A DNA stretch of 64,000 nt from a bacterium (GTDB lineage Bacteria; BMS3Abin14). This document shows, piece after piece, positions 1-64,000 of the stretch (position 1 is the first letter of the stretch; each line of letters opens with the position of its first letter). The position numbers were made by a program, and so were the translations under genes. Location: NCBI GenBank assembly GCA_020350725.1, contig CP070719.1, forward strand, positions 292,973 to 356,972, given 5' to 3'. The notes under the pieces are model-generated. The model did no database searches and was not told the origin of the DNA. It saw nothing but the letters and a program-made list of their open reading frames with translations.

Positions 1-97
1 TGATCTGTTTCCGTCGGAAGCGGAAGGTTCTGTTGTTGGTTCGGCAGACGAGGTGGTAGGGGTATTCGGTCTGGATGATGCGGGGTTTCCTGGCCAT
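1..97 (-). CDS. REP-associated tyrosine transposase (RAYT / Y1 IS200-like), N-terminus only
   Basis: Reading leftwards from the ATG at 97-95 gives about 32 codons beginning MARKPRIIQTEYPYHL and containing YHLVCRTNNR, the N-terminal signature of the Y1/RAYT transposase family, whose members process short palindromic REP-type repeats as single-stranded DNA. The ORF runs off the window, so the catalytic HUH and Tyr cannot be seen. A GCTCTGACCCC element lies only 34 bp upstream of the start. That is the arrangement expected of a RAYT gene flanked by its own REP sequence, and the same element recurs throughout this window. The family call is quite firm; whether the gene is intact is unknown. Confidence 0.75.
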   Translation of the reverse strand, partial: MARKPRIIQTEYPYHLVCRTNNRTFRFRRKQI

Positions 98-130
98 GCC
101 GGACAGAGAGCAGAGAGCGTGCCAATATAT

Positions 131-141
131 GCTCTGACCCC
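131..141 (+). repeat. GCTCTGACCCC dispersed element, copy beside the RAYT gene
   Basis: Exact core GCTCTGACCCC. A degraded copy (GCTCTGACACC) follows at about 159-169. Both sit directly upstream of the transposase start. See the other copies at 1700-1870, 13545, 16434, 20651, 24196, 24222, 25865, 25884 and 26005. Confidence 0.7.
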
Positions 142-239
142 AATTTCTCTCCGAAAACGCTCTGACACCGGTGGCCCGGAGGCGGCTGCCGTCACCCTAT
201 ATCAGCATAAAAAGCAAAACGCGCTTCGACGGGGGACGT

Positions 240-572
240 TTTGCCCTGGTGGTTAGAGTATTAGGTCTTGGGCCGGATTACCAGGATTGACTACTAGGGT
301 TGAATACCAGGACCTGGAATTCTTGGGAGTCAAATAGTTCGACAATGTGACATTTTTCGCTGTCGTTTAAAATTTAAAACCTCTTAGCATTGTTCTCCTG
401 GTTGGGATACTTAGCCGATCTCAGGAAACGACGATTCGCCCCTCGAATATTGTATGGATTACTTTCCCAATCCCTAGGTAGAGTGACCGATCCAGCACCC
501 GATGAACTCAACGCACCGCGGGCGGCCCGGCAATCCGCCCAAAAGGCCATGGTCACGGTTGCCTGGCTCCTT
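240..572. other. Intergenic stretch, no supported gene
   Basis: Only short overlapping ORFs without family features or convincing ribosome sites occur here. A fragment of the degenerate TTCCAGG-type dispersed repeat (CCAGGACCTGGAATTC) lies at about 309-324. Nothing else is recognised. Confidence 0.4.
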
Positions 573-791
573 TTATACTCCCAAAGCCTTTATCAGTCTG
601 CCGCAAAGATTCCACTTCACCTTGACGGTTTCTACCTCGCCCGAGGCTGTCGCTTCCTCTTCCTGAACACAATACCCGATGTCGGCATCCTCGAACTCTT
701 CACGAAGATCCCGATAGGTCATGTACATGTCCAATTTCCCCTGTTCATCGGCCATCTCGTATGTCTCAAGAATCCGCTTTACTCTCGTCAT
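573..791 (-). CDS. Small acidic conserved-type hypothetical protein
   Basis: A 72-residue protein beginning MTRVKRILETYEMADEQ, rich in Glu and Asp, with no signal peptide or membrane segment. The start at 791 is preferred over the upstream in-frame Met (863) because GGGAGG sits 8 nt before this ATG, and the extra 24 residues are poor-quality sequence. It is next to the TetR gene and reads in the same direction. The operator-like site at 911-928 lies about 120 bp upstream, so it may belong to the same regulon. I do not recognise the family. Confidence 0.55.
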   Translation of the reverse strand: MTRVKRILETYEMADEQGKLDMYMTYRDLREEFEDADIGYCVQEEEATASGEVETVKVKWNLCGRLIKALGV

Positions 792-910
792 TTCCAAACC
801 TCCCAACGGCAAGCCCCTCGATGGCGGGCTCAAGAAAAAGTTGTCATTTAATGCACCCTTCAAAAGGTGTAAGTGGTGACAGAGCAGGCTGGATAAAACA
901 GCCTGTCGAA

Positions 911-928
911 CGAACGATCGTGCTATTA
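911..928. promoter_or_regulatory. Operator-like site, right member of inverted pair around TetR gene
   Basis: CGAACGATCGTGCTATTA on the + strand matches 17 of 18 bases of the site in the promoter of the TetR gene (1625-1642), in opposite orientation. It contains the palindromic core CGATCG typical of TetR-family operators. It lies between the TetR gene and the small gene 573-791. Binding by this TetR is an inference from the position and duplication. Confidence 0.55.
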
Positions 929-975
929 CATGGCCAAAAAAAATCGTATCTTTATGATGCCCCGTTTATTTCTGG

Positions 976-1590
976 TCAGTTTTCCGTGTTTTTTGACATG
1001 GTTGCCTCATAGGTGGAAAGAAGCCTCTCCATAGCCAGGTCGGAACGTTTACTGGCATCGGGGTCCTTGAGCAGCCTCTGGAGAAGATGATAACCGTGAA
1101 GGATCGACTCGAATTCGAAGGAGAACTGCCTGGGGTCAGCATCTGACCTGAAATGGCCTTCGTCGATGGCGATCTGGGCCGACTTGGTCAGGACATCGAG
1201 GAGGGTATTCATCATGTTAACGATCTCGTCTCTGACCGTTCCGGGACGGTCATCGAACTCTGTGGAACTGGCTATCATGACGCATCCTCCCGGGAGAGAC
1301 TCTCCGTCGATCCAGTCCTTCCAATTACCGTAGATAGCCCTGATCCGGGGAACTCCGCGTTGCTCCCTGAAGGCGGGACGCAGGACCTCCTCCGTGAACA
1401 TGTTCGCCACCCACTGGATGACCTGGGCTTGAAGGTTCTCCTTTGATTTAAAATGGGCAAAAAGACCGCTCTTGGACAGGCCGGTAGCTTCTGCCAGTTT
1501 GCCTATGGACATGTCCTCAAGTCCACAGATACTTGCCAGGCCGGCTGCCTTCTGAAGGATCTTATCCCTTGTTTTTTCTCCCTTTGACAT
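976..1590 (-). CDS. TetR/AcrR-family transcriptional regulator
   Basis: A 204-residue protein starting MSKGEKTRDKIL. Residues about 5-50 form the TetR helix-turn-helix (MSIGKLAEATGLSKSGLFAHF), followed by an all-helical ligand domain with GGCVMIASSTEFDDRPG, typical of the subgroup that responds to small electrophiles or drugs. The annotated start follows a weak ribosome site. Upstream Met codons (to 1653) would run through the operator at 1625-1642, so the shorter form is chosen. Its gene is bracketed by two nearly identical 18-bp sites in inverted orientation, suggesting autoregulation and control of the downstream small gene. The ligand is unknown. Confidence 0.85.
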   Translation of the reverse strand: MSKGEKTRDKILQKAAGLASICGLEDMSIGKLAEATGLSKSGLFAHFKSKENLQAQVIQWVANMFTEEVLRPAFREQRGVPRIRAIYGNWKDWIDGESLPGGCVMIASSTEFDDRPGTVRDEIVNMMNTLLDVLTKSAQIAIDEGHFRSDADPRQFSFEFESILHGYHLLQRLLKDPDASKRSDLAMERLLSTYEATMSKNTEN

Positions 1591-1624
1591 CGTCAACGAT
1601 CGTCTGTTAAATATTCTTGCCCAA

Positions 1625-1642
1625 TAATAGCACGACCGTTCG
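1625..1642. promoter_or_regulatory. Operator-like site in TetR promoter
   Basis: Minus-strand CGAACGGTCGTGCTATTA; ends 34 bp upstream of the TetR start. One mismatch to the site at 911-928. The 3' part of the element (TATTA) could overlap the -10 region of the TetR gene, which is the usual geometry for autorepression. Confidence 0.6.
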
Positions 1643-1690
1643 GTTTTTTGCAAGGTTTTTTTCAGGTTGCTTGAACTTCCTCTCGCGAGG

Positions 1691-1875
1691 ATGCCCGCCG
1701 GGGTCAGAGCATCATTTCCGGGGTCAGAGCAGAGCAGGAGCAGAGCAGAGAGCAGAGCAGGCTGTTCCCGCCGGGGTCAGAGCAGAGTAAGAACAGGGTC
1801 AGAGCAGAGCAGCGGAGCAGAGCAGCGGGGGTCAGAGCAGAGCAGGCTGTTCCCGCCGGGGTCAGAGTATCATTT
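1691..1875 (-). repeat. Cluster of GGGGTCAGAGC elements with AGAGC tracts
   Basis: The dispersed element in reverse orientation occurs at 1700-1710, 1720-1730, 1773-1783, about 1796-1805 (one base off), 1827-1837 and 1858-1868 (last base changed). It is interspersed with runs of (AGAGC)n. A longer unit, CAGGCTGTTCCCGCCGGGG plus the core, is repeated directly at about 1758-1783 and 1842-1868. This looks like an array built by repeated RAYT-type insertion or slippage. No gene is supported here. Confidence 0.75.
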
Positions 1876-2022
1876 GTAATTTGGAGATATCCCGGATGGA
1901 GATCTTCCGGGAGGGCTGAATACAGGCGTCTCGATTGACAGAAGCTGTCAGTTCTCTCCTAAAAACCCACAATTAACCTACAATGCAGGTGGTTTAAAAA
2001 AAGCTTTTCTTTACCCAGGAAG

Positions 2023-2050
2023 TTGACAATCCCTTGGGGGGTGATAGAAT
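2023..2050 (+). promoter_or_regulatory. Strong sigma-70 promoter
   Basis: TTGACA (2023-2028), 16-nt spacer, TAGAAT (2045-2050). It is a near-consensus promoter directly in front of two hairpins and 350 bp before tamA. The same -35/-10 pair with the same 16-nt spacing recurs at 28823-28850. Confidence 0.65.
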
Positions 2051-2056
2051 TAAAGT

Positions 2057-2128
2057 ACACTCCAGTGCTCCATGGCCCCCAACATGGAGCAATTTTAGGC
2101 GGGTTCGTCCAGGACCCGCCTTCTTCAT
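2057..2128 (+). ncRNA. Candidate small RNA or tamA leader
   Basis: Starting about 7 nt after the promoter, the transcript would fold into two hairpins: GCTCCATG (2067-2074) with CATGGAGC (2083-2090), followed by AATTTTA, and GGCGGGT (2098-2104) with ACCCGCC (2114-2120), followed by TTCTTC. The second resembles an intrinsic terminator, giving an RNA of about 70 nt. No ORF is present. It could instead be the 5' leader of tamA with termination control. It matches no RNA family I recognise. Confidence 0.4.
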
Positions 2129-2400
2129 TCCACTGAATTCCCGTCCAGAGGGTGGGCATTCCGGCTGCTATTGACCTTACGTATCCCCATGCTAACAATA
2201 TTCTTTTAAACCGATGATCCGTGGATAGTAACCTGACGACACCTCTCCGATCCGATCTGCGGGGTAAAGAATTCGGGTCGACTCCCGCGAAACCATCTTT
2301 TCATGTGGTCCGTCCTTTTCGATATGGTTCAGAACGCAACCTTGGTTTAACATTGAAATAGGCATTGAGTAGATCACCGGGACCCGAGGAGCCTGTAGTG

Positions 2401-4143
2401 ATGAAAAGCCTTCGCGCTCTGCTTGCGATCATGTTTCTCCTGCCCCTTCTGGGTGCAGCCCCGGCGGGGGCTGTCGTCACCCTCGAGGTTGCGGTTCAGG
2501 GGCTTGCAGGAGAGCAACTCCAGAACGTCCTGAACGTCCTCTCCATCGAAAAGCGCAAGGATCATCCCCTGCTCACTCCTGGCCTCATCCTCAGGCTGCA
2601 CGCTAGGGCACCTGACGAAATCCGCAGGGCCCTGGAGCCCTTCGGCTATTACAAACCGGTTATCGAGACCGACATCACTCAGGAAGAAGAACTCTGGAGC
2701 GCCGTGTACCGGGTGGATCCGGGTCCTCCGGTAAGTGTCTCCGCCGCGGATCTCGAGATCAAAGGCCCGGGAGCCGAAGATCCGGTACTGGCGACGGCCC
2801 TTGAACAGTTCCCGCTGCGAGAGGGGGAGATCCTGGTCCACCGTGCCTATGAGGATGGAAAGAGATCCCTGCTCTCCGCCGCCCGCCGGCAGGGCTATCT
2901 GGATGCTGATTTCGTCGAATCGTCGGTCCAGGTCTCCACGGAGAAAAACACGGCCGAGATCATGCTCCATCTGGATTCGGGACCCAGGTACAAGTTCGGT
3001 GGCGTAACGTTCCACCAGGATTTCCTGGACGAGGAATATCTTGCCGGGTTCGTCACCATCCGGGAGGGGGAGGAATACACCCTCGACGCCCTTCTCGATC
3101 TCCAACAGGCCCTCTCCGACACGCGGCAGTTTCGACGGGCGGAGGTCATAGCACCCCGAGAGAAAGCAGTTGAATTGACGGTTCCGGTAGAGGTGACGCT
3201 CACTCCCGGTCCGGCCCAGAGGTACTCCATCGGTGTCGGGTACGGGACGGATACCGGAGCAAGGGGAAAGCTCGGATGGGAGCATCGCCGGATCAACCGC
3301 AGGGTCCACCGCGTGCGAACCGATCTCCTCCTGTCCGAGGTGGAGCAGAGCCTGGCGGTAAGGTACGTCGTTCCTCTTGCCCGACCCCAGACAGACCACC
3401 TGGATTACACGGCCGCCTGGTTCAGGGAGAATGTGGAGGACATCGACAGCGAGACACTTATGGTGGGGATCAGCCGAACCAGGTTGAGGGGGAGGGTGCA
3501 GGAGACGGTCTTTCTCAACCTCCTCGAGGAGGATTTCACCATCGGATCCGACTCCGAGGTGACCGCGCTCCTCATTCCCGGTGTCAGCTGGTCCCGGTTA
3601 GTGACTGATGACCCGATCCGTACAGGTCGAGGATATCGGGCGACCCTGGAAGTCAAAGGGGCGTCCAGAGATCTCGTGTCGGACGTCTCCTTCGCCCAGG
3701 CCAGGTTCCACATCAAGGGCATACTGGGCCTGGGGGCATGGGGCCGGCTCATCACGCGGGCCGAGCTGGGCGGGACACATGTCGACCGTTTCTCAGAACT
3801 CCCTGCGTCCCAGCGTTTTTTCGCCGGTGGCGACCAGAGTGTGAGGGGCTACGATTACAAGTCCCTGGGCCCGGCGGATGAGACCGGCGAGATCGTGGGT
3901 GGGGAGAATATTCTCGTGGGCAGTGTCGAATTTGAGGTCTACCTCTCCGAGAAATGGAGTGCGGCTGCCTTTATCGACACCGGCAACGCAATGGACGATT
4001 TCTCCGGGTCCCTGGAACAGGGGGTCGGCGTAGGGGTCCGGTGGCGGACCCTCGTCGGTCCCATTCGTCTGGACCTGGCTAACGCCGTAAGCGAGGACAG
4101 CAGACCGTGGCGAGTCCATCTGAACATAGGCCCAGACCTCTAG
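2401..4143 (+). CDS. tamA: TamA, outer-membrane BamA-family assembly factor
   Basis: A 580-residue Omp85 protein of the translocation-and-assembly module, which sits in the outer membrane and works with TamB. Residues 1-24 are a signal peptide (KSLRALLAIMFLLPLL). POTRA-like repeats span about 25-260 (the FGYYKPVIETDI and GYLDADFVE segments are typical). A 16-strand barrel follows, with the diagnostic loop-6 motif QSVRGYDYKSLGP near residue 480. The ATG at 2401 is preferred over 2365 because it begins the signal peptide and has GAGGAG upstream. The 3' end overlaps tamB by 37 bp, indicating translational coupling. Confidence 0.9.
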   Translation: MKSLRALLAIMFLLPLLGAAPAGAVVTLEVAVQGLAGEQLQNVLNVLSIEKRKDHPLLTPGLILRLHARAPDEIRRALEPFGYYKPVIETDITQEEELWSAVYRVDPGPPVSVSAADLEIKGPGAEDPVLATALEQFPLREGEILVHRAYEDGKRSLLSAARRQGYLDADFVESSVQVSTEKNTAEIMLHLDSGPRYKFGGVTFHQDFLDEEYLAGFVTIREGEEYTLDALLDLQQALSDTRQFRRAEVIAPREKAVELTVPVEVTLTPGPAQRYSIGVGYGTDTGARGKLGWEHRRINRRVHRVRTDLLLSEVEQSLAVRYVVPLARPQTDHLDYTAAWFRENVEDIDSETLMVGISRTRLRGRVQETVFLNLLEEDFTIGSDSEVTALLIPGVSWSRLVTDDPIRTGRGYRATLEVKGASRDLVSDVSFAQARFHIKGILGLGAWGRLITRAELGGTHVDRFSELPASQRFFAGGDQSVRGYDYKSLGPADETGEIVGGENILVGSVEFEVYLSEKWSAAAFIDTGNAMDDFSGSLEQGVGVGVRWRTLVGPIRLDLANAVSEDSRPWRVHLNIGPDL

Positions 4144-7100
4144 GGCTCAGAATTGCGGTTGCCGTCCCGGTCGGTCTCCTGCTGATCGTCCTGGCGGGGG
4201 CGGTGTTTCTGACTCTGACCGAACCGGGCCTCCGAATTCTGGCCTCGAGGGTCCTGAACCAGGTTCCCGGCGTCAGTGTGGACCGGGTCCGCGGGCGCCT
4301 CATCGGTCCCGTCCGCATCGAGGGCGCGGCGTACAGAGACGGGGCTGCAGAGGTCACTGTCGATCAACTGGAACTGGACTGGCATCCCCTTGCCCTTCTC
4401 CGGGGCAGGGTTCAGGTCAGCCGGCTGAGAGGAGCAGGGATCCGTGCCCGGATTTACGGGACGGAGGATCCGGATCCGGAAGCCGGTGGACAGGCCCCCT
4501 TCGATCTTCCCGTCGCCATCGCCCTCGAGGAGGGTGAATTTCGGGACATTGCCGTCCTCCTCCCGGGCGGGGCGGATCCGCTCACGCTCCGCAGGGTTGC
4601 GCTCCGGGGAAAGGCGGACAGGGACGGGATCGACCTGAAACGCTTCAGTGTGGTTCACAGCGGGGCAACCCTTGACCTGACCGGGGTTCTCGCCCGGGAC
4701 AGGGACGGGGCGGTCCGCCTCGACATCGAATGGAACATAAGGGGAACCGGACGGGCAGGACTGCGAAGCCAGGGGGAGGTCTCCGGGCCTCTTGACGACC
4801 TGGAGGTTGCCGGCCGCCTGGTCGAGCCCGCACCCGTCCACCTGGCCGGGCGGCTCCAGGGGCTGACCACTGTTCCGAGATGGGAAGCTGCCATCAGCTT
4901 CGCCGGGCTCTCACCGGCCGTGTTCTCCCCCCGGCTGCCGGAGGGCGATCTCACCGGGGATCTCGAGAGTGAGGGAACCCTGTCCGCGTTTACCGTGACC
5001 GGGTCCACGCGGGGCTTGATTGCCCCGGCCGGGGAGATCGAGGGGAAGCTGTTCCTGAAGCGCGATGGCCCGACCGTGACCCTCGAACAGGCCGAAGTGT
5101 CGATACCGGAAAAGGGCGGCATCCTGTCCGTTCGGGGAAAACTCCGGTGGGAAGAGGCCCTGGACTGGGAGACCGAGGGCGAGGTGAGGAGCCTCGATCC
5201 CGCTCTCCTCATCGGTGGATGGCCGGGGGCGGTATCTTTCCTCCTCCACGCCGGGGGGTCGCTTAAGGGTGAGGAGCACCGATGGTCAGTGCGGATCATG
5301 GATATCAAGGGTGTCGTCAGGGACCTCGGGGTTGCCGGCTCCGCCCGGATGGTGCACTCGGCAGGCCGATCCCGCCTGGAGGGCCTCGATCTGGCCCTGG
5401 GTTCCTCCAGCATCCACGCCACAGGCGACCTGGACAGTGAGTGGAACATCGACGGTTCGGTCAACATGCCCCGGGTGGCCGAACTCTGGGACAGTGCAGG
5501 CGGCAGGATCGACAGCAGGTGGAAGGTTACAGGCCCCAGAGCCCGGGCCCGCCTTGACGCTTATGTCACCGGAGAGAAGTTATCACTGGCCGGGGGAAGG
5601 GCGGAGAGTGTCACGGGGACGGTGAGCGCGACCCTTGGTCCGACCCCTGAGGGCTCCTTCCGATTCGACGCCCGGGAGGTCAGCCGGGAAGGTTGGGCAG
5701 CTGAACTGGTGTCGGCTGAGGGTTCGGGGACCCCTGAGGACCATCGGATGACGGCGTCGGTGTCCGGCGGGACCATGCCTGCCACCGTCGAAGTGAAAGG
5801 ATCCTACCGGTCGGGGAATTGGAACGGGAGCGCCGTCGCCGATCTTCTGACGGGCAGGATCGAAATTCAGGGGTCCGTCACCGGAGACGGGACCTGGTCC
5901 TGGCGGGCGTCGGCCGTCGGCGAAGGCCTGAACCCCGGCGTGGTCGCTGCCCAATACCCGGGGGATATATCCTTCTCAGCGGAAGGGGAGGGCCGTACCG
6001 TTGACGGAACCCGGACCATGGTGATTCGGGTTGCCGGGATCGAGGGGCACCTCCGCCGGCAATCCGTCTCCGGTAAGGGACGGCTGACTATCAGGGGCGG
6101 CGGCCTGATCGTCAACCAGCTGGAGCTGGAGTGGGGCGAAAGCCGACTGTCCCTTACCGGGGATGTGCAGGACCGTTGGGACCTGAACTGGACGGCGTCG
6201 GTCTCCGATCTCGGCACCTTCTCTCCCCAGGCGGCCGGTCGCGCAGTTGCTGAGGGCCATTTATCAGGACCCCGCTCCCTTCCCCGCCTTTCGGGTCGGA
6301 TCTCGGGGGAGGAACTGAGCGGACCCGGTGTCGGCGCCAGTCGTCTTGACCTTTCCTTTGACGCGGGACTCGGGAGGGAGGAATCCCTGCGCATCGAGGG
6401 CGAAGCTCTGGAGATCCGGATCCGGGACCATGTCGCCGACAGGGCTGCATTGGAGGCCTCGGGAACGCCCGCATCCCACACGGGGGATCTGACCGTGGAG
6501 CTGGCAAAGACTCCGGTCCGACTGCATGTCGCAGGATCGTATGGGGAAGCGTCCTGGGAAGGGTCCATGACTGCATCGGCACTTGACGGCACCCTCTCGA
6601 TCACGGGTGGGGCGAGCTGGGGGGACGGTTTCACATGGGAGGCCGGCATACTGGCAACCGATCTGAACCCATCCCTGGTGGCCGGGGGAGTCCAGGGCCG
6701 TGTATCCTTCCGGGGCCGGACCGCCGGGACCCTGAAGGAACAGCAGCGGAAGATGGCTTTCAACCTTTCTGAGGTAAAGGGAGACCTTGCCGGAAGGGAG
6801 TTGCAGGGAGGAACCGAGGTGGCCGTGGACGGCGATGGTATAGCTGTGCAAAGGTTCCTCCTTGCCCTGGGAGAGGCGAAAGTGACCCTCTCGGGAATGG
6901 TGGGTGCAACCTGGGCAGTCGTGTCGGAGATCACCGTTCCCGACCTCGGGTCACTGGTTGACGGAGTCCGGGGAAAACTGGATGGAAACCTCGAGGTGAG
7001 CGGCACACGCGCCGCGCCGCTGCTGAGGATCGAGCTGAACGGGTCGGGACTGGGCCTTGGCACCCTGAGTGTGGACAACCTGACGCTGCTTGGAACCGTG

Positions 7101-9092
7101 ACCCCTTCCGAAACGGCCGAGTCCCTTCTCACTCTCTCGGCCGGGGGCTTCAAGGTGCCAAACGTGACCCTTGAGGAGGCTGAGATCAACCTTTCGGGAA
7201 GACCCTCTTCCCACCGGCTGGACATGATCCTCCGAACAGAGGACACTACCGCCGTCGCGTCTATGGCCGGAGCGGTCCGGGATCGGTCCTGGCAGGGGAA
7301 ATTGGTCGAGGCCCGTTGGTCCCTCGCTGACACGGAGAGCTGGGCCCTCGCCGAGCCGGGGACAGTGACTGTCTCCGAGGGGGCCTTGGTCCTTGATCCC
7401 ATCTGCCTGGCCCGCGGGGATGGAAGGCTGTGTCTCTCCGGCTCCCGTGACCGGACGGGTATCGGGCAGGGCAACGTGGAGTGGGCCGCGTTTCCCCTGT
7501 CACTTCTCGAGTACGTCGGCCCTCCTAACCTGGACCTCGAGGGAACCATGGCCGGTCGGGCAAGATGGATCATGGAGGACGGCCGGATATCGGCCGAGGT
7601 CCGGTCATCAACCTCGCCTGGGTCGCTGACCTACGAGCTGGAAGGGGCGGTCGAGGCCGGTGCCGGCTTCAGGAAGGTGGAGATCTCGGCTTCCCTCGAT
7701 CGTGACGGGGCAGCCTGGAGGGTCTGGGCCGACCTGGAACGAAGGGATGGAACCGGCGGAGATTTCCTCGAGTGGACTCTCCGGGTCCCGGGTTTCACCC
7801 TGCCTTCTCCGCCCCCGGCGGACGACCTGAAGCTGTTCAGCCGGATCAGGGCCCGGATCGAGGACTTGGATCTCCTCCAGGGCCTGTTGCCCGATATCCG
7901 GGATCCATCCGGGATTCTAACTGTTGATATGGACATCGGGGGTCCTCTGAAGGGGCCTTCCATCACGGGGCAGGCGAAACTCGAGGACGGTGCCCTCCAG
8001 CTGCCCGTGCTGGGTTTGACCCTGGAGGGTATCAACCTGGAGGCGACAGCCCGGGGCTCAGACAGACTGGACATCCAGGGACAAGTGCGATCCGGCGGAG
8101 GGGACGCATCGGTGCAGGCGGATGTCTATCTCAGGCCGTCGGAGGGATGGCCTGCAGAACTCCGGTTCAAGGGTCGGGATTTCCTGGCCGCCGACACACC
8201 CTCCCTCCGGATCCTCATCTCACCCGATCTCACCGTGGGGATCGGGCCGGGTGAGATCGCAGTGGCGGGAACAGTCACCGTTCCCGTGGCCCGAGTCGAG
8301 CCACCGGATGTGTCGCTGACGACAGCACCCTCTGAAGATGTCCGGGTGGTGGACAGGGAGCCGGCCGAGAGGGCCGACCAGCTTCGGCTGAGGGCCGAGG
8401 TGACCGTCGTGTTGGGGAAGAAGGTGGAGTTCACGGGCTTTGGCCTTTCCGGCCTGATTGAAGGAGAGGTGACTGCCCTGGAGGAGCCGGGCGCCTACAC
8501 CACGGGAAGGGGGGAGATCAGGGTGGCGGAGGGCCGATATCGGGCTTTCGGGCAGAGGCTGACCATTGAAAGGGGACGCCTCATCTTCGCGGGTGGGCCC
8601 ATCGATGACCCTGGACTTGATGTCAGAGCGGTTCGAAAAGTGGGGGAGGTAACCGCGGGAGTGGATGTCCGGGGCACCCTGAAAGAGCCTCTGCTCACCC
8701 TGTCCTCGGAGCCACCGATGGACCAGAGCGAGATCCTGTCGTATCTGATGCTGGGAAGGCCCATGAGGCAGGCGTCGAGCCAGGAAGGGGAGGTGCTCAG
8801 CCGGGCCGCAACCGCAATAGGCCTGACCGGAGGCGAGGCCATTGCCGGGAGGATCGGCCGCGCCTTCGGTTTCGAGGAGGTCCGGGTGGAGGCGGAAGGG
8901 GGCGACGATCAGGCCAGCCTCGTTGTCGGGAGGTACCTGTCGCCCAGGATCTATGTCCAGTACGCGGTGGGGCTTTTCGAGCCGGTGAGCGTCTTTAGGC
9001 TCGGCTATCAGTTGAGCAGGAGATTCCTCCTCCAGGGTGAGTCGGGACCGGAGTCCGGCACCGATCTGATCTACACCATCGAAAAGGACTAG
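4107..9092 (+). CDS. tamB: TamB, inner-membrane-anchored translocation/assembly module protein
   Basis: A 1661-residue protein with one N-terminal membrane segment (about residues 14-36), then a very long repetitive beta-structured region (AsmA/TamB type, rich in short Gly/Ser/Asp strands) and a C-terminal DUF490/TamB domain (about 1300-1661; DQSEILSYLMLGRPM near the end is characteristic). TamB spans the periplasm as a hydrophobic groove and is linked to lipid transport and barrel-protein insertion together with TamA. It starts with GTG inside the tamA 3' end. The length is somewhat above the E. coli protein (about 1260). The order tamA-tamB supports both calls. Confidence 0.9.
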   Translation: MASPSEHRPRPLGLRIAVAVPVGLLLIVLAGAVFLTLTEPGLRILASRVLNQVPGVSVDRVRGRLIGPVRIEGAAYRDGAAEVTVDQLELDWHPLALLRGRVQVSRLRGAGIRARIYGTEDPDPEAGGQAPFDLPVAIALEEGEFRDIAVLLPGGADPLTLRRVALRGKADRDGIDLKRFSVVHSGATLDLTGVLARDRDGAVRLDIEWNIRGTGRAGLRSQGEVSGPLDDLEVAGRLVEPAPVHLAGRLQGLTTVPRWEAAISFAGLSPAVFSPRLPEGDLTGDLESEGTLSAFTVTGSTRGLIAPAGEIEGKLFLKRDGPTVTLEQAEVSIPEKGGILSVRGKLRWEEALDWETEGEVRSLDPALLIGGWPGAVSFLLHAGGSLKGEEHRWSVRIMDIKGVVRDLGVAGSARMVHSAGRSRLEGLDLALGSSSIHATGDLDSEWNIDGSVNMPRVAELWDSAGGRIDSRWKVTGPRARARLDAYVTGEKLSLAGGRAESVTGTVSATLGPTPEGSFRFDAREVSREGWAAELVSAEGSGTPEDHRMTASVSGGTMPATVEVKGSYRSGNWNGSAVADLLTGRIEIQGSVTGDGTWSWRASAVGEGLNPGVVAAQYPGDISFSAEGEGRTVDGTRTMVIRVAGIEGHLRRQSVSGKGRLTIRGGGLIVNQLELEWGESRLSLTGDVQDRWDLNWTASVSDLGTFSPQAAGRAVAEGHLSGPRSLPRLSGRISGEELSGPGVGASRLDLSFDAGLGREESLRIEGEALEIRIRDHVADRAALEASGTPASHTGDLTVELAKTPVRLHVAGSYGEASWEGSMTASALDGTLSITGGASWGDGFTWEAGILATDLNPSLVAGGVQGRVSFRGRTAGTLKEQQRKMAFNLSEVKGDLAGRELQGGTEVAVDGDGIAVQRFLLALGEAKVTLSGMVGATWAVVSEITVPDLGSLVDGVRGKLDGNLEVSGTRAAPLLRIELNGSGLGLGTLSVDNLTLLGTVTPSETAESLLTLSAGGFKVPNVTLEEAEINLSGRPSSHRLDMILRTEDTTAVASMAGAVRDRSWQGKLVEARWSLADTESWALAEPGTVTVSEGALVLDPICLARGDGRLCLSGSRDRTGIGQGNVEWAAFPLSLLEYVGPPNLDLEGTMAGRARWIMEDGRISAEVRSSTSPGSLTYELEGAVEAGAGFRKVEISASLDRDGAAWRVWADLERRDGTGGDFLEWTLRVPGFTLPSPPPADDLKLFSRIRARIEDLDLLQGLLPDIRDPSGILTVDMDIGGPLKGPSITGQAKLEDGALQLPVLGLTLEGINLEATARGSDRLDIQGQVRSGGGDASVQADVYLRPSEGWPAELRFKGRDFLAADTPSLRILISPDLTVGIGPGEIAVAGTVTVPVARVEPPDVSLTTAPSEDVRVVDREPAERADQLRLRAEVTVVLGKKVEFTGFGLSGLIEGEVTALEEPGAYTTGRGEIRVAEGRYRAFGQRLTIERGRLIFAGGPIDDPGLDVRAVRKVGEVTAGVDVRGTLKEPLLTLSSEPPMDQSEILSYLMLGRPMRQASSQEGEVLSRAATAIGLTGGEAIAGRIGRAFGFEEVRVEAEGGDDQASLVVGRYLSPRIYVQYAVGLFEPVSVFRLGYQLSRRFLLQGESGPESGTDLIYTIEKD

Positions 9093-9296
9093 GAGTGTCC
9101 GACAGATCACTTTCCCGAACAGTTCGCCTGTCCGGGATGTCCGGCAGTGGGGGCTCTGCACCGGGGAAGGATTTTGGGGTCCCGGAGATGCTATAGTAGT
9201 GTTGACGGGTCGCCGGCAACAGGATCGGGAGGACTGGGGGACCATTCCGGAGGAAGGGACCCGTTCCACAGGAGAAAAACCCTCAAAGGAGACGTC

Positions 9297-9707
9297 ATGA
9301 ACACCCTTTACTATCTGAAGCTGTACGCAGTCACCGTACCGGTCTTCTTCGCCATCGACATGGTCTGGCTGGGTTTCGTCGCCAAGCGCTTCTACGGTGA
9401 CAACCTCGGACACCTCCTCAGCCCCACCGTCAACTGGCCTGCGGCGCTGGGATTCTACCTGCTGTTCATCATCGGAATCCTCATCTTCGCCGTCGTCCCG
9501 GCCCTCAGGAGCGGCTCCCTGGGCAGAGCGGTTCTGTGGGGGGCGCTTTTCGGTTTTTTCACCTATGCCACCTATGACCTCACCAATCTGGCCACGCTGA
9601 GAGACTGGCCCCTGAAGGTGGCGATCGTGGATATCGCCTGGGGAAGCTTTCTGTGCGCCAGCGTGGCCGCCGTGAGCACTCTGCTGGGACGCTGGATCGC
9701 CCGGTGA
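9297..9707 (+). CDS. DUF2177-family membrane protein
   Basis: A 136-residue, four-helix membrane protein (LKLYAVTVPVFFAIDMVWLG, FYLLFIIGILIFAVVPAL, YATYDLTNLATL) that fits the DUF2177 family of unknown function. AAGGAG lies 6 nt before the ATG. Members of this family are commonly found beside COG2907 flavoproteins, DUF1365 and CFA-synthase genes, as here: the next gene starts 20 bp downstream. Probably a membrane component of the same lipid-modifying operon; the role is inferred only from context. Confidence 0.8.
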   Translation: MNTLYYLKLYAVTVPVFFAIDMVWLGFVAKRFYGDNLGHLLSPTVNWPAALGFYLLFIIGILIFAVVPALRSGSLGRAVLWGALFGFFTYATYDLTNLATLRDWPLKVAIVDIAWGSFLCASVAAVSTLLGRWIAR

Positions 9708-9727
9708 AGGCGTGAGGGTGGGGGAGC

Positions 9728-11026
9728 ATGGTACCGGACGGACGATCGACAGGACCAGAGACGGGATCGGGGCTCAGAATAGGCGTCATAGGAGGGGGCG
9801 TGGCCGGCATCGTAGCCGCATACCTTCTCCAGCGTGATCACGAGGTCACCCTTTTCGAGGCCAACGACTATCTGGGGGGACACACCCGCACCATCGTTCT
9901 CCAGGAGGGTCCCGATGCCGGCACTCCCGTGGACACAGGGTTCATCGTGCTCAACGACCGGACCTACCCCCTTTTCACCACCTTTCTGGGCCGTCTCGAA
10001 GTCCCAACCCGTCCCACGGAAATGTCCTTTTCCTTCCACGACAGGGTCTCGGGGCTCGCCTATTCCGGATCGGGGCTGAGCGGACTTTTCACCCAGAGGC
10101 GGAACCTTTTCAGCCCCCCGTTTATGAGGATGCTTCTGGGGATCCGTCGCTTCTTCCGGGACGCGAAACGGGATCTGGTCCGGGATGCTGTGCCCGACAC
10201 TTCCCTGGGAGACTATCTCAAGGGCCGGTACCCGAGGGAAACCATCGACCACTATATTATCCCCATGGCCTCGGCCATCTGGTCCACCTCCTCCGACGAC
10301 ATCGACCGGTTCCCCGCAGGACACTTCCTCCGCTTCTTCGAAAATCACGGACTCCTGGGTGTCCGGCACAGGCCCCAGTGGATGACCGTGGTCGGGGGCA
10401 GTCACAGCTACGTGAAGGCATTCCGGGCCTCCTTCGGGGGAAGGATCAGGCTCGGCGCCCCCGTGAAGGGCATCCGCCGCGAAGAGGAGAGTGTATCGGT
10501 CCGGACAGCCTGGGGAGAGGTCCACCGGTTCGACAGGGTGGTGGTGGCAACCCACGCCGACGATGCCCTGGATCTTCTTGAGGACCCCTCGGAGGACGAG
10601 ACAAGACTCCTGGGCCCCTGGCGGTATCAGGTCAACCGCACTGTTCTGCACACCGACACCTCGGTCCTGCCCCCTGAGAGGCGGGCCTGGTCCTGCTGGA
10701 ACTACTGCCGGGAGGATGCCGAGGGGGATCAGCGGCCGGTCTCCGTGTCCTACAGCATGAATCTGCTCCAGGGACTCGACACGGTGCATCACTACTGCGT
10801 ATCCCTGAACCGGCGGACTCCGATCCGGGAGGGATCGGCCATCGCCGGCATGGTCTACCGGCATCCCGGTTACACTTTCGCCTCCATGAACACCCAAAGG
10901 GAACTGCCTCTCCTGAACGGAGTGAGGCACACGTACTACTGCGGGAGCTATTTCGGTTACGGTTTCCACGAGGACGCGGTGCGTTCCGCCGTGGAGGTGG
11001 GCCGCGCTTTCGGTGTGACGCTATGA
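9728..11026 (+). CDS. COG2907 NAD(P)/FAD-dependent amine-oxidase-like flavoprotein
   Basis: A 432-residue flavoprotein. The dinucleotide fold appears at residues about 17-45 (IGVIGGGVAGIVAAYLL, then EANDYLGGHTRT), and the C-terminal FAD-contact motif YCGSYFGYGFHEDAVRSA is near the end. This group of predicted oxidoreductases accompanies DUF1365 and CFA-synthase-like methyltransferases in bacterial membrane-fatty-acid operons (for example singlet-oxygen regulons of alphaproteobacteria). The stop overlaps the next start (ATGA), so the genes are translationally coupled. The substrate is likely a phospholipid acyl chain, by context. Confidence 0.85.
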   Translation: MVPDGRSTGPETGSGLRIGVIGGGVAGIVAAYLLQRDHEVTLFEANDYLGGHTRTIVLQEGPDAGTPVDTGFIVLNDRTYPLFTTFLGRLEVPTRPTEMSFSFHDRVSGLAYSGSGLSGLFTQRRNLFSPPFMRMLLGIRRFFRDAKRDLVRDAVPDTSLGDYLKGRYPRETIDHYIIPMASAIWSTSSDDIDRFPAGHFLRFFENHGLLGVRHRPQWMTVVGGSHSYVKAFRASFGGRIRLGAPVKGIRREEESVSVRTAWGEVHRFDRVVVATHADDALDLLEDPSEDETRLLGPWRYQVNRTVLHTDTSVLPPERRAWSCWNYCREDAEGDQRPVSVSYSMNLLQGLDTVHHYCVSLNRRTPIREGSAIAGMVYRHPGYTFASMNTQRELPLLNGVRHTYYCGSYFGYGFHEDAVRSAVEVGRAFGVTL

Positions 11027-13005
11027 GGTCCAGGATCTACACGGGAAAGGTCCTTCATGCCAGGTCGTGGCCGGCGAAAAACCGGTTCTCCTATCCGGTA
11101 TATTTTTACGGTTTCGACATCGACGAGCTTGACGATCTGGACCGCGACATCTTTCTCTTCGGCCACAACCGTCTCCGGCCGGTGGCCATTCACGACCGGG
11201 ATTATCTGACGCCGGGTCCGGAGTCCCTCAGGGAGAAGCTCGAAGGATTGCTCCGGGACGATGGCGGCGTCGGCAGCCTGGGCCGGGTTGATCTGGTCAC
11301 CTCGGCCCGTGTGCTGCATTACGTCTTCAACCCGGTGAGTTTTTTCTACTGCTACGACCCGGAGGGACTTCTGGATCGGGTGGTGGTCCAGGTAAACAAC
11401 ACCTTCGGCGAGATGCACGTTTACCTTCTCACCGATCTCCTTCCCGGCAGGCGCCGGGGAGAGGCACATTGCCGGACGGAAAAGGTCTTTCACGTCTCCC
11501 CCTTTTTCGACCGGGTGGGGAGATACGACTTCTATTTTTCCGACATCAGCAGGGACGACTTAGACGTCATCATCCAGTACAGCCAGGGCGAGAAAGTGGT
11601 TTTCGCCGCCAGACTCACCGGCTCTCCCCGCCTGCTGGACCGGTGGACGGTGGTGAACAAGCTTCTGCGCCACCCCCTGACCGCCAGTCTGACCACTCCC
11701 CGCATCATGAGACAGGCCGCCCGCCTTCGGTTTGTCAGGCACCTGCCCGTCTATCACAAGCCGCCCCCCATCAGCCCCATGACGATCCGAAAAGCCCCTC
11801 CCGGTCCCATGGCACGTCTGGGAAGATCGTTGATGAAGCGGTTCCTCTCCAGGATCACGAAAGGACAACTTGCCCTGACCTTCCCCGACGGCCGCACGGA
11901 GAGGTTTGGACGGGAGGGGGCACAGAGCGCTTCCATGGATGTAAAGGACAACGCCTTCTTTCGAAGGACGCTGCTGGGAGGCGACATCGGATTCGGTGAG
12001 TCCTACGTGGCAGGGGAGTGGACCACGGGCGACCTTGCCGGGGTTCTTACCCTTCTTGCGGATAACCTGGAGGAACTGGAGGAAAACCACCACCTCCTTT
12101 CCGCTCTGGGTCGAACCTTCGAATATACCCGGCACGCCCTGAAACCAAACACCCTGGCGGGAAGCCGGCGCAACATAGAGGCACACTACGACCTCAGCAA
12201 GGACTTCTTCGCCCTCTTCCTGGACCGGACCCTGACTTACTCCTGCGCAGTCTACGGGGGGACGGCCGCCACCCTCGAGGAGGCGCAGAGGAACAAGATG
12301 CGGATCATCATGGAGAAGGCCCGGATCACGGAACAGGATCACGTCCTGGAGATAGGATGCGGGTGGGGCGGCTTCGCCCTGGAGTCCGCACGGACCATCG
12401 GCTGCCGGGTCACGGGCATCACCCTGTCCGGGGAGCAGCTGGAACTGGCCCGGGAGCGTGTTCGGAAGGCGGGCCTCCAGGATCGGGTCACCCTGGAGAT
12501 GCTCGACTACAGGCACATCGAGGGCACCTACGACAAGATCATTTCCATCGAGATGCTCGAGGCGGTGGGACACGGGAGCCTGGGGACCTGGTTCGCCGTC
12601 TGCGACAGGGCCCTGAAGCCGGGAGGAGTGGTGGCGGTCCAGGTGATCACCATCCCCCACGACCGCTACGGGCAGTACAGGAGGAGCTCGGACTGGATCC
12701 GGAAGCACATCTTCCCCGGAGGACACCTGCCCTCACTGGAGGCCATCCGGGAGGCATCGGAAAAGAGCTCCAGCCTGGTCATATCCGACGTGGAGGGGAT
12801 CGGAAAACACTACGCCAGGACCCTGGAGGACTGGGATCGCAATCTGAAGGAACACCACGATAGGGCCAGTGCCCTGGGGTTCGAAGAACCGTTTCTACGC
12901 AAGTGGGAGTACTATTTCGCCTACTGCCGTGCCGGCTTCGCCACGGGAGCCATCGACGACCTCCAGATCGTCCTGGAAAAGCCTCGGGGAGATAAGGGGC
13001 CGTGA
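11023..13005 (+). CDS. DUF1365 / cyclopropane-fatty-acyl-phospholipid synthase fusion
   Basis: A 660-residue protein joining two domains normally encoded separately. Residues about 1-250 are DUF1365 (motif NPVSFFYCYD). Residues about 270-655 are a CFA-synthase-type SAM methyltransferase: HYDLSKDFFALFLDRT near 390, a YSC active-site segment, the SAM loop LEIGCGWGG near 443, MLEAVGHG near 515 and IFPGGHLPS near 575. The enzyme would add a methylene or methyl group to unsaturated acyl chains at the membrane. No frameshift is visible at the junction, and both halves keep their key motifs. It overlaps the genes on both sides by 4 bp, within one operon. Confidence 0.85.
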   Translation: MRSRIYTGKVLHARSWPAKNRFSYPVYFYGFDIDELDDLDRDIFLFGHNRLRPVAIHDRDYLTPGPESLREKLEGLLRDDGGVGSLGRVDLVTSARVLHYVFNPVSFFYCYDPEGLLDRVVVQVNNTFGEMHVYLLTDLLPGRRRGEAHCRTEKVFHVSPFFDRVGRYDFYFSDISRDDLDVIIQYSQGEKVVFAARLTGSPRLLDRWTVVNKLLRHPLTASLTTPRIMRQAARLRFVRHLPVYHKPPPISPMTIRKAPPGPMARLGRSLMKRFLSRITKGQLALTFPDGRTERFGREGAQSASMDVKDNAFFRRTLLGGDIGFGESYVAGEWTTGDLAGVLTLLADNLEELEENHHLLSALGRTFEYTRHALKPNTLAGSRRNIEAHYDLSKDFFALFLDRTLTYSCAVYGGTAATLEEAQRNKMRIIMEKARITEQDHVLEIGCGWGGFALESARTIGCRVTGITLSGEQLELARERVRKAGLQDRVTLEMLDYRHIEGTYDKIISIEMLEAVGHGSLGTWFAVCDRALKPGGVVAVQVITIPHDRYGQYRRSSDWIRKHIFPGGHLPSLEAIREASEKSSSLVISDVEGIGKHYARTLEDWDRNLKEHHDRASALGFEEPFLRKWEYYFAYCRAGFATGAIDDLQIVLEKPRGDKGP

Positions 13006-13541
13006 GGGACACCCTGATCAACGTGGCGCTCTACCAGACGGGCTGGTTCGCCATGGTCCTTGGGGCGTCGCGGGGATGGCCCTGGGCCGGGGCAGGAGCA
13101 GGCCTTCTTCTCGTGTCTGTGCACCTGGTTCTCACCCGTGACAGGGGACCGGAAATTTTCACCGTCATCGTCATTGGGGTCATAGGGACCGTGGTGGACA
13201 GCGTTCAGGCCTTCGCCGGTGTCTTTGTCTTCGAATCCGGTTACTGGTCGTACTGGATCGTGCCGCTGTGGCTCACTATCATGTGGCTTCAGTTCGCCAC
13301 ACTGTTCCACTTTGCCCTGAGGTGGCTCTCCCGGCGGTACCTGGTCTCCTCGGCACTCGGCGCGCTAGGGGGGCCGGCCGCCTTTCTCACCGGCGAGCGG
13401 CTCGGAGGTGTTATCTTTCCCGTCGGCACCCGGTACAGCCTCCTCATACTGGCGGCGGTGTGGGCTGTCGTCATGCCTGTGTGCGTCCTCGTTGCGGACT
13501 ATTTTTCCCCTCCCGGGGGCAGGGGTTCCTACCGGCTGTAA
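13002..13541 (+). CDS. DUF2878-family membrane protein
   Basis: A 179-residue integral membrane protein with five or six hydrophobic helices (for example VIVIGVIGTVVDSVQAFAG and YSLLILAAVWAVVMPVCVL). It starts with GTG overlapping the stop of the fusion gene (GTGA). It fits DUF2878, a family of unknown function that co-occurs with CFA-synthase/DUF1365 operons. It is the last gene of the operon; a GTGCTCTGACCCCG element follows 3 bp after the stop. Confidence 0.8.
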   Translation: MRDTLINVALYQTGWFAMVLGASRGWPWAGAGAGLLLVSVHLVLTRDRGPEIFTVIVIGVIGTVVDSVQAFAGVFVFESGYWSYWIVPLWLTIMWLQFATLFHFALRWLSRRYLVSSALGALGGPAAFLTGERLGGVIFPVGTRYSLLILAAVWAVVMPVCVLVADYFSPPGGRGSYRL

Positions 13542-13544
13542 AAA

Positions 13545-13558
13545 GTGCTCTGACCCCG
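13545..13558 (+). repeat. GTGCTCTGACCCCG dispersed element
   Basis: An exact 14-bp copy placed immediately after the last gene of the lipid operon, followed by a degenerate GTTCCGCAGTTCC tract. Confidence 0.7.
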
Positions 13559-13740
13559 CAGTTCCGCAGTTCCCTGCGCAGTTCGCAGTCCAGCAGCTTC
13601 CCGCACCTTGGCGCCAGGTGCGTCGTTCGTTCGGTGTTTCCCCTCAATGGGGATAACGGGGGAATAATTGCGTGGTGTCCTCCCGCTTGCCTGAATCGGG
13701 GGTATACTTATAAAAATCGGAATCCGGAGGGTGTCGGCAG

Positions 13741-14160
13741 ATGAAGAGATTGTCGGTCCTTGACGCCGAGAGATGCGTTGGCTGCCAGTGCTGCATGTTC
13801 GCCTGCTCGAGGAGGGCGAACAGCCCCGGCCTGGCCGAATCGTGCATCGGCGTGAGGTCCAACGGGGGCATGGAGCGGGGGTTCGTCGTGGTGGTCTGCA
13901 GGGTGTGCGAGAACCCTCCGTGCGTCAGGGCCTGCCCGACAGACGCCCTCGTCCGGACTGAAAAGAGCGGGATACGGCTCGATGAGGCAAAGTGCATCGG
14001 GTGCGGCAGCTGCGCCGAGGCATGCGTGGTGGGGGCCGTCTACTGGGACAGCGAGATCAACAAACCCATGATCTGCATCCACTGTGGTTTCTGTGTCGAT
14101 TTCTGCCCCCACGGCGTGCTCGGGCTTAAGGAGAGAAGGGGGCTCAGTCATGCTGGATAG
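13741..14160 (+). CDS. Polyferredoxin, electron-transfer subunit for the AOR-like enzyme
   Basis: 139 residues with four cysteine groups (CVGCQCCMFAC, CRVCENPPCVRACP, CIGCGSCAEAC, CIHCGFCVDFCP), enough for four [4Fe-4S] clusters. This resembles the HycB/YdhY/AorA type of ferredoxin subunit. GGAGG is 10 nt before the ATG. The stop overlaps the start of the AOR gene by 11 bp, so the two products are almost certainly one complex. Confidence 0.88.
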   Translation: MKRLSVLDAERCVGCQCCMFACSRRANSPGLAESCIGVRSNGGMERGFVVVVCRVCENPPCVRACPTDALVRTEKSGIRLDEAKCIGCGSCAEACVVGAVYWDSEINKPMICIHCGFCVDFCPHGVLGLKERRGLSHAG

Positions 14161-15904
14161 CGATCCCCTGTGCAACGTCCTCTACGTGGACCTAACCCGG
14201 AAACGGTTCCGGGTCGAGCACAGGCAGGACCTCTTCGACAGCCAGATGGGAGGCGCCGGCGTCGCCACGCAGCTGCTGGCCCAGGAGTGCCCCCAGGGCT
14301 GCGATCCCCTCGGACCGGAGAATCCCATCGTGCTGGCGGTGGGCCCCCTGACCGGTCTCTTCCCCCTTGCCTCCAAGACGGTGGCCATGTTCAAGTCTCC
14401 CCACACGGGAAACCTAGGAGAAAGCCACTGCGGTGGCCGGAGCGCCGTGTCCATCAGGATGGCCGGCTACGGCGCCATCGTGATCACGGGGCGGAGTGAA
14501 CTTCCCATCTACCTGGCCGTGCACGGGGGCGAGGTGCACTTTCGAGACGCGTCGACCCTGTGGGGGATGAGCAGCAGCCTGACCGTCGGCCGGATCATCA
14601 GGGAAAGGGAGCCCGGTTCCGGCCTGCGCACCATCATGAGAATAGGAAAAGCCGGCGAGAGGATGGTGACCTATTCCTGCGTCTCGGTGGAGACATACCG
14701 GCACTTCGGCAGGCTCGGCCTGGGCGCCGTGTTCGGAAGCAAGAACCTCAAGGCCATCGTCGTGTCCGGCAAGCGGTCGCTGCCCGTTACCAGCAACAGG
14801 ACGTATCGGAGGATCTACAGGGACATCCACGAGGCGGCCACCACTTCCCCGGCCATGAAGAAGTACCACGATCTGGGCACGCCGCAGAACGTTCTCCCCC
14901 TGAACAAGCTGGGCGCTTTGCCCACTCGGAACCTTAGGGAGGCCCGGTTCGAGGCGGCCGGGGAGATCTCCGGCGAGGCCTATGCCGAGCGTTACCTGGG
15001 AAGGCGCCTGGCCTGCTCGCACTGCCCCGTTGCCTGTATCCACATCGCCGCCCTGAGGGAACCCCACGAGACCGAGCCGTATTTCTACAAGACCTCCATG
15101 ATCTCCTATGACTACGAACCCATCTATGCCATGGGACCGATGCTGGGGGTGGGCGACCCTGAGGGGCTGCTGCGCCTCCTGGACAGGGCCGAAGTCCTCG
15201 GCCTGGACCTGATGAGCACGGGCCCGGTCCTCGCCTGGGCGACGGAAGCCCTCGAAAAGGGGCTGGTGTCCGACAGGGAGACGGACGGCCTCAACCTCCA
15301 GTGGGGAGACTGGAAGACCTACCTCGAGGCCACCCGGAGGATCGTCGAGCAGCCGAACGACTTCTACGCCGCCCTGGCCAGAGGGGTTGATTATGCCTCA
15401 TCCAAATACGGCGGTGAGGATTTTGCCCTCGCCTTCGGCGGCAACGAGATGCCCGGATACCACACCGGCCCGGCGGCCCATGTGGGCTGTCTGATGGGGG
15501 CGAGGCACAGCCATCTTGACAACGCCGGTTACAGTGTGGATCAGAAGGTCCTGGTGGAGAGGGAACTCAGCCCCGAGGAGCTGGCAAATGCCCTGATCAA
15601 AGAGGAGAGCTGGCGGCAGATCCTGTCGTCTCTCGTCATCTGTTTCTTCGCGAGGGAAATATACGACCGGGACACGGTGCTGGCCTGTCTGAAGTCCGTC
15701 GGTTATGATCTGGATGAGGAGAAGCTCCTCGAGACGGGCCTGGCCATCCACCGGGAGAAGTTCCGGTTCAAGAAGAGGGAGGGATTCTCACTCGACGGGC
15801 TGCGCATTCCCGGGAGGATCCTGGAGACGAAGTCCCCCGTATCCAACCTGACAGAGGAGTACATCAGGGCCACCCTGGATCACGTGGGCAGAGTACTGGC
15901 CTGA
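14150..15904 (+). CDS. Aldehyde ferredoxin oxidoreductase family tungsten/molybdenum enzyme
   Basis: 584 residues with the AOR N-terminal fold (YVDLTRKRF, GGAGVATQLL, ENPIVLAVGPLTG) that binds the bis-pterin metal cofactor. The Fe-S ligands CSHCPVAC lie at about 288, 291 and 295, the spacing known from Pyrococcus AOR; a fourth Cys is probably the one in HVGCLMG (about 446). The motif after it (ARHSHLDNAG) differs from classic AOR (usually SNRGACH), so the substrate may not be a simple aldehyde. ATG 14150 is chosen because it overlaps the ferredoxin stop and begins the conserved domain. The closest guess is a YdhV/BamB-like branch of the family. Confidence 0.88.
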   Translation: MLDSDPLCNVLYVDLTRKRFRVEHRQDLFDSQMGGAGVATQLLAQECPQGCDPLGPENPIVLAVGPLTGLFPLASKTVAMFKSPHTGNLGESHCGGRSAVSIRMAGYGAIVITGRSELPIYLAVHGGEVHFRDASTLWGMSSSLTVGRIIREREPGSGLRTIMRIGKAGERMVTYSCVSVETYRHFGRLGLGAVFGSKNLKAIVVSGKRSLPVTSNRTYRRIYRDIHEAATTSPAMKKYHDLGTPQNVLPLNKLGALPTRNLREARFEAAGEISGEAYAERYLGRRLACSHCPVACIHIAALREPHETEPYFYKTSMISYDYEPIYAMGPMLGVGDPEGLLRLLDRAEVLGLDLMSTGPVLAWATEALEKGLVSDRETDGLNLQWGDWKTYLEATRRIVEQPNDFYAALARGVDYASSKYGGEDFALAFGGNEMPGYHTGPAAHVGCLMGARHSHLDNAGYSVDQKVLVERELSPEELANALIKEESWRQILSSLVICFFAREIYDRDTVLACLKSVGYDLDEEKLLETGLAIHREKFRFKKREGFSLDGLRIPGRILETKSPVSNLTEEYIRATLDHVGRVLA

Positions 15905-15997
15905 GAAGGGTGGCCGGGTAGCGCTTTTTACCGGCCTGGCGACCTACGAGAGCTCCCAATCCGCAGGCGAATCTAGCCTAGGGACACTGCCCCGATT

Positions 15998-16402
15998 TCA
16001 TTGGGGGAGGGCAATGAGGATCTCCGTCGTCATGTCCTCCGGTAGGGAATGCCAGCCCGGCAGCTGTTTGTTGGTCTGAACGTTTACGTTGGAAAAGGAC
16101 ACGATGTCCCCGAAGTCCTTTCCGGGAGGACCGTCGTAAAGGGTCCACATGCCGAATTCCTCCCTGACGGACCACCCGGGGTACTTTTTTCTGAACCATT
16201 CCCGAACCGCCTCGGGACTGTCCTTGGTGGCGAACCGGACCCCCATGTCGGCGCTGCCGATGCAATAGACAGCCCCGGGGTAGACTTCAATTCCCGCCCC
16301 GTCGAGGTCCGCCTTCACCCCTGCCGGGATGTCCGCGGCCAGTATCGGGACAGCCCACGTCAGCAAGCCGAGAAGGATAACCACTAAAGCTTTTCTCAAC
16401 AC
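15998..16402 (-). CDS. Exported hypothetical protein
   Basis: A 134-residue protein with a clear signal peptide (LRKALVVILLGLLTWAVPILA, cleavage near AADIPAG). The start is GTG at 16402 because AAGGAGG precedes it by 6 nt; longer in-frame versions lack a ribosome site. The mature part has a single Cys and a compact alpha/beta look (YPGAVYCIGSADMGVRFATKD, VREWFRKKYPGW), reminiscent of short periplasmic proteins of unknown function. A GTGCTCTGACCCCG element lies just upstream at 16434. Confidence 0.7.
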   Translation of the reverse strand: MLRKALVVILLGLLTWAVPILAADIPAGVKADLDGAGIEVYPGAVYCIGSADMGVRFATKDSPEAVREWFRKKYPGWSVREEFGMWTLYDGPPGKDFGDIVSFSNVNVQTNKQLPGWHSLPEDMTTEILIALPQ

Positions 16403-16433
16403 GCATCCTCCTTTTTTGTCGGTGACATCCGAA

Positions 16434-16447
16434 GTGCTCTGACCCCG
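16434..16447 (+). repeat. GTGCTCTGACCCCG dispersed element
   Basis: An exact 14-bp copy in the 107-bp gap between the exported protein and the ferredoxin gene; it lies in the promoter region of the former. Confidence 0.7.
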
Positions 16448-16509
16448 GGTGAACGCTGAACTCCGGTGGACATGGATACCATGTCCGCGCCCTTTGAGAT
16501 CTTCTTCAG

Positions 16510-16704
16510 TTACTCCTGCCAGTGGATACACTCCGTTGGACACTCGTCGATGGCGCTCTCCTGGATCTCTTCTTCCGAGGCGCCCTCGGGATTAAAGCAT
16601 TCCGCCAGACCGTCATCATCGAGACGGAAAACGTCAGGCAGGTTCGCCACACAGAGGTTGCAGCCCGAACACTCGTCCTTGTCTACCCACGGAACTCTTG
16701 CCAT
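16510..16704 (-). CDS. Single-cluster [4Fe-4S] ferredoxin
   Basis: 64 residues, WVDKDECSGCNLCVANLPDVF with a distal Cys-Pro (IDECPTECIHW): one [4Fe-4S] cluster of the Fer4_13 type common in delta-lineage bacteria. AAGGAG is 8 nt upstream. It is monocistronic between short intergenic gaps. A TATAAT on the minus strand (16798-16803) about 95 bp upstream is a possible promoter element. General electron carrier; partner unknown. Confidence 0.88.
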   Translation of the reverse strand: MARVPWVDKDECSGCNLCVANLPDVFRLDDDGLAECFNPEGASEEEIQESAIDECPTECIHWQE

Positions 16705-17153
16705 CTTCTGTCTCCTTTCCAGATCACGGCGTCGATTTTCCAGAACAAGCTCCTGGCGATGGATCGGCCTGCCGCCGGAAGCATTCGAACAGATATAATT
16801 ATATACGATAGGATAATCCTAGAACATGTCGGACCGTGTCAAGGAATGGATAATAGCTCCGTCGAGCGGTCCGACTCCGACCGGGGATATCCGAAATTAC
16901 ACTTTACTCCTTCTCCCGCGGGGAACGAAGCCCATCGGATGTCGGAACCCGGCCGCGAATTGCGGCTGCTTCGGGCCGTTGCGGCCGGACCCGCCTTGCG
17001 CCCGTTTTCTCCATGCACTATCATTAGCACTCACGTTACGGCAGGTATCCCGGTTCACGAATTCTGACCTGCCAAAACCCGAAATCACCGTGTCGACACT
17101 GGATGACCGGCCGGTTTGACGGCTGCTGATGACAGGCGGGAGGAGGTATTGCC
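16705..17153. other. Intergenic region, mostly unassigned
   Basis: An AT-rich patch (about 16791-16822) with a GGATAATCC palindrome may hold the promoter of the ferredoxin. The segment at about 16990-17020 (CTTGCGCCCGTTTTCTCCAT) resembles 24160-24180 (CTTGCGCCCGTGTTTTCCAT), hinting at a dispersed repeat. No gene is supported. Confidence 0.4.
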
Positions 17154-17756
17154 ATGCTCAAGGATTATCTGGACGTCCGGGAAATGCTTCACCGGGGTGA
17201 TTATTCCGTAAACAAGAACTGGGAGAGGTTCGGCAACCTCCTCGTCCTGAACGAGGGTGGGACGGGAACCATCCGGTTCGGCGACGTGAAGTTCGGCGAG
17301 AACGTGCGGATCCGCATCGGTCCGGTGGGCCTGGTGGAGATCGGGGACTACTCGTTCCTCAACGACCGGACCGAGGTCCACTGCAAGAAACACGTGTCCA
17401 TCGGCCGATACTGCCTCATCGCGTGGGCGGTGACCATCATGGACACGGATTACCACGGCATCGGGAAAAACGCCCGTCAGACGGCGCCCACAATCGTCGA
17501 GGACGGCGTCTGGATCGGCAACAACTCGCTCATCACCAAGGGCCTCACCCTGGGCAAGGGCTGTGTGGTAGCGGCCGGAAGCGTCGTCACCAAGGACGTC
17601 CCCCCGTTCACCATCGTGGGCGGCAACCCGGCCAAGGTCATCAGGGAGATCGAACCCTTCGAGGGGAGACACGGCATGGATTATGAGCCCAAGTGGTGGG
17701 ATCCCTCCTTTGTCCCCAAGCCACAGGAGGACGGGTGTCCGGACCCGTCCCCCTAG
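17154..17756 (+). CDS. Left-handed beta-helix (hexapeptide) acyltransferase
   Basis: 200 residues with repeated hexapeptide turns (IRIGPVGLVEIGDYSFLNDR, VSIGRYCLI, DGVWIGNNSLITKGLTLGKG, VVAAGSVVTKDVPP) and the closing motif GGNPAKVI, as in maltose/galactoside O-acetyltransferases and related sugar acetyltransferases. GGAGG lies 10 nt upstream of the ATG. It converges on two glycosyltransferase genes, so a role in modifying a surface or soluble glycan is plausible but not shown. Confidence 0.82.
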   Translation: MLKDYLDVREMLHRGDYSVNKNWERFGNLLVLNEGGTGTIRFGDVKFGENVRIRIGPVGLVEIGDYSFLNDRTEVHCKKHVSIGRYCLIAWAVTIMDTDYHGIGKNARQTAPTIVEDGVWIGNNSLITKGLTLGKGCVVAAGSVVTKDVPPFTIVGGNPAKVIREIEPFEGRHGMDYEPKWWDPSFVPKPQEDGCPDPSP

Positions 17757-17798
17757 GTCCTGAAGCGGGGTTCCCGTTGGGACAATAACGGCCACAAC

Positions 17799-17824
17799 GT
17801 AAAGGCCCCGTCAGGGGCCTTTAC
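17799..17824. terminator. Bidirectional hairpin terminator
   Basis: A perfect 11-bp stem: GTAAAGGCCCC (17799-17809), loop GTCA, GGGGCCTTTAC (17814-17824). It lies between two convergent genes and ends in T-rich tails on both strands. Confidence 0.75.
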
Positions 17825-17878
17825 ATTCAGCGGCAGGTTCCGGTTCGGGACAGCGGTGACAGCGGACATTGACCGGCC

Positions 17879-19117
17879 TCAGGCAACGACCTCCTGCAGG
17901 AGAGGGTGGATCTTCTCGACGAATATCCTTTCCCACCGGTAGGACCCCAGGACCCTTCGGAACATCCTGTGGGGGGCCAGGCTCTGGGTGAATTCCACCA
18001 GCCTGGAGGCGACTGCGGCCGGAGGGTCCTGGGCGGATATGGTGCAGACGTCCGAACCGCCGATCTCCAGGAAGGGGGCGATGTCCGAGCAGACGATGGG
18101 CAGCTTTGCCAGGCCCGCCTCCAGCAGGGGCAGGCCGAAGCCCTCGTGGAGGCTGGGCAGGAAGAGAAGATCAGCGATCAGATAGAGATCCCGGATGAGG
18201 GCTTTGGTCAAAGAGGATTCCCCGTCGCTCCGGAAAAAGTATTCGGCCAGGAAAAGGATGTCGTCCTCCAGGTCGAGATCGGCCGTCAGATCCTTGAGTT
18301 CCTTCAGGTAGGAGATCGTTCCATCCTCGTGGGGGTCGTACGACCCAAGGAGGAGGAGCCGTGCCCGGAGCCCCCGATCCCTCAGGGCCCTGACCACCCG
18401 TATGGAGAATGGGATGTTCTTCCTCGGGTGCAGTCGGGCCGGCTGGAGAAGGAGGAGGTCGGCCTCGAGAAGATCCCACTCCCGGATCAGGCTCTCGATT
18501 CCCGGTTCCAGGACAAGGAACTCCCCCGGGTCGATGCCGTTGGGGATGACCGAGACCTGGACATCTTCACCGAAAAGGGAGGTAAAGCGCCCCCGGCGGG
18601 CTTCACAGATGGTCACGTAGCGGATGTTGGGGTTGCCGCTCCTCAATATCCGCCAGGCCTCTCCAGTCAGAGTGTCGGGATAGCTGTCGTAGAAGAAGGG
18701 AGAATCGTGGCACCATCCGATCACCCTCACAGCATCCGAATCGGCCAGGCGATGGAGGGCCCGGGTGAGGGGGAGGTTGTAGGGCATGGTCAGGACGTTG
18801 TGGGCGATGAGGACATCGACTCCGGGGAGGACGCCGGTCAGGAACTCGAGGATGCGGTCCGTGATGGCCTCCACCGGCCCGCTGCCGGATGGGATCTCCC
18901 GGTGGGCGGCCAGGACGTCCGGATGACGGGAGCCGAGGAGTGGATTGATCTCGATGGGAAACCTGTCGCTGAATACCCCTCCGCTGCCGGCCAGAAGGCG
19001 CAGAGGATGACCGTGACGGTGGAAGAGGAAGGCCTGCTGAGCCATCACCTCCTCCACTCCGCCAACCACCGGGGGACAGGAATAATGAAGGAGTGCGATG
19101 TGCGTGTGCGGCCCCAT
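17879..19117 (-). CDS. GT4-family glycosyltransferase
   Basis: 412 residues with a two-Rossmann GT-B fold: N-terminal HYSCPPVVGGVEEVMAQQ acceptor region, QPARLHPRKN donor-domain entry (about 230) and the E-x7-E type motif HEGFGLPLLEAGLAKLPIV (about 340) used for the nucleotide sugar. It is a cytosolic retaining transferase. The next upstream gene in the same direction (start 20486) is a second GT4 enzyme 67 bp away. The acceptor and sugar are not predictable from sequence. Confidence 0.85.
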   Translation of the reverse strand: MGPHTHIALLHYSCPPVVGGVEEVMAQQAFLFHRHGHPLRLLAGSGGVFSDRFPIEINPLLGSRHPDVLAAHREIPSGSGPVEAITDRILEFLTGVLPGVDVLIAHNVLTMPYNLPLTRALHRLADSDAVRVIGWCHDSPFFYDSYPDTLTGEAWRILRSGNPNIRYVTICEARRGRFTSLFGEDVQVSVIPNGIDPGEFLVLEPGIESLIREWDLLEADLLLLQPARLHPRKNIPFSIRVVRALRDRGLRARLLLLGSYDPHEDGTISYLKELKDLTADLDLEDDILFLAEYFFRSDGESSLTKALIRDLYLIADLLFLPSLHEGFGLPLLEAGLAKLPIVCSDIAPFLEIGGSDVCTISAQDPPAAVASRLVEFTQSLAPHRMFRRVLGSYRWERIFVEKIHPLLQEVVA

Positions 19118-19184
19118 GGCTCACCTCCCGGCGTCAGACCGCCCCGGAGAAAACACCTGCTCTCTCGTTAATTCCCGATGTCCG

Positions 19185-20486
19185 TCATTCCGGTGGGCCA
19201 TTGGAGAAGACCTCCAGCAGACGGCTGAGCTTCTCCTCCAGAACACGGTAGGAGAAGTGCTTCTCGGCCAGGGCAAAATTCTTCCTCACCATCTCCAGGC
19301 GGCGCTCTCTGTCCGACAGGACCTCCCGAATCTTCACGATGTTCTGAACGCTGACGAAACCGTCCATCAGGATAACGTCGAAACCCTTGGGCTCGATGTC
19401 CCTGACGTAGGTCGAATAACGGTTCACGACAATGGGTCTCTCGTAGTAGACGGCCTCCAGAAACGCGTTGCCGAAACCCTCATAGCCGCTGGGATAGGTG
19501 ACAAGGTCCGCGCAGCGGTAGACGTCGCCGATTGTGTAGAGCTTCTCCCCCCTGGCATCTGTCCCCCTCTCGGGAGCGATCATGTCATCGATGTGGATGA
19601 TCTCGACCCTCATATTTCGTGCATATTCCTGGATTCTTCGGTTGTAATCGTCTCCCTCGTCCCCGGAGGCGTGGGAGATGATCAGGAAAGGTTTTGCCAG
19701 CTCGAGGTTGTTGACGATCTCGATAGACCGTTCGATCCACTTCCTGGGCACCACTCGCGTCGGCTGCAGGACGAGGACATCGTTATCATCGAGACCGACC
19801 CTGCGGCGAAGGTCCTTATGATAGGAATCAACCCCAGGGGGGATGCTGTCGAAGTCGAGGACGTTGGGGACGATGGTGTTGGAGATGCCCCGGCGATGGC
19901 TCAACTGCTCCGAGGCCAGGGAATTGATCACCACATGCTCTATTGAGGGAAGATCGGGAGGAAAGGCCATGCTGAGGTAGTCCTCGCAGGCGTTGACCAG
20001 GAAGCGGATCCGCTCCCAGGAGAAATCGTGATGGTGGGCGATGGTGGGGATGCCGGTTTCCGCGATCAATTCGGTCAGGGCGATTCCCAGGGGGATGTTC
20101 ATGGGGATGGCCAGGATATTCTCCGGAACGATCAGATCGATGGAGAACCTCTCGATGTACCGGTAGAGCTCCTCCTTGAGTTCCTCCTTTATGCGATGGA
20201 CGCTGTCAGTGACGCCTCGGCTGCGGACCCGTCGGCCGAAAACTTCTCCGTTAATGGCCAGGATGTCGGGGTGATCGAAGTGGGCCCTGGGGACGAAGCA
20301 GGAGACCTCCTCGGGCCTGTCCAGCTCTCCTGCGAAGTAATAGCACCTGCCGCCGATGCGGGAGAGCACGTCAGCCCACTTGGCGATCTCAAGGGACACA
20401 CCGTCTGTGCCGGCGATGCGGGTGGAGATGAAGCCGATGTTCTCTAAGGGTTTTGGTGCGGACCGGGACTTTTCAGTGGGTGTCAT
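19185..20486 (-). CDS. GT4-family glycosyltransferase, possibly mannosylglucosylglycerate-synthase-like
   Basis: 433 residues. The N-terminus NIGFISTRIAGTDGVSLEI and the middle segment PTIAHHHDFSWERIRFL match what I remember of GT4 enzymes annotated as mannosylglucosylglycerate synthases, which make a compatible solute. This is a moderate recollection, not a proof. The donor motif is PSGYEGFGNAFLEAVYYERP. The ATG at 20486 is chosen over a TTG at 20504 because GAGAGG precedes it. It pairs with the GT gene downstream; together they could build a short soluble glycoside or a surface glycan. Confidence 0.8.
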   Translation of the reverse strand: MTPTEKSRSAPKPLENIGFISTRIAGTDGVSLEIAKWADVLSRIGGRCYYFAGELDRPEEVSCFVPRAHFDHPDILAINGEVFGRRVRSRGVTDSVHRIKEELKEELYRYIERFSIDLIVPENILAIPMNIPLGIALTELIAETGIPTIAHHHDFSWERIRFLVNACEDYLSMAFPPDLPSIEHVVINSLASEQLSHRRGISNTIVPNVLDFDSIPPGVDSYHKDLRRRVGLDDNDVLVLQPTRVVPRKWIERSIEIVNNLELAKPFLIISHASGDEGDDYNRRIQEYARNMRVEIIHIDDMIAPERGTDARGEKLYTIGDVYRCADLVTYPSGYEGFGNAFLEAVYYERPIVVNRYSTYVRDIEPKGFDVILMDGFVSVQNIVKIREVLSDRERRLEMVRKNFALAEKHFSYRVLEEKLSRLLEVFSNGPPE

Positions 20487-20629
20487 GGGACGGCCTCTCG
20501 GCAAGGTTTGGATATTTGGGTTCTTTCATGCGCCCGCTATTTTGCGCACCACCCATTATTCAGAAGAATGGCGGGAGAGGCAAGTCCTGTTCAGCCGCAT
20601 CAGGTTCCAGATTCCAGGCTCCGGGTCCG

Positions 20630-20664
20630 AGGTTTCCGGATGATCTGAGAGTGCTCTGACCCCG
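20630..20664 (+). repeat. Dispersed repeats: GGTTTCCGG-type tail plus GTGCTCTGACCCCG
   Basis: AGGTTTCCGGATGATCTGAG (20630-20649) recurs with two changes at 24348-24367. Directly after it lies the GTGCTCTGACCCCG element (20651-20664). The preceding bases (about 20600-20630) are the degenerate TTCCAGATTCCAGG repeat. Confidence 0.65.
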
Positions 20665-20686
20665 TTACGTTACCCCGTTACCCTCT

Positions 20687-20733
20687 GACTCTTAATCCGT
20701 AGGTACGGGGTTCGATTCCCTGGCGGCTCACCA
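20687..20733 (+). pseudogene. 3' fragment of tRNA-Lys(CTT)
   Basis: From GACTCTTAATCCGT (anticodon loop with CTT, 3' anticodon stem) through the T-arm (CGGGGTTCGATTCCCTG) to the acceptor 3' strand GCGGCTC-A-CCA. The 5' half is missing: the bases upstream are dispersed-repeat sequence and do not pair. An intact gene would need ACGGA before the loop, and only GA remains. The original tRNA terminator is still present downstream. It looks like the distal remnant of a tRNA used as an integration or recombination site. Confidence 0.75.
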
Positions 20734-20742
20734 GCCAATAAA

Positions 20743-20778
20743 AGGAGCCACTTCAGTCATCTGGAGCGGCTCTTTTTT
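20743..20778 (+). terminator. Intrinsic terminator after the tRNA-Lys fragment
   Basis: AGGAGCCACTTCAG - TCAT - CTGGAGCGGCTCT followed by six T. The stem has minor mismatches and G-U pairs. Confidence 0.7.
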
Positions 20779-20953
20779 AGGAGTTCCAAGTTTCAGGTTC
20801 AAGGTTCCAAGTTAGAGCGTAGTCGGACTTGTCACGGCGCACCTCGATGAGCGAAGCCGGATTGCCCTTTAAAACCTCGATTATAAACACTTTATGAGCC
20901 CGGAATGAATGACCACCGGACCCATTCGCGGCGAGCATTCTGTTTGAGGCAGG

Positions 20954-21826
20954 TTAATAGGCAATAAACCGATAACGGACGATTCGGTTGTTGTAGGTGT
21001 CGGCGAACCAGATGACGTTGCCTGCGATCTCGACGCCCTCCGGTCGGTTAAACAGGCCCTCGCCTTTCCCCGGATTCTTCGTTCCAAGCACATGGAGGAG
21101 CTCCCCTCCCCGGGAAACGACTTTGATCTGATTGCTGTTTTTGTCCGCCACGTACATCCGGCCCTCGGTATCAAAATCCATGTACCTGGGTCCGTTAAAT
21201 GCGTACTCGGACCCTGCCAGGGTCGCGGTGATCTGAAGGGCCTCGTCAAGGCGGACCACGCGGTCATTACCGGCGTCGGCCACCCAAACCGAGCCGTCCG
21301 GAGCAAACTCGACATCGTGGGGTGCCGAGAAACCTCCGGTCTCGCCGGCGACCTCCCCATCACGGTAAACAACCAGATTATTTGAGGCCGCTCCCGTGGC
21401 AAACACCCGGCCGTCATCGTGAACCGCAACCCCTTCAGGTCGGTTGATCCGCCCCCGCAGTTCGCCGACCAACCTGCCGCCGGTGCCGGAAACCTCGTAA
21501 ATCGAAATCCGGCTGTTGCCGGTATCCGCGACCAGCAGGCGTCCTTTCCGATCGAAGGCCACGTCGTGGGGCTCACGCACTTCGCCTCGGCCGAAGATCC
21601 CGATCTCCTTGAGAGTCTGGCCGTCGAGTACGGCAATCCGGTGGTTGCCGTTGTCGGCCACGTACAACTTTTTCCCATCCGGTGACAGGACGATGTCATG
21701 AGGATGAGCGTAGAATTCGGTACTTACCGCCTCCAGCTCGAAAGTGAATGACTCTGCCAAAGCGACAGGCGTCGAAAAAAAAGCGACTACCGCAAAAATT
21801 AATGAAATATAAATACGGCTGAACAT
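20954..21826 (-). CDS. Exported NHL-repeat beta-propeller protein
   Basis: 290 residues: signal peptide (FSRIYISLIFAVVAFFSTPVALA), then about six NHL blades, each carrying a variant of PHDIVLSPDGKKLYVADNGNHRI (the ADNGNHRI, ADTGNSRI, ADAGNDRV, ADKNSNQI and ADTYNNRIV turns). The protein would be a periplasmic or secreted six-bladed propeller, often a binding or scaffold protein. The start at 21826 has GGAGG 6 nt upstream. The surrounding intergenic DNA holds degenerate TTCCAAG repeats. Ligand unknown. Confidence 0.82.
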   Translation of the reverse strand: MFSRIYISLIFAVVAFFSTPVALAESFTFELEAVSTEFYAHPHDIVLSPDGKKLYVADNGNHRIAVLDGQTLKEIGIFGRGEVREPHDVAFDRKGRLLVADTGNSRISIYEVSGTGGRLVGELRGRINRPEGVAVHDDGRVFATGAASNNLVVYRDGEVAGETGGFSAPHDVEFAPDGSVWVADAGNDRVVRLDEALQITATLAGSEYAFNGPRYMDFDTEGRMYVADKNSNQIKVVSRGGELLHVLGTKNPGKGEGLFNRPEGVEIAGNVIWFADTYNNRIVRYRFIAY

Positions 21827-22010
21827 GGAAACCTCCAATGTTTTAATCCAGAGTCCGTAATTCGCTTTTTATAATTCACTGCCTACTTTCTCAATGTAAT
21901 GCTCAAAATTCCGGATTCAAGGTAGAAGCTCCAAGGTCGCAGCTTGAATTTTAACCGATGTTGAAATCCAAGTTACGACCCCGGCCGGGGATAAATCACT
22001 CCGCGGATTC

Positions 22011-22048
22011 TTGACAGGGATCTATTTAATACTGTACAGTACGGTACT
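22011..22048 (+). promoter_or_regulatory. Promoter/operator of the TetR gene (GTACNGTAC type)
   Basis: TTGACA (22011-22016) with a possible -10 TACAGT (22035-22040) after 18 nt. The -10 is embedded in the palindromic TACTGTACAGTACGGTAC (22030-22047). The same motif forms a much larger inverted repeat before the cytochrome gene (22951-22999). Confidence 0.65.
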
Positions 22049-22144
22049 AAATTGAGTCTTTGCCCGGGCACTAACATTCGGTGATTCGCATGCGTCGTGC
22101 GGGCTATAAAAATTCGATTCGGAAGCCGGCAAGGAGGAAGCCCT

Positions 22145-22783
22145 TTGACCAGAGATGAGAGCACCGGAATATCGATGAACACGGCGGGGGAGAAAAGGCG
22201 CAAGGCCATCCTCGACGCGGCGTGGTCCCTTTTCCTCGAGAAGGGGTACGCCGCGGTCAGCGTGGATGAGATCATCCGCGCCTCAGGCGGGTCAAAGTCC
22301 TCTCTGTATAAATACTTCGGAAGCAAGGAGGGTATTCTCAAGGAACTCATAGAATCGTTTGCCGAAGACATGCTGACGGAAGTAAAGCTCCCGTTTCCGC
22401 TGGACAAAACCCCCGAGGCCACGCTCAAAAGAATTGGTCTTCGCATCGGTGGCATGGCTCTGTCCCCGTTCGCGATCAATCAATACAGACTTGCCGTATC
22501 CAACGCCAATCCTTTCCCGGAAATTGCCAGAATGTGGTATGAATTCGGCCCCAAAAAGACCTTTGACGGCCTTGCGGAGTATATGGAGAAGGTAGCTGAA
22601 GCAGGAAAGCTGACGATTAAAAACCCGGAAAGGGCTGCCCTGTTTTTCTTCGGGATGATCATATTCAAGGACAACATGGCCATGTCCATCGGAGCTCCAC
22701 CTCCAACGGAAGCGGAACTGGAGGAGATCGTGGATGAGGCAGTGAGGGTTTTTCTCGCCGCCTACGGGAGGGAGGAAGTCTAA
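22145..22783 (+). CDS. TetR-family regulator of the tri-haem cytochrome gene
   Basis: 212 residues: TetR helix-turn-helix at about 18-62 (ILDAAWSLFLEKGYAAVSV, ASGGSKSSLYKYFGSKEGIL) and a C-terminal domain resembling the TetR_C_7/AefR-like group. The start is TTG at 22145, because AAGGAGG lies 7 nt upstream. The longer version beginning at 22097 has no ribosome site. The gene's promoter carries TACTGTACAGTACGGTAC, and a two-arm version of this motif lies in front of the downstream cytochrome gene. Autoregulation and control of the cytochrome are therefore likely. Confidence 0.85.
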   Translation: MTRDESTGISMNTAGEKRRKAILDAAWSLFLEKGYAAVSVDEIIRASGGSKSSLYKYFGSKEGILKELIESFAEDMLTEVKLPFPLDKTPEATLKRIGLRIGGMALSPFAINQYRLAVSNANPFPEIARMWYEFGPKKTFDGLAEYMEKVAEAGKLTIKNPERAALFFFGMIIFKDNMAMSIGAPPPTEAELEEIVDEAVRVFLAAYGREEV

Positions 22784-22943
22784 CCTCCATCCAGGATAAC
22801 GCTCTCCGTATTGGAAGTTGGATCCAAACAGGGAGCTGGCAGCCCCGGCGAGGCGTCCAATATCTTTTTCTCCATTCAGCTGATCCTCCATTACCTGACA
22901 CTGTCCACCTGCCGGTTATTTTCACGAAGATAAAAAATAGTGG

Positions 22944-22999
22944 TTGACAAAGACTGTACGGTACGGTACTTATCTTTTTAGTACTGTACCGTACAGTCT
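22944..22999 (+). promoter_or_regulatory. Promoter with 20-bp inverted-repeat operator before cytochrome gene
   Basis: TTGACA at 22944-22949. Left arm AGACTGTACGGTACGGTACT (22951-22970), spacer of 9 nt, right arm 22980-22999 complementary at 19 of 20 positions. Each arm contains the GTACGGTAC/GTACAGTAC core seen before the TetR gene. Two TetR dimers could bind here, covering the -10 and start region. Confidence 0.75.
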
Positions 23000-23138
23000 T
23001 TAGCGATATGCGCCGGCAAATGCATTTGAACTGAGGAGGTGACGCTGAAAGCAGATAGATAAAAAGAGGATTCAGTCCCATTGAGGAAGCAGAAGGAAAC
23101 GGATCAATGAACATGACGACTTGACTTGAGAGGTACAG

Positions 23139-23996
23139 ATGATGCGCACTTTAACCCTAGTAGTAATTGGAATACTGCTTACTGTTACACCGGCCTTGAA
23201 CGGCACCGCAGCTCAGATCCAGCGAGTCCCGGATCAACAGGCCGCGACCGCCCTGCCCGCCTCCCTCGACTCGTTCTACCCGCCCAGCACCGACCGGCCG
23301 GTATATCTGATGGACATGCTGAAACTCGACACCCTCTTCTCGGGCATCGCGGCCGACGTTATGGAGGGGGACCACCAGGGTGCGAAGAGCACGTTCCGGC
23401 AGTTCAGATCCCAATATGTGGACGTCGGGAAAATGGTCCCGGAATGGAGAGAATACTACCCGATGGAACCGGTGGAAAAACTCGGAGCCGAGGTGTCCAG
23501 CGGAGAACCGGGAAGGATCATGGCCGCCATCAGTGAGGTGGGCAGGCTCTGTCACGAATGCCACTTCGTTTCAATGGTCCCCGTTCAGCAGAAGTACCAC
23601 TGGGGGACTTTCACCGAGGTGAGAGTCGACGACCCGCTGAGCCGGGAGGAGGTGGACTTCTCACTGTTCAAGAAGTACCTTTCCACTAACCTGGCGGGAA
23701 TCAGCATTAACCTTCGACAGGGTCAGACGGAAAATGCCCGTCGGCAGTTTGCGGGATTCGAGGCGAGATTCCAGGCACTGAAAGGGTCCTGCCTGAATTG
23801 CCATGATCAGGAAAACAGGTACTTCGTCGATGGTGTGGTGGAGGACCTTTTGGGCAGGCTGGGCAGTGCCCTGGGGGACCAGAAGGTCAACACTGAAGCG
23901 GTGGAATCCCTGATCCAGGGTATCGGAAGGGAGAGCTGTTCCAAATGCCACCTCGTCCACGTGCCCGCTGCCTTAGCCGGAGTCAAGTATCAATGA
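23139..23996 (+). CDS. Periplasmic tri-haem c-type cytochrome
   Basis: 285 residues with an N-terminal signal peptide (RTLTLVVIGILLTVTPALNG) and three CXXCH haem-attachment motifs: CHECH (about 138), CLNCH (about 218) and CSKCH (about 267). Otherwise the sequence is helical and not like common NrfB/NapB types. GAGAGG lies 8 nt before the first ATG. It is preceded by the large GTACGGTAC operator and by the TetR gene, so it is probably an induced electron-transfer protein, perhaps a stress- or substrate-responsive one. Partner enzyme not adjacent. Confidence 0.85.
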   Translation: MMRTLTLVVIGILLTVTPALNGTAAQIQRVPDQQAATALPASLDSFYPPSTDRPVYLMDMLKLDTLFSGIAADVMEGDHQGAKSTFRQFRSQYVDVGKMVPEWREYYPMEPVEKLGAEVSSGEPGRIMAAISEVGRLCHECHFVSMVPVQQKYHWGTFTEVRVDDPLSREEVDFSLFKKYLSTNLAGISINLRQGQTENARRQFAGFEARFQALKGSCLNCHDQENRYFVDGVVEDLLGRLGSALGDQKVNTEAVESLIQGIGRESCSKCHLVHVPAALAGVKYQ

Positions 23997-24369
23997 CCTT
24001 CGGTCCCGTCCGATGCGGTAGAGGGATCCTGGACCGGCCCTGATACCCTAAGACACCCTGAATACAGAAGCAGTCAACAAAGGGCCGTGGCCTGCGCGAT
24101 GGGGGAAAGTAAGCCCCGAGGAAGCCGCAGGTCACGGCCCGGATCCATTGGACCAGTCTTGCGCCCGTGTTTTCCATCCAGTGATGGAGTGAATGGTGCT
24201 CTGACCCCGTATACCGTGATGGTGCTCTGACCCCGTATACCCGCCGTATACCTGACCCCGTATACGTCGCCACTCAGGGGAGGCTGTGAACTGGGACCTG
24301 GGTAATCGTTCCAGGCTCCCAGTTCCAGGTCCCAAATTGCAGGTTGCAGGTTTCCGGCTGATCTCAGGA
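23997..24369. repeat. Repeat-rich intergenic region
   Basis: A long imperfect hairpin has arms 24082-24096 and 24126-24140 (14 of 15 pair), with an internal GGGG/CCCC stem. GTGCTCTGACCCCG elements lie at 24196-24209 and 24222-24235, a half copy at about 24252-24260, and short CGTATACC direct repeats lie between them. TTCCAGG-type repeats span about 24310-24345, ending in AGGTTTCCGGCTGATCTCAG (24348-24367). No gene is supported. Confidence 0.65.
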
Positions 24370-24582
24370 TTATACCGACAGGTCCTTTAACCCGTAGACT
24401 CTCGTGTGAGCTGCCCAGGCGGGGCACCAGGTCCGGTGCCAGGCCATCAGCCTCCCGAAGGGAGAATTCGGTGTGCGGTTGGCGATGGGGCAGATCCGGC
24501 AGCTGTGGCAGACGCCCGCCAGGACCTTGGTGGTTATTCCAAACCGCCCCGCAGCCTTAGTGCTGTATTCCCTCGTCATCAT
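24370..24582 (-). CDS. Small Cys-rich conserved-type protein (CHSCRICP...WHRTWCPAW)
   Basis: 70 residues with CHSCRICPIANRTPNSPFG and LMAWHRTWCPAWAAHTRVYG. Four Cys plus His residues suggest a metal or Fe-S site. I believe short proteins with the WHRTWCPAW signature occur in other delta-lineage anaerobes, but no function is known to me. GGGGAGG lies 6 nt upstream of the double ATG. The start overlaps the stop of the preceding membrane-protein gene (ATGA), so the two are co-translated. Confidence 0.7.
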   Translation of the reverse strand: MMTREYSTKAAGRFGITTKVLAGVCHSCRICPIANRTPNSPFGRLMAWHRTWCPAWAAHTRVYGLKDLSV

Positions 24583-25001
24583 GATAAACCTCCCCTGTCC
24601 GTTCTCATCGCTTTTAGGAAGATCGAGATGCCCGCCACCGCCAGCAGCAGAGGCAGGATCAGGTTCCAGCCCCCGAGGCCGATCCCCAGGAGGATGGAGC
24701 CGAAAAACAGTCCGAAACCGATGCCCTTTCGATATTCGGGCATGAGTATCCGGAACGTTGTCTCCACCAGAACGATCGCACCCGCTCCGGCGAGGAAAAC
24801 TCCCCAGCCATCCTTCCACCAGGCAAAGTTCGATGCGTAGCCCGTGCTCTGGGCGAGGAGCACAAAAGCAGCCCAGAGAAAGATCGCCCCCCATCCCAGT
24901 GTGTCGAGTCTGTCATGGCGCATCCATTCCCCGCACCATCCGCAGCAGTCCCTCCAGAATTGATCTTCCTTGTCCCTCTCTTCCATTGCGTGTTCAACCA
25001 T
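24579..25001 (-). CDS. Small membrane protein, LiaF/DUF-type helical core
   Basis: 140 residues: a charged N-terminus with CCGWCGEW, then three or four hydrophobic helices (LGWGAIFLWAAFVLLAQ, GWGVFLAGAGAIVLVETTF, IGFGLFFGSILLGIGLGGWN, LILPLLLAVAGISIFLKAM), the layout seen in LiaF-like four-helix membrane domains. The ATG at 25001 has AAGGAGAGG upstream. It is divergent from an ECF sigma factor and may be functionally linked to it, for example as a membrane sensor. This link is an inference from position only. Confidence 0.7.
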   Translation of the reverse strand: MVEHAMEERDKEDQFWRDCCGWCGEWMRHDRLDTLGWGAIFLWAAFVLLAQSTGYASNFAWWKDGWGVFLAGAGAIVLVETTFRILMPEYRKGIGFGLFFGSILLGIGLGGWNLILPLLLAVAGISIFLKAMRTDRGGLS

Positions 25002-25174
25002 GATCCTCTCCTTTTCCAACAAGATCTATCTAAAGTGGCCTTCTTGTCCCGTTTAACCCTATAGACGGAAGAACGGTCGAAAAGGATACAGGCATGTTGC
25101 TGTTGCCAAACGCTGATCGACCCATTAAACTCTACGGAAAAGATGTGGGAGAAAAACAATTAAGGGAAACTTCG

Positions 25175-25203
25175 GGCCACCTTTGGCAGGGTGGCCTTTT
25201 TCA
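25175..25203 (+). terminator. Hairpin plus T-run in the leader of the sigma-factor gene
   Basis: GGCCACC (25175-25181) pairs with GGTGGCC (25190-25196), followed by TTTTT. No + strand gene lies upstream, so this would be a leader attenuator rather than an end-of-gene terminator. GGGAAACTT (25164-25172), resembling an ECF -35 element, lies directly before it. Confidence 0.55.
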
Positions 25204-25218
25204 GGGGGAAGATCAGTG

Positions 25219-25806
25219 GTGAATGGTATGCGGAGCTTTGAGGAGATCTACGAGGGTTTCGGACCCCAGATAATCAGGTATCTGGCACGGCTGGTGAGCG
25301 AGAGCGAAGCCGAGGATCTGGCTCAGGAGACCTTCCTGAGAGTCCACAGGGGGCTGGAAGAGTTCCGGGGGGATTCCCGGATATCCACGTGGATCTACAG
25401 GATCGCCACGAATGTAGCGAGGGACAGGCTGAGGAAAGCCTCCTCGATGAGCGGAGGGGCGGTCACCAGCCTGGAAGAGGGGATGGACGTCGAGGACGGC
25501 AACGTGTGGACCGACGAGAAAGCCAGGAACACAGAGGGGATGACCATCAGAAAGGAGATGAACGACTGTATCCGCCGGTTCATCGACGACCTGCCGGAGG
25601 ATTATCGGACCGTCCTGATCCTTCAGGATCTCGAGGGGTTCAAGAACCAGGAGATCGCGGACATCCTCGGGATAAGCCTGGACAATGTGAAAATCCGCCT
25701 CCACCGTGCCCGCACCCGGCTGCGAGAGGAGCTTCAGACCGGCTGCAGTTTTCACCGGGACGAGGAGGACGAACTGGGCTGCGATCTCAAGCAGCCGCAG
25801 GACTGA
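25219..25806 (+). CDS. ECF-family RNA polymerase sigma factor
   Basis: About 195 residues. Region 2 is MRSFEEIYEGFGPQIIRYLARL ... EDLAQETFLRVHRGLEEF with TWIYRIATNVARDRLRK. Region 4 is LPEDYRTVLILQDLEGFKNQEIADILGISLDNVKIRLHRARTRL. The C-terminal tail CSFHRDEEDELGCD carries His/Cys that could bind metal. The start is uncertain (GTG 25216, GTG 25219 or ATG 25228); GTG 25219 has AGGGGGAAG at normal spacing. No anti-sigma gene is adjacent in the same direction; the divergent membrane-protein gene is the nearest candidate partner. Confidence 0.88.
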   Translation: MNGMRSFEEIYEGFGPQIIRYLARLVSESEAEDLAQETFLRVHRGLEEFRGDSRISTWIYRIATNVARDRLRKASSMSGGAVTSLEEGMDVEDGNVWTDEKARNTEGMTIRKEMNDCIRRFIDDLPEDYRTVLILQDLEGFKNQEIADILGISLDNVKIRLHRARTRLREELQTGCSFHRDEEDELGCDLKQPQD

Positions 25807-25863
25807 TCTCTGACAGCAACCCGGCCTGCGGCCTGAGCGGCCGTCACTCCGGTTTCCGGTTTC

Positions 25864-26018
25864 TGCTCTGACCCCTTTTCTCTGCTCTGACCCCTTTTCT
25901 CTTTTTTCTTTTCCGAGATCATCGTTCCAGGGTCCAGGTTCCATGTTCCAGGTTTCCCCGTCCGGAGGACCGCGGTGGCGCGATAGGGATGGTGCTCAGG
26001 GATGGTGCTCTGACCCCG
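25864..26018 (+). repeat. Three GCTCTGACCCC elements with TTCCAGG repeats
   Basis: Copies at 25865-25875, 25884-25894 and 26005-26018 (the last with the full GTG...CCCCG). The first two are a 19-bp direct tandem. CAGGTTCCATGTTCCAGG lies between them (about 25936-25953). The region 25807-26140 holds no supported gene. Confidence 0.7.
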
Positions 26019-26140
26019 TTGTCCGTTGTCAGGCTCCGGGCCATTCCAACTCAAACTGCCGTTGCCTCCTGGCATCGGCAGCCTGGAAGAGGGTGGATGG
26101 CGAAGGTGGATGTTCTCTGTGGCAAATCTCATTGCCCGCA

Positions 26141-27244
26141 TCAGGCCAGCAATGCGGCGGAGGTAGAAGCCGCCGTTTTTATGTCAATCCCCTGGCTGCA
26201 CTCGACCGTACACCCCTCGCATTCTGCACACACCTTTAGCCCGGAAGCGAAGACCGCCCTCTCCGACGCCAAGCGGAGGTCCTTGTAGCCGTCAAGATAC
26301 ATGGCGATGCGGACCGCATCCAGACCTCCCACGCCGTAACGGCATTGGTCGATGCACCCTGAGCAGAAGGCACAAGCCTTTCCCATGAGGTCCGCCCGGA
26401 AGGCGTCCAGGAGAAAGAGATCGGAAAGCCCTCCCTTCCTCAGGACGGCAGCGAGGTTCTCGTCCACCATCCTCCGGCTGAGCATGCCGGGAACGGCCGT
26501 GTGAATACCGGGCCTTTCCAAAACGAAGCGGAGGGCCGACTGATGTGAATTCAGCTCAGGGTAGGTTCCACTGGGGAAGCCCCCGCTCTGGGTCTTCATG
26601 GCGATGATGCCGACTCCCCCGCGGGCTGTTTTCTCGATAATCTCGAAAAGAGCCGGGGGAGAGCGGAAGTTTACAGCCACCAGGACCGTGTCGTAGAAGC
26701 CGTCCGCCATGACGGCCTCGAGCACTTCCCGCTGGTTGGAGTGGGTGGTCACCCCGGCGAATCGGATCTTCCCCTCGGCCTTCATCGCCTCCAGGATCCT
26801 CTGGACGCCCTTGTCCTCAATCTGGCGTCGCGATGACATTCCGTGGAGCTGCATCAGGTCCACCGAGGTGACCCCCAGAGAGGACAGGCTCCTGTCCACC
26901 GATGACCTCATCCTGGCTTCGCTGCCCATGTGGACCTTGGTGGCGATGAACACCCTGTCCCTTATACCGGCGACCGCGCGCCCCACGATCTTCTCGTTCC
27001 TTCCCCCCATGTAGCAATCCGCCGTATCGATGTAGGTGATCCCCTGGTCCAAACCATGTCGGATAGTTGACGGGTCGCTGCACTGCATGGCGCCGTAGCC
27101 GAGCACGGAAACCCGGACTCCGGTACGTCCGAGGATCCTGGCGGGCATACTGTTGTCTGCAGCGGCGAGGGCCTGGCCGGGGAACACCAGGGTTCCCACC
27201 AAGCCGGCCGTTTTTTTCAGGAATTCTCGCCGCCCGATACTCAT
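26141..27244 (-). CDS. Tat-exported aldo/keto reductase with C-terminal [4Fe-4S] domain
   Basis: 367 residues. The N-terminal twin-arginine signal (IGRREFLKKTAGLVGTLVF) implies folded export. An aldo/keto reductase barrel follows (GRTGVRVSVLGYGAM, DTADCYMGGRNEKIVG, ATKVHMG, VDLMQLHGMSS). The C-terminus has two Cys clusters, CAFCSGCIDQC and CAECEGCTVEC, suitable for two [4Fe-4S] centres. This AKR/ferredoxin fold is common in anaerobes. The start at 27244 has GGAGG 8 nt upstream and overlaps the preceding gene by 4 bp. The substrate is unknown; periplasmic location and redox centres suggest electron donation rather than simple NADPH use. Confidence 0.88.
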   Translation of the reverse strand: MSIGRREFLKKTAGLVGTLVFPGQALAAADNSMPARILGRTGVRVSVLGYGAMQCSDPSTIRHGLDQGITYIDTADCYMGGRNEKIVGRAVAGIRDRVFIATKVHMGSEARMRSSVDRSLSSLGVTSVDLMQLHGMSSRRQIEDKGVQRILEAMKAEGKIRFAGVTTHSNQREVLEAVMADGFYDTVLVAVNFRSPPALFEIIEKTARGGVGIIAMKTQSGGFPSGTYPELNSHQSALRFVLERPGIHTAVPGMLSRRMVDENLAAVLRKGGLSDLFLLDAFRADLMGKACAFCSGCIDQCRYGVGGLDAVRIAMYLDGYKDLRLASERAVFASGLKVCAECEGCTVECSQGIDIKTAASTSAALLA

Positions 27245-28041
27245 CGGTGGGCCTCCGTTACTGTGCCAAGGACTTCCCGGAGATATTGCGATATCCCAGG
27301 GGTCCGATCCCGCGACCAGGCCACGGCCCTCCCGATCGTGACAAGTCCCCTGACGCCCTTTTCCGTGAGGGCTGCGGCGAGGCCCCCCGCTTCGGCTGGT
27401 GTCTCCAGGAGTCTCATGAAACAGGCCTGGCCTCCAGGGGCTGTCCAGAGGTATCCGGGGCCGGCCCCGAGATCGTAATCCACATCCTCCGGGTGATAAC
27501 CCACATCGCACGGGGCTCTGGCGGCATGCTGTAGAACACCCACGACATCGGGAAGCGGCTGGGAAACGGGGAAAGTCCCGGAAAGGCCCGTGAGAAACTC
27601 ACGGGTTACGGATGCACCGTCATCAGAGTCCACGTCGATCCGGATGAAAAAGGGGCCGTTGCGTGCGTAGGAGGTATATGTTCCCGGGAACACATGAGTC
27701 CCAGAGATTTCCTCGGGACTGCCCTCACAGCCGGAATACAGGGCCAGCAGTCCGAAAGCGTTCAGGGGGGTGCCCAAATCGACAATGTCCACGCTCAGGG
27801 TGGTCCCGCCGGGACCCTCGTAAAGGGCGTTGGACAGGGAAACGGCTCCGTAACGCCTGAGGAGCTCCGCCTCTCCGTTGATGTGCTCGTACATGGTCTC
27901 CGGAGCCCATTCCCGGACATCCCCAGTCCTGTGCATCCGGATGGCCTCACCGAAAGTCTCCGGAGGGATGACGGAGGCGGCCCGGGCCGGATGGAGGGTG
28001 AAGGCGATAAACAACGGGATGAGAAGGGGGAGAGCGGACAT
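27241..28041 (-). CDS. Exported DUF6599-like protein
   Basis: 266 residues with a signal peptide (SALPLLIPLFIAFTLHPARA). The mature part contains EWAPETMYEHINGEAELLRRYGAVSL and YTSYARNGPFFIRIDV, features I associate with DUF6599 proteins of unknown function. The ATG at 28041 begins the signal peptide, though the ribosome site is poor. The stop overlaps the start of the Tat-exported aldo/keto reductase, so both periplasmic proteins are probably made together. Confidence 0.7.
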   Translation of the reverse strand: MSALPLLIPLFIAFTLHPARAASVIPPETFGEAIRMHRTGDVREWAPETMYEHINGEAELLRRYGAVSLSNALYEGPGGTTLSVDIVDLGTPLNAFGLLALYSGCEGSPEEISGTHVFPGTYTSYARNGPFFIRIDVDSDDGASVTREFLTGLSGTFPVSQPLPDVVGVLQHAARAPCDVGYHPEDVDYDLGAGPGYLWTAPGGQACFMRLLETPAEAGGLAAALTEKGVRGLVTIGRAVAWSRDRTPGISQYLREVLGTVTEAHR

Positions 28042-28364
28042 GGTTAATGTGAAATGATAACCGTTTGGGCCTGGATGGTCTAGATATTTTTCGGGTCGGG
28101 TCGGGATCAATGGATCGCACTTTCGCATGTGCCCTGGACCACCTACCGGGGAAATATTGGAATCCATGAGTTCCGGATTCCAGGTTCCGGGTTCAACGTT
28201 CACGGTGCCGAGTCGCTCCCTCTCCCATGATCCCCTCCCTCCTGAGAGTCACAGAGGAGATCATGCATTTCTGGCCTCCGGGTTTTGGTCCCGCAAAAAC
28301 CCTTATCCCCGTCAGTCCTCTCTGGCCCTCTGTGCTGTGGCATCGGGACTCTTAAGATGAATGT

Positions 28365-28388
28365 AAAAAGGAGGCCGAAAGGCCTCCT
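28365..28388 (-). terminator. Intrinsic terminator of the zinc-ribbon gene
   Basis: On the minus strand AGGAGGCC-TTTC-GGCCTCCT followed by TTTT. It lies 39 bp after the stop of the gene at 28427. Confidence 0.8.
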
Positions 28389-28426
28389 GAATTGGGAATC
28401 TGGGATTTGGACGCTGGAATCCGTCC

Positions 28427-28657
28427 TCACCACCCTTCCGGTGCCTTGGGCGGATCCGGCCACCTTTCGGAATCGTACATGTTGTCCTCCCTTTCCCAGC
28501 ACTCCTTGGAGCAGAAGTGGACCGGTTCGAAAACACAGCACCAACCGGAGAAGCTGGTGTCGTATGGGTCCCCCTCGATCTTATGACCGCACTGTTCACA
28601 CCACAGGTCTACGGTTCCGGTGTTGTTCAGGGTTGATTCCTTGAAGTTGGTGGACAT
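28427..28657 (-). CDS. Small zinc-ribbon protein
   Basis: 76 residues with WCEQCGHKIEG, GWCCVF and HFCSKECW: Cys pairs spaced for one or two zinc sites, like small rubredoxin or MYND-like ribbons. GGAGGG precedes the ATG. It is a single-gene transcript with its own terminator at 28365-28388. Function unknown; perhaps a regulator or metal-handling protein. Confidence 0.7.
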   Translation of the reverse strand: MSTNFKESTLNNTGTVDLWCEQCGHKIEGDPYDTSFSGWCCVFEPVHFCSKECWEREDNMYDSERWPDPPKAPEGW

Positions 28658-28822
28658 GAAAACCCTCCGATCAGAGAATTAGAATATGGTTGCCCATAAA
28701 ATTGAGTAGTTTTGTTTATAATACAAAGGGCCCGGAAAAAGCAAGCAAAAATATCAGAGTTTGCTAATATTCCGATGCCATTTTCGGGGAGGATTCGGCA
28801 CGAGGCCCTTAAAATAGAGGAG

Positions 28823-28850
28823 TTGACAGGTGCCGCAATCGGGATAGAAT
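28823..28850 (+). promoter_or_regulatory. Sigma-70 promoter of the membrane-protein gene 28929
   Basis: TTGACA (28823-28828), 16-nt spacer, TAGAAT (28845-28850). A GGGGGC/GCCCCC hairpin in the leader (about 28873-28905) lies just before the start codon. Confidence 0.65.
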
Positions 28851-28928
28851 GAGATCCTCTCCTATTATAAAAGGGGGCTCAGCCGGATCATCCTTCTGCC
28901 CCCCCATGGCAATACTGTTGGCGGCCGT

Positions 28929-29882
28929 GTGCGCCGGGTGGTGGGGCTTATGGGCGATATATGGGCTGTTCTCCTGATCGCAGGTTTACTGGTCAACCCC
29001 CTTGTTTTTTTCGGTTCCATCTTCCTTGTCGTGTTCCTGAACAGGCGGATCAGGCTCTTTGAACCCGGATACAGGGGAGGGTGGATGGTTGTGCTCCACC
29101 TTGTCCTCATCGCCGCTATCGGGCTCTTCGTCGAGACGGTCGCAAACTCTTTTGCCGGAAGGTCAGTCCGGAACTGGTTCCTGCTTCCCATAAGGGCGGC
29201 CCCACTTTTGGTGGTGCCGGGCCTTCTGTATGTGAAGCTGAGAAGGCGGCGGGCGGCTGTGCCGGCACCGAAAAGGGCATCTGAGGCTGCGGGAGCCGAC
29301 GTCGTCTGGGAAGCCACTCCAGCCCCTCCCGCGGCCGCGGCACTCCCGGAGGGGAGATACAGGACGGTGGCGGTCCGGACCGCATGGGCCATCGCCCTGT
29401 CCGGTATGGCCATGCCTTGGCTGGTGGGGCTTGGGGTCAAGGTGTATCTGATGCACATGGGCCATCCCACCTGGCCCATCTCATCCTTCCTGGAGCCGGT
29501 CATGATACCGGTCCTCCTGGGTTCCACGGCGTCTCTCTGGTCCTCGCCGTTCCTGGTCCTGGCCCTTCTGGCCCGCTACAGGATCCTTGCCGGGGACGTT
29601 ACCAGGATGGCATTCAGGGACCGCCTGTGGATCGTCGGATTGACCCATCTGGGCGGCATGGGATCGGCCGTCCTCCTGTTCACCGGCGTGTTCTGGGAGT
29701 TCGACATCCTTTACCTGTTCGCACCCATGGGCCTGTTCCTCCTGCCTCCCATGCTGCTGGCTTACGGTGCCGGCCTCCTCGCCGTCAAGTTCCGGAGGAG
29801 GACCCCTGATCGGTCGAGGGACACCTCTTTCGACAGACGGACTGCCGCAGCTGAACAACCGGGGTTCAGAGATGAGGAATGA
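28929..29882 (+). CDS. Polytopic membrane protein of unknown family
   Basis: Up to 317 residues with about eight hydrophobic helices (VVGLMGDIWAVLLIAGLLV, GGWMVVLHLVLIAAIGLFVE, APLLVVPGLLYV, AWAIALSGMAMPWLVGLG, LEPVMIPVLLGSTASLW, MGSAVLLFTGVFWEFDILYL, MGLFLLPPMLLAYGAGLLAV) and an Ala/Pro-rich cytosolic loop at about 105-140. The start could be GTG 28929 or the ATG at 28950 (MGDIW). It is convergent with the decarboxylase operon, so it is not necessarily linked to it. I do not recognise the family. Confidence 0.65.
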   Translation: MRRVVGLMGDIWAVLLIAGLLVNPLVFFGSIFLVVFLNRRIRLFEPGYRGGWMVVLHLVLIAAIGLFVETVANSFAGRSVRNWFLLPIRAAPLLVVPGLLYVKLRRRRAAVPAPKRASEAAGADVVWEATPAPPAAAALPEGRYRTVAVRTAWAIALSGMAMPWLVGLGVKVYLMHMGHPTWPISSFLEPVMIPVLLGSTASLWSSPFLVLALLARYRILAGDVTRMAFRDRLWIVGLTHLGGMGSAVLLFTGVFWEFDILYLFAPMGLFLLPPMLLAYGAGLLAVKFRRRTPDRSRDTSFDRRTAAAEQPGFRDEE

Positions 29883-29933
29883 GGATATCCGGGACCGGGG
29901 GCGAAGGGTCTGCGGCTAAAATAAGGCAGATCT

Positions 29934-31223
29934 CTATTGAGCCGGTAGTTGGATGAATGCGGCCGACGGCTTGATGAACTGCTGACGAAGGCTCAGGGTG
30001 TAGGCGCCCTGTCCGGGCAGCAGGAGGACGTCTCCCGGCTCGATGCCGTCACCGAAATAGGACCATCCCCAGACGTCGTGTGGGGTGCACAGGGAGCCGG
30101 CGATCAGGCATGGGTGCTCGTCGAGGGAGGGCCGGCTGAGGTTGATCACCGGCACGTAATCTGTCTCGTATCGTTCCCACCCCACGATATTGGTTCCAGC
30201 GTCGGTGACGACGAGGTCGTCGGCCTTCCTGTCGGCCACCCGGATCATGATGTGCATGGCGTCGTTGACGATCCAACGCCCTGGCTCGGCGTAGACTGCC
30301 GGCGATGAGAAGGGAAAGATCCGGTCGTGGAGGGTTCGGGAGATCTCACGGGCGAAGTCCTCGATGGACGCCGCCTCAAGACATCGGCTCCCCCTTACGC
30401 CTGAGCCGCCTCCCGGCGATCGGATCTCCTCGGTCAGGAGCCACTCGCCGTCCCGGGGCCAGTAGCCGCCACCGATGTCAAGAAATTCAAGGCGGTTGCC
30501 ATGCACCGGATCCAGGTCCCTCCAGACATCCCCCAGCCGGCGGATGAAGCCGGTCTGGGCTTCAGGGGTGAGGTTCCAGCTCGTGTGGAACTGAAGGCCC
30601 CTGAGAAGGACGCCGGGACAGCCTGCCGCCCGGTCAAGGAAGGTCTCGAGATCGGAGAGGGGGATGCCGAATTTGCGCCACAGGCCCTCCTCCTGGGTGG
30701 TGAGGCGGACGCCGGAGGTGATCTCGACGGCGGCGCGTTGCGCCGCATTCGTGAGACGGTCCAGCTCCCCGAAACTGTCCATGAGAACCGTCACTCGCTC
30801 ATGGTGGGCAGCGGCCAGATCCAGTTCCTCCTCTGTCTTACCGGGACCGGAGAAGAGGATCCGACGGCACCCTGTCTCCAGGGCCAGCTTGAGCTCCAGA
30901 CCGCTTGAGACATCGAGGCCGAGGCCGGAACGAACCGCTTCGGCCGCCACCTGAGGGTGGTTGTTGCACTTGACGGCGAAGAACGCTTCGAAAGCCGGCA
31001 GACGCTGTCTGAAGGCGTCGAGGAAGGACCGTGCCCTGTCCCTCAGAACAGCAGGCTCGAAGAGGTAGAGGGGTACCGATTCCTGCCGGGCAATCCCCTC
31101 GAGTTCAGCCGCCCGGTCAAGGAATTTCCTTACCAGATCCCTTGCCTTCTTCCGGCAGTCCGCGTCCTCCCGCATGAGACGGGAAAGGTCTGCCGATTGA
31201 CGCCTGTCGGGAGCGCCGGTCAC
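29934..31223 (-). CDS. Fold-type III PLP-dependent decarboxylase (LysA/ODC-like)
   Basis: 429 residues of the diaminopimelate/ornithine decarboxylase family. PLP lysine K85 lies in FFAVKCNNHP. The family glycine loop is FLDIGGGYW, the phosphate-site motif is EPGRWIV, and the acceptor-site Cys is in LCTPHDVWG (LysA and ODC use CESGD or CDSLD, so the substrate differs). It starts with GTG overlapping the ATP-grasp stop (GTGA). It is the last gene of a five-gene operon with a second, pyruvoyl-type decarboxylase, suggesting decarboxylation of a conjugated amino acid rather than of free lysine or ornithine. Confidence 0.85.
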   Translation of the reverse strand: MTGAPDRRQSADLSRLMREDADCRKKARDLVRKFLDRAAELEGIARQESVPLYLFEPAVLRDRARSFLDAFRQRLPAFEAFFAVKCNNHPQVAAEAVRSGLGLDVSSGLELKLALETGCRRILFSGPGKTEEELDLAAAHHERVTVLMDSFGELDRLTNAAQRAAVEITSGVRLTTQEEGLWRKFGIPLSDLETFLDRAAGCPGVLLRGLQFHTSWNLTPEAQTGFIRRLGDVWRDLDPVHGNRLEFLDIGGGYWPRDGEWLLTEEIRSPGGGSGVRGSRCLEAASIEDFAREISRTLHDRIFPFSSPAVYAEPGRWIVNDAMHIMIRVADRKADDLVVTDAGTNIVGWERYETDYVPVINLSRPSLDEHPCLIAGSLCTPHDVWGWSYFGDGIEPGDVLLLPGQGAYTLSLRQQFIKPSAAFIQLPAQ

Positions 31224-32503
31224 GAGGCGATCTCCACCTCGGCAAGCTCCTCGAGGCAGGCGCCCTCTTCAGACAGCCGGCTTCGGTCTCCCGGCCGGAA
31301 GACAACGTGACCCAGAACGCGCGAGAAATAATCGTCGGGCGGCAGGGCCACCCGGTGCCCGGGTTTTCTGTAAAAAACCACCTCGAGGACCTTCGGGTCC
31401 GTCTGGAGCCGGCCGTTGGCGAGATTCTGGAGGAGACCCTCCCGGCGGGCGAACATGCGGAACGCCGCGAGGAATTCATGGGATTCCAGTTTCGGCAGGA
31501 AGATCGTCCGACCCTCGGCCACGTCCAAAGCCAGGCCCAGAGTGTCGATGCCGCTGCTGGCCTTCACCAGCCAGGGAAGACAATCCCCCGCAGGCCGCGC
31601 CGAGACCTCCAGGAAATAGGGGCGTCCCCGGTGGACGATGAAATCGGCCATGAATATCCCCTGTTCGAATCCCATGGAGCTGGCCGAATTTCGCAGCTGG
31701 GCCTCGAGATCTCTCTGGCTGATACCCGTCTCCTCCATGTCGGCGACGTAATAGAGAAGAGCTGTTCCCGTGCCGATCTCAGGTGCCAGGATCTTGCCGG
31801 AAAGACGCACGAGCTGCGCCCGATGGCCGGAGAGGACAAAGTCGCAGCTGAACTCGGGACCTGTGAAGCCCTCCTCAAGGACGACGTCCTGCCTTGGATC
31901 CAGACCCCGGCCCGGGGGGGAAAAGCTCCGGTACATCCGGTCGTCGGTATGGTTGGCCAGCCTCCTGGTGATGATCCGGAACGCCTTTCTGGCGTCTTCC
32001 CGCTTACGGCACCAGAAGACCAGTTCGCTTCCCGATCCGGTAAGAGGTTTGAGGACCAGGGGGAATCCCAGCTTGTCCATGACCGTCTCGAGGTCATCCC
32101 TGTCACGGGCGGTCAGGGATCTCGGGCAGCACACACCCGAGCGAAGCCATGCCCTCTTGGAGTGGAATTTGCTGCGGCTTGTCCGCACAGCCTCCAGTGA
32201 ATGAAAGGGGAGCTTCCAACGATCGGCAAGATCGGAGGCGAGGATCAGGGATTCGTCGTCGTAGCAGGTAAGGCCGCTGAGTTCGATGTCGTAACGGACA
32301 AGATGGCCGGAAAGCGCCTCCGCCGACCCCCGGGCATCCCGAAGGTCGAAGGTGACCTCCTCTTCAGGACCCGGCGTTTCCTCCGACGCCTCAAGACGCA
32401 TCCTCTCATCGGTGAGAAAGAGGGCTCGTCCCGGGTATCTCCGCCGTATGATGTCGACGTAATCGGGAGTCGTGCCGACTACGAGGACCCGTCTTGAGCT
32501 CAT
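31220..32503 (-). CDS. ATP-grasp ligase
   Basis: 427 residues with an ATP-grasp fold: FPLVLKPLTGSGSELVFW (nucleotide-binding lysine), DVVLEEGFTGPEFSCDFVL and the metal-binding FIVHRGRPYFLEVSARPAGD near 310. This is the carboxylate-amine ligase group that makes an amide through an acyl phosphate. AAGGAAA lies upstream of the ATG. It overlaps the PLP decarboxylase by 4 bp and follows the GNAT gene by 12 bp. In context it probably joins an amino acid or amine to a carboxylate to build the pathway intermediate. Confidence 0.85.
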   Translation of the reverse strand: MSSRRVLVVGTTPDYVDIIRRRYPGRALFLTDERMRLEASEETPGPEEEVTFDLRDARGSAEALSGHLVRYDIELSGLTCYDDESLILASDLADRWKLPFHSLEAVRTSRSKFHSKRAWLRSGVCCPRSLTARDRDDLETVMDKLGFPLVLKPLTGSGSELVFWCRKREDARKAFRIITRRLANHTDDRMYRSFSPPGRGLDPRQDVVLEEGFTGPEFSCDFVLSGHRAQLVRLSGKILAPEIGTGTALLYYVADMEETGISQRDLEAQLRNSASSMGFEQGIFMADFIVHRGRPYFLEVSARPAGDCLPWLVKASSGIDTLGLALDVAEGRTIFLPKLESHEFLAAFRMFARREGLLQNLANGRLQTDPKVLEVVFYRKPGHRVALPPDDYFSRVLGHVVFRPGDRSRLSEEGACLEELAEVEIAS

Positions 32504-32515
32504 GGGATTTCCTTT

Positions 32516-33430
32516 TCAGGCTGCCCGAACACCGGCTTCGGCCAGCAGGTAGAGGGGGCGCTCCTGGAGGTGAAACATCTTCTTCCAGTTGAAGTCGCCG
32601 CAGAGGAAATCCACCTCGAGCATCCGCTCCTCGCAGGCCCGCCTCATGTGATGCAGATTGATGAGCTTGGCGATGCCGGGATAGAAGGCGCTGGTGCCCC
32701 CCGCCATGAGCGTGTACACGCCGTTGTAAAGCACCCCGATGTCAACCGCGGCGGTCTCGCCTGCGATGAGGACCGTCGTCACCCGGAGCCAGCCTTGCTG
32801 GTCAAAGAAGCTGACCATGTCCCGGAATCCCCTCCTGAAGCGGGGATCGCTGAAATAGGAGTCATGGCCGAACCGGGAGACGTTCATGGTCACCATGGAA
32901 TCGAAATCCTCGATCCGGTTTTGACGCCAGGAGATCCCCATGGCTTCGATGGCCTCGATCTCACGGCCGATCCTCTTGATCGATTTGCTCGAGAACTGGC
33001 CCATAAACCGATCGAATTCGAATCCGAAATGGGGGGGGCGGAAGAGATAGCCGATTTCGTCCACCGTCCTGTTGGCGGGAAGAGCCGCAGACCTGTTCGA
33101 CAGGTACCTGATGTGAAAGGGGCCGGGGACAGCGGCCAGCAGACGCTCGGGGTCCCTGGCAGTCAGGATGTTCTGCTCCAGCCAGGTCCTGCCCTTCCAC
33201 GTTTCACCGGGGAAAAAGGCGTAGCAGCCCTGTTCCTCCACCCAGGACAGGGGAAGGAGGCCTGAGAGACGGCCGCCGGTTTCCTCTACCAGAAAGTGGA
33301 TAGGTCTGGAGAAATGGCGGTGAAAGGAGGAGCGCACCTCCCAGAGATCGGTGATCATCTCCCGGGGCATGATGGCCTCCCAGAGGCTCCTGGCCTCCTC
33401 CAGGTCCCGGACCACCCTGAGGCCGTCCAT
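32516..33430 (-). CDS. GNAT / FemAB-like transferase
   Basis: 304 residues resembling the BioF2-like/Acetyltransf_6 (FemAB-related) GNAT group: FMGQFSSKSIKRIGREI in the middle, then DIGVLYNGVYTLMAGGTSAFYPGIAKLINLHHM, the typical GNAT beta-bulge and cofactor helix. It would transfer an acyl or aminoacyl group to an amine. GGAGG precedes the ATG by 6 nt. It begins 2 bp after the AdoMet-decarboxylase-like stop, so it is tightly co-translated. The donor is unknown (acyl-CoA or aminoacyl-tRNA). Confidence 0.78.
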   Translation of the reverse strand: MDGLRVVRDLEEARSLWEAIMPREMITDLWEVRSSFHRHFSRPIHFLVEETGGRLSGLLPLSWVEEQGCYAFFPGETWKGRTWLEQNILTARDPERLLAAVPGPFHIRYLSNRSAALPANRTVDEIGYLFRPPHFGFEFDRFMGQFSSKSIKRIGREIEAIEAMGISWRQNRIEDFDSMVTMNVSRFGHDSYFSDPRFRRGFRDMVSFFDQQGWLRVTTVLIAGETAAVDIGVLYNGVYTLMAGGTSAFYPGIAKLINLHHMRRACEERMLEVDFLCGDFNWKKMFHLQERPLYLLAEAGVRAA

Positions 33431-33432
33431 CC

Positions 33433-33837
33433 CTACCTCCGGAAGGTGATGCTGGTTTCCACCCTCGACCCGCCGAAGTAACGGCGCGCGAATTCGGCCA
33501 CGATCTCCGGGTCGTAAGGCTTACAGCTGAACACGTCCAGGTAGGTCGTGTTGGTGAGGTTGGCGAAGTGAGCCGAGATGAGGGAGGTTTCGATGAGCTG
33601 GACCATGGAGAAGCCGGCTACCCTCTCGTCCTCCCCGAAGTGGATCACCTGCGTCTCGCCGAACCGTTTCATCTCGATGAGGTCGCACAGTTGAACAACG
33701 AACCGGCGGATGGCGTCCGCGTCCCGAATGGTATCCGGGCAGCAGTCGTAGATGTCGATGGCCGTGGCAATGCCCCAAACGTTCTCAGCGGCGGCGCGCT
33801 CCGGCACGCTCATGGGTACGGGCTGAATTCCCATCAT
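33433..33837 (-). CDS. AdoMet-decarboxylase-like pyruvoyl enzyme
   Basis: 134 residues of the prokaryotic SpeH/SpeD fold. Ser85 (in ETSLISAH), His90 and Cys105 (VFSCKPYDP) keep the S-x4-H-x14-C spacing of Thermotoga AdoMet decarboxylase (Ser63/His68/Cys83), so self-cleavage to a pyruvoyl group is expected. But the residue before the Ser is Thr instead of Glu, and the one after is Leu instead of His. The T-S-x-x-x-x-H pattern is typical of AdoMetDC homologues that have changed substrate (some are now ornithine or arginine decarboxylases). AAGGAGG lies upstream. No spermidine synthase is adjacent. Confidence 0.8.
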   Translation of the reverse strand: MMGIQPVPMSVPERAAAENVWGIATAIDIYDCCPDTIRDADAIRRFVVQLCDLIEMKRFGETQVIHFGEDERVAGFSMVQLIETSLISAHFANLTNTTYLDVFSCKPYDPEIVAEFARRYFGGSRVETSITFRR

Positions 33838-33911
33838 CTTATTTTTCCTCCTTTCTTGCCTTTAGGTGGCCTGTGGCCTTGCCGCTGAGATGGCGTTGGG
33901 GCTGGTCACCG

Positions 33912-34568
33912 CTAGGTTTCCTCCTGACGGAGGGCTCCGTTGATGAACCGCGCCATGCTGCTCACCAGGACCCCCCTCAGGGACTGCAGATTAGCGTCCA
34001 CGTCATCGTCCTCCGAGGCGATGACGGCGAACGAGTAGTAGCCGGAAAGAAAACCCGCCACCGCGCAGCCCATGCGGCGCAGAAGGGGTTTGTCGAGACG
34101 CTGTTTGACCACTGCGTCCACCAGTGCCTCGATGGACTCCAGGTATTCGATGAAGGGCAGCTCCAGGCCGGAATAGCCCTCCTTGAGCTTCAGGTCCGCA
34201 CGGCCCTGATAGTAGAGGACAAACTCCTCCCATCGTGTGCTGAAGAAATCGATGTGAACCTGGATGATGGATTCCAGCAGGGACGTCAGGTCGTCAGCCC
34301 CGGTGCATCGCTTCTCCATGAGCGAGGTCAGCTCTTCAAGGACCTGCCGGATCAGGTCGGCGATGATCTCGTTCTTGTCGGAAAAGTGGTAGTAGAAGGT
34401 TCCCTTCCCCACGTCCGCCCGCTGGGTGATCTCGTCGATCGTGGTCAGATCGATCCCCTTCTCGGCGAACAGCTCCCTCGCCGCAATGAGGAGCCGGCGG
34501 CGGGTGGCACGGACCCTTCTGGTCTGGCGGGTGGCCTGTTCCCTGCGGACATTATCCACACCGGTCAT
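33912..34568 (-). CDS. TetR-family repressor, first gene of the decarboxylase/ATP-grasp operon
   Basis: 218 residues. Helix-turn-helix at about 22-68 (RRRLLIAARELFAEKGIDLTTIDEI, ADVGKGTFYYHFSDKNEI), then an all-helical ligand domain with a typical FYYQGRADLKLKEGY-like segment. Two palindromic sites (34594-34605 and 34611-34624) lie 25-55 bp upstream. The next gene in the same direction begins 74 bp downstream. It most likely represses the operon it heads. Confidence 0.85.
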   Translation of the reverse strand: MTGVDNVRREQATRQTRRVRATRRRLLIAARELFAEKGIDLTTIDEITQRADVGKGTFYYHFSDKNEIIADLIRQVLEELTSLMEKRCTGADDLTSLLESIIQVHIDFFSTRWEEFVLYYQGRADLKLKEGYSGLELPFIEYLESIEALVDAVVKQRLDKPLLRRMGCAVAGFLSGYYSFAVIASEDDDVDANLQSLRGVLVSSMARFINGALRQEET

Positions 34569-34593
34569 GATGATTTTTTCCTCCCATTTTTTC

Positions 34594-34624
34594 GACTAGA
34601 TAGTCAATTTTGACCATTTAGTCA
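34594..34624. promoter_or_regulatory. Paired TetR operators of the decarboxylase operon
   Basis: GACTAGATAGTC (34594-34605) and TGACCATTTAGTCA (34611-34624), related TGACTA-N-TAGTCA palindromes. On the minus strand they overlap TTGACT-type -35 sequence, the usual arrangement for autorepression by a TetR dimer. Confidence 0.7.
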
Positions 34625-34801
34625 ACAAAAAATTGGACCTTCCGGAAGTTTTTTTCCGACGGAAAAACAGGGGCAGTTAGAAACGAAATTTCCCCTTTAA
34701 TTTAAACAGTTAGAATGGATCCGGTTTGTGTGATCCGATCGTCCGGCGGCCGGCCGGGTCCTTCCCTTGGGGCTGCCGGAGAAAAGGGGTGGTGCGGTCA
34801 G

Positions 34802-34831
34802 AAAAAAAGCCCGGTTCATCTCGAACCGGGC
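34802..34831 (-). terminator. Intrinsic terminator of the carboxylase operon
   Basis: On the minus strand GCCCGGTTC-GAGAT-GAACCGGGC followed by TTTTTTT. It lies about 100 bp after the end of the gene at 34930. Confidence 0.85.
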
Positions 34832-34929
34832 CTATCGTTGATTTGGCATTTCTGAAGCCCGTGGACTGTGATCCACTCCATCCACACACTATTACAATAG
34901 ACTATATCCTTTATTTCTTTACTTTTCCC

Positions 34930-36954
34930 CTATCCCCCGTCCTCCTCCAGCACGAACAGCAGCTGGTTCTCGATCACCGGTTCGTTCAGGCCGATGCAGA
35001 TCTCGGCTATCCGACCGTTGATAGGGGCGGCGATGACGTTTTCCATCTTCATCGCCTCGATGTTGGCGATCTCCTCCCCTTCGTGGACGATGTCTCCCAC
35101 GGCGATATCACCGCGCTTGGGATTGCCCATCCGCCACACGGAGCCGGTGATGGGTGAGCCGACCTCGTTGGTGGCCTTGGCCATGCGGATCTCGGCCTTG
35201 ACCACCCGGGGCGTCTCCACCGTAAACACCTTGGCCTGGTTGTTGATCCTCAGGACCACCGGGACGTAGCCGTCGTACTCGTCGCCCACCGAGACCATCT
35301 CGACGGTATGGGGCTTGTCTCTCATCTGAAAGTCCACCTTGTCGCCGGGGCGGGGGAGCCCGGAGTGCCACACGTTGGTGGGCAGGACGATGGAGGATTC
35401 CCCGTACTCCTCCCGAAACTCGATCATCTCCACCGTGTCCTTGGGGTGCATGAGAAAGAGGATGAACTCCTCCTCGGAGGGATGCCAGCCCAGCTTCGCG
35501 GCAAGATCCTCCCTCAGGCCGTCAAGATCCTCATCCTCCAGGGCGTCGAGGGGAGAGTCCCCGATCCTCCTGGCCAGATTCTCCTGCCATTGATCTCCGA
35601 ACGCGCTCTGGTAGACCCAGTCGGCCGGCCATCCGGCAGGAAGCCTGCCGTACCCTCCCAGGATAAGGTTCTTGAAATCCCCCGGCGCGGTGACGAAGAA
35701 CTCCATGAGCTCCTCCCTCTCCTCGGGGGCCAGCCTGTCCAGGTCCTGGTCGACTTCCTCGGTGAACTTCTTCAGGAGGGCGATGAGGCGGTTGACGCCT
35801 GTTAAACCGAACTCTTTGGCGTAGCGGTTCACGGTGCCGCTGCAGGTGACCCAGGTCATCTGGCTGCCGGGGGTGACGTCAAAGTAGTGGACGATTCGGT
35901 TGTACAGGGACATCACCTGCAGGATCTGGGGCATAAGGTGGAGAAAACCGCCCCTCTCGGCCTGCTCGAAGGAACTGGGAAAGGCCCCTCCGGGCATCCT
36001 GTGCTGGACGACGTTATGATCGAAGCCCTTGAAAGGCGACTCGGCCCAGCCGTATTGGCGCACCCAGTCCCGGGCCTTCTGGACGGCGGCCTCCGCCTCA
36101 GGGCGGTTCAGGAGCACCGGGATCCCGGCCTCCTCGAGATAGGCGTGGAGAGAGAGTATAGGAGCCTGACCGTAGAATCGGGTTAAAGAGTCCTCCTGGG
36201 CGTCCAGGAGTTTGGCGCCGGCCTGGGCGGCAGCCAGCAGGGCGGGAAGGGCCAGCCCGTCCGTCGAGTGGCGGTGGTACTGAACCACTGCCTCCGGGTA
36301 CTTCTGCAGGATGGCGTCAACCAGCTCCCGGATCCTCTCCGGACTCCCCACTCCCGCCATGTCCTTGATGCAGAGGACGACCTCCTCCACGCCGCCGCAC
36401 AGGTCAACCATGTCGTCGACGACTCCGAGGTAATAGTCGTTGGTCGCCCAGTCCGCCTGGGTAAAGGAAACAGCCGGTTCGAACAGGAGGCCTCTTTCCA
36501 TGACCACCTCGCAGATGGTACGCATATTGCGGACGTCGTTGAGAAAGGAGAAGCACCTCCAGACATCGATGTCCACCTTGGACACCACATATTCGATGAC
36601 GTTCCGGGGGTAGGGCCGGTACCCCCACAGGCTGGTCTCGCGGATCAGGGTCTGAAGGAGAACGCTGGGCATTCTCTCACGAAGGATAGCCGTCTCCTCA
36701 AAGGGACTCTCCCGGCGGTTGAGGATCCCCACGTGCCAGCGTGCCCCTCCGTGGACCTCTGCGGAAAAAAGGTTCATCCGGTCGTAGTGGGGAGCCAGGG
36801 TGGCCTGGTCGTGGATCCGGAGCCGGTTCTTGAAGTCCGACTGGCCGGCGTCCCTCATTCCCGTGGAGGTGATGGCTACCCCCGGCAGGGCTCTTACCTT
36901 CCTGATGATCTCCGCAGGGGTCATGCCTGGTCTGAAAACTGTCCGATCACTCAT
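34930..36954 (-). CDS. Biotin-dependent carboxyltransferase subunit (PycB/OadA-like)
   Basis: 674 residues: HMGL-like carboxyltransferase barrel with TSTGMRDAGQSDF at about 30 (metal-binding Asp in RDAxQS), VVLCIKDMAGVGSP (the carbamylated-lysine motif), YHRHSTDG metal ligands and MPGGAFPSSFEQAERGG. A C-terminal biotinyl domain ends with NIEAMKMENV. It is the partner of the biotin carboxylase encoded 9 bp upstream. The likely reaction is pyruvate to oxaloacetate. The N-terminal region (FKNRLRIHDQATLAPHYDRM) diverges from canonical pyruvate carboxylase, so another 2-oxo acid is possible. Confidence 0.85.
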   Translation of the reverse strand: MSDRTVFRPGMTPAEIIRKVRALPGVAITSTGMRDAGQSDFKNRLRIHDQATLAPHYDRMNLFSAEVHGGARWHVGILNRRESPFEETAILRERMPSVLLQTLIRETSLWGYRPYPRNVIEYVVSKVDIDVWRCFSFLNDVRNMRTICEVVMERGLLFEPAVSFTQADWATNDYYLGVVDDMVDLCGGVEEVVLCIKDMAGVGSPERIRELVDAILQKYPEAVVQYHRHSTDGLALPALLAAAQAGAKLLDAQEDSLTRFYGQAPILSLHAYLEEAGIPVLLNRPEAEAAVQKARDWVRQYGWAESPFKGFDHNVVQHRMPGGAFPSSFEQAERGGFLHLMPQILQVMSLYNRIVHYFDVTPGSQMTWVTCSGTVNRYAKEFGLTGVNRLIALLKKFTEEVDQDLDRLAPEEREELMEFFVTAPGDFKNLILGGYGRLPAGWPADWVYQSAFGDQWQENLARRIGDSPLDALEDEDLDGLREDLAAKLGWHPSEEEFILFLMHPKDTVEMIEFREEYGESSIVLPTNVWHSGLPRPGDKVDFQMRDKPHTVEMVSVGDEYDGYVPVVLRINNQAKVFTVETPRVVKAEIRMAKATNEVGSPITGSVWRMGNPKRGDIAVGDIVHEGEEIANIEAMKMENVIAAPINGRIAEICIGLNEPVIENQLLFVLEEDGG

Positions 36955-36963
36955 GATATGTCC

Positions 36964-38418
36964 TTATATCCAGGACCGCGGTCCCAGGGCTGAAACCTCC
37001 GCCAGGTATTTGGCGATCTTGAGCAGCTCGTCCTCAGTGCTTGGTTCCCGGAAGGCCTTGACCAGGTCCTGGAGGTTGTCGTCGATGAACCGGGTGGAAA
37101 AATCCCCGGCCCGGAAGGCCGGGTGGCGGATGATGCTCATGAGAAGGGGTTTGAGAGTCTTGACCCCTTCCACCCTCAGGCTGCGTCCCAAAGCCCGGTC
37201 CATGACGTTGAGGGCATCCTCGCGGTTATGGCCGGCGCTCATGATGAGCATGAGCAGGGAGTCGTAATAGGGCGGGACCGAGGCACCGTGGTATACGCCG
37301 GTGGCGATCCTCAGGTTGGGCCCGTCGGGTGTCCGCAGGCGGGTGATCGTGCCGAAGGAGGGTCCGAAGGTCTCCGGATCCTCGGCATTGAGCCTGACCT
37401 CCATGGCCCACCGGTTGGGTTTGACGTCGTCCTGTGAAAACCCCAGGGGTTTGCCCTCGGCCACGTCCAGCATGAGGCCCACCAGATCGTATCCGGTGGT
37501 CAGTTCCGTGAGGCCGTGCTCCACCTGCAGCCTGGTGTTGACCTCAAGGAAATAGTAACTGCCCGCACTCTGGTCGAAGATGAACTCCACAGTCCCCGCG
37601 GACTGGTAGTCGATCTCCCTCATCAGGGCAACCGCCTTGCCGCAGATCTCCTGCCGGAGGTCCTCGCTCAGGGACGGAGAGGGCGATTCCTCGATGACCT
37701 TCTGGTTGCGCCTCTGAATGCTGCATTCCCTCTCGTAGAGGTGAACGACGTTCCCATGCTGGTCGCCCAGGATCTGGACCTCAATGTGGCGGGCATTCTG
37801 GATGAACTTCTCCAGGATGAGCGTGCCGCTCCCGAAGGCCTTTTCGGCCTCTGAGCTTGCCTGGGACAGAGCCTGTTCGAGATCCTTCGCCCGGTCCACC
37901 CGGACGAGGCCCCGCCCCCCTCCACCCGAGGCGGCCTTGATCATAATGGGGTATTCGATGCCGGCTTTTCTGATCCAGTCCAGGGCTTCTTCTGAGGTGG
38001 TGACATTCTCCCTCCCGGGGATAGTGGGTACGCCTGCTCTCTGGGCCATCTGCCTGGCATGGGCCTTGTCACCCATACTGCGGATCACACCGGGAGGTGG
38101 ACCCACCCAGATGAGGCCTTCGTCCTGGACCATCTGGGCGAAATCACCGTTCTCGGCCAGAAATCCCCAGCCGGGATGAATGGCATCGGACCCCGTCTCG
38201 AAGGCTGCCCGCAGGACGTTCTCCATGTTCAGGTAGGACTCGGCGGGAGGTGCTTCACCGATGTGCACCGCCCTGTCTGCCATGACCACGTGGTGTCCCA
38301 GGCGGTCCGGCGTGCTGTAGACAGCGGTGGTTGGGATCTTCCTGTCGCGGCAGGTATGCATGACCCTGACCGCCGAAACTCCCCGGTTGGCCACTAGAAG
38401 CCGTTCGATTTTCTTCAC
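36964..38418 (-). CDS. Biotin carboxylase subunit (PycA/AccC-like)
   Basis: 484 residues: KIERLLVANRG start, ATP-grasp core with IMIKAASGGGGRGLVRV, YERECSIQRRNQKVIEESP and FLEVNTRLQVEHGLTEL, all canonical. It carboxylates the biotin on the partner carboxyltransferase subunit using ATP and bicarbonate. The usual IARRI motif at the N-terminus is replaced by GVSAVRV, as also seen in some pyruvate carboxylase subunits. The operon is two genes plus a strong terminator. The 380 bp upstream (38419-38797) holds no supported gene. Confidence 0.88.
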   Translation of the reverse strand: MKKIERLLVANRGVSAVRVMHTCRDRKIPTTAVYSTPDRLGHHVVMADRAVHIGEAPPAESYLNMENVLRAAFETGSDAIHPGWGFLAENGDFAQMVQDEGLIWVGPPPGVIRSMGDKAHARQMAQRAGVPTIPGRENVTTSEEALDWIRKAGIEYPIMIKAASGGGGRGLVRVDRAKDLEQALSQASSEAEKAFGSGTLILEKFIQNARHIEVQILGDQHGNVVHLYERECSIQRRNQKVIEESPSPSLSEDLRQEICGKAVALMREIDYQSAGTVEFIFDQSAGSYYFLEVNTRLQVEHGLTELTTGYDLVGLMLDVAEGKPLGFSQDDVKPNRWAMEVRLNAEDPETFGPSFGTITRLRTPDGPNLRIATGVYHGASVPPYYDSLLMLIMSAGHNREDALNVMDRALGRSLRVEGVKTLKPLLMSIIRHPAFRAGDFSTRFIDDNLQDLVKAFREPSTEDELLKIAKYLAEVSALGPRSWI

Positions 38419-38797
38419 TTTACAGACCTCTCTTCTCCATCATCTGCCGGCCCCATCGCCGTTCGAGTGCCGCCGGAGGTGCAGCACACCCACCGCCCGC
38501 GGCGGCTTCCCCCGGAGGGGCAAATGGACGCTCCGGATAACGTCGGGTGCCGTTCAGGTCCGCGCACTGGGTTTTGTCCTACACCTTTTGTGGCAGGGTG
38601 GATCTCATGCGGAGGGTGAAATATTAATTGGCCCGACGGAGGAAATCAAGAGGATAAGAAATCGATCTCCGGATTCGAAGGGCGGTCTTGGAGTGTCGAT
38701 CCCCCGTGGTGCGAACGGCAAAGATGGTCCGTGTTGGAGGGAGGGCAAGTAGGAGCAGAATCGAGGTCGACACCAAAGTGAGAGACAGGATCGAGGG

Positions 38798-39325
38798 CTA
38801 GATTCTGGTCAGGAGGGTTTCGTATTGAAATTTCCTCCGGTTGAATACGTTTGACCCGTGGATCAGGGTTAATCTTGCCGTGATGCTGTCGAAGTCCTTG
38901 TGCTTTTCGGAAAACTCAATTGCGAAGGGGAGAGTGATATCCTCTATGGTCGCGTGAGGGCCGATGTTCAAAGAACCGTCTGCCCGATCATACAGGGAAG
39001 ACGGCTGAGTCTGAAGGGATATTTGGTCCCCTGTTTCCAACCTGATATGATCTAAGGACGCTGGGACGATATTTGCCGTCTTCAGATCAAATTCGTCAAT
39101 CTCAATTTCGTATCCCCGTATCGAGGCGTCCGAAAGAGGTTCAGTCTGGATGCTGAACCGGAAGACCAACCAGGTCCTCAGGTACTTTTTCTCCTTCTTC
39201 TTAACCCACAGCCTGTTTTTGATCTGATGCCCGAAGGCCGGCCGGGACCCGCCGTTTGAAGGGAGAAAATGGAGTTTCGGTTTCCTGAAAACGGCCCGGA
39301 GGGGATGGAAATAAGCACGTGCCAT
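38798..39325 (-). CDS. Hypothetical cytosolic protein
   Basis: 175 residues, MARAYFHPLRAVFRKPKLHFLP, no signal peptide or helix bundle. It contains an EKHKDFDSITARLTLIHGSNVFNRRKFQYETLL tail with a basic and aromatic character. The start at 39325 has GGGAG at good spacing. The base composition (more A/T than neighbours) and the isolated position suggest possible transfer. I do not recognise the family. Confidence 0.6.
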   Translation of the reverse strand: MARAYFHPLRAVFRKPKLHFLPSNGGSRPAFGHQIKNRLWVKKKEKKYLRTWLVFRFSIQTEPLSDASIRGYEIEIDEFDLKTANIVPASLDHIRLETGDQISLQTQPSSLYDRADGSLNIGPHATIEDITLPFAIEFSEKHKDFDSITARLTLIHGSNVFNRRKFQYETLLTRI

Positions 39326-39547
39326 AGGACATCTCCCTGATCCCCTCCCAATGGAATTCAAGGCTAGAAGAATAAAGTCAAAAAATAAACAGGCACCTTA
39401 CTCAACTAAAATGCTAGTATATATTTGGGCAGTTGTCAAGTTAAATGTTTACCATAGCAATCAGGTAATTAATCGGTAAGCTTTCGCAATTTCACCTTAA
39501 AGTGGGGTATTTTGTCCCTCCTGTAACAGGCCGGGTTCCCAATGACC

Positions 39548-39577
39548 GCCGGCCCGTTTGCAAGCGAACGGGCCGGC
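39548..39577. other. Perfect 11-bp stem-loop in a divergent intergenic region
   Basis: GCCGGCCCGTT (39548-39558), 8-nt loop, AACGGGCCGGC (39567-39577), no T-run on either strand. It lies about 350 bp upstream of the exported Gln/Asn-rich protein, in what would be a long leader that also has a second hairpin (CTGCCGG/CCGGCAG, about 39744-39772). It could be a structured 5' leader or a protein-binding site. No known riboswitch is recognised. Confidence 0.4.
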
Positions 39578-39932
39578 AAGGACGAAAAAGGTCATGAGTC
39601 GAATTGGGGCGGGAGAATCCGTGACGGAGCGGAAGTCGAGCCCGAATCCCTTTCCCCGGGAGTCAATGCCTATCAATGATTTAAACCTTATATCAAATCC
39701 GGGTGTCTACAGTAGTAAGGGATGGGGTGCAGGACCATGATTGCCTGCCGGTCATCGAGTACCTGTCCGGCAGGGTGTTGGAGAGGAGGTGATCGATCCC
39801 CCAGAATGTGTTCTTCAGGTCTCTGCCCGCCGGTTGGATTCCGGGGAGCAGTTGACCGACTGTATTGTGCTCTTCGGAAAGCGACACAGTCCGAAAGCGA
39901 GGAGCTTGCAGCGAAAGCTGAGGAGGAAGAAG

Positions 39933-40253
39933 ATGAAGATCACAGTGAGAAAAGACCTGTTCTGGGTCCTGTCCCTTGCCATGGCTTTCCTTCTGATCGC
40001 TCCCGCTTCGGTCCTATCTGACGACCAGGATCAGACACAGGATCGGATACGGGAAGGTCAGTACCAGGAAGAACAGGCCCGGCACCGCTTGATGATCAGG
40101 GTCCAACAGGATGCGGAGCTGGGCGTTACGGAATCGGACACCACGGAACCCGAGCAGAACCGGGAGCAGAACCAGGAGCAAAACCAGGAACAGTCTCAGG
40201 AACAGAACCAGGAGGGACCGGGCGGCGACAGCGGCAATGGCAACGGTAAGTGA
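39933..40253 (+). CDS. Exported Gln/Asn/Glu-rich low-complexity protein
   Basis: 106 residues. Signal peptide RKDLFWVLSLAMAFLLIAPASVLS, then an acidic, Gln-rich mature part ending in repeated (E/N)Q-(E/N) units (NREQNQEQNQEQSQEQNQEG) and a Gly/Asn tail. AGGAGG lies 7 nt before ATG 39933; longer in-frame reading exists to 39741 but lacks a signal. Likely a secreted or surface disordered protein. Function unknown. Confidence 0.65.
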   Translation: MKITVRKDLFWVLSLAMAFLLIAPASVLSDDQDQTQDRIREGQYQEEQARHRLMIRVQQDAELGVTESDTTEPEQNREQNQEQNQEQSQEQNQEGPGGDSGNGNGK

Positions 40254-40285
40254 GACAAAGGCCGGCTATCGATCCTGAGTTCACG

Positions 40286-40319
40286 GACAGAGGCGGCACC
40301 GGGAGGCGCCGCCTCTGTC
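40286..40319. terminator. Strong hairpin between convergent genes
   Basis: GACAGAGGCGGC (40286-40297) pairs with GCCGCCTCTGTC (40308-40319) with an ACC-GGGA-GGC inner stem. There is no long T-run, so termination strength is uncertain. Confidence 0.6.
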
Positions 40320-40484
40320 ATGCAGAGAGGTTGTTACACGCTGCCGACCGGGCGGAAGGGGCGGCAGTCTGTCATCGGAGCAAGAAAAGGGCTGCAGATT
40401 GTGAGGGCAGCCCTCCTTTGAGATGAATTCCGGGGGGGAGCACCCGGGATCTCCAGGGCGGGGAGGTCCCAACCACACCCTCTC

Positions 40485-41369
40485 CTAGAAGTGCCAGACG
40501 CCCCGAAGATTGAAACGCTCGCCCTCGGGTCTCCACTTGGCCGAGGACTCGACGTAGGCATTAAAGAAGAAATGCGTATCCTTGTTGGCATGCCAAACGG
40601 CACCTGGTCCGATGGCGAAGATCTTCTCCTTGTCCACGGAACCCAGTCCGACGCCGTTGACCTCCGTGTCGGAGATCTGGTCGAAGAAGTAGCCGTTGAC
40701 ACCGAGGCGCAGCTTGCCGGGGTCCACCTCGTAGGCGGCGGTGAAGTTGGCGTGCCAGGCCGTACCGGGCTTGACGCCGGTGTCGTCGTTCTCGTCGTTC
40801 CACAGATAGTGGATACGCCAGGACGTGGTGAACCTCGGCGCGACGAACACAGTGGCCGCCCAGTAGGGGTTGAAGGAGAAGTGATTGCTCCCCGGGTTCA
40901 GGTCCCTGTCACTATCGTACTTTCCAGTGGGCCAGATGGTCTGAAACTCCACCCGGTTGAGCATCTTGGGGCCGTTTGGTCCCATGACCGGCGCCCACTG
41001 GATGTAGGGACCGATGAGCAGGTCGCCGAGGCCGGCACCGTTGTCGGTCAGCGGCGGATTGACATCGAGGGAAACGATGGGCAGGATGACGTTCAGGCCC
41101 CACTTGCCCTGGGACTGGTAGATGAACTGGTTGAGGCTGACCCAAACATCGACGCCGGGATCGGGAAGGCCCGCGTCGGCGATCTCATCGGCCGTATAGA
41201 ACTGGATGTACTCGGTGAAATAGTAGCCGGGACCCGCCGGGGGACCGCCGTCCAGGAAGCTGGTGAAGCCGAGGTTCACTGCCGGCTGGCTCAGGGCAAA
41301 CGCGGATGAAACCCCCATCACACCTGTTACGAGAAGACACCCGAGAACAACAGATAGCGATTTGCGCAT
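40485..41369 (-). CDS. Outer-membrane beta-barrel, phenol-degradation (MetA/SphA) family
   Basis: 294 residues, signal peptide RKSLSVVLGCLLVTGVMGVSSAFA, then alternating aromatic/charged strands (FTEYIQFYTADE, VWVSLNQFIYQSQGKWGLN, FSFNPYWAATVFVAPRFTTSWRI, HANFTAAYEVDPGKLRLGVNGYFFDQ) and a C-terminal aromatic (VWHF), characteristic of the Phenol_MetA_deg outer-membrane group linked to uptake of aromatic compounds. The start at 41369 has GGAGG 6 nt upstream. The specific substrate cannot be inferred. Confidence 0.82.
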   Translation of the reverse strand: MRKSLSVVLGCLLVTGVMGVSSAFALSQPAVNLGFTSFLDGGPPAGPGYYFTEYIQFYTADEIADAGLPDPGVDVWVSLNQFIYQSQGKWGLNVILPIVSLDVNPPLTDNGAGLGDLLIGPYIQWAPVMGPNGPKMLNRVEFQTIWPTGKYDSDRDLNPGSNHFSFNPYWAATVFVAPRFTTSWRIHYLWNDENDDTGVKPGTAWHANFTAAYEVDPGKLRLGVNGYFFDQISDTEVNGVGLGSVDKEKIFAIGPGAVWHANKDTHFFFNAYVESSAKWRPEGERFNLRGVWHF

Positions 41370-41646
41370 CGTGGACCTCCTGTCAGAAAGGTCTGGAGCA
41401 TGGCCGGACAATAGGGGTCTGATGCCCCCTCCCCCCGCCGTGCCGGGAATTTTCATCGTTAAAGGAGACTTCTGACGCCCGGCAAAAAAGGTCGCCCATG
41501 ATGACACGTTTGGCGGCTAAATGGAAGGCGGATTTCCCCTGTTCGGTCCAGGCTGGCTCCCCTTTTTCCATAGAGAGAGTCCTCCCCGGCGGCACCCGGG
41601 GATTGGGGAGCCAGGCTGTCCGTTGGCCGCTCGGGTGGGCCCATCT

Positions 41647-42630
41647 CTACGTCCCGCCCTCGGAGCCCATCTCCGTGCTCAGAAATGTGGCCAGGTTGAC
41701 GTCGCTGTTGATGATGCCCAGTTTGCGTCTGACCCGCTCCCGATGCCTGTTGATGGTGGCCGGGGAGACCCCCCGCAGTTCGGCGATCTCCTTGGTTCTC
41801 AGGCCGTTCTTGATCATTGTGCAGATCTGGATCTCGGTGGGGGTCAGGGAATGGAAGGTTCCCGACAGACGGCTGACGAAGGGTGATGTGATCTCCTCGA
41901 GGTTGTCCCGGAGGAGCTCCACATACTTCCTCTGAGGTCTGCCCACGGTCATGTAGAGTTCGTGGAGAATGGGCATGAGCACCTTCTCCACGTTGTCCCG
42001 GATGTCACGGTAGATCTCCCTTTTCTCCTCCTCGATCCTGGCCATGAGGGTCCGCAGGGCCGTATTGGTCTCCTGGAGAGCTTGACGTTCGACCTTGAGC
42101 TGCTGATTCATCTCCTGGAGTTCCCGTTCGGCGTTGATGCGCATGGCGATGGCGCCGATCCGTTCGGCCACCGCGTCGAGCAGCACCCTCTCCTCGTGAA
42201 GAAAGGGTCCCTCGTAGGCCGCCGGCTTCTCCTCGAGGTAGCAGACGGTCACTTCTCCCACCGGTTCCCCGTAGAGATGGATAGGGGATGACTGATGCCA
42301 GGCGGTCAGACGGAAACCGGGACTCCAATACACCCTGTCGAGGAAGGTGATGCGGGCACAGGTGATATCGGGGTACTGCCAGGAGGGCGGGATAATGGTG
42401 ACCACCACTTCCAGGACATCCTCGATAGGGCCGTCGCCGGCTTCGGCCAACTGAGCGATGGCGTAGAGACAGTTCAGTTCCTTGATCCGCTCCTGGAGGG
42501 CCCACACCACCCGTGCCGGATCCCTCTCCTCGCTCGGGGTCAGTCTCCATCTGAAGGGAACGGACGGCTTGACCGTGTTATCGATCTCGGGAAGATCGGC
42601 CGGGTCCATGTGCGGCGGTTTCCGTGGCAT
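41647..42630 (-). CDS. LuxR-family regulator with GAF/PAS-like sensor and coiled coil
   Basis: About 327 residues: an N-terminal sensor (about 45-180, ELNCLYAIAQLAEAGDGPIEDVL ... EERVLLDAVAERIGAIAMRI resembles GAF), a heptad coiled coil (about 180-230) and a C-terminal LuxR helix-turn-helix (LTPTEIQICTMIKNGLRTKEIAELRGVSPATINRHRERV). The start at 42630 has GGAGG. It is divergent from the hoxE-like gene; the intergenic region holds the inverted repeat at 42658-42700. It may therefore control the diaphorase operon. Confidence 0.85.
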   Translation of the reverse strand: MPRKPPHMDPADLPEIDNTVKPSVPFRWRLTPSEERDPARVVWALQERIKELNCLYAIAQLAEAGDGPIEDVLEVVVTIIPPSWQYPDITCARITFLDRVYWSPGFRLTAWHQSSPIHLYGEPVGEVTVCYLEEKPAAYEGPFLHEERVLLDAVAERIGAIAMRINAERELQEMNQQLKVERQALQETNTALRTLMARIEEEKREIYRDIRDNVEKVLMPILHELYMTVGRPQRKYVELLRDNLEEITSPFVSRLSGTFHSLTPTEIQICTMIKNGLRTKEIAELRGVSPATINRHRERVRRKLGIINSDVNLATFLSTEMGSEGGT

Positions 42631-42657
42631 GAGGACCTCCATCCTTGCCTAATCGAT

Positions 42658-42700
42658 GTAGGTATTTGATAGGCAATAACTTGGCACAAAAAATACCTAC
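42658..42700. promoter_or_regulatory. Inverted-repeat operator between LuxR and HoxE genes
   Basis: GTAGGTATTT (42658-42667) and AAATACCTAC (42691-42700), exactly inverted with a 23-nt spacer, in the divergent promoter region. ATAGGCA is also repeated in direct orientation nearby. Confidence 0.6.
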
Positions 42701-42804
42701 ATTTTATAGGCACTCTATGTGCATTCAAACAGTATTTACCTGACAATCATTACCACATTACCCTTAGGGGCATCAACCGTCAATTTTCCGGACAGGAGGT
42801 GCAT

Positions 42805-43281
42805 ATGGCCGGGTCATTCGCTGCCATTCTCGAGGGGCGCAGGAGTCAGCCCCATCAGCTGATCGAGGTTCTCCAGGACATCCAGGTGATGCACGGTTAC
42901 ATTTCCCGGGACGCTGTGGATCTCGTCTCCCGGGAACTGGGGGTGCCGATAATGGAGGTCTACCGCGTCGCGAACTTCTACAAGGCCTTCTTTCTTGAAC
43001 CCAGGGGCAAGCATGTCGTCACCCTCTGCCGCGGGACGGCATGCCACGTCAGGGGGGCCAATCCCCTTCTCGAGCAGGCCCTCGGGCTCCTCGGTGTGGA
43101 GGACGGGGAGACGACCGAGGACGGCCTCTTCACCGTGGAGAGTGTGAACTGCATCGGAGCCTGCGCCCTCGCTCCGGTGGTCATCCTCGACGGGGTCTAC
43201 TATCCCCACATGACACCCGGCAAGCTGCGGGCTCTTATCAGCGGGGTGAGGCGGAAAGAGGAGGGACCTGGACATGCCTAG
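42805..43281 (+). CDS. HoxE/NuoE-like [2Fe-2S] subunit
   Basis: 158 residues with a thioredoxin-like [2Fe-2S] fold: CRGTACHVRG and CIGACALAPV cysteine pairs at about 75-80 and 116-120. It is the N-terminal electron-transfer subunit of NAD(P)-linked diaphorases, as in HoxEFU, HndABC and NuoE. AGGAGG precedes ATG 42805 (a GTG 6 nt further up is less likely). It overlaps the HoxF-like gene by 8 bp. Confidence 0.88.
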   Translation: MAGSFAAILEGRRSQPHQLIEVLQDIQVMHGYISRDAVDLVSRELGVPIMEVYRVANFYKAFFLEPRGKHVVTLCRGTACHVRGANPLLEQALGLLGVEDGETTEDGLFTVESVNCIGACALAPVVILDGVYYPHMTPGKLRALISGVRRKEEGPGHA

Positions 43282-45127
43282 GATATCGACCGTCGATGAT
43301 CTGAAGGCCCTGAACGACCGGCTCGCAGCCGAGCGCAACGACGGGACCATTCTGATGACCGTTTGCGGGGGGCCCGGATGCCAGGCCTCGCGTTGCCAGG
43401 ACGTCGCAGCCGAGGTGAGGAAGGGGCTCGACGGAAACGGACTCGATGGAAAGGTGCGCCTGAGGGTAACGGGGTGCCATGGCTTCTGCGAGGTGGGTCC
43501 CATCATCGTTATCGACCCCAGCAACACCTTTTACTGCAGGGTGAAGCCATCCGATGTCGAGGAGATCTTCGACCAGACCCTTCGGAAGGGGGAGATCATC
43601 CCGAGACTGCTATACACCGACCCGGTAAGGGGCGAGACGGTACAGACCGAGGCCGAGGTTCCCTTCTACCGGGCCCAGACCCCTACTCTCCTCTCCCAGA
43701 ACCGGCTGGTGGATCCCCTGTCCATCGAGGACTATCTCGCCATCGGCGGTTACCGCGGATTGGCCAAGGTCCTCACCGAAATGACGCCCGAGTCGGTCAT
43801 CGGTGAGATCGAGGCTTCAGGCCTGCGCGGCAGGGGAGGGGGCGGATTCCCCACGGCGCGGAAATGGGCGGCCTGCCGCGCCGCGCGGGGTGAGGAGAAG
43901 TACGTTATCTGTAACGCCGACGAGGGCGATCCGGGTGCCTTCATGGACCGGGGTATCCTCGAGGGTAATCCCCATGCGGTCCTGGAGGGGATGATCATCG
44001 GCGCCTTCGCCATCGGCTCCGAGACGGGTTACATCTACGTCCGCAACGAGTATCCCATAGCGGTGGAACATTCAAGGGAAGCGATCCGGCAGGCCCGGGA
44101 ATACGGTCTGCTCGGCGACGACATCCTCGGCTCCGGAATGCGGTTCGACATACAGGTTGCCCGGGGCGGGGGGGCCTTTGTCTGCGGGGAATCAACGGCT
44201 CTCATGGCCTCCCTCGAGGGGAAGGTGGGTGAGCCGAGGCCCAAGGATATTCACACCGTGGAGCAGGGACTCTGGAACAAACCCTCCACCCTCAACAATG
44301 TCGAGACCTGGGCCAACGTGCCTTCGATCATCAACAAGGGTTCCGGCTGGTTCGCCGGCATGGGAACGGACGGCAGCAAGGGGACCAAGATCCTGGCCCT
44401 CACCGGACAGGTTAAGAACACGGGCCTGGTGGAAGTGGCCTTTGGCACCTCCATCCGGACCATCCTCGATGAGATCGGCGGCGGTGGACGCAACGGAAAA
44501 AACATCAAGGCCGTTCAAACGGGTGGTCCCTCCGGGGGATGTCTTCCGGCCTCCATGTTCGACCTTCCGGTAGACTTCGACGTGCTCTGGGATGCGGGAT
44601 CGATGATCGGATCGGGCGGTTTGGTCGTCATGGACGAAAAGACCTGCATGGTGGATGTGGCCAAATACTTCCTCAATTTCCTCCAGGACGAATCGTGCGG
44701 CAAGTGCGTTCCCTGCCGGGTCGGTGTGAGTCGACTGCTGGAGATCGTCGACGACATCACCGAGGGCAGGGGGAGGCCGGAGCAGGTTGACCTTCTGCTG
44801 GAACTCGGTGACACGGTGGCCCAGACGGCCCTTTGCGGCCTGGGCAAGACGGCTCCCAACCCGGCTCTGTCCACCCTGCGTTATTTCCCGGAGGAGTACG
44901 AGGCCCACATCAGGGATCATCGATGTCCGGCGGGCGTCTGCACCGCCCTCATCCATTATTCCATCCGCACCGAGGTCTGCGACGCTTGCGGGGCCTGTTT
45001 AAAGGCGTGCCCATATGGTGCCATTCACGAAGACGATGAGGGGTTTTTCGCCATTGACCAGCAGATCTGCAACAAATGCGGAATCTGCCCGACCGCCTGC
45101 AACCACGAAGCCATAGTCGTCCAGTAA
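43274..45127 (+). CDS. HoxF/NuoF/HndC-like NAD(H)- and FMN-binding subunit
   Basis: 617 residues: an N-terminal thioredoxin-like [2Fe-2S] domain (CGGPGCQASRCQD, VTGCHGFCE), the NADH/FMN domain (GLRGRGGGGFPTARKW at about 185, CNADEGDPGAFMDRG), a [4Fe-4S] site (ESCGKCVPCRVG) and a C-terminal 2[4Fe-4S] ferredoxin domain (CDACGACLKACP, CNKCGICPTACN). This is the long form found in NAD(P)-reducing hydrogenases and formate dehydrogenases. It is the central flavoprotein of the module; no hydrogenase or dehydrogenase gene follows. Confidence 0.9.
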   Translation: MPRISTVDDLKALNDRLAAERNDGTILMTVCGGPGCQASRCQDVAAEVRKGLDGNGLDGKVRLRVTGCHGFCEVGPIIVIDPSNTFYCRVKPSDVEEIFDQTLRKGEIIPRLLYTDPVRGETVQTEAEVPFYRAQTPTLLSQNRLVDPLSIEDYLAIGGYRGLAKVLTEMTPESVIGEIEASGLRGRGGGGFPTARKWAACRAARGEEKYVICNADEGDPGAFMDRGILEGNPHAVLEGMIIGAFAIGSETGYIYVRNEYPIAVEHSREAIRQAREYGLLGDDILGSGMRFDIQVARGGGAFVCGESTALMASLEGKVGEPRPKDIHTVEQGLWNKPSTLNNVETWANVPSIINKGSGWFAGMGTDGSKGTKILALTGQVKNTGLVEVAFGTSIRTILDEIGGGGRNGKNIKAVQTGGPSGGCLPASMFDLPVDFDVLWDAGSMIGSGGLVVMDEKTCMVDVAKYFLNFLQDESCGKCVPCRVGVSRLLEIVDDITEGRGRPEQVDLLLELGDTVAQTALCGLGKTAPNPALSTLRYFPEEYEAHIRDHRCPAGVCTALIHYSIRTEVCDACGACLKACPYGAIHEDDEGFFAIDQQICNKCGICPTACNHEAIVVQ

Positions 45128-45140
45128 GGGAGGGAGAAAA

Positions 45141-45827
45141 ATGCAGTCACAAGTGACACTTACCATAGACGGGTCAACCGTACGCGCCCCGAAGGGAGCG
45201 AGCGTCCTGGAAGCCGCCCTCAGTTACTCCATCTGCATCCCCCACCTCTGTCATCTCCCCACCCTCTCCGATGTCGGCGCCTGCCGGCTTTGCATCGTCG
45301 AACACGCCATGAACGGACGGTCGAAGATCACCACATCCTGCACCCTCCTCGTGCAGGAGGGGATGGTGATCCACGCCAACTCTGATCGGGTCAGATCGCT
45401 GCGCCGGAACATCGCTGAACTCCTGGTGGCCCAGGCGCCCAATTCCCGGGCCATCCAGGACATAGCGATGCGCTGCGGTGTCAAGGAGGTCCGCTATCCC
45501 TTCCGCCAGGACGACTGCATCCTCTGCGGACGGTGTGTGAGGACGTGCAAGGAATCCTACCGGGCGAACGCCATCGATTTCGTGGGCCGGGGCCGGGAAC
45601 GCCGGGTGGACTATCCTTACGGGGAGCGCCCTGAATCCTGCGTGATGTGCCGGGCCTGCGTGTCCCTCTGCCCGATGGCGATCACACCGTGTGACGGTCC
45701 GATGAAGCCGGGAGAGGAGTACCTGTGCGGAAAATGCGAGTCGGTTACCCAGACCCCTCAGTACAGTGTAGGAGACTGTATCCGGTGCGACCTGGGTAAG
45801 GGATTCGACTGTGTGCGCCACCGCTGA
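45141..45827 (+). CDS. HoxU/NuoG-like iron-sulfur subunit, short form
   Basis: 228 residues: an N-terminal [2Fe-2S] domain (CIPHLCH, CRLCIVEH), then 2[4Fe-4S] (CILCGRCVRTCKE, CVMCRACVSLCP). The region where HoxU/NuoG have the His-Cys3 ligands of the extra cluster reads LLVAQAPNSRAIQDIAMRC, which lacks them. The C-terminus carries an extra four Cys (LCGKCES ... CIRCDLGKGFDC). It begins 13 bp after the HoxF-like gene. It would pass electrons between the flavoprotein and an unknown partner; the extra Cys tail may bind a metal. Confidence 0.85.
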   Translation: MQSQVTLTIDGSTVRAPKGASVLEAALSYSICIPHLCHLPTLSDVGACRLCIVEHAMNGRSKITTSCTLLVQEGMVIHANSDRVRSLRRNIAELLVAQAPNSRAIQDIAMRCGVKEVRYPFRQDDCILCGRCVRTCKESYRANAIDFVGRGRERRVDYPYGERPESCVMCRACVSLCPMAITPCDGPMKPGEEYLCGKCESVTQTPQYSVGDCIRCDLGKGFDCVRHR

Positions 45828-45861
45828 TATCCCATCAAGCCCAGATCATAGTGCCGCTGAG

Positions 45862-45900
45862 ACAGGATGGCCCCCCTGACCCGGGGGGCCTCCTGTTTTC
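45862..45900 (+). terminator. Intrinsic terminator of the diaphorase operon
   Basis: ACAGGA-GGCCCCCC paired with GGGGGGCC-TCCTGT, followed by TTT. It lies about 35 bp after the stop. Confidence 0.8.
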
Positions 45901-46106
45901 GGCCATCGGTTCCCGGTCCGGCTGCGGCCTTCGCGATCCTTGGAATCGGAGCTTTAGCGTTCAGGATCGTTGCCTCCCCGAGTGCGGTTCCAGGTTCCAT
46001 CCCTCCCCTTCGACAGGGGGCCGGTGCGGGGGCAGTCCACCCCGCTCTCACCCGTTGTCGCCTTCCCCGGTTCCCTTATTTCCTCTTCGGGGTATAATAG
46101 CTGCGT

Positions 46107-46191
46107 GCGAGAATGGCGGAACTGGCAGACGCGCTGGATTTAGGATCCAGTACCTAGCGGTGTGGGGGTTCGAATCCCCCTTCTCGCACCA
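46107..46191 (+). tRNA. tRNA-Leu(TAG)
   Basis: Acceptor GCGAGAA pairs with TTCTCGC. The anticodon loop reads TTTAGGA with anticodon TAG. It has the long variable arm of a class II tRNA and an encoded CCA. A TATAAT at 46093-46098 sits 8 nt upstream. The last 18 nt are repeated twice more downstream (46298 and 46423). Confidence 0.9.
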
Positions 46192-46440
46192 CCCTTCGAC
46201 AGGTTCAGGGTTGAAAATGAGTCAACGATTGGATATCAGGGGGATGAGAACCCTGACCGAAGGTCACCGGTGAGCCTGTCCTGAACGGAGTGAAGGAAAT
46301 CCCCCTTCTCGCACCACCCTTCGACAGGCTCAGGGTTGAAAATGGGTCTTCGATTGGATATCAGGGGGATGAGAACCCTGACCGAAGGTCACCGGTGAGC
46401 CTGTCCTGAACGGAGTGAAGGAAATCCCCCTTCTCGCACC
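46173..46440 (+). repeat. 125-bp tandem repeat starting in the tRNA-Leu 3' end
   Basis: The unit runs from AATCCCCCTTCTCGCACC (46173) to 46297 and again to 46422, with the 18-nt tRNA tail present a third time (46423-46440). The copies differ at only a few bases. Inside each unit CCTTCGACAGG(T/C)TCAGGG and AACCCTGACCGAAGG form a hairpin, a REP-like palindrome. This duplicates the tRNA terminus several times without a complete tRNA. Confidence 0.8.
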
Positions 46441-46688
46441 GGCAGCGTCCCTGCCGGACTACGGGTGTAAAGTATAATAGGGATAAGGGCAAAGGGGACA
46501 TCACAGCCCGTTTTCTTGACCATATTTTCTCTTTCTACTTTCGACGCTAACCTTTTCCCTCTGACATCTCTTGCTCAATGTGTCTTTTTTTTGTAGCATC
46601 AGCCACCCACACTGGGAGTTCAGGGTTCTGGAACCTGAAATCCGGAATTTGTAACGAAGTCCTAACCTTTACAGGGATACCATATTAA

Positions 46689-48077
46689 ATGAAGATCAAC
46701 GTTGAGAAGACGAGTGAGGTCGAGAGAAAGTTGAACGTGGAGATACCCTGGGAGACGGTCAGGGAGGAGATCGACCGAAGCCTGACAAAGATCCGCAGGA
46801 CAGCCACCCTCAAGGGCTTCCGCAAGGGCAAGGCGCCCCTTGATCTGGTCCGCAGGATCTATTCCGATGACGCCCGCCAGGAGGCGATCAACGCCCTCGT
46901 CATGCGGGCCACAAGGCAGGCCCTGGACCAACACAACCTGGAGCCCTACGGCAATCCCTACCTGACGGACGTCAGATCTGAAGACAATGAGCCGATGGTC
47001 TTTGAGGCGATGGTGGAGCTGTCCCCGAGATTCGAGGTGTCCGATTATCGCGGCCTGGTCCTGGAAAGGCCTTTCAGGGAGGTCACGAGCGGGGACGTGG
47101 ATGGTTTTCTCTTCACGCTGAGAGAGCGCAATGCAGAGGCTGTCCCGGTTGAGGATGCAAGAGCCCTGAGGGACGGGGACGTGGCCACCGTGCACTTCAA
47201 GGGGTCCAAGGGCGGCGAGGTTCTCCAGGGTATGGATATCGATGACTTCGAGATCCGGCTGGGCAGAGAGCAGCTCATCCCGGGTTTCGAGGAGCAGATC
47301 GTCGGGATGAAAGCCGGCGAGAAGAGGGAGTTCGATCTTCCCTTCCCTGAGGAATACCCCCAGGAAAACCTTGCCGGAGAGACCGTCCACTTCGAGGTAC
47401 TTCTCAAAGAGGTCAAAGAGATGAAGATCCCGGACCTCAACGATGATTTCGCGAGGACCATTGGGGAGTTCGAAACTCTGGAAGATCTGAGAAAAAACAT
47501 TCAGGATGACATGGATGAGGCGGCCAATACCGAAGCGGAGAAAGCCCTGCGGGCCAACCTCACCCGAAGCCTTTTGGACAGCAACGTCTTCGAAGTTCCT
47601 CCCTCTCTCGTCGATAAGGAGATACGCTACCTGACCCAGGAGTATGGCGAGAATCTCCTGCGGGGAGGGCTCTCCAATGAAAAGGTCAGGGAGCTGATAA
47701 TGGCCAATGAGGCTGATATCAAGAGGGCGGCCGGGGAGCACGTGCGCCTGATGTACCTGGTGAACAGGATCGCCGAAAAGGAGGAGATCAAAGCCGAACA
47801 GAAGGAGATCCTGAGTGTTGTCGCACAGGCTGCCCAGCAGATGGGACGGCCGGTGAACGAACTCATGGACCAGTACAGCGAGGACGGCACGGTTAACGAG
47901 ATCGCCTTCAATATCATCAGGAACAAGGTTTTCGACACCATCCTGGAGAGCGCAACGGTCAGTGACGTGAGATTGAAGGAAGGGGATACGGGTAAGACCG
48001 AGAACAGGTCCCAGGCGAAGACCAGGACAAAGACAAAGCCTAAAAAGAAGGCTGATGCTGACGCGGAGTCGCGGTGA
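46689..48077 (+). CDS. tig: Trigger factor
   Basis: 462 residues: ribosome-binding N-terminal domain (GFRKGKAPLDLVRR signature), an FKBP-type PPIase domain (about 150-240) and a long helical C-terminal chaperone domain ending in a Lys-rich tail. It folds nascent proteins at the ribosome exit. It heads the classical tig-clpP-clpX-lon locus. A TATAAT at about 46473-46478 upstream is a possible promoter. Confidence 0.93.
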   Translation: MKINVEKTSEVERKLNVEIPWETVREEIDRSLTKIRRTATLKGFRKGKAPLDLVRRIYSDDARQEAINALVMRATRQALDQHNLEPYGNPYLTDVRSEDNEPMVFEAMVELSPRFEVSDYRGLVLERPFREVTSGDVDGFLFTLRERNAEAVPVEDARALRDGDVATVHFKGSKGGEVLQGMDIDDFEIRLGREQLIPGFEEQIVGMKAGEKREFDLPFPEEYPQENLAGETVHFEVLLKEVKEMKIPDLNDDFARTIGEFETLEDLRKNIQDDMDEAANTEAEKALRANLTRSLLDSNVFEVPPSLVDKEIRYLTQEYGENLLRGGLSNEKVRELIMANEADIKRAAGEHVRLMYLVNRIAEKEEIKAEQKEILSVVAQAAQQMGRPVNELMDQYSEDGTVNEIAFNIIRNKVFDTILESATVSDVRLKEGDTGKTENRSQAKTRTKTKPKKKADADAESR

Positions 48078-48157
48078 CACGGAGACACGGAGATTGTTCT
48101 CCCTGTCTTCCTGTCACCCCCCCTGTCGTTGAGCGAAAGAATCATTAGGAGCGAGAC

Positions 48158-48757
48158 ATGAATCTGATACCCATGGTAATCGAACAGACAGGCCGTGGCG
48201 AAAGGGCCTACGATATCTACTCGAGGCTTCTGAAGGACCGGATCATCTTTCTGGGTACGGCCATCGACGACACGGTGTCGAACCTTCTGATCGCCCAGCT
48301 TCTCTACCTCGAGGCGGAGAGCCCGGATCAGGACGTCCACATCTACATCAACAGCCCGGGCGGTTCCGTTTCAGCCGGTCTTGCTATCTATGACACCCTG
48401 CGTTACATTAAACCGGAAATTGAAACCATTTGCATCGGGCAGGCAGCCAGCATGGCGGCTTTGATCCTGTCCGCCGGGACGAGGGGAAAGAGACTGGCCC
48501 TGCCCCACGCTAGGATCATGATCCACCAGCCGATGGGAGGTTTCTCGGGCCAGGCTTCGGATATAGATATCCACGCCAGGGAGATCCTGAGGATCAAATC
48601 CGAGATCAACAGGATCCTGTCCGAGGCCACGGGACAGCCCATAGAGAGGATCGAAGCCGATACGGACAGGGATTTCTTCATGTCGGGTGCGCAGGCCATC
48701 GAATACGGGCTGGTTGACAGAGTCATCTCCAGCCGTCTGACACCAGAAGCCGTCTAG
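48158..48757 (+). CDS. clpP: ATP-dependent Clp protease proteolytic subunit
   Basis: 199 residues with the ClpP serine protease core: [14 protein letters not shown] (catalytic Ser about 97), [10 protein letters not shown] (His about 122) and DTDRDFFMS (Asp about 171). AGGAG precedes ATG 48158. It forms tetradecamers working with ClpX, encoded next. Confidence 0.95.
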
Positions 48758-48771
48758 TACAGGGAGATAAA

Positions 48772-50043
48772 ATGGGCGATTCGACGACAAAAGACAGCAG
48801 CGTCCTGAGATGCTCCTTCTGCGGCAAGACCCAGGACGAGGTGCGCAAACTGATTGCCGGACCGACGGTGTACATCTGCAACGAGTGTGTCGAGCTCTGT
48901 ACCGACATCATCGAGGAGGAGTGGGAGAGAGAAGAGGGAGAGCGTATCTCCAAGGGGCTCCTGAAGCCCGAACAGATCAAGGCGGCCCTGGACGAGTACG
49001 TCATCGGTCAGATCAGGGCCAAGAAGATCCTGTCCGTGGCCGTTTACAATCATTACAAACGCATAGAGGCGAACTCGGACGACGTTGAGCTCCAGAAGAG
49101 CAATATTTTCCTCATCGGGCCCACTGGCTCCGGCAAGACGCTGCTGGCTCAGACCCTGGCCAAGATCCTCAATGTCCCCTTCGCCATCGTTGACGCGACC
49201 ACGCTGACGGAAGCCGGGTACGTGGGAGAAGACGTCGAAAATATCATACTCAGGCTTCTTCAGAATGCCGACTACGACGTGAGCCGCGCCGAGAAGGGGA
49301 TCGTATACATCGACGAGATCGACAAGATAGCGAGGAAGAGCGACAACCCCTCCATTACCAGGGACGTGTCGGGTGAAGGTGTGCAGCAGGCCCTTCTGAA
49401 GATCATCGAGGGCACTGTGGCCAACGTGCCGCCGCAGGGAGGGCGGAAGCATCCGCAGCAGGAGTTCATCGCCGTCAACACAGACAACATCCTGTTTATC
49501 TGCGGCGGAGCTTTCGTGGGCCTCGAGGCGGTCATCGAACAGAGGATCGGCGCCAAGAACCTCGGGTTCGGGGCGGATGTCAAGTCCCCAACCGAGAAGG
49601 ATATCGGTGAGATCCTCTCCCAGATGCAGCCCGAGGATCTGATACGCTTCGGGATGATCCCCGAGTTCGTGGGCAGGGTCCCCGTGGTAGCCACCCTCCA
49701 CGACCTTGACGAGGAGTCACTGGTAAGGATCCTGACGGAACCGAAGAACGCTCTCGTCAAGCAGTACCAGAAGTTCTTCGAGTTCGAGAACACGCTGCTG
49801 AAATTTACCGATGGAGCCCTCAAGGCCGTTTCCAAAGAGGCCATAAAGCGTAAATCCGGGGCCAGGGGTCTCAGGGCCATACTGGAGGACGTCATGCTGG
49901 ACATCATGTATGACCTTCCCTCCCAGCCCAATGTCCGGGAGTGCATCGCCAATGAGGACGTTGTTCTTCGCGGGGCCGACCCCATCCTGCTTTACGATTC
50001 CGGGCCGGGAGAAGAGGAAGATACGGAGAAGCAGGTATCGTAG
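48772..50043 (+). CDS. clpX: ATP-dependent Clp protease ATP-binding subunit ClpX
   Basis: 423 residues: an N-terminal C4 zinc finger ([11 protein letters not shown] ... CNECVELC), the AAA+ core with [16 protein letters not shown] (Walker A), [10 protein letters not shown] (Walker B), sensor and pore loops, and a C-terminal Clp_B domain. It starts 14 bp after clpP. It selects and unfolds substrates for ClpP. Confidence 0.96.
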
Positions 50044-50196
50044 ATATTCCCCCGGCGCCTGTACACACCGGCCGGCGCTATTTGTTCCGCCGGAAGGGCT
50101 GGTTTTTGATAACCTTGTACTAAATAGCTTCTGCTATTATCTCAGCCTCGCGAAGGCAGATTGACCCGCGAGGTGCGATTGGAGAGTGATCCATCC

Positions 50197-52620
50197 ATGG
50201 CTGACAATATCGGAAACACCATAATCACCCAGGCACTGCCTGTCCTGCCGTTGAGGGACATCGTCGTCTTCCCCCATATGATCGTGCCCCTCTTTGTGGG
50301 CAGGCCCAAATCCATCCGGGCTCTCGAAGAGGCCATGGAGGCGGAGAAGAATATCCTCCTCTCGGCCCAGAAGGACGCAAAGGTCGACGATCCCACCCCC
50401 GAGGAGATCCATCAGGTGGGGACATTGTCCTCCATACTCCAGATGCTTCGCCTGCCCGATGGGACGGTGAAGGTCCTGGTTGAGGGTCAGACGAGGGTCC
50501 GCCTGTCCAATTTCCAGGAGACGGAGGAATATTTCTCCGCCGAGTATGAGGAGCTGGACTTCTACTGCCCGAGGGACCCGGAGCTGGAGGCCCTCATGCG
50601 AAGCATCGTGGACCGCTTTGAGCGCTACTCCAAGCTGAACAAGAAAGTGCCCCAGGAGATCCTCGCCTCCCTGAACACGGTCGATGAACCCGGGAAGTTC
50701 GCCGACACGGTGGCTGCCCACATGCTTCTCAAGGTAGAGGATAAGCAGGAGCTCCTGGAGACTGTGGAGGTTCCCCAGCGACTGGAGAATGTCCTCCAGA
50801 TCCTCGAGTCCGAGATCGAGATCCTGCAGATCGAGAGAAAGATCCGCAGCCGCGTCAAGCGCCAGATGGAGCGAACCCAGAAGGAATACTATCTCAATGA
50901 ACAGATGAGGGCGATCCAGAAGGAGCTCGGCGAGAAGGATGAAGCCAAACAGGAGGTCCAGGAGCTCGAGGAGAAGATCAAGAAGGCCGGCATGCCCGAG
51001 GAGGTCCACGAGAAGGCCATGAAGGAACTCCGCCGCCTCAAGATGATGGCTCCCATGGCCGCCGAGGCCACCGTGGTGCGCAATTACATCGACTGGCTGA
51101 TCTCCATTCCCTGGAAGGACCGGACGGATGACAAGCTGGATATAACTGAGGCCGAGCGGATCCTGGAGGAGGACCATTACGGGCTGAAGAAGGTCAAGGA
51201 GAGGATCCTGGAGTACCTGGCTGTCCACCAGCTTGTCGGCAAGCTGAAGGGTCCGATCCTCTGTTTCGTCGGTCCTCCCGGGGTCGGTAAAACGTCCCTG
51301 GCAAAATCCATCGCCCGGGCGCTGGGACGCAACTTCGTCAGGCTTTCACTGGGCGGCGTCAGAGACGAGGCCGAGATAAGGGGTCATCGCAGGACCTACA
51401 TCGGGGCTCTGCCGGGAAGGATCATCCAGTCCATGAAGAGGGCTAAAACGGTCAACCCGGTCTTCCTCCTCGATGAGGTGGACAAGATGAGCATGGACTT
51501 CAGGGGCGACCCGTCATCGGCCCTGCTGGAGGTCCTCGATCCGGAGCAGAACAATTCCTTTTCGGACCATTATCTGGAGGTTGACTACGACCTCTCGGAG
51601 ATCATGTTCATCACGACGGCCAACACCCTCGATCCCATCCCGGCTCCCCTCAAGGACAGGATGGAGATCATCCGCATCGCGGGATACACGGAGCCGGAGA
51701 AGCTGAACATCGCCAAGAAGTTCCTGGTCAAGAAGCAGCTCGACACCCACGGTCTGACGAACTCCCAGCTGAGGTTCAACGACAGCGGCATCCTCTCCAT
51801 TATCAGGGGCTACACAAGGGAGAGCGGCGTTCGAAGTCTGGAGAGGGAGATCGCCTCAGTTTGCCGTAAGGTGGCGAGGGAGGTCGTGAAGGTCGGCAGG
51901 GACAAGGCCAGGCAGATGAGAATCAACTCCAAAATCATCCCCAGGTATCTCGGCGTTGCCAAGTTCCAGCACGGGGTCATCGAGGAGAAGGACCGGGTCG
52001 GTCTGACCACGGGCCTCGCCTGGACGGAGACGGGCGGAGAACTTCTCCAGACGGAAGTGACTGTTCTGGACGGAAAGGGGAACCTCACCCTGACCGGAAA
52101 GCTCGGTGACGTCATGCAGGAATCCGCCAGGGCAGCGGTGAGCTACGTCCGATCGAAGGCGGACGAACTGGGCATCCCCAGGGACTTCTATCAGAAGATC
52201 GACATCCACATCCACGTCCCGGAAGGGGCGATCCCCAAGGACGGGCCGTCGGCAGGGATCACCATTGCCACATCCCTCGCATCGGCCCTGACCGGGCGGC
52301 CGGTTCGCCATGACGTGGCCATGACCGGAGAGATCACTCTGCGGGGAAGGATCCTCAAGATCGGCGGTCTCAAGGAGAAACTTCTTGCTGCCAACCGGGG
52401 CGGTGTCACGGATGTCATCATTCCCAAAGAGAATCTCATGGACCTCAGGGAGGTTCCCAAGGAGATCCTGAAGGGTCTGACCATCCACAACTTCGAGAGC
52501 ATGGACGATGTCCTTGGCCTGGCCCTCAGGCAGGCGGTCGAGGAGCCGCTCCTGAAGGCCCTCCGGAAGACCGAAACCGGTGAGATCGGGGGAGACTCGG
52601 ATTCCGTCCACGCGCACTAG
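50197..52620 (+). CDS. lon: ATP-dependent Lon protease
   Basis: 807 residues: LonN substrate domain ([20 protein letters not shown]), AAA+ with [21 protein letters not shown], and the C-terminal serine-lysine protease with [18 protein letters not shown] (catalytic Ser) and the dyad Lys further on. The ATG at 50197 starts MADNIGN; an upstream in-frame TTG at 50161 is less likely. Together with tig, clpP and clpX it forms the conserved proteostasis locus. Confidence 0.95.
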
Positions 52621-52816
52621 AGCGGGCTTTGCCCTGCACCGTCGGAATCATAAGATCCAAAGGCCGAATACCCAAGGTAAAGGGGTGTCGACCTGCCGGT
52701 AAATTACTCCAAAAGAACAGGATCCCGGGTTTGGAATCCGGATCTGAAATTTGGCATGAAATACATTTTGTATTATTGACATCACCGGACAAGATTATTA
52801 TAAACAGTCTGCTCAT

Positions 52817-52892
52817 GGGCGGTTAGCTCAGTTGGGAGAGCATCGGCCTTACAAGCCGGGGGTCACAAGTTCGAGCCTTGTACCGCCCACCA
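52817..52892 (+). tRNA. tRNA-Val(TAC)
   Basis: Acceptor GGGCGGT pairs with ACCGCCC. The anticodon loop CTTACAA has anticodon TAC. TTCGAGCC T-loop and encoded CCA. Confidence 0.92.
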
Positions 52893-52932
52893 CGTTCGGA
52901 TACGCCGTAAAAGGTGGTAGAGTAAAATATAC

Positions 52933-53009
<77 letters not shown>

Positions 53010-53069
53010 GAATCCTAAAGGGGGATTGCATGTTGCGATCCCCCTTTTTCCCTCAGCGAGGACGGAGAA

Positions 53070-53639
53070 ATGATGTCGAGAAAGATGATGCTTTGCGGTG
53101 TCCTGTCGGTCTTCCTTCTGGTGTCGGTCGCTTCCTTGACGGGTGCGTCCGACCAGGGGGGATTGAGCTCGGACGTCTCCCTGGCGGAAAAGGCCATCGA
53201 GGAAGAACGTTACGACGACGCCGTCGGCCTGATGGAGAAGCACGTCGAGGCCAGGCAGGAAAAAGCCCAGGGCGCTCAGGTGCGCTACCTCCTGGCGCTC
53301 GCCCTCTTTCACAGGACACGCCTGGATATCAACGAGTGCCGGGAGCGGGGGGAGATAGGGTCTCGTCTGAAGACCGAGCAGGCGGACGAAATGAAGAGGG
53401 CGGAGAGGTATTTTCTCGAGAGCCAGGAGATGGATCCCGACGGTCCGAGAGCCGATGCCTGTCTCTACTTCGCGGGCGTCATCCAGGATTACGGCTGTCT
53501 CAACCATTTTGAGGATGCCAAGGACACCTTCAATAAACTGGTTGACCTGTATCCGGAATCGGAATACGCCGAGGAAGCGAGGTTTCGGGCGGACAGGCTT
53601 GGCGGGCACGGCGGAGTGCCGAAAAGGGGATTCCATTAA
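53070..53639 (+). CDS. Exported TPR-type protein
   Basis: 189 residues: signal peptide (RKMMLCGVLSVFLLVSVASLTGA), then helical TPR-like repeats (AEKAIEEERYDDAVGLMEKHVE, AERYFLESQEMDPDGPRADACLYFAGVI, DAKDTFNKLVDLYPESEYAEEA). A periplasmic scaffold; the next gene is a related TPR lipoprotein, so the two may work together. Partner unknown. Confidence 0.75.
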   Translation: MMSRKMMLCGVLSVFLLVSVASLTGASDQGGLSSDVSLAEKAIEEERYDDAVGLMEKHVEARQEKAQGAQVRYLLALALFHRTRLDINECRERGEIGSRLKTEQADEMKRAERYFLESQEMDPDGPRADACLYFAGVIQDYGCLNHFEDAKDTFNKLVDLYPESEYAEEARFRADRLGGHGGVPKRGFH

Positions 53640-53680
53640 ACCTCTGAAGTCCAGGCCCCGCCGGCCGGCACTGTGTCCCA

Positions 53681-54310
53681 ATGGCGCGTCATAGAGTGAA
53701 CATCCTGCCCTGGAGATCGACTGCCCCGAGGGTCTTCAGGACGATCCCTGCAGGCCTTGCCGCCATAGTGACCCTCTCGGTATCCATGTCCGCCTGTTCC
53801 AGGGCGCTGGTCGCACCGAGTGATCCCTCTGCGGATCTGGCAAAGGCTCAACAATACCTGGCAAGCGGGTCCTATCACCTGTCAGAGGCCTACCTGGATC
53901 CTTACCTCGAACAGGACCTGGATACCGAAACAGCATCGAAGGTCCATTTCACACTCGGGCTCGCCGTCTTCTATTCGGTCAGGGATGACCTCGAGAGGCA
54001 AAGTCAGGGGATCGGCAGGGCTATGGGCTTTCTCAGCGAGCGCCAGGTTGACGACCTCCTCGAGGCGGCAGCCCATTTCAGCGCCGCCGTTCGGCACAAT
54101 CCCCTGGGCAATGAGGCGCCAGAGGCCCTCTATCTGCTGGGGGTCATCCACGATATCGGGTACCTTCAGAGGTTTGAAGAGGCCATGATCTTCTATCGCC
54201 GGTGCCTGGATGAATACCCGGACACCGAAGGTGCTCGGCGAGCGGAAGAACGGTTCAGGATCCTCGAGGAGATCTACGGGGGGATCAAAGGGACGTCGCA
54301 CGGGAGATAG
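53681..54310 (+). CDS. TPR-containing lipoprotein
   Basis: 209 residues. Lipobox SMSAC at about 38 after a hydrophobic stretch (AGLAAIVTLSVSM). TPR repeats (AKAQQYLASGSYHLSEAYLDP, AAHFSAAVRHNPLGNEAPEALYLLGV, ERFEEAMIFYRRCLDEYPDTEGA-like) fill the rest. It resembles outer-membrane assembly lipoproteins of the YfiO/BamD style but is shorter and without a clear match. It likely works with the exported TPR protein just upstream. Confidence 0.75.
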   Translation: MARHRVNILPWRSTAPRVFRTIPAGLAAIVTLSVSMSACSRALVAPSDPSADLAKAQQYLASGSYHLSEAYLDPYLEQDLDTETASKVHFTLGLAVFYSVRDDLERQSQGIGRAMGFLSERQVDDLLEAAAHFSAAVRHNPLGNEAPEALYLLGVIHDIGYLQRFEEAMIFYRRCLDEYPDTEGARRAEERFRILEEIYGGIKGTSHGR

Positions 54311-54385
54311 ATCGGTACAAAGTGCAAAGAGCTGAGGCGGAGTGCAAAGTGCTTTGTTCCTCGTGCTTTGTCCTTCGTGCTGATT

Positions 54386-54634
54386 CTACTTCCCACGTAT
54401 CCGATTGTACTTTTCCAGCAGCCCCCCTTCCGTCTCCTGACGATCGGGGTCCTGTCTGCAGACGTCCACCGGGCAGACCTCTGCGCACCGCGGTTCGGAG
54501 AAGGCCCCCACGCACTCCGAGCACAGGTCAGGGTCGATGACGTAGATCTCCTCGCCCTCCGTAATGGCATCGTTTGGGCATTCCGGTTCGCATGCTCCGC
54601 AGGCGATGCACTCGACGTCGATCTTCAGGGCCAC
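54386..54634 (-). CDS. YfhL-type 2[4Fe-4S] ferredoxin
   Basis: 82 residues with [12 protein letters not shown] and [22 protein letters not shown]: two clusters, the second with the long insertion characteristic of the YfhL/Alvin group. GTG start with AAGGAG upstream. It is divergent from yggS and convergent with the TPR lipoprotein. It supplies low-potential electrons; partner unknown. Confidence 0.88.
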
Positions 54635-54792
54635 GATCTTCTCCTTGAGGAAATTCCAGATCCCGGGTTGCCGGTTCCAAACAATAAATTCACAGCTAAG
54701 TACAGAATAAGTCTGCCTTGAGACGGTCAGAAGGTACCCTTCTCGGTCAGGTGAATGCTGATTTTATCACCATCACCTGATATATAAACACC

Positions 54793-55485
54793 ATGGTCGA
54801 TATAGGAAAGAACCTTGACATTCTGAGACGGGGGATCGCCGCAGCGGCTGACCGGGCCGGGCGGGATCCGGGGGAGGTTCTCATTCTCGCCGTCAGCAAG
54901 ACCATACCCCTCGAGGTGATCCGCGAGGCAGCTGAGGCGGGTCAGGTTCACTTCGGGGAGAACCGCGTTCAGGAAGCGAGGGATAAGATACCCCTGCTTC
55001 CTTCCGGCCTGACCTGGCACCTGGTCGGGCACCTGCAGAGCAACAAGGCCAAATACTGCCCGGATCTCTTCTCCTGGATCCACTCAATAGATTCGACGGC
55101 CCTCGCCCGGGAGGTAGCCAGACGGTACCGGGAGAGTTCCGCTGTCTGCAGGGCCCTGATCCAGGTCAATGTGTCAGGGGAGGACGCCAAGTTCGGCTGC
55201 TCCCCCGACGAGACACCCGGCATCCTCTCGGTCCTCCTCGAGGAGGATGCGACTGAACCTGTGGGACTCATGACCATGCCGCCCTTCACGGACGATCCGG
55301 AGGATGCCCGACCCCATTTCAGGAGCTTGCGGGTCCTGAGGGACAGACTCGTCGGGGAGGGTTACCCCAAAGAGAACCTCAGGGAGCTGTCAATGGGCAT
55401 GACCGGGGATTTTGAGGTCGCCGTCGAGGAGGGAGCAACCATCGTCAGGATCGGGACGGCCATCTTCGGACCGAGGGGACTTTGA
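54793..55485 (+). CDS. yggS: YggS-family PLP homeostasis protein
   Basis: 230 residues of the fold-III PLP-binding family: ILAVSKTIPLEVIR (PLP lysine about 36), FGENRVQEARDK, WHLVGHLQSNKAKY, SMGMTGDFEVAVEEGATIVRIGTAIFG. It keeps free PLP balanced and has no known catalytic activity. The stop overlaps the start of the YcxB-like gene (TTGA). yggT, proC and divIVA follow downstream, the usual yggS neighbourhood. Confidence 0.93.
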   Translation: MVDIGKNLDILRRGIAAAADRAGRDPGEVLILAVSKTIPLEVIREAAEAGQVHFGENRVQEARDKIPLLPSGLTWHLVGHLQSNKAKYCPDLFSWIHSIDSTALAREVARRYRESSAVCRALIQVNVSGEDAKFGCSPDETPGILSVLLEEDATEPVGLMTMPPFTDDPEDARPHFRSLRVLRDRLVGEGYPKENLRELSMGMTGDFEVAVEEGATIVRIGTAIFGPRGL

Positions 55486-55994
55486 CAGTGGATGCCGGCA
55501 TCACCATGTCCGCCGCCACCGTCCACTTTAGGCTGAGCAGGTGGGACCTCTATCAGATCGTCCGTCTGACCGCTTCCCAGAGGCCCCTCAGGAGAGTGGC
55601 CCTGCCGGGCCTTGCGGGGTTCGTTTTTCTCGGCCACGCTGTGGACGGAAATTACCTCAGGGGCGCCGTCTGGGCATGTGTCGTCGCTGCCCTTTACTGG
55701 GGTATCTCAAACCTGATGTACCTGCTCTACGTCTATGGGGGCGGCAACGAAACCCTGCTGGTACCCCAGGAGATATCCCTTTTCGACGACCGGATGGTGG
55801 TCCAGAGCGAGTACTCCCGCGAGGAGTTCCCGAAACCGAGGCCCCAGGATGTGAGATCGGCCGGTAACAGCCTGATCCTTGTCCGGGACGATGGTACCCG
55901 ACTCATCTTTATCAGGAGCAGCTTCGAGGACCCTGAGGGTTTCGAGCAGGTCAGGAAGTGGGCAAAGAGCCATTGGGGCAGTGCTGAGAACTAA
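55482..55994 (+). CDS. YcxB-like membrane-associated protein
   Basis: Up to 170 residues: a hydrophobic pair (VALPGLAGFVFLGHAV, AVWACVVAALYWGISNLMYLLYVYG), then a YcxB-like C-terminal domain (ISLFDDRMVVQSEYSREEF, SLILVRDDGTRLIFIRSSF). Start TTG 55482 overlapping the yggS stop, or ATG 55506. Function unknown; small membrane proteins of this type are often linked to signalling or cell envelope. Confidence 0.75.
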   Translation: MTVDAGITMSAATVHFRLSRWDLYQIVRLTASQRPLRRVALPGLAGFVFLGHAVDGNYLRGAVWACVVAALYWGISNLMYLLYVYGGGNETLLVPQEISLFDDRMVVQSEYSREEFPKPRPQDVRSAGNSLILVRDDGTRLIFIRSSFEDPEGFEQVRKWAKSHWGSAEN

Positions 55995-56097
55995 GTCCTG
56001 AGTCCATGAAATCCTGTAACTCGGCGCAACCGCCCGGATGAGGGGGCCCGACCCTCTCGGCGATGGATCCTCTTGCCCGTCTTCTCACTCCCGGCCC

Positions 56098-56916
56098 CTA
56101 GTCCTTACTTTTACCAAGCTCCCTCGAACGCTCCACGGCAGCCCTGACACCTGCCCTGACCGCATCCTCGAAACCCGCTTCGGCCATGGCTTTCAGGCCG
56201 GCCTCCGTGGTGCCGCCCGGCGAGGTCACCATACCGCGCAGCTCCCGGGGAGATATCTCCGTCTCCAGTATCATCTTCCCGGCACCGAGGATGGTCTGTC
56301 CGACCAGCTCAGCCGCAGCCTCTTCCGGGAGGCCGGCCGCAGTTCCCTCCCGAATGAGGACCTCGGCCAATCGGAACACGTAGGCGGGACCGCTGCCGGA
56401 AAGGCCGGTGACGGTGTCCAGGAGCGATTCGGGGAGGACAAGGCAGGATCCTACGGAGTGAAAGATCTCCACCGCCCAGTGAGTCATTTCAGCGTTGACC
56501 CTGCTTCCCGGAACGACGACCGTGGCGCCGCATCCGATGAGAGCCGGTGTGTTGGGCATCGATCTTATGATGGGGGAGCGGGGAAGGATCTTCTCGAGGA
56601 AGGACAGGGTTGTTCCCGCGGCGATGGAGATGATCAGCTGCCTGGGTGCCGGAATCTTTCGGATCTCCGCGAGGACTTCCGGCAGGACCTGGGGTTTGGT
56701 GGCGAGGAAGATCGTTCCGCTGATCTTGACCGGGACCCGGTTGTCCTCGGTCACCCTGACACCGTAGGTCTTCGCCAGAAAGTCGCGGCGGTCGGCCCTG
56801 GGCTCGGAGATAGTGATGTTGAGGCCATCGCAGATGCCCGCCCGGATGATCCCCCCGGCGAGGGCCTCGGCCATGTTTCCGCCTCCGATAAATCCGATTG
56901 TTTTTCGATAGCTCAT
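56098..56916 (-). CDS. proC: Pyrroline-5-carboxylate reductase
   Basis: 272 residues: Rossmann N-terminus TIGFIGGGNMAEALAGGI, SMPNTPALIGCGATVV and the C-terminal SGSGPAYVFRLAEVLIREG and LRGMVTSPGGTTEAGL motifs, all diagnostic for ProC, which makes proline. It is transcribed opposite to yggS and yggT, an inversion relative to the common order. No terminator is obvious. Confidence 0.93.
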   Translation of the reverse strand: MSYRKTIGFIGGGNMAEALAGGIIRAGICDGLNITISEPRADRRDFLAKTYGVRVTEDNRVPVKISGTIFLATKPQVLPEVLAEIRKIPAPRQLIISIAAGTTLSFLEKILPRSPIIRSMPNTPALIGCGATVVVPGSRVNAEMTHWAVEIFHSVGSCLVLPESLLDTVTGLSGSGPAYVFRLAEVLIREGTAAGLPEEAAAELVGQTILGAGKMILETEISPRELRGMVTSPGGTTEAGLKAMAEAGFEDAVRAGVRAAVERSRELGKSKD

Positions 56917-57081
56917 TGAGCACCGCCCTTTCCTCGCCGATCCCGGTCAGTTGAATATTACCTTTCACTGGAAAAGCTGTCCATCCCCGTGACGGAAGGT
57001 ATGCAACTTATGGATGTTTGACATTTATCGTTGGTAATTTTATATTTAGAGCCGATTCTTAAGGTAAAATCGGAGGTCTGT

Positions 57082-57381
57082 ATGTACGTATTCGGGAATT
57101 TCCTGGCCGCCCTTGCCAAGGTCATCGACATGCTGCTGACCATCTACATGTGGCTCATCATTATTCGGGCGCTCGCCTCCTGGTTTTCACCTGACCCCTA
57201 TAATCCCATATACCAGTTCCTGTACAGGGTAACTGAGCCGGTATTGAGATACATCCGGAGATTGCTGCCCGTGCGGGCAGGCATGGTCGACCTGTCGCCC
57301 TTTGTTGCCATCCTCATTATCATTTTCCTGCAGGCAGCCGTGGTTCAGTCTCTTTATCAGTTCGCCCTCTCTCTCCGGTAG
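57082..57381 (+). CDS. yggT: YggT-family membrane protein
   Basis: 99 residues: FGNFLAALAKVIDMLLTIYMWLIIIRALASWF and VDLSPFVAILIIIFLQAAVVQSL, two helix pairs with the YggT signature (RVTEPVLRYIRRLLP). ATG 57082 is preferred (GGAGG 5 nt upstream) over a longer version from 57031. Conserved membrane protein next to divIVA; probably linked to envelope or septum function. Confidence 0.88.
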   Translation: MYVFGNFLAALAKVIDMLLTIYMWLIIIRALASWFSPDPYNPIYQFLYRVTEPVLRYIRRLLPVRAGMVDLSPFVAILIIIFLQAAVVQSLYQFALSLR

Positions 57382-57408
57382 GAAGTACCCAGCGAAAGGA
57401 GGTCTGAA

Positions 57409-57918
57409 ATGCGCCTTTCTCCCCTGGATATCCAGAGCCAGCAGTTCAGAGTAAAGATGAGGGGCTATGAAGCCAGGGAGGTCGATAATTTCCTTGAACT
57501 TGTAGCCGCGGAGTTCGAGGAACTCATCCGTGAGAACAGCAAACACAAGGAGAAGCTTGTCCGGCTGACCAATCATCTCGACGAACTCCGTCAGAGGGAG
57601 CAGACCCTCAAGGAGACCATGATCACCGCTCAGAAGGTGACCGAAGACATGAAGATCGCGGCCCGGAAAGAGGCCGAGATGATCCTCTCTGAAGCGGAGC
57701 TGAAGGCTGAGCGGATGATCGAGGACGCCCACCGCAAGCTGGCTGCCCTGAACGACCAGATCGTCGAGATAAAGAGATTGAGAGCCCACTTTGAAACCCA
57801 GGTCCGGTCGGCAGCGGAAAGCCACCTGAAGATCCTCGAGATCTCCTCAGAGGAGATCCAGGAGGAGATGGCCCGGTCGGAGAACGTGAAGTATCTGGTC
57901 AGCAAGGACAAGGAATAG
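57409..57918 (+). CDS. divIVA: DivIVA-domain protein
   Basis: 169 residues: RLSPLDIQSQQFRVKMRGYEAREVDNFLELV at the N-terminus is the DivIVA membrane-binding motif, followed by a long coiled coil (about 30-140) with DELRQREQTLKETMITAQ. Gram-negative versions are usually cell-pole or division-linked. The gene lies 27 bp after yggT, in the same transcript. Confidence 0.88.
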   Translation: MRLSPLDIQSQQFRVKMRGYEAREVDNFLELVAAEFEELIRENSKHKEKLVRLTNHLDELRQREQTLKETMITAQKVTEDMKIAARKEAEMILSEAELKAERMIEDAHRKLAALNDQIVEIKRLRAHFETQVRSAAESHLKILEISSEEIQEEMARSENVKYLVSKDKE

Positions 57919-58122
57919 GAAAATCCTGCTTTCGGTCGGATGGATTTCCGGCAGCCCGCCGATCGAGGACTCCTTCTTCCCGAATGACGCACCCGGATGT
58001 GCCTTTTTGAAACAGGACGCTCCGGGTGTTTCTCTCTTTCTTTTTCCTGGAACAGCGGATATCGTACCCGGAAGGGTCTGTTAGAGGGCCGGGCGGTGGG
58101 GACCGGGGGGAGGGGAGATACC

Positions 58123-58401
58123 ATGGGCCGGACGGATTCCAGGGCGCGGATCACAGTGAGGGTAAGGCCGCGTTCGTCCAGGGAGGCTGTGGAGGGATGG
58201 CAGGAGGGCATGCTTATGGTCCGCCTCACCAGCCCTCCCGTTGAGGGAGCAGCCAACAGCGCCCTGGTGAAACTCCTGGCGAAGAGGCTGGGCATTGCCA
58301 CACGAAGGGTGAAGATCGTGGGGGGCGAACGATCGAAGACAAAGATCATCGAGGTTGAAGGCCTCACTCTTGACGAGGTCTCCAGGGAGCTGAATTGCTA
58401 G
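58123..58401 (+). CDS. DUF167 / YggU-family protein
   Basis: 92 residues: ARITVRVRPRSSREAVEGW and SPPVEGAANSALVKLLAKRLGI, the DUF167 fold of unknown role. GGGAGGGGAG precedes the ATG. It follows divIVA in the same operon and is the last part of the yggS/yggT/divIVA/DUF167 series. The 3' end overlaps the next gene by 7 bp. Confidence 0.85.
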   Translation: MGRTDSRARITVRVRPRSSREAVEGWQEGMLMVRLTSPPVEGAANSALVKLLAKRLGIATRRVKIVGGERSKTKIIEVEGLTLDEVSRELNC

Positions 58402-59390
58402 GCCCCGGTCCCCTAAGAATCGCCGCCTTCCTGTTTCTCCTCCTGGCAATTTTCAATCCGACCGCGGCCGATCACCTCCTCGATCGGGCGGAATGGGAGG
58501 TCCTGGCCGATTTTCCCCTGGAGGTCAGGTTTCGGCACGAGCACAGGACGCTGGCCGAGGACATTCTTGGCCGGTCCAGGGTGTTCCTCGACAGGGTTTC
58601 CAACTTTCTGGGGATCCCTGTAGGGGGTCCCTACACTATCCTCATTGCCGGCAGCAGGGATGAGTTCGTGGAACTTCAGCCGGAGGCGTCCTCCGTCCCC
58701 GAGTGGGCCGGCGCTCTCACATATCCGCAGTTCGGAGTCGTCATCCTCATGACTCCAGGCGCCATGGATATTGACCCTCAGGATTTCTGGTCCCTGCTCG
58801 AGCATGAAATGGTTCACCTGGTTATGGGAGAGCAGGAGAACATCCGTCAGGCCCGGTTTCCGCGCTGGCTCAGCGAGGGGATCGCGACATATGCCTCCGG
58901 GGAGATGAGGCTGTCCCGTCTGCTTCACCTTTCCTGGGCTCAAGTGACAAGCAGAACCATACCCTTTCGGGATCTCCTCACGGATTTCCCAAAGGATCCC
59001 GGCGAGGCCGAGGTGGCCTACGCTCAGAGCTATCTCTTCGTCCAGTATCTCGTCCGCAAATACGGTGAGGGAGCTGTTGCCACGCTGGTGGAATCGGTTC
59101 TCGAGCAGGGGGACATGGCACGGGCCGTGAATAGGTCTTTTGATGTTTCCATGGGCGAACTTCTGGACGGTTTCGACCAGTACGCCCGGGTGAAGGCGAC
59201 CTGGATACCTGTGATCACCAGCTCCGCGGTCCTGTGGGGCGCTATCACCCTCCTCTTCCTCTACACTTACGCCTGGAAGAAGATGGTGGGCTATCGACGA
59301 ATGAGGTACTGGGATGAGGAGGAGTCTCAGAGCAATGCCCTTTCCAACGGACAACTTAAAGAAGGTGAGGAACCGCCGACCGTTCACTAG
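58395..59390 (+). CDS. Membrane-anchored gluzincin-like metalloprotease (peptidase MA family)
   Basis: 331 residues: signal (LRIAAFLFLLLAIFNPTAA), catalytic HEMVH at about 137, downstream glutamate in RWLSEGIATYASGE (about 158), then a C-terminal membrane helix (SAVLWGAITLLFLYTYAW). This is the gluzincin arrangement of the peptidase MA-like superfamily. The start is TTG at 58395, overlapping the DUF167 stop. It may process envelope proteins; no substrate is known. Confidence 0.82.
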   Translation: MLGPGPLRIAAFLFLLLAIFNPTAADHLLDRAEWEVLADFPLEVRFRHEHRTLAEDILGRSRVFLDRVSNFLGIPVGGPYTILIAGSRDEFVELQPEASSVPEWAGALTYPQFGVVILMTPGAMDIDPQDFWSLLEHEMVHLVMGEQENIRQARFPRWLSEGIATYASGEMRLSRLLHLSWAQVTSRTIPFRDLLTDFPKDPGEAEVAYAQSYLFVQYLVRKYGEGAVATLVESVLEQGDMARAVNRSFDVSMGELLDGFDQYARVKATWIPVITSSAVLWGAITLLFLYTYAWKKMVGYRRMRYWDEEESQSNALSNGQLKEGEEPPTVH

Positions 59391-60642
59391 GCTCGTCGCT
59401 CTGATCCTGGCTCCGCTGCTTGTCGTTGGCCCCACGGGGCCTTCCCTGGCGGAGACTTCGTTCCGGAAGGTGGCTGTCCTCGACCCACCTCCAAACCTTC
59501 CCCCCGCGCAGGTGGCCCTCTGGCAGACGGCAATTGCCAAGGTCCGTTCGAATCCCAGGATCCTGTTGAAGGACGAGGAAACCGTTAGGGCGATCCTCGT
59601 TGAGTGGGTCGATAAAACGGCGGCGAAGGAGGCAGAGCTTCTCTCCGAGGCCATGTCCCTCCGGGGGGCTGTGCGTCTGCAGATAGACAGGGCATGGGAT
59701 CATTATTATCGTTTCGATTTTCCTGCATCCAGGCAGGCTCTCGCCGCTGCAGAGCCAGTGCTGGACGATCTCCCTTCCACGGACATCCAGGCCGGTCTCC
59801 TGTTCGAGATCCTTCTCCTTGACGGCATGGTCCTGAGGGCCATGAGGGACCCGGACTACCGGCAGAGCTTTCAGAGAGCGGCGTCCCTGAAGCCCGGGGC
59901 CGTTCTCGAACCGGAGAGGTATTCCCCCGACGTCATCGGGGACTTCCAGGAGGCGAAGAGAACAGTTCAAGACGGGCCGAAGGCCACCGTCTCCGTGACC
60001 GTCCCGTCCCTGGGGGGGACGGTCCTGATCGACGGCCGCCGGGCGGGGGACGTGCCCCTCTCAGGGTTTGAGACCTTTCCGGGGGTTCACTTTGTGGAGG
60101 TGGTCCATGAGGGGTTCCGGTCCCCGGCCACGAGGATCGAGCTGGCGGACTGGCAGTCGGTGAACCTGTCCTTCGATCTGACCCCTAAGGGGCCCACGGA
60201 TCCGCCCCAGGCTTTCTTTGCCCAGAGAGTCTGGGCAGGAGACAGCCGGTTCTTCCGGGAGCTGGCCCGCAGACTGAACGTTGATCTCGTGGTTCTGGGA
60301 AGCTGGGACGGCAGGGACATGAGGGTGTGGCTGATCGACGGGGAGGGAATGGTCAACACTGAGGGGATGCTCTGGTCCGGGGATTCGGATAAGGGCCGGG
60401 AAGACCTCCTCTCGGACATGCTTCGCCAACCGGAGGACGAATGGGCAAGGGACGAACCGGTCATGGGGATATCGGTCAACGTACCCGAAGCGCCGGAGCA
60501 GGAAGTGGAAACGGAGGATGACCGCCTGGAGGGCCGACGCAGGAAGTGGTACCTGATCCTCGGCGGCGCTCTGCTCCTCGCCGTGGCGGCAGGGGCGATG
60601 AAGGATGAGGGAGGGGGCACGAGGGTGGAGGTGACCTGGTGA
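59335..60642 (+). CDS. PEGA-domain exported protein with C-terminal membrane anchor
   Basis: About 435 residues: signal peptide (RLVALILAPLLVVGPTGPSLA), a helical region, a PEGA-like repeat at about 220-265 (VTVPSLGGTVLIDGRRAGDVPLSG ... GVHFVEVVHEGFRSP, with the usual tight turns), then a C-terminal membrane helix (LILGGALLLAVAAGAM). ATG 59335 is chosen since AGGAGGAG lies upstream. It overlaps the protease gene before it and the lipoprotein gene after it, so the three probably form one operon of envelope proteins. Function unknown. Confidence 0.72.
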   Translation: MPFPTDNLKKVRNRRPFTRLVALILAPLLVVGPTGPSLAETSFRKVAVLDPPPNLPPAQVALWQTAIAKVRSNPRILLKDEETVRAILVEWVDKTAAKEAELLSEAMSLRGAVRLQIDRAWDHYYRFDFPASRQALAAAEPVLDDLPSTDIQAGLLFEILLLDGMVLRAMRDPDYRQSFQRAASLKPGAVLEPERYSPDVIGDFQEAKRTVQDGPKATVSVTVPSLGGTVLIDGRRAGDVPLSGFETFPGVHFVEVVHEGFRSPATRIELADWQSVNLSFDLTPKGPTDPPQAFFAQRVWAGDSRFFRELARRLNVDLVVLGSWDGRDMRVWLIDGEGMVNTEGMLWSGDSDKGREDLLSDMLRQPEDEWARDEPVMGISVNVPEAPEQEVETEDDRLEGRRRKWYLILGGALLLAVAAGAMKDEGGGTRVEVTW

Positions 60643-62042
60643 TCTCCGGCATCCGGACCAGGTTTGTGTTTCTCTCCCTGGCCGCGGCGGTCTTTCTCTC
60701 CGCATGCGGTGGTGAAGAGGAGAAGGGGAGGCTGACCGTCGGTCTGAGCCTTCCCCCCGGTTGGCAGGACAGGCTAGACATGGGCGTCCTGTCAGCGCAG
60801 GGTTCGACGCCGTACATAGGCACGGTCAGGATCAGGATAACCTGCGGAGGGGTCGAAAGTTCGTGGGAGGCCCCCTGGGCCACGAGGAGCCTCTCTCTGG
60901 ACGGTTTGGATCTTAAGGGAGGATGCGACATCCTGGCCCAGGCCGTCACCGCCGGAGCCGTCATCATGGAGCGGCAGCTGATCGACGTCCGGGTCGGGGA
61001 TGGGGCGGACGTGCCGCTCGATATTCAGCTCGAGGAATCCGAGGGGTTCTCCGCGGCCGGAAGCCTGATAAATCCCAGACAGTACCACTCGGCGACGCCT
61101 CTCCCCGGTGGGGTCCTGATCGTCGGCGGCACCCTGGATACGGGCGCCATCGAGAGTATCTCCGCCACCGGCAGAGCATTGGCGGCTTCCGCCTACGGCT
61201 GTTCCCTTGTTACACCCAGGACCCGCCAGAGGGTCCTCCACGACGACGCCAACGGCCAGTTGTTTGTCTTCCTCGGCGGAATGGACGACAGCCAATATGA
61301 AATAATTTCTACTGATGATGGACAATGCTATGGATATTCAATAGAAGGAAATAGAAAGAACTTCTTTCCGGCAATATATAAGCAATCAGTATTTTTGTTT
61401 GGTGGATACGATGTAATTAATGAGTGGATCATTAACACATTAGAGATTAATTCGAATTCTTTATCCGAAAATACGGTTTTTACCATGGGCATTCCGTCAC
61501 CTAGACAAAATTTGCATTGTTTGGTTTCAGGTGTTTATCTGTCTTGTTTAGGTGGGATGGATGGTTCAAATTACCTCGCTGAAGTAAGTGTTATGGACTT
61601 AGAAAATGAAGTTAATAGAACGCAGCGTAGTTTATCTAAACCAAAAACCTCATTTGGAATGACGTCCTTGTCTGATGGGAGATTTTTACTAACTGGGGGT
61701 ATAAATGGAAGTGGTTTCTTAAAAGATGTTGAAATATTTGATCCAAATAATGGTCAAGTTATCGATTTTGGTGAAGCCTTGATATACCCAAGGACACGAC
61801 ATTCCGCAACTCTATTGTTAAATGATACAGTATTAGTTGTTGGTGGATTAGAATATACCGGTCCCTCTATATCAGCAGAGATCTTCGACCCCGCAACCGG
61901 CATCTCACGGGAGCTGCCTTGGCGGATGCGGGTGCCGAGGGTAGGCCACACGGCCACCCTCCTTCCCGACGGAAGGGTCCTGATCGTCGGTGGGAATATG
62001 GGTGATAAAACCATCGAGGTGTTCAATCCGAGGATAGACTGA
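60639..62042 (+). CDS. Kelch-repeat lipoprotein containing an AT-rich central block
   Basis: 467 residues. Lipobox LSACGG (about 22) after a short signal. Kelch repeats run through the protein: NPRQYHSATPLPGGVLIVGG, RQNLHCLVSGVYLSCLGG, KPKTSFGMTSLSDGRFLLTGG, YPRTRHSATLLLNDTVLVVGG and VPRVGHTATLLPDGRVLIVGG. The flanks are GC-rich and use this genome's codons, but bases about 61297-61870 are AT-rich with TTA, ATA and AGA codons. The frame is unbroken across both junctions and the Kelch pattern continues. Likely an outer-membrane or surface lipoprotein with a beta-propeller. Confidence 0.82.
   Translation: MISGIRTRFVFLSLAAAVFLSACGGEEEKGRLTVGLSLPPGWQDRLDMGVLSAQGSTPYIGTVRIRITCGGVESSWEAPWATRSLSLDGLDLKGGCDILAQAVTAGAVIMERQLIDVRVGDGADVPLDIQLEESEGFSAAGSLINPRQYHSATPLPGGVLIVGGTLDTGAIESISATGRALAASAYGCSLVTPRTRQRVLHDDANGQLFVFLGGMDDSQYEIISTDDGQCYGYSIEGNRKNFFPAIYKQSVFLFGGYDVINEWIINTLEINSNSLSENTVFTMGIPSPRQNLHCLVSGVYLSCLGGMDGSNYLAEVSVMDLENEVNRTQRSLSKPKTSFGMTSLSDGRFLLTGGINGSGFLKDVEIFDPNNGQVIDFGEALIYPRTRHSATLLLNDTVLVVGGLEYTGPSISAEIFDPATGISRELPWRMRVPRVGHTATLLPDGRVLIVGGNMGDKTIEVFNPRID
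61297..61870 (+). other. AT-rich block inside the Kelch gene
   Basis: By eye about one third G+C against roughly 60 percent or more on either side. Left edge close to AGCCAATATGAAATAATTTC, right edge close to TCAGCAGAGATCTTCGACC. No insertion-sequence ends or inverted repeats are seen at the junctions. It looks like a replaced or imported internal segment of the same gene family. Confidence 0.75.
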
Positions 62043-62076
62043 TCCAAAATCCAAAGTCCGAAACCCCAAAATAAAA

Positions 62077-62093
62077 ACCGGCCACAGGCCGGT
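62077..62093. terminator. Hairpin between convergent genes
   Basis: ACCGGCC-ACA-GGCCGGT. On the minus strand it is followed by TTTTATTTT and so serves the thioredoxin-like gene well; on the + strand the tail CTCTTGTT is weaker. Confidence 0.7.
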
Positions 62094-62172
62094 CTCTTGT
62101 TACGTGATCCAAAATGCTTTTTTCCCGTTAGCCCGTTACCCTGTTACCCGACATCCGGCTGCCGGCCGAACG

Positions 62173-62769
62173 TCATCCCGGCGTGGACGCGCACCCGGTC
62201 GTTTTTCGGGTGTCGTCAGACGGTTCGGCTTCCTCTTCCTCCTCGGTCCTCCGAACCGTTCTCGAGTAGAGGATCTCGTCAACCTTGGCCGAGAACAGGC
62301 TCTCGTCACCGTCGTTGAACCCCTTCTTCCGGAAGAACTCATTTCCACGGCGATCGAAGATAATGATGGTGGGAATGTAATCGACACCGAGGTACTTGGG
62401 AATATCGCTGCTCGAGTCAATGAGGATGTTGTCCAGCTGGAAATCGTAAAATTCCAGATACCTCTCGATCCTGGCCAGACCGTGACGGTCCACAAAGGCG
62501 GCCGAGACGCTTATGCTGTCCCTGTACTTCGCCTTGAGAAGCTCCAGGGCCCTCAGTTCCTTGATGCAGGAGTAGCAGGTGGTCTCGGTGACGACCAGGA
62601 GGTTGGCCGGGGCAAGGTGCACCCTTTCGAACTCCACGCGCTCCCCGCTCAGATACTCCAGGACGGTAAAGTCAGGTTGGGTCTCGGGCCTGCCGAAGGA
62701 CACCCCGATGGAAAGGGTGGAGAGGTAGAGCAGGATGATGAGAAGGGATATATTCCTGGCGATATTCAT
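62173..62769 (-). CDS. Exported thioredoxin/TlpA-like protein
   Basis: 198 residues: signal peptide (ISLLIILLYLSTLSIGVSFG), a thioredoxin-like fold with CYSC at about 65 (TETTCYSCIKELRALELL), DYIPTIIIFDRRGNEFF and an acidic, Glu-rich tail. The cis-proline (YIPT) and the Cys pair suit a periplasmic disulfide or thiol-redox role. The CxxC contains Tyr-Ser rather than the usual Gly-Pro or Pro-His. It is convergent with the Kelch lipoprotein. Confidence 0.75.
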   Translation of the reverse strand: MNIARNISLLIILLYLSTLSIGVSFGRPETQPDFTVLEYLSGERVEFERVHLAPANLLVVTETTCYSCIKELRALELLKAKYRDSISVSAAFVDRHGLARIERYLEFYDFQLDNILIDSSSDIPKYLGVDYIPTIIIFDRRGNEFFRKKGFNDGDESLFSAKVDEILYSRTVRRTEEEEEAEPSDDTRKTTGCASTPG

Positions 62770-63071
62770 CCGGTAATTGAAAGCGGCTCCGACTAAATGT
62801 ATCAGGTTTCTGTCTGCGCAGACTTCTCGTATAAGCGGTGGGCAGTGCTGACCCTTTAGCCTCTCTGTATAGTCCTACAGGGGCATCCTTGTCAAGGAAA
62901 CTTGTGAAACTGGTAACATTCCCGGCCCTGTCAGCTGAGCACCGGCGATCGGGTGCTGTAAGTGAGGACCTGTCCGGGACGAGACCGGCGGGGGGAAATC
63001 GAGAAAAGCTGTACACCAGGGCTTTGTGCCCGGGGCCGGCCACGGCCATGGTGGCAGCCGGGGGTGCGGTC
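62770..63071. other. Intergenic region, nothing recognised
   Basis: No ORF with a ribosome site and family features, no hairpin with T-run and no dispersed repeat was found. It may contain the promoter of the thioredoxin-like gene at 62173-62769. Confidence 0.4.
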
Positions 63072-64000
63072 TCATATCACCCTCAGGTTGGCGTACTTCG
63101 CGATGAGTTTCTTCTTTCCACCCTTGGGAAAATAGACGGTGATCCTGGCGTCGCCTCCCTCTCCCTCGACTCCCATGACCTGGCCGACGCCGAACATGGG
63201 GTGGCTGACCTCTGTTCCGGGCAGGAGAGTTTCCTCTCCCTCTACCGGTTCCGGCTCGTAGTGGAACTCGCTTATGGCGATGGTTCCTTCGGAGGGTATA
63301 CGGGAAGGCCCTCCGCGGCCGGTCAGGCCGAGGATGGGGAAGGCCGATTCGCTGTGAAGTTCGACATTTTCATCGGGGAGTTCAGAGAAGAACCTCGAGG
63401 GATGCGTGTGATCGTACTGACCGAAGATCCTCCTCCGCCTGGCGAGGGTCAGAAAGAGCCGCTCCCTGGACCGTGTCATGCCGACATAACAGAGGCGTCT
63501 TTCCTCCTCGAGCTCCGCCGGCTCTCCCTGGGACCGGTAGTGGGGCAGGAGGTCCTCCTCCATCCCCGCCAGGAATACCACCGGGAACTCCAGGCCCTTG
63601 GCCATGTGCAGTGTCATGAGTGTCACGGCCGAACCCTTGTCCTCCCAGGAGTCGATATCGGACACCAGGGAGACCTGATCCAGGAAGGCCGACAGGGTGT
63701 CCGATCCCGATTCCTCGACGCCGGTGGAGATCTCGAGGAAATCGTGGACGACGGTGAGGAATTCCTGGAGGTTTTCGATCCTGTTCCTGGCCGCTTCCGT
63801 GTCCTCTGATTGCAGGGCGGGCAGGTAGCCGGTATCGTCCATGACACTGACAACGAGTTCATCGAGGGCCTGAACCTGGACCTTGTCGCGGAGACCTCCC
63901 ATGGTCTCGAGGAAGGCGCTCAGGGCTGACGCGGCTTTCTTCGTGATCTTAACGCTCTTCAACGCCTCGAGAACCGCCTTTTCGGGCGGGGCATCCTTTG
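63072..64000 (-). CDS. pcrA: UvrD/PcrA-type DNA helicase, C-terminal part
   Basis: The window holds the last roughly 310 residues of a superfamily 1A helicase. Motif V (TLMTLHMAKGLEFPVVFLAG), motif VI (EEERRLCYVGMTRSRERLFL) and the C-terminal Tudor-like tail (GTEVSHPMFGVGQVMGVEG) are present. The reading frame stays open to 64000, so the N-terminal Walker motifs lie beyond the window. It unwinds DNA in repair and removes RecA. PcrA and UvrD cannot be told apart from this part alone. Confidence 0.88.
   Translation of the reverse strand, partial: KDAPPEKAVLEALKSVKITKKAASALSAFLETMGGLRDKVQVQALDELVVSVMDDTGYLPALQSEDTEAARNRIENLQEFLTVVHDFLEISTGVEESGSDTLSAFLDQVSLVSDIDSWEDKGSAVTLMTLHMAKGLEFPVVFLAGMEEDLLPHYRSQGEPAELEEERRLCYVGMTRSRERLFLTLARRRRIFGQYDHTHPSRFFSELPDENVELHSESAFPILGLTGRGGPSRIPSEGTIAISEFHYEPEPVEGEETLLPGTEVSHPMFGVGQVMGVEGEGGDARITVYFPKGGKKKLIAKYANLRVI

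Follow-up and report, generated by a model that had tools for sequence, protein, structure and literature searches.

A conserved TetR-headed operon encoding four predicted enzymes, with a putrescine-derived amide as its possible product

Positions 29934-34624 of the window (the whole 64,000-nucleotide stretch analysed, from contig CP070719.1 of assembly GCA_020350725.1) hold five genes, all on the minus strand in the ORF layout, whose products were assigned to families with Pfam and NCBIfam profiles. They are transcribed in the order TetR, AdoMetDC-like, GNAT, ATP-grasp, PLP decarboxylase, and are given here in that order, beginning with the palindromes that precede the first gene:

34594-34605 and 34612-34623, no strand: two predicted operator palindromes of the form GAC-N6-GTC (GACTAGATAGTC and GACCATTTAGTC, respectively), 18 bp apart and 26-55 bp before the TetR start
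33912..34568, minus strand: TetR-family regulator, first gene of the operon (TetR_N 5e-16)
33433..33837, minus strand: SpeDC-type pyruvoyl enzyme, an AdoMetDC homologue of 134 aa, predicted L-ornithine decarboxylase (AdoMet_dc 1e-22)
32516..33430, minus strand: tandem-GNAT protein of 304 aa with a Fem-like fold, predicted aminoacyl transferase (Acetyltransf_6 1e-21)
31220..32503, minus strand: predicted ATP-grasp amide ligase, 427 aa (ATP-grasp_4 4e-6, RimK 3e-5)
29934..31223, minus strand: fold-III (alanine racemase fold) PLP decarboxylase, 429 aa (Orn_Arg_deC_N 2e-28)

The TetR and AdoMetDC-like genes are separated by 74 bp; the following junctions are much closer, with 2 bp before the GNAT gene, 12 bp between GNAT and ATP-grasp, and a 4-bp overlap between ATP-grasp and PLP decarboxylase. 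An earlier note, made from the sequence alone, had described five genes in one direction with the last four tightly packed and paired palindromes ahead of the first; the layout is borne out and the palindromes are real. The host genome is complete (2.78 Mb). Beyond its own family, the relatives searched have no rank below domain in common with it, so its lineage is sparsely sampled.

A scan of approximately 85,000 species genomes returned 183 relatives of the AdoMetDC-like protein, 80 of which were retained; because the scan patterns were derived from the query, this sample is biased toward close relatives. All four enzymes occur in the same order at 61 of the 67 testable loci (those with enough downstream DNA), across at least nine phyla. 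The earlier note had proposed looking for this gene order in other genomes; it is present there, and far exceeds chance. Carriers include Thermodesulfobacteriota, Planctomycetota, Deferribacterota, Nitrospirota, and Zixibacteria, as well as Krumholzibacteriota, Sumerlaeota, Omnitrophota, Armatimonadota, and others; these organisms are mostly uncultured and largely anaerobic, represented for the most part by metagenome bins, with cultured carriers in Desulfobacter, Desulfospira, Desulfoluna, Desulfamplus, and Dethiosulfatarculus. Across 296 genomes of the Desulfamplus phylum, strong GNAT matches occur in 11 and strong SpeD-like matches in 14, with both in 10 (approximately 0.5 expected). When the four proteins are joined, a quick tree recovers two main groups that largely track regulator type, with phyla intermixed; this mixing is suggestive of transfer across phyla, although it could also stem from bin errors or paralogues. 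Relatives in phages are distant only, at no more than 34% identity. The operon has no conserved transporter or export gene among its neighbours, and no gene family other than the regulators recurs widely there.

Natural variants indicate that the gene set is cohesive but not absolute. One genome (G354) carries a TetR-GNAT-ATP-grasp-PLP form without SpeDC, with an apparent remnant of the SpeDC start ahead of the GNAT gene and an unlinked SpeDC (L021) elsewhere in the genome. A second (G199) carries the three-gene form, with SpeDC unmatched in its genome, and a third locus (L052) retains the operon without the ATP-grasp gene, a family absent from that genome. SpeDC also occurs without the other operon genes at L059, L074, L116, and L117, and alone in G218/G336, as judged there by the missing GNAT and ATP-grasp families. 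Of these variants, G354 favours the pathway proposed below, and the others weigh against it, as does the lack of a conserved transporter.

Two modes of regulation are apparent. TetR orthologues, 47-86% identical, stand ahead of the operon at 17 other loci, and the GAC-N6-GTC motif occurs at 45 sites in 19 TetR upstream regions of relatives, where letter shuffling gives 0.8 (maximum 5 of 1000). The distance between successive sites is 18 bp in 22 cases and 36 bp in four. Loci of the other main branch have a divergent sigma-54 activator instead of TetR; a -24/-12 promoter with at most two mismatches precedes the SpeDC gene at 31 of 43 such loci (approximately 0.6 expected). The ligand-type TetR predicted earlier is supported.

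The AdoMetDC-like protein is predicted to be a SpeDC-type L-ornithine decarboxylase. Its predicted pyruvoyl serine (S85) and the catalytic H90 and C105, the equivalents of T. maritima S63, H68, and C83, show at least 95% conservation across 81 sequences. The same level of conservation applies to Q80, T84, F91, and Y99, columns at which the host's true SpeD has V, E, T, and A. SpeDC ornithine decarboxylases are diagnosed by Gln, Thr, Phe, and Tyr in this part of the protein (Li et al., 2023, PMC10407285); position and conservation suggest that the four operon columns correspond to the diagnostic ones. The protein falls below the cut-off of TIGR03330, which represents true AdoMetDC (28 bits against 75.65), and has HFANL where true class 1b AdoMetDC (SpeD) has HTWPE, the conserved TWPE segment being absent. 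In a tree in which fusion proteins represent known SpeDC, the operon proteins form a clade (95/89) with the C-terminal halves of SpeD-SpeDC fusions and are separated from true SpeD (100/99); identity is 56% to a Sumerlaeota fusion half and approximately 20% to true SpeD. The C-terminal half of the Desulfotignum SpeD-SpeDC fusion is an ornithine decarboxylase, as shown by mutants. A search of PDB sequences with the SpeD-like profile returned chance matches only. The earlier proposal of a repurposed AdoMetDC-fold enzyme is supported, and the assignment can be narrowed to the SpeDC type. The operon protein resembles published SpeDC in its pyruvoyl and catalytic residues, its diagnostic positions, and its clade, but not in its setting: published SpeDC genes (PMC10407285) sit with speD/speE, casdh/casdc, or hss, whereas the operon gene sits with a predicted ligase, Fem-like transferase, and conjugate-type decarboxylase.

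This setting bears on whether the operon is an ordinary polyamine supply, that is, a second putrescine or spermidine route in which simple acetylation by the remaining gene products modifies or stores polyamines. The usual task of SpeDC enzymes is to make putrescine (PMC10407285), and the operon SpeDC is the sole PF02675 gene in 9 of 18 operon genomes. We nonetheless regard polyamine supply as improbable. A host cluster near 1.352 Mb, 1 Mb from the operon, contains speD, a pyruvoyl arginine decarboxylase (PvlArgDC), speE, and an agmatinase-type speB, a complete ordinary polyamine set to which the operon must therefore be additional; the operon itself lacks speE, casdh/casdc, and hss; its PLP enzyme is far from carboxynorspermidine decarboxylase (5e-9, against 3e-39 for FslC); and polyamine supply leaves the two predicted amide-forming enzymes unexplained. 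The earlier note had observed that neither speE nor lysine-pathway genes are nearby, which holds locally, though speE lies in the distant cluster and a separate lysA-type gene (222.8 bits) is found elsewhere in the genome. It had also named a spermidine synthase elsewhere, together with AdoMet decarboxylation by the operon enzyme, as a finding against its own idea; speE is such a gene, but it is served by a second, true AdoMetDC, and the idea survives.

Three other assignments were rejected. The SpeD-like gene is not the host's missing spermidine/putrescine enzyme, as the full speD-PvlArgDC-speE-speB cluster is present; the PLP gene is not lysA, as its score of 127 bits falls short of the lysA cut-off (298) and the stronger lysA-type match lies elsewhere; and profile comparison excludes the PLP gene as a carboxyspermidine decarboxylase.

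The GNAT model (pLDDT 92.5) has as its best folds Sba18/Sbb17, FemX, FemA, and MprF, with Z from 17.7 to approximately 14 (Sba18 17.7, FemX 17, MprF 15), while other tandem GNATs, including mycothiol synthase, reach at most 13.6. The likeness to FemX and to the BD-12/streptothricin-type transferases (Sba18, Sbb17, Orf11) lies in the double-GNAT fold, at Z 17 over 260-270 residues; at the sequence level the operon protein differs, with approximately 11% identity, and a PDB sequence search with the GNAT profile returned chance matches only. W282-K283 is invariant (K283 in 73 sequences), and K283 is a candidate counterpart of the FemXWv catalytic lysine K305. In the BD-12, dehydrophos, and related pathways, double-GNAT enzymes of this kind load small molecules with amino acids taken from tRNA (PMC12945691). 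The fold points to a predicted aminoacyl-tRNA-dependent transferase, although such a match is no proof of tRNA use and Acetyltransf_6 proteins may use acyl-CoA. The earlier assignment to GNAT is therefore correct as to family, but the fold is nearest to aminoacyl-tRNA-dependent transferases rather than to ordinary acetyltransferases. FemX, FemA, and MprF, which rank among the best folds, act on lipids or on peptidoglycan precursors, and this could indicate that the ligase and Fem/MprF-like enzyme place an amine or amino acid on a lipid, cell-wall precursor, or protein. Such macromolecule modification seems to us very improbable, given that the two top folds, Sba18 and Sbb17, act on a small molecule and that the operon has no conserved substrate-protein gene as a neighbour.

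The ATP-grasp model (pLDDT 93.5) is nearest in fold to the L-amino acid ligase BL00235 (3vot; Z 36.3, rmsd 3.0, 396 aligned), with the next-best folds at Z 30.5 (BacD 30.5), and the protein is probably an L-amino acid ligase-like amide ligase. The PLP enzyme retains the PLP lysine, glycine loop, EPGR, and Cys/Asp signatures. Its profile E-values are 3e-39 for FslC, 3e-36 for DapDC, 2e-35 for BtrK, 2e-25 for ODC, and 5e-9 for CANSDC; its nearest solved relatives are BtrK, DapDC, and FslC/FigC, with BtrK best by phmmer, and LCTP-D and Y--(D/E)Y-PV segments are common to it and BtrK. FigC, SbnH, AcsE, MccE, and BtrK fall together with DapDC in a single clade (PMC7857480), and their substrates are amino acids linked to another group. 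By these comparisons the PLP enzyme appears closer to a conjugate-type decarboxylase than to an ornithine or carboxyspermidine decarboxylase. In the butirosin side-chain pathway the ATP-grasp ligase is BtrJ, and the operon shares with that pathway the pairing of an ATP-grasp ligase with a BtrK-like PLP decarboxylase; it differs in having SpeDC and a Fem-like transferase, and in lacking acyl carrier protein or aminoglycoside genes. C39-like neighbours were considered as BtrH-type acyltransferases and rejected, the BtrH family being unmatched.

The relationship to FslC/FigC, N-citrylornithine decarboxylases that are both the top profile match and members of the BtrK clade, raises a further reading, in which the PLP enzyme decarboxylates an Ndelta-acylated ornithine or similar diamino acid, the GNAT protein uses acyl-CoA, and the product is a metal-binding or citrate-type conjugate. 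Francisella rhizoferrin (FigA/FigC) offers a parallel, as it contains putrescine, like the predicted product of the operon. However, the operon has no NIS synthetase, and putrescine is predicted to arise first, via SpeDC, an enzyme for which there would be no need if acylation of ornithine preceded its decarboxylation. Only regulators recur widely among the neighbours of the operon, which therefore include no conserved NIS (IucA/IucC-type) synthetase or receptor, and the GNAT fold favours Fem-type enzymes. We consider a conjugate of this type unlikely.

At the level of sequence, the gene set, its order, the regulation sites, and the SpeDC signature are established. For the whole, the chances seem about even that the operon is a self-contained pathway to a putrescine-derived amide metabolite under its own TetR control, the likeliest product probably being a small aminoacyl- or peptidyl-putrescine. 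In such a pathway SpeDC would self-cleave to form its pyruvoyl group and convert L-ornithine to putrescine, the step that is well supported by sequence. The ATP-grasp ligase may then couple an amino acid to the amine via an acyl phosphate; the Fem-like tandem-GNAT protein may append another aminoacyl group, probably from aminoacyl-tRNA; and the BtrK/FslC-like PLP enzyme may decarboxylate an amino acid end of the conjugate to yield a further amine. These last three steps may run in another order, because L-amino acid ligases join alpha-carboxyl groups, whereas the amino acid must be linked through its side chain in the BtrK precedent. TetR would repress its own operon through the 18-bp-phased operator array, and a ligand, perhaps the product, would release it. 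The conjugated amine or small peptide-like product envisaged in the earlier note is supported in outline, with its enzyme assignments corrected to SpeDC and a Fem-like fold.

All four enzyme families are already known. A description of the operon or its product was not found in the literature searched, a scope that did not extend to one relevant 2009 survey by Iyer et al., which reportedly covers ATP-grasp/acetyltransferase amidoligase gene clusters. The operon is directly testable: its genes come to approximately 3.9 kb in all, cultured carriers exist, and the regulators point to induction. It represents a compact four-enzyme pathway common to sulfate reducers, Deferribacterota, Planctomycetota, and several uncultured phyla. 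More tentatively, and with some doubt, it may belong to a widespread, undescribed peptidyl-polyamine class of anaerobes, combining pyruvoyl-enzyme putrescine with ATP- and tRNA-dependent amide formation and a conjugate decarboxylase under interchangeable TetR-array or sigma-54 control. If the proposed pathway is true, SpeDC would have a role beyond polyamine supply, and two separate amide-bond routes would be combined within one small operon.

The genome to which the window belongs also holds an ordinary polyamine cluster, in which the genes overlap one another.

Contig C1 of this genome, about 1352340-1354867 (loci L001 and L089): speD, pyruvoyl arginine decarboxylase, speE and agmatinase-type gene

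Upstream of the operon lie carboxylase-type genes, the nearer of which is absent beside the operon at the loci compared in relatives.

Window 34930-38418, minus strand, as the operon: pyruvate/oxaloacetate carboxylase-type genes

Contig CP070689.1 places two operon copies (L008 and L011) in one genome, about 22 kb apart; in L008 the ATP-grasp gene is shortened and the PLP decarboxylase is missing. The copy at locus L052 has no ATP-grasp gene of its own.

L052:11955-15389, near that copy: RimK-like ATP-grasp, GCS2 ligase and C39-like genes

At a further locus, a SpeDC-type gene (L105:3187-3531) is surrounded by phage-like genes.

A papain-fold C39-like protein adjoins the operon in several relatives, and Desulfobacter-type loci carry a second small family close to the sigma-54 activator.

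L133:8974-9711; L009:3200-3967; L043:11867-12592; L081:4535-5281: C39-like papain-fold protein
L038:4077-4700; L045:5331-5927; L057:4005-4607; L070:3884-4486: small family, about 200 aa

This second family gave no Pfam match; a Cys motif is conserved in its N-terminal part.
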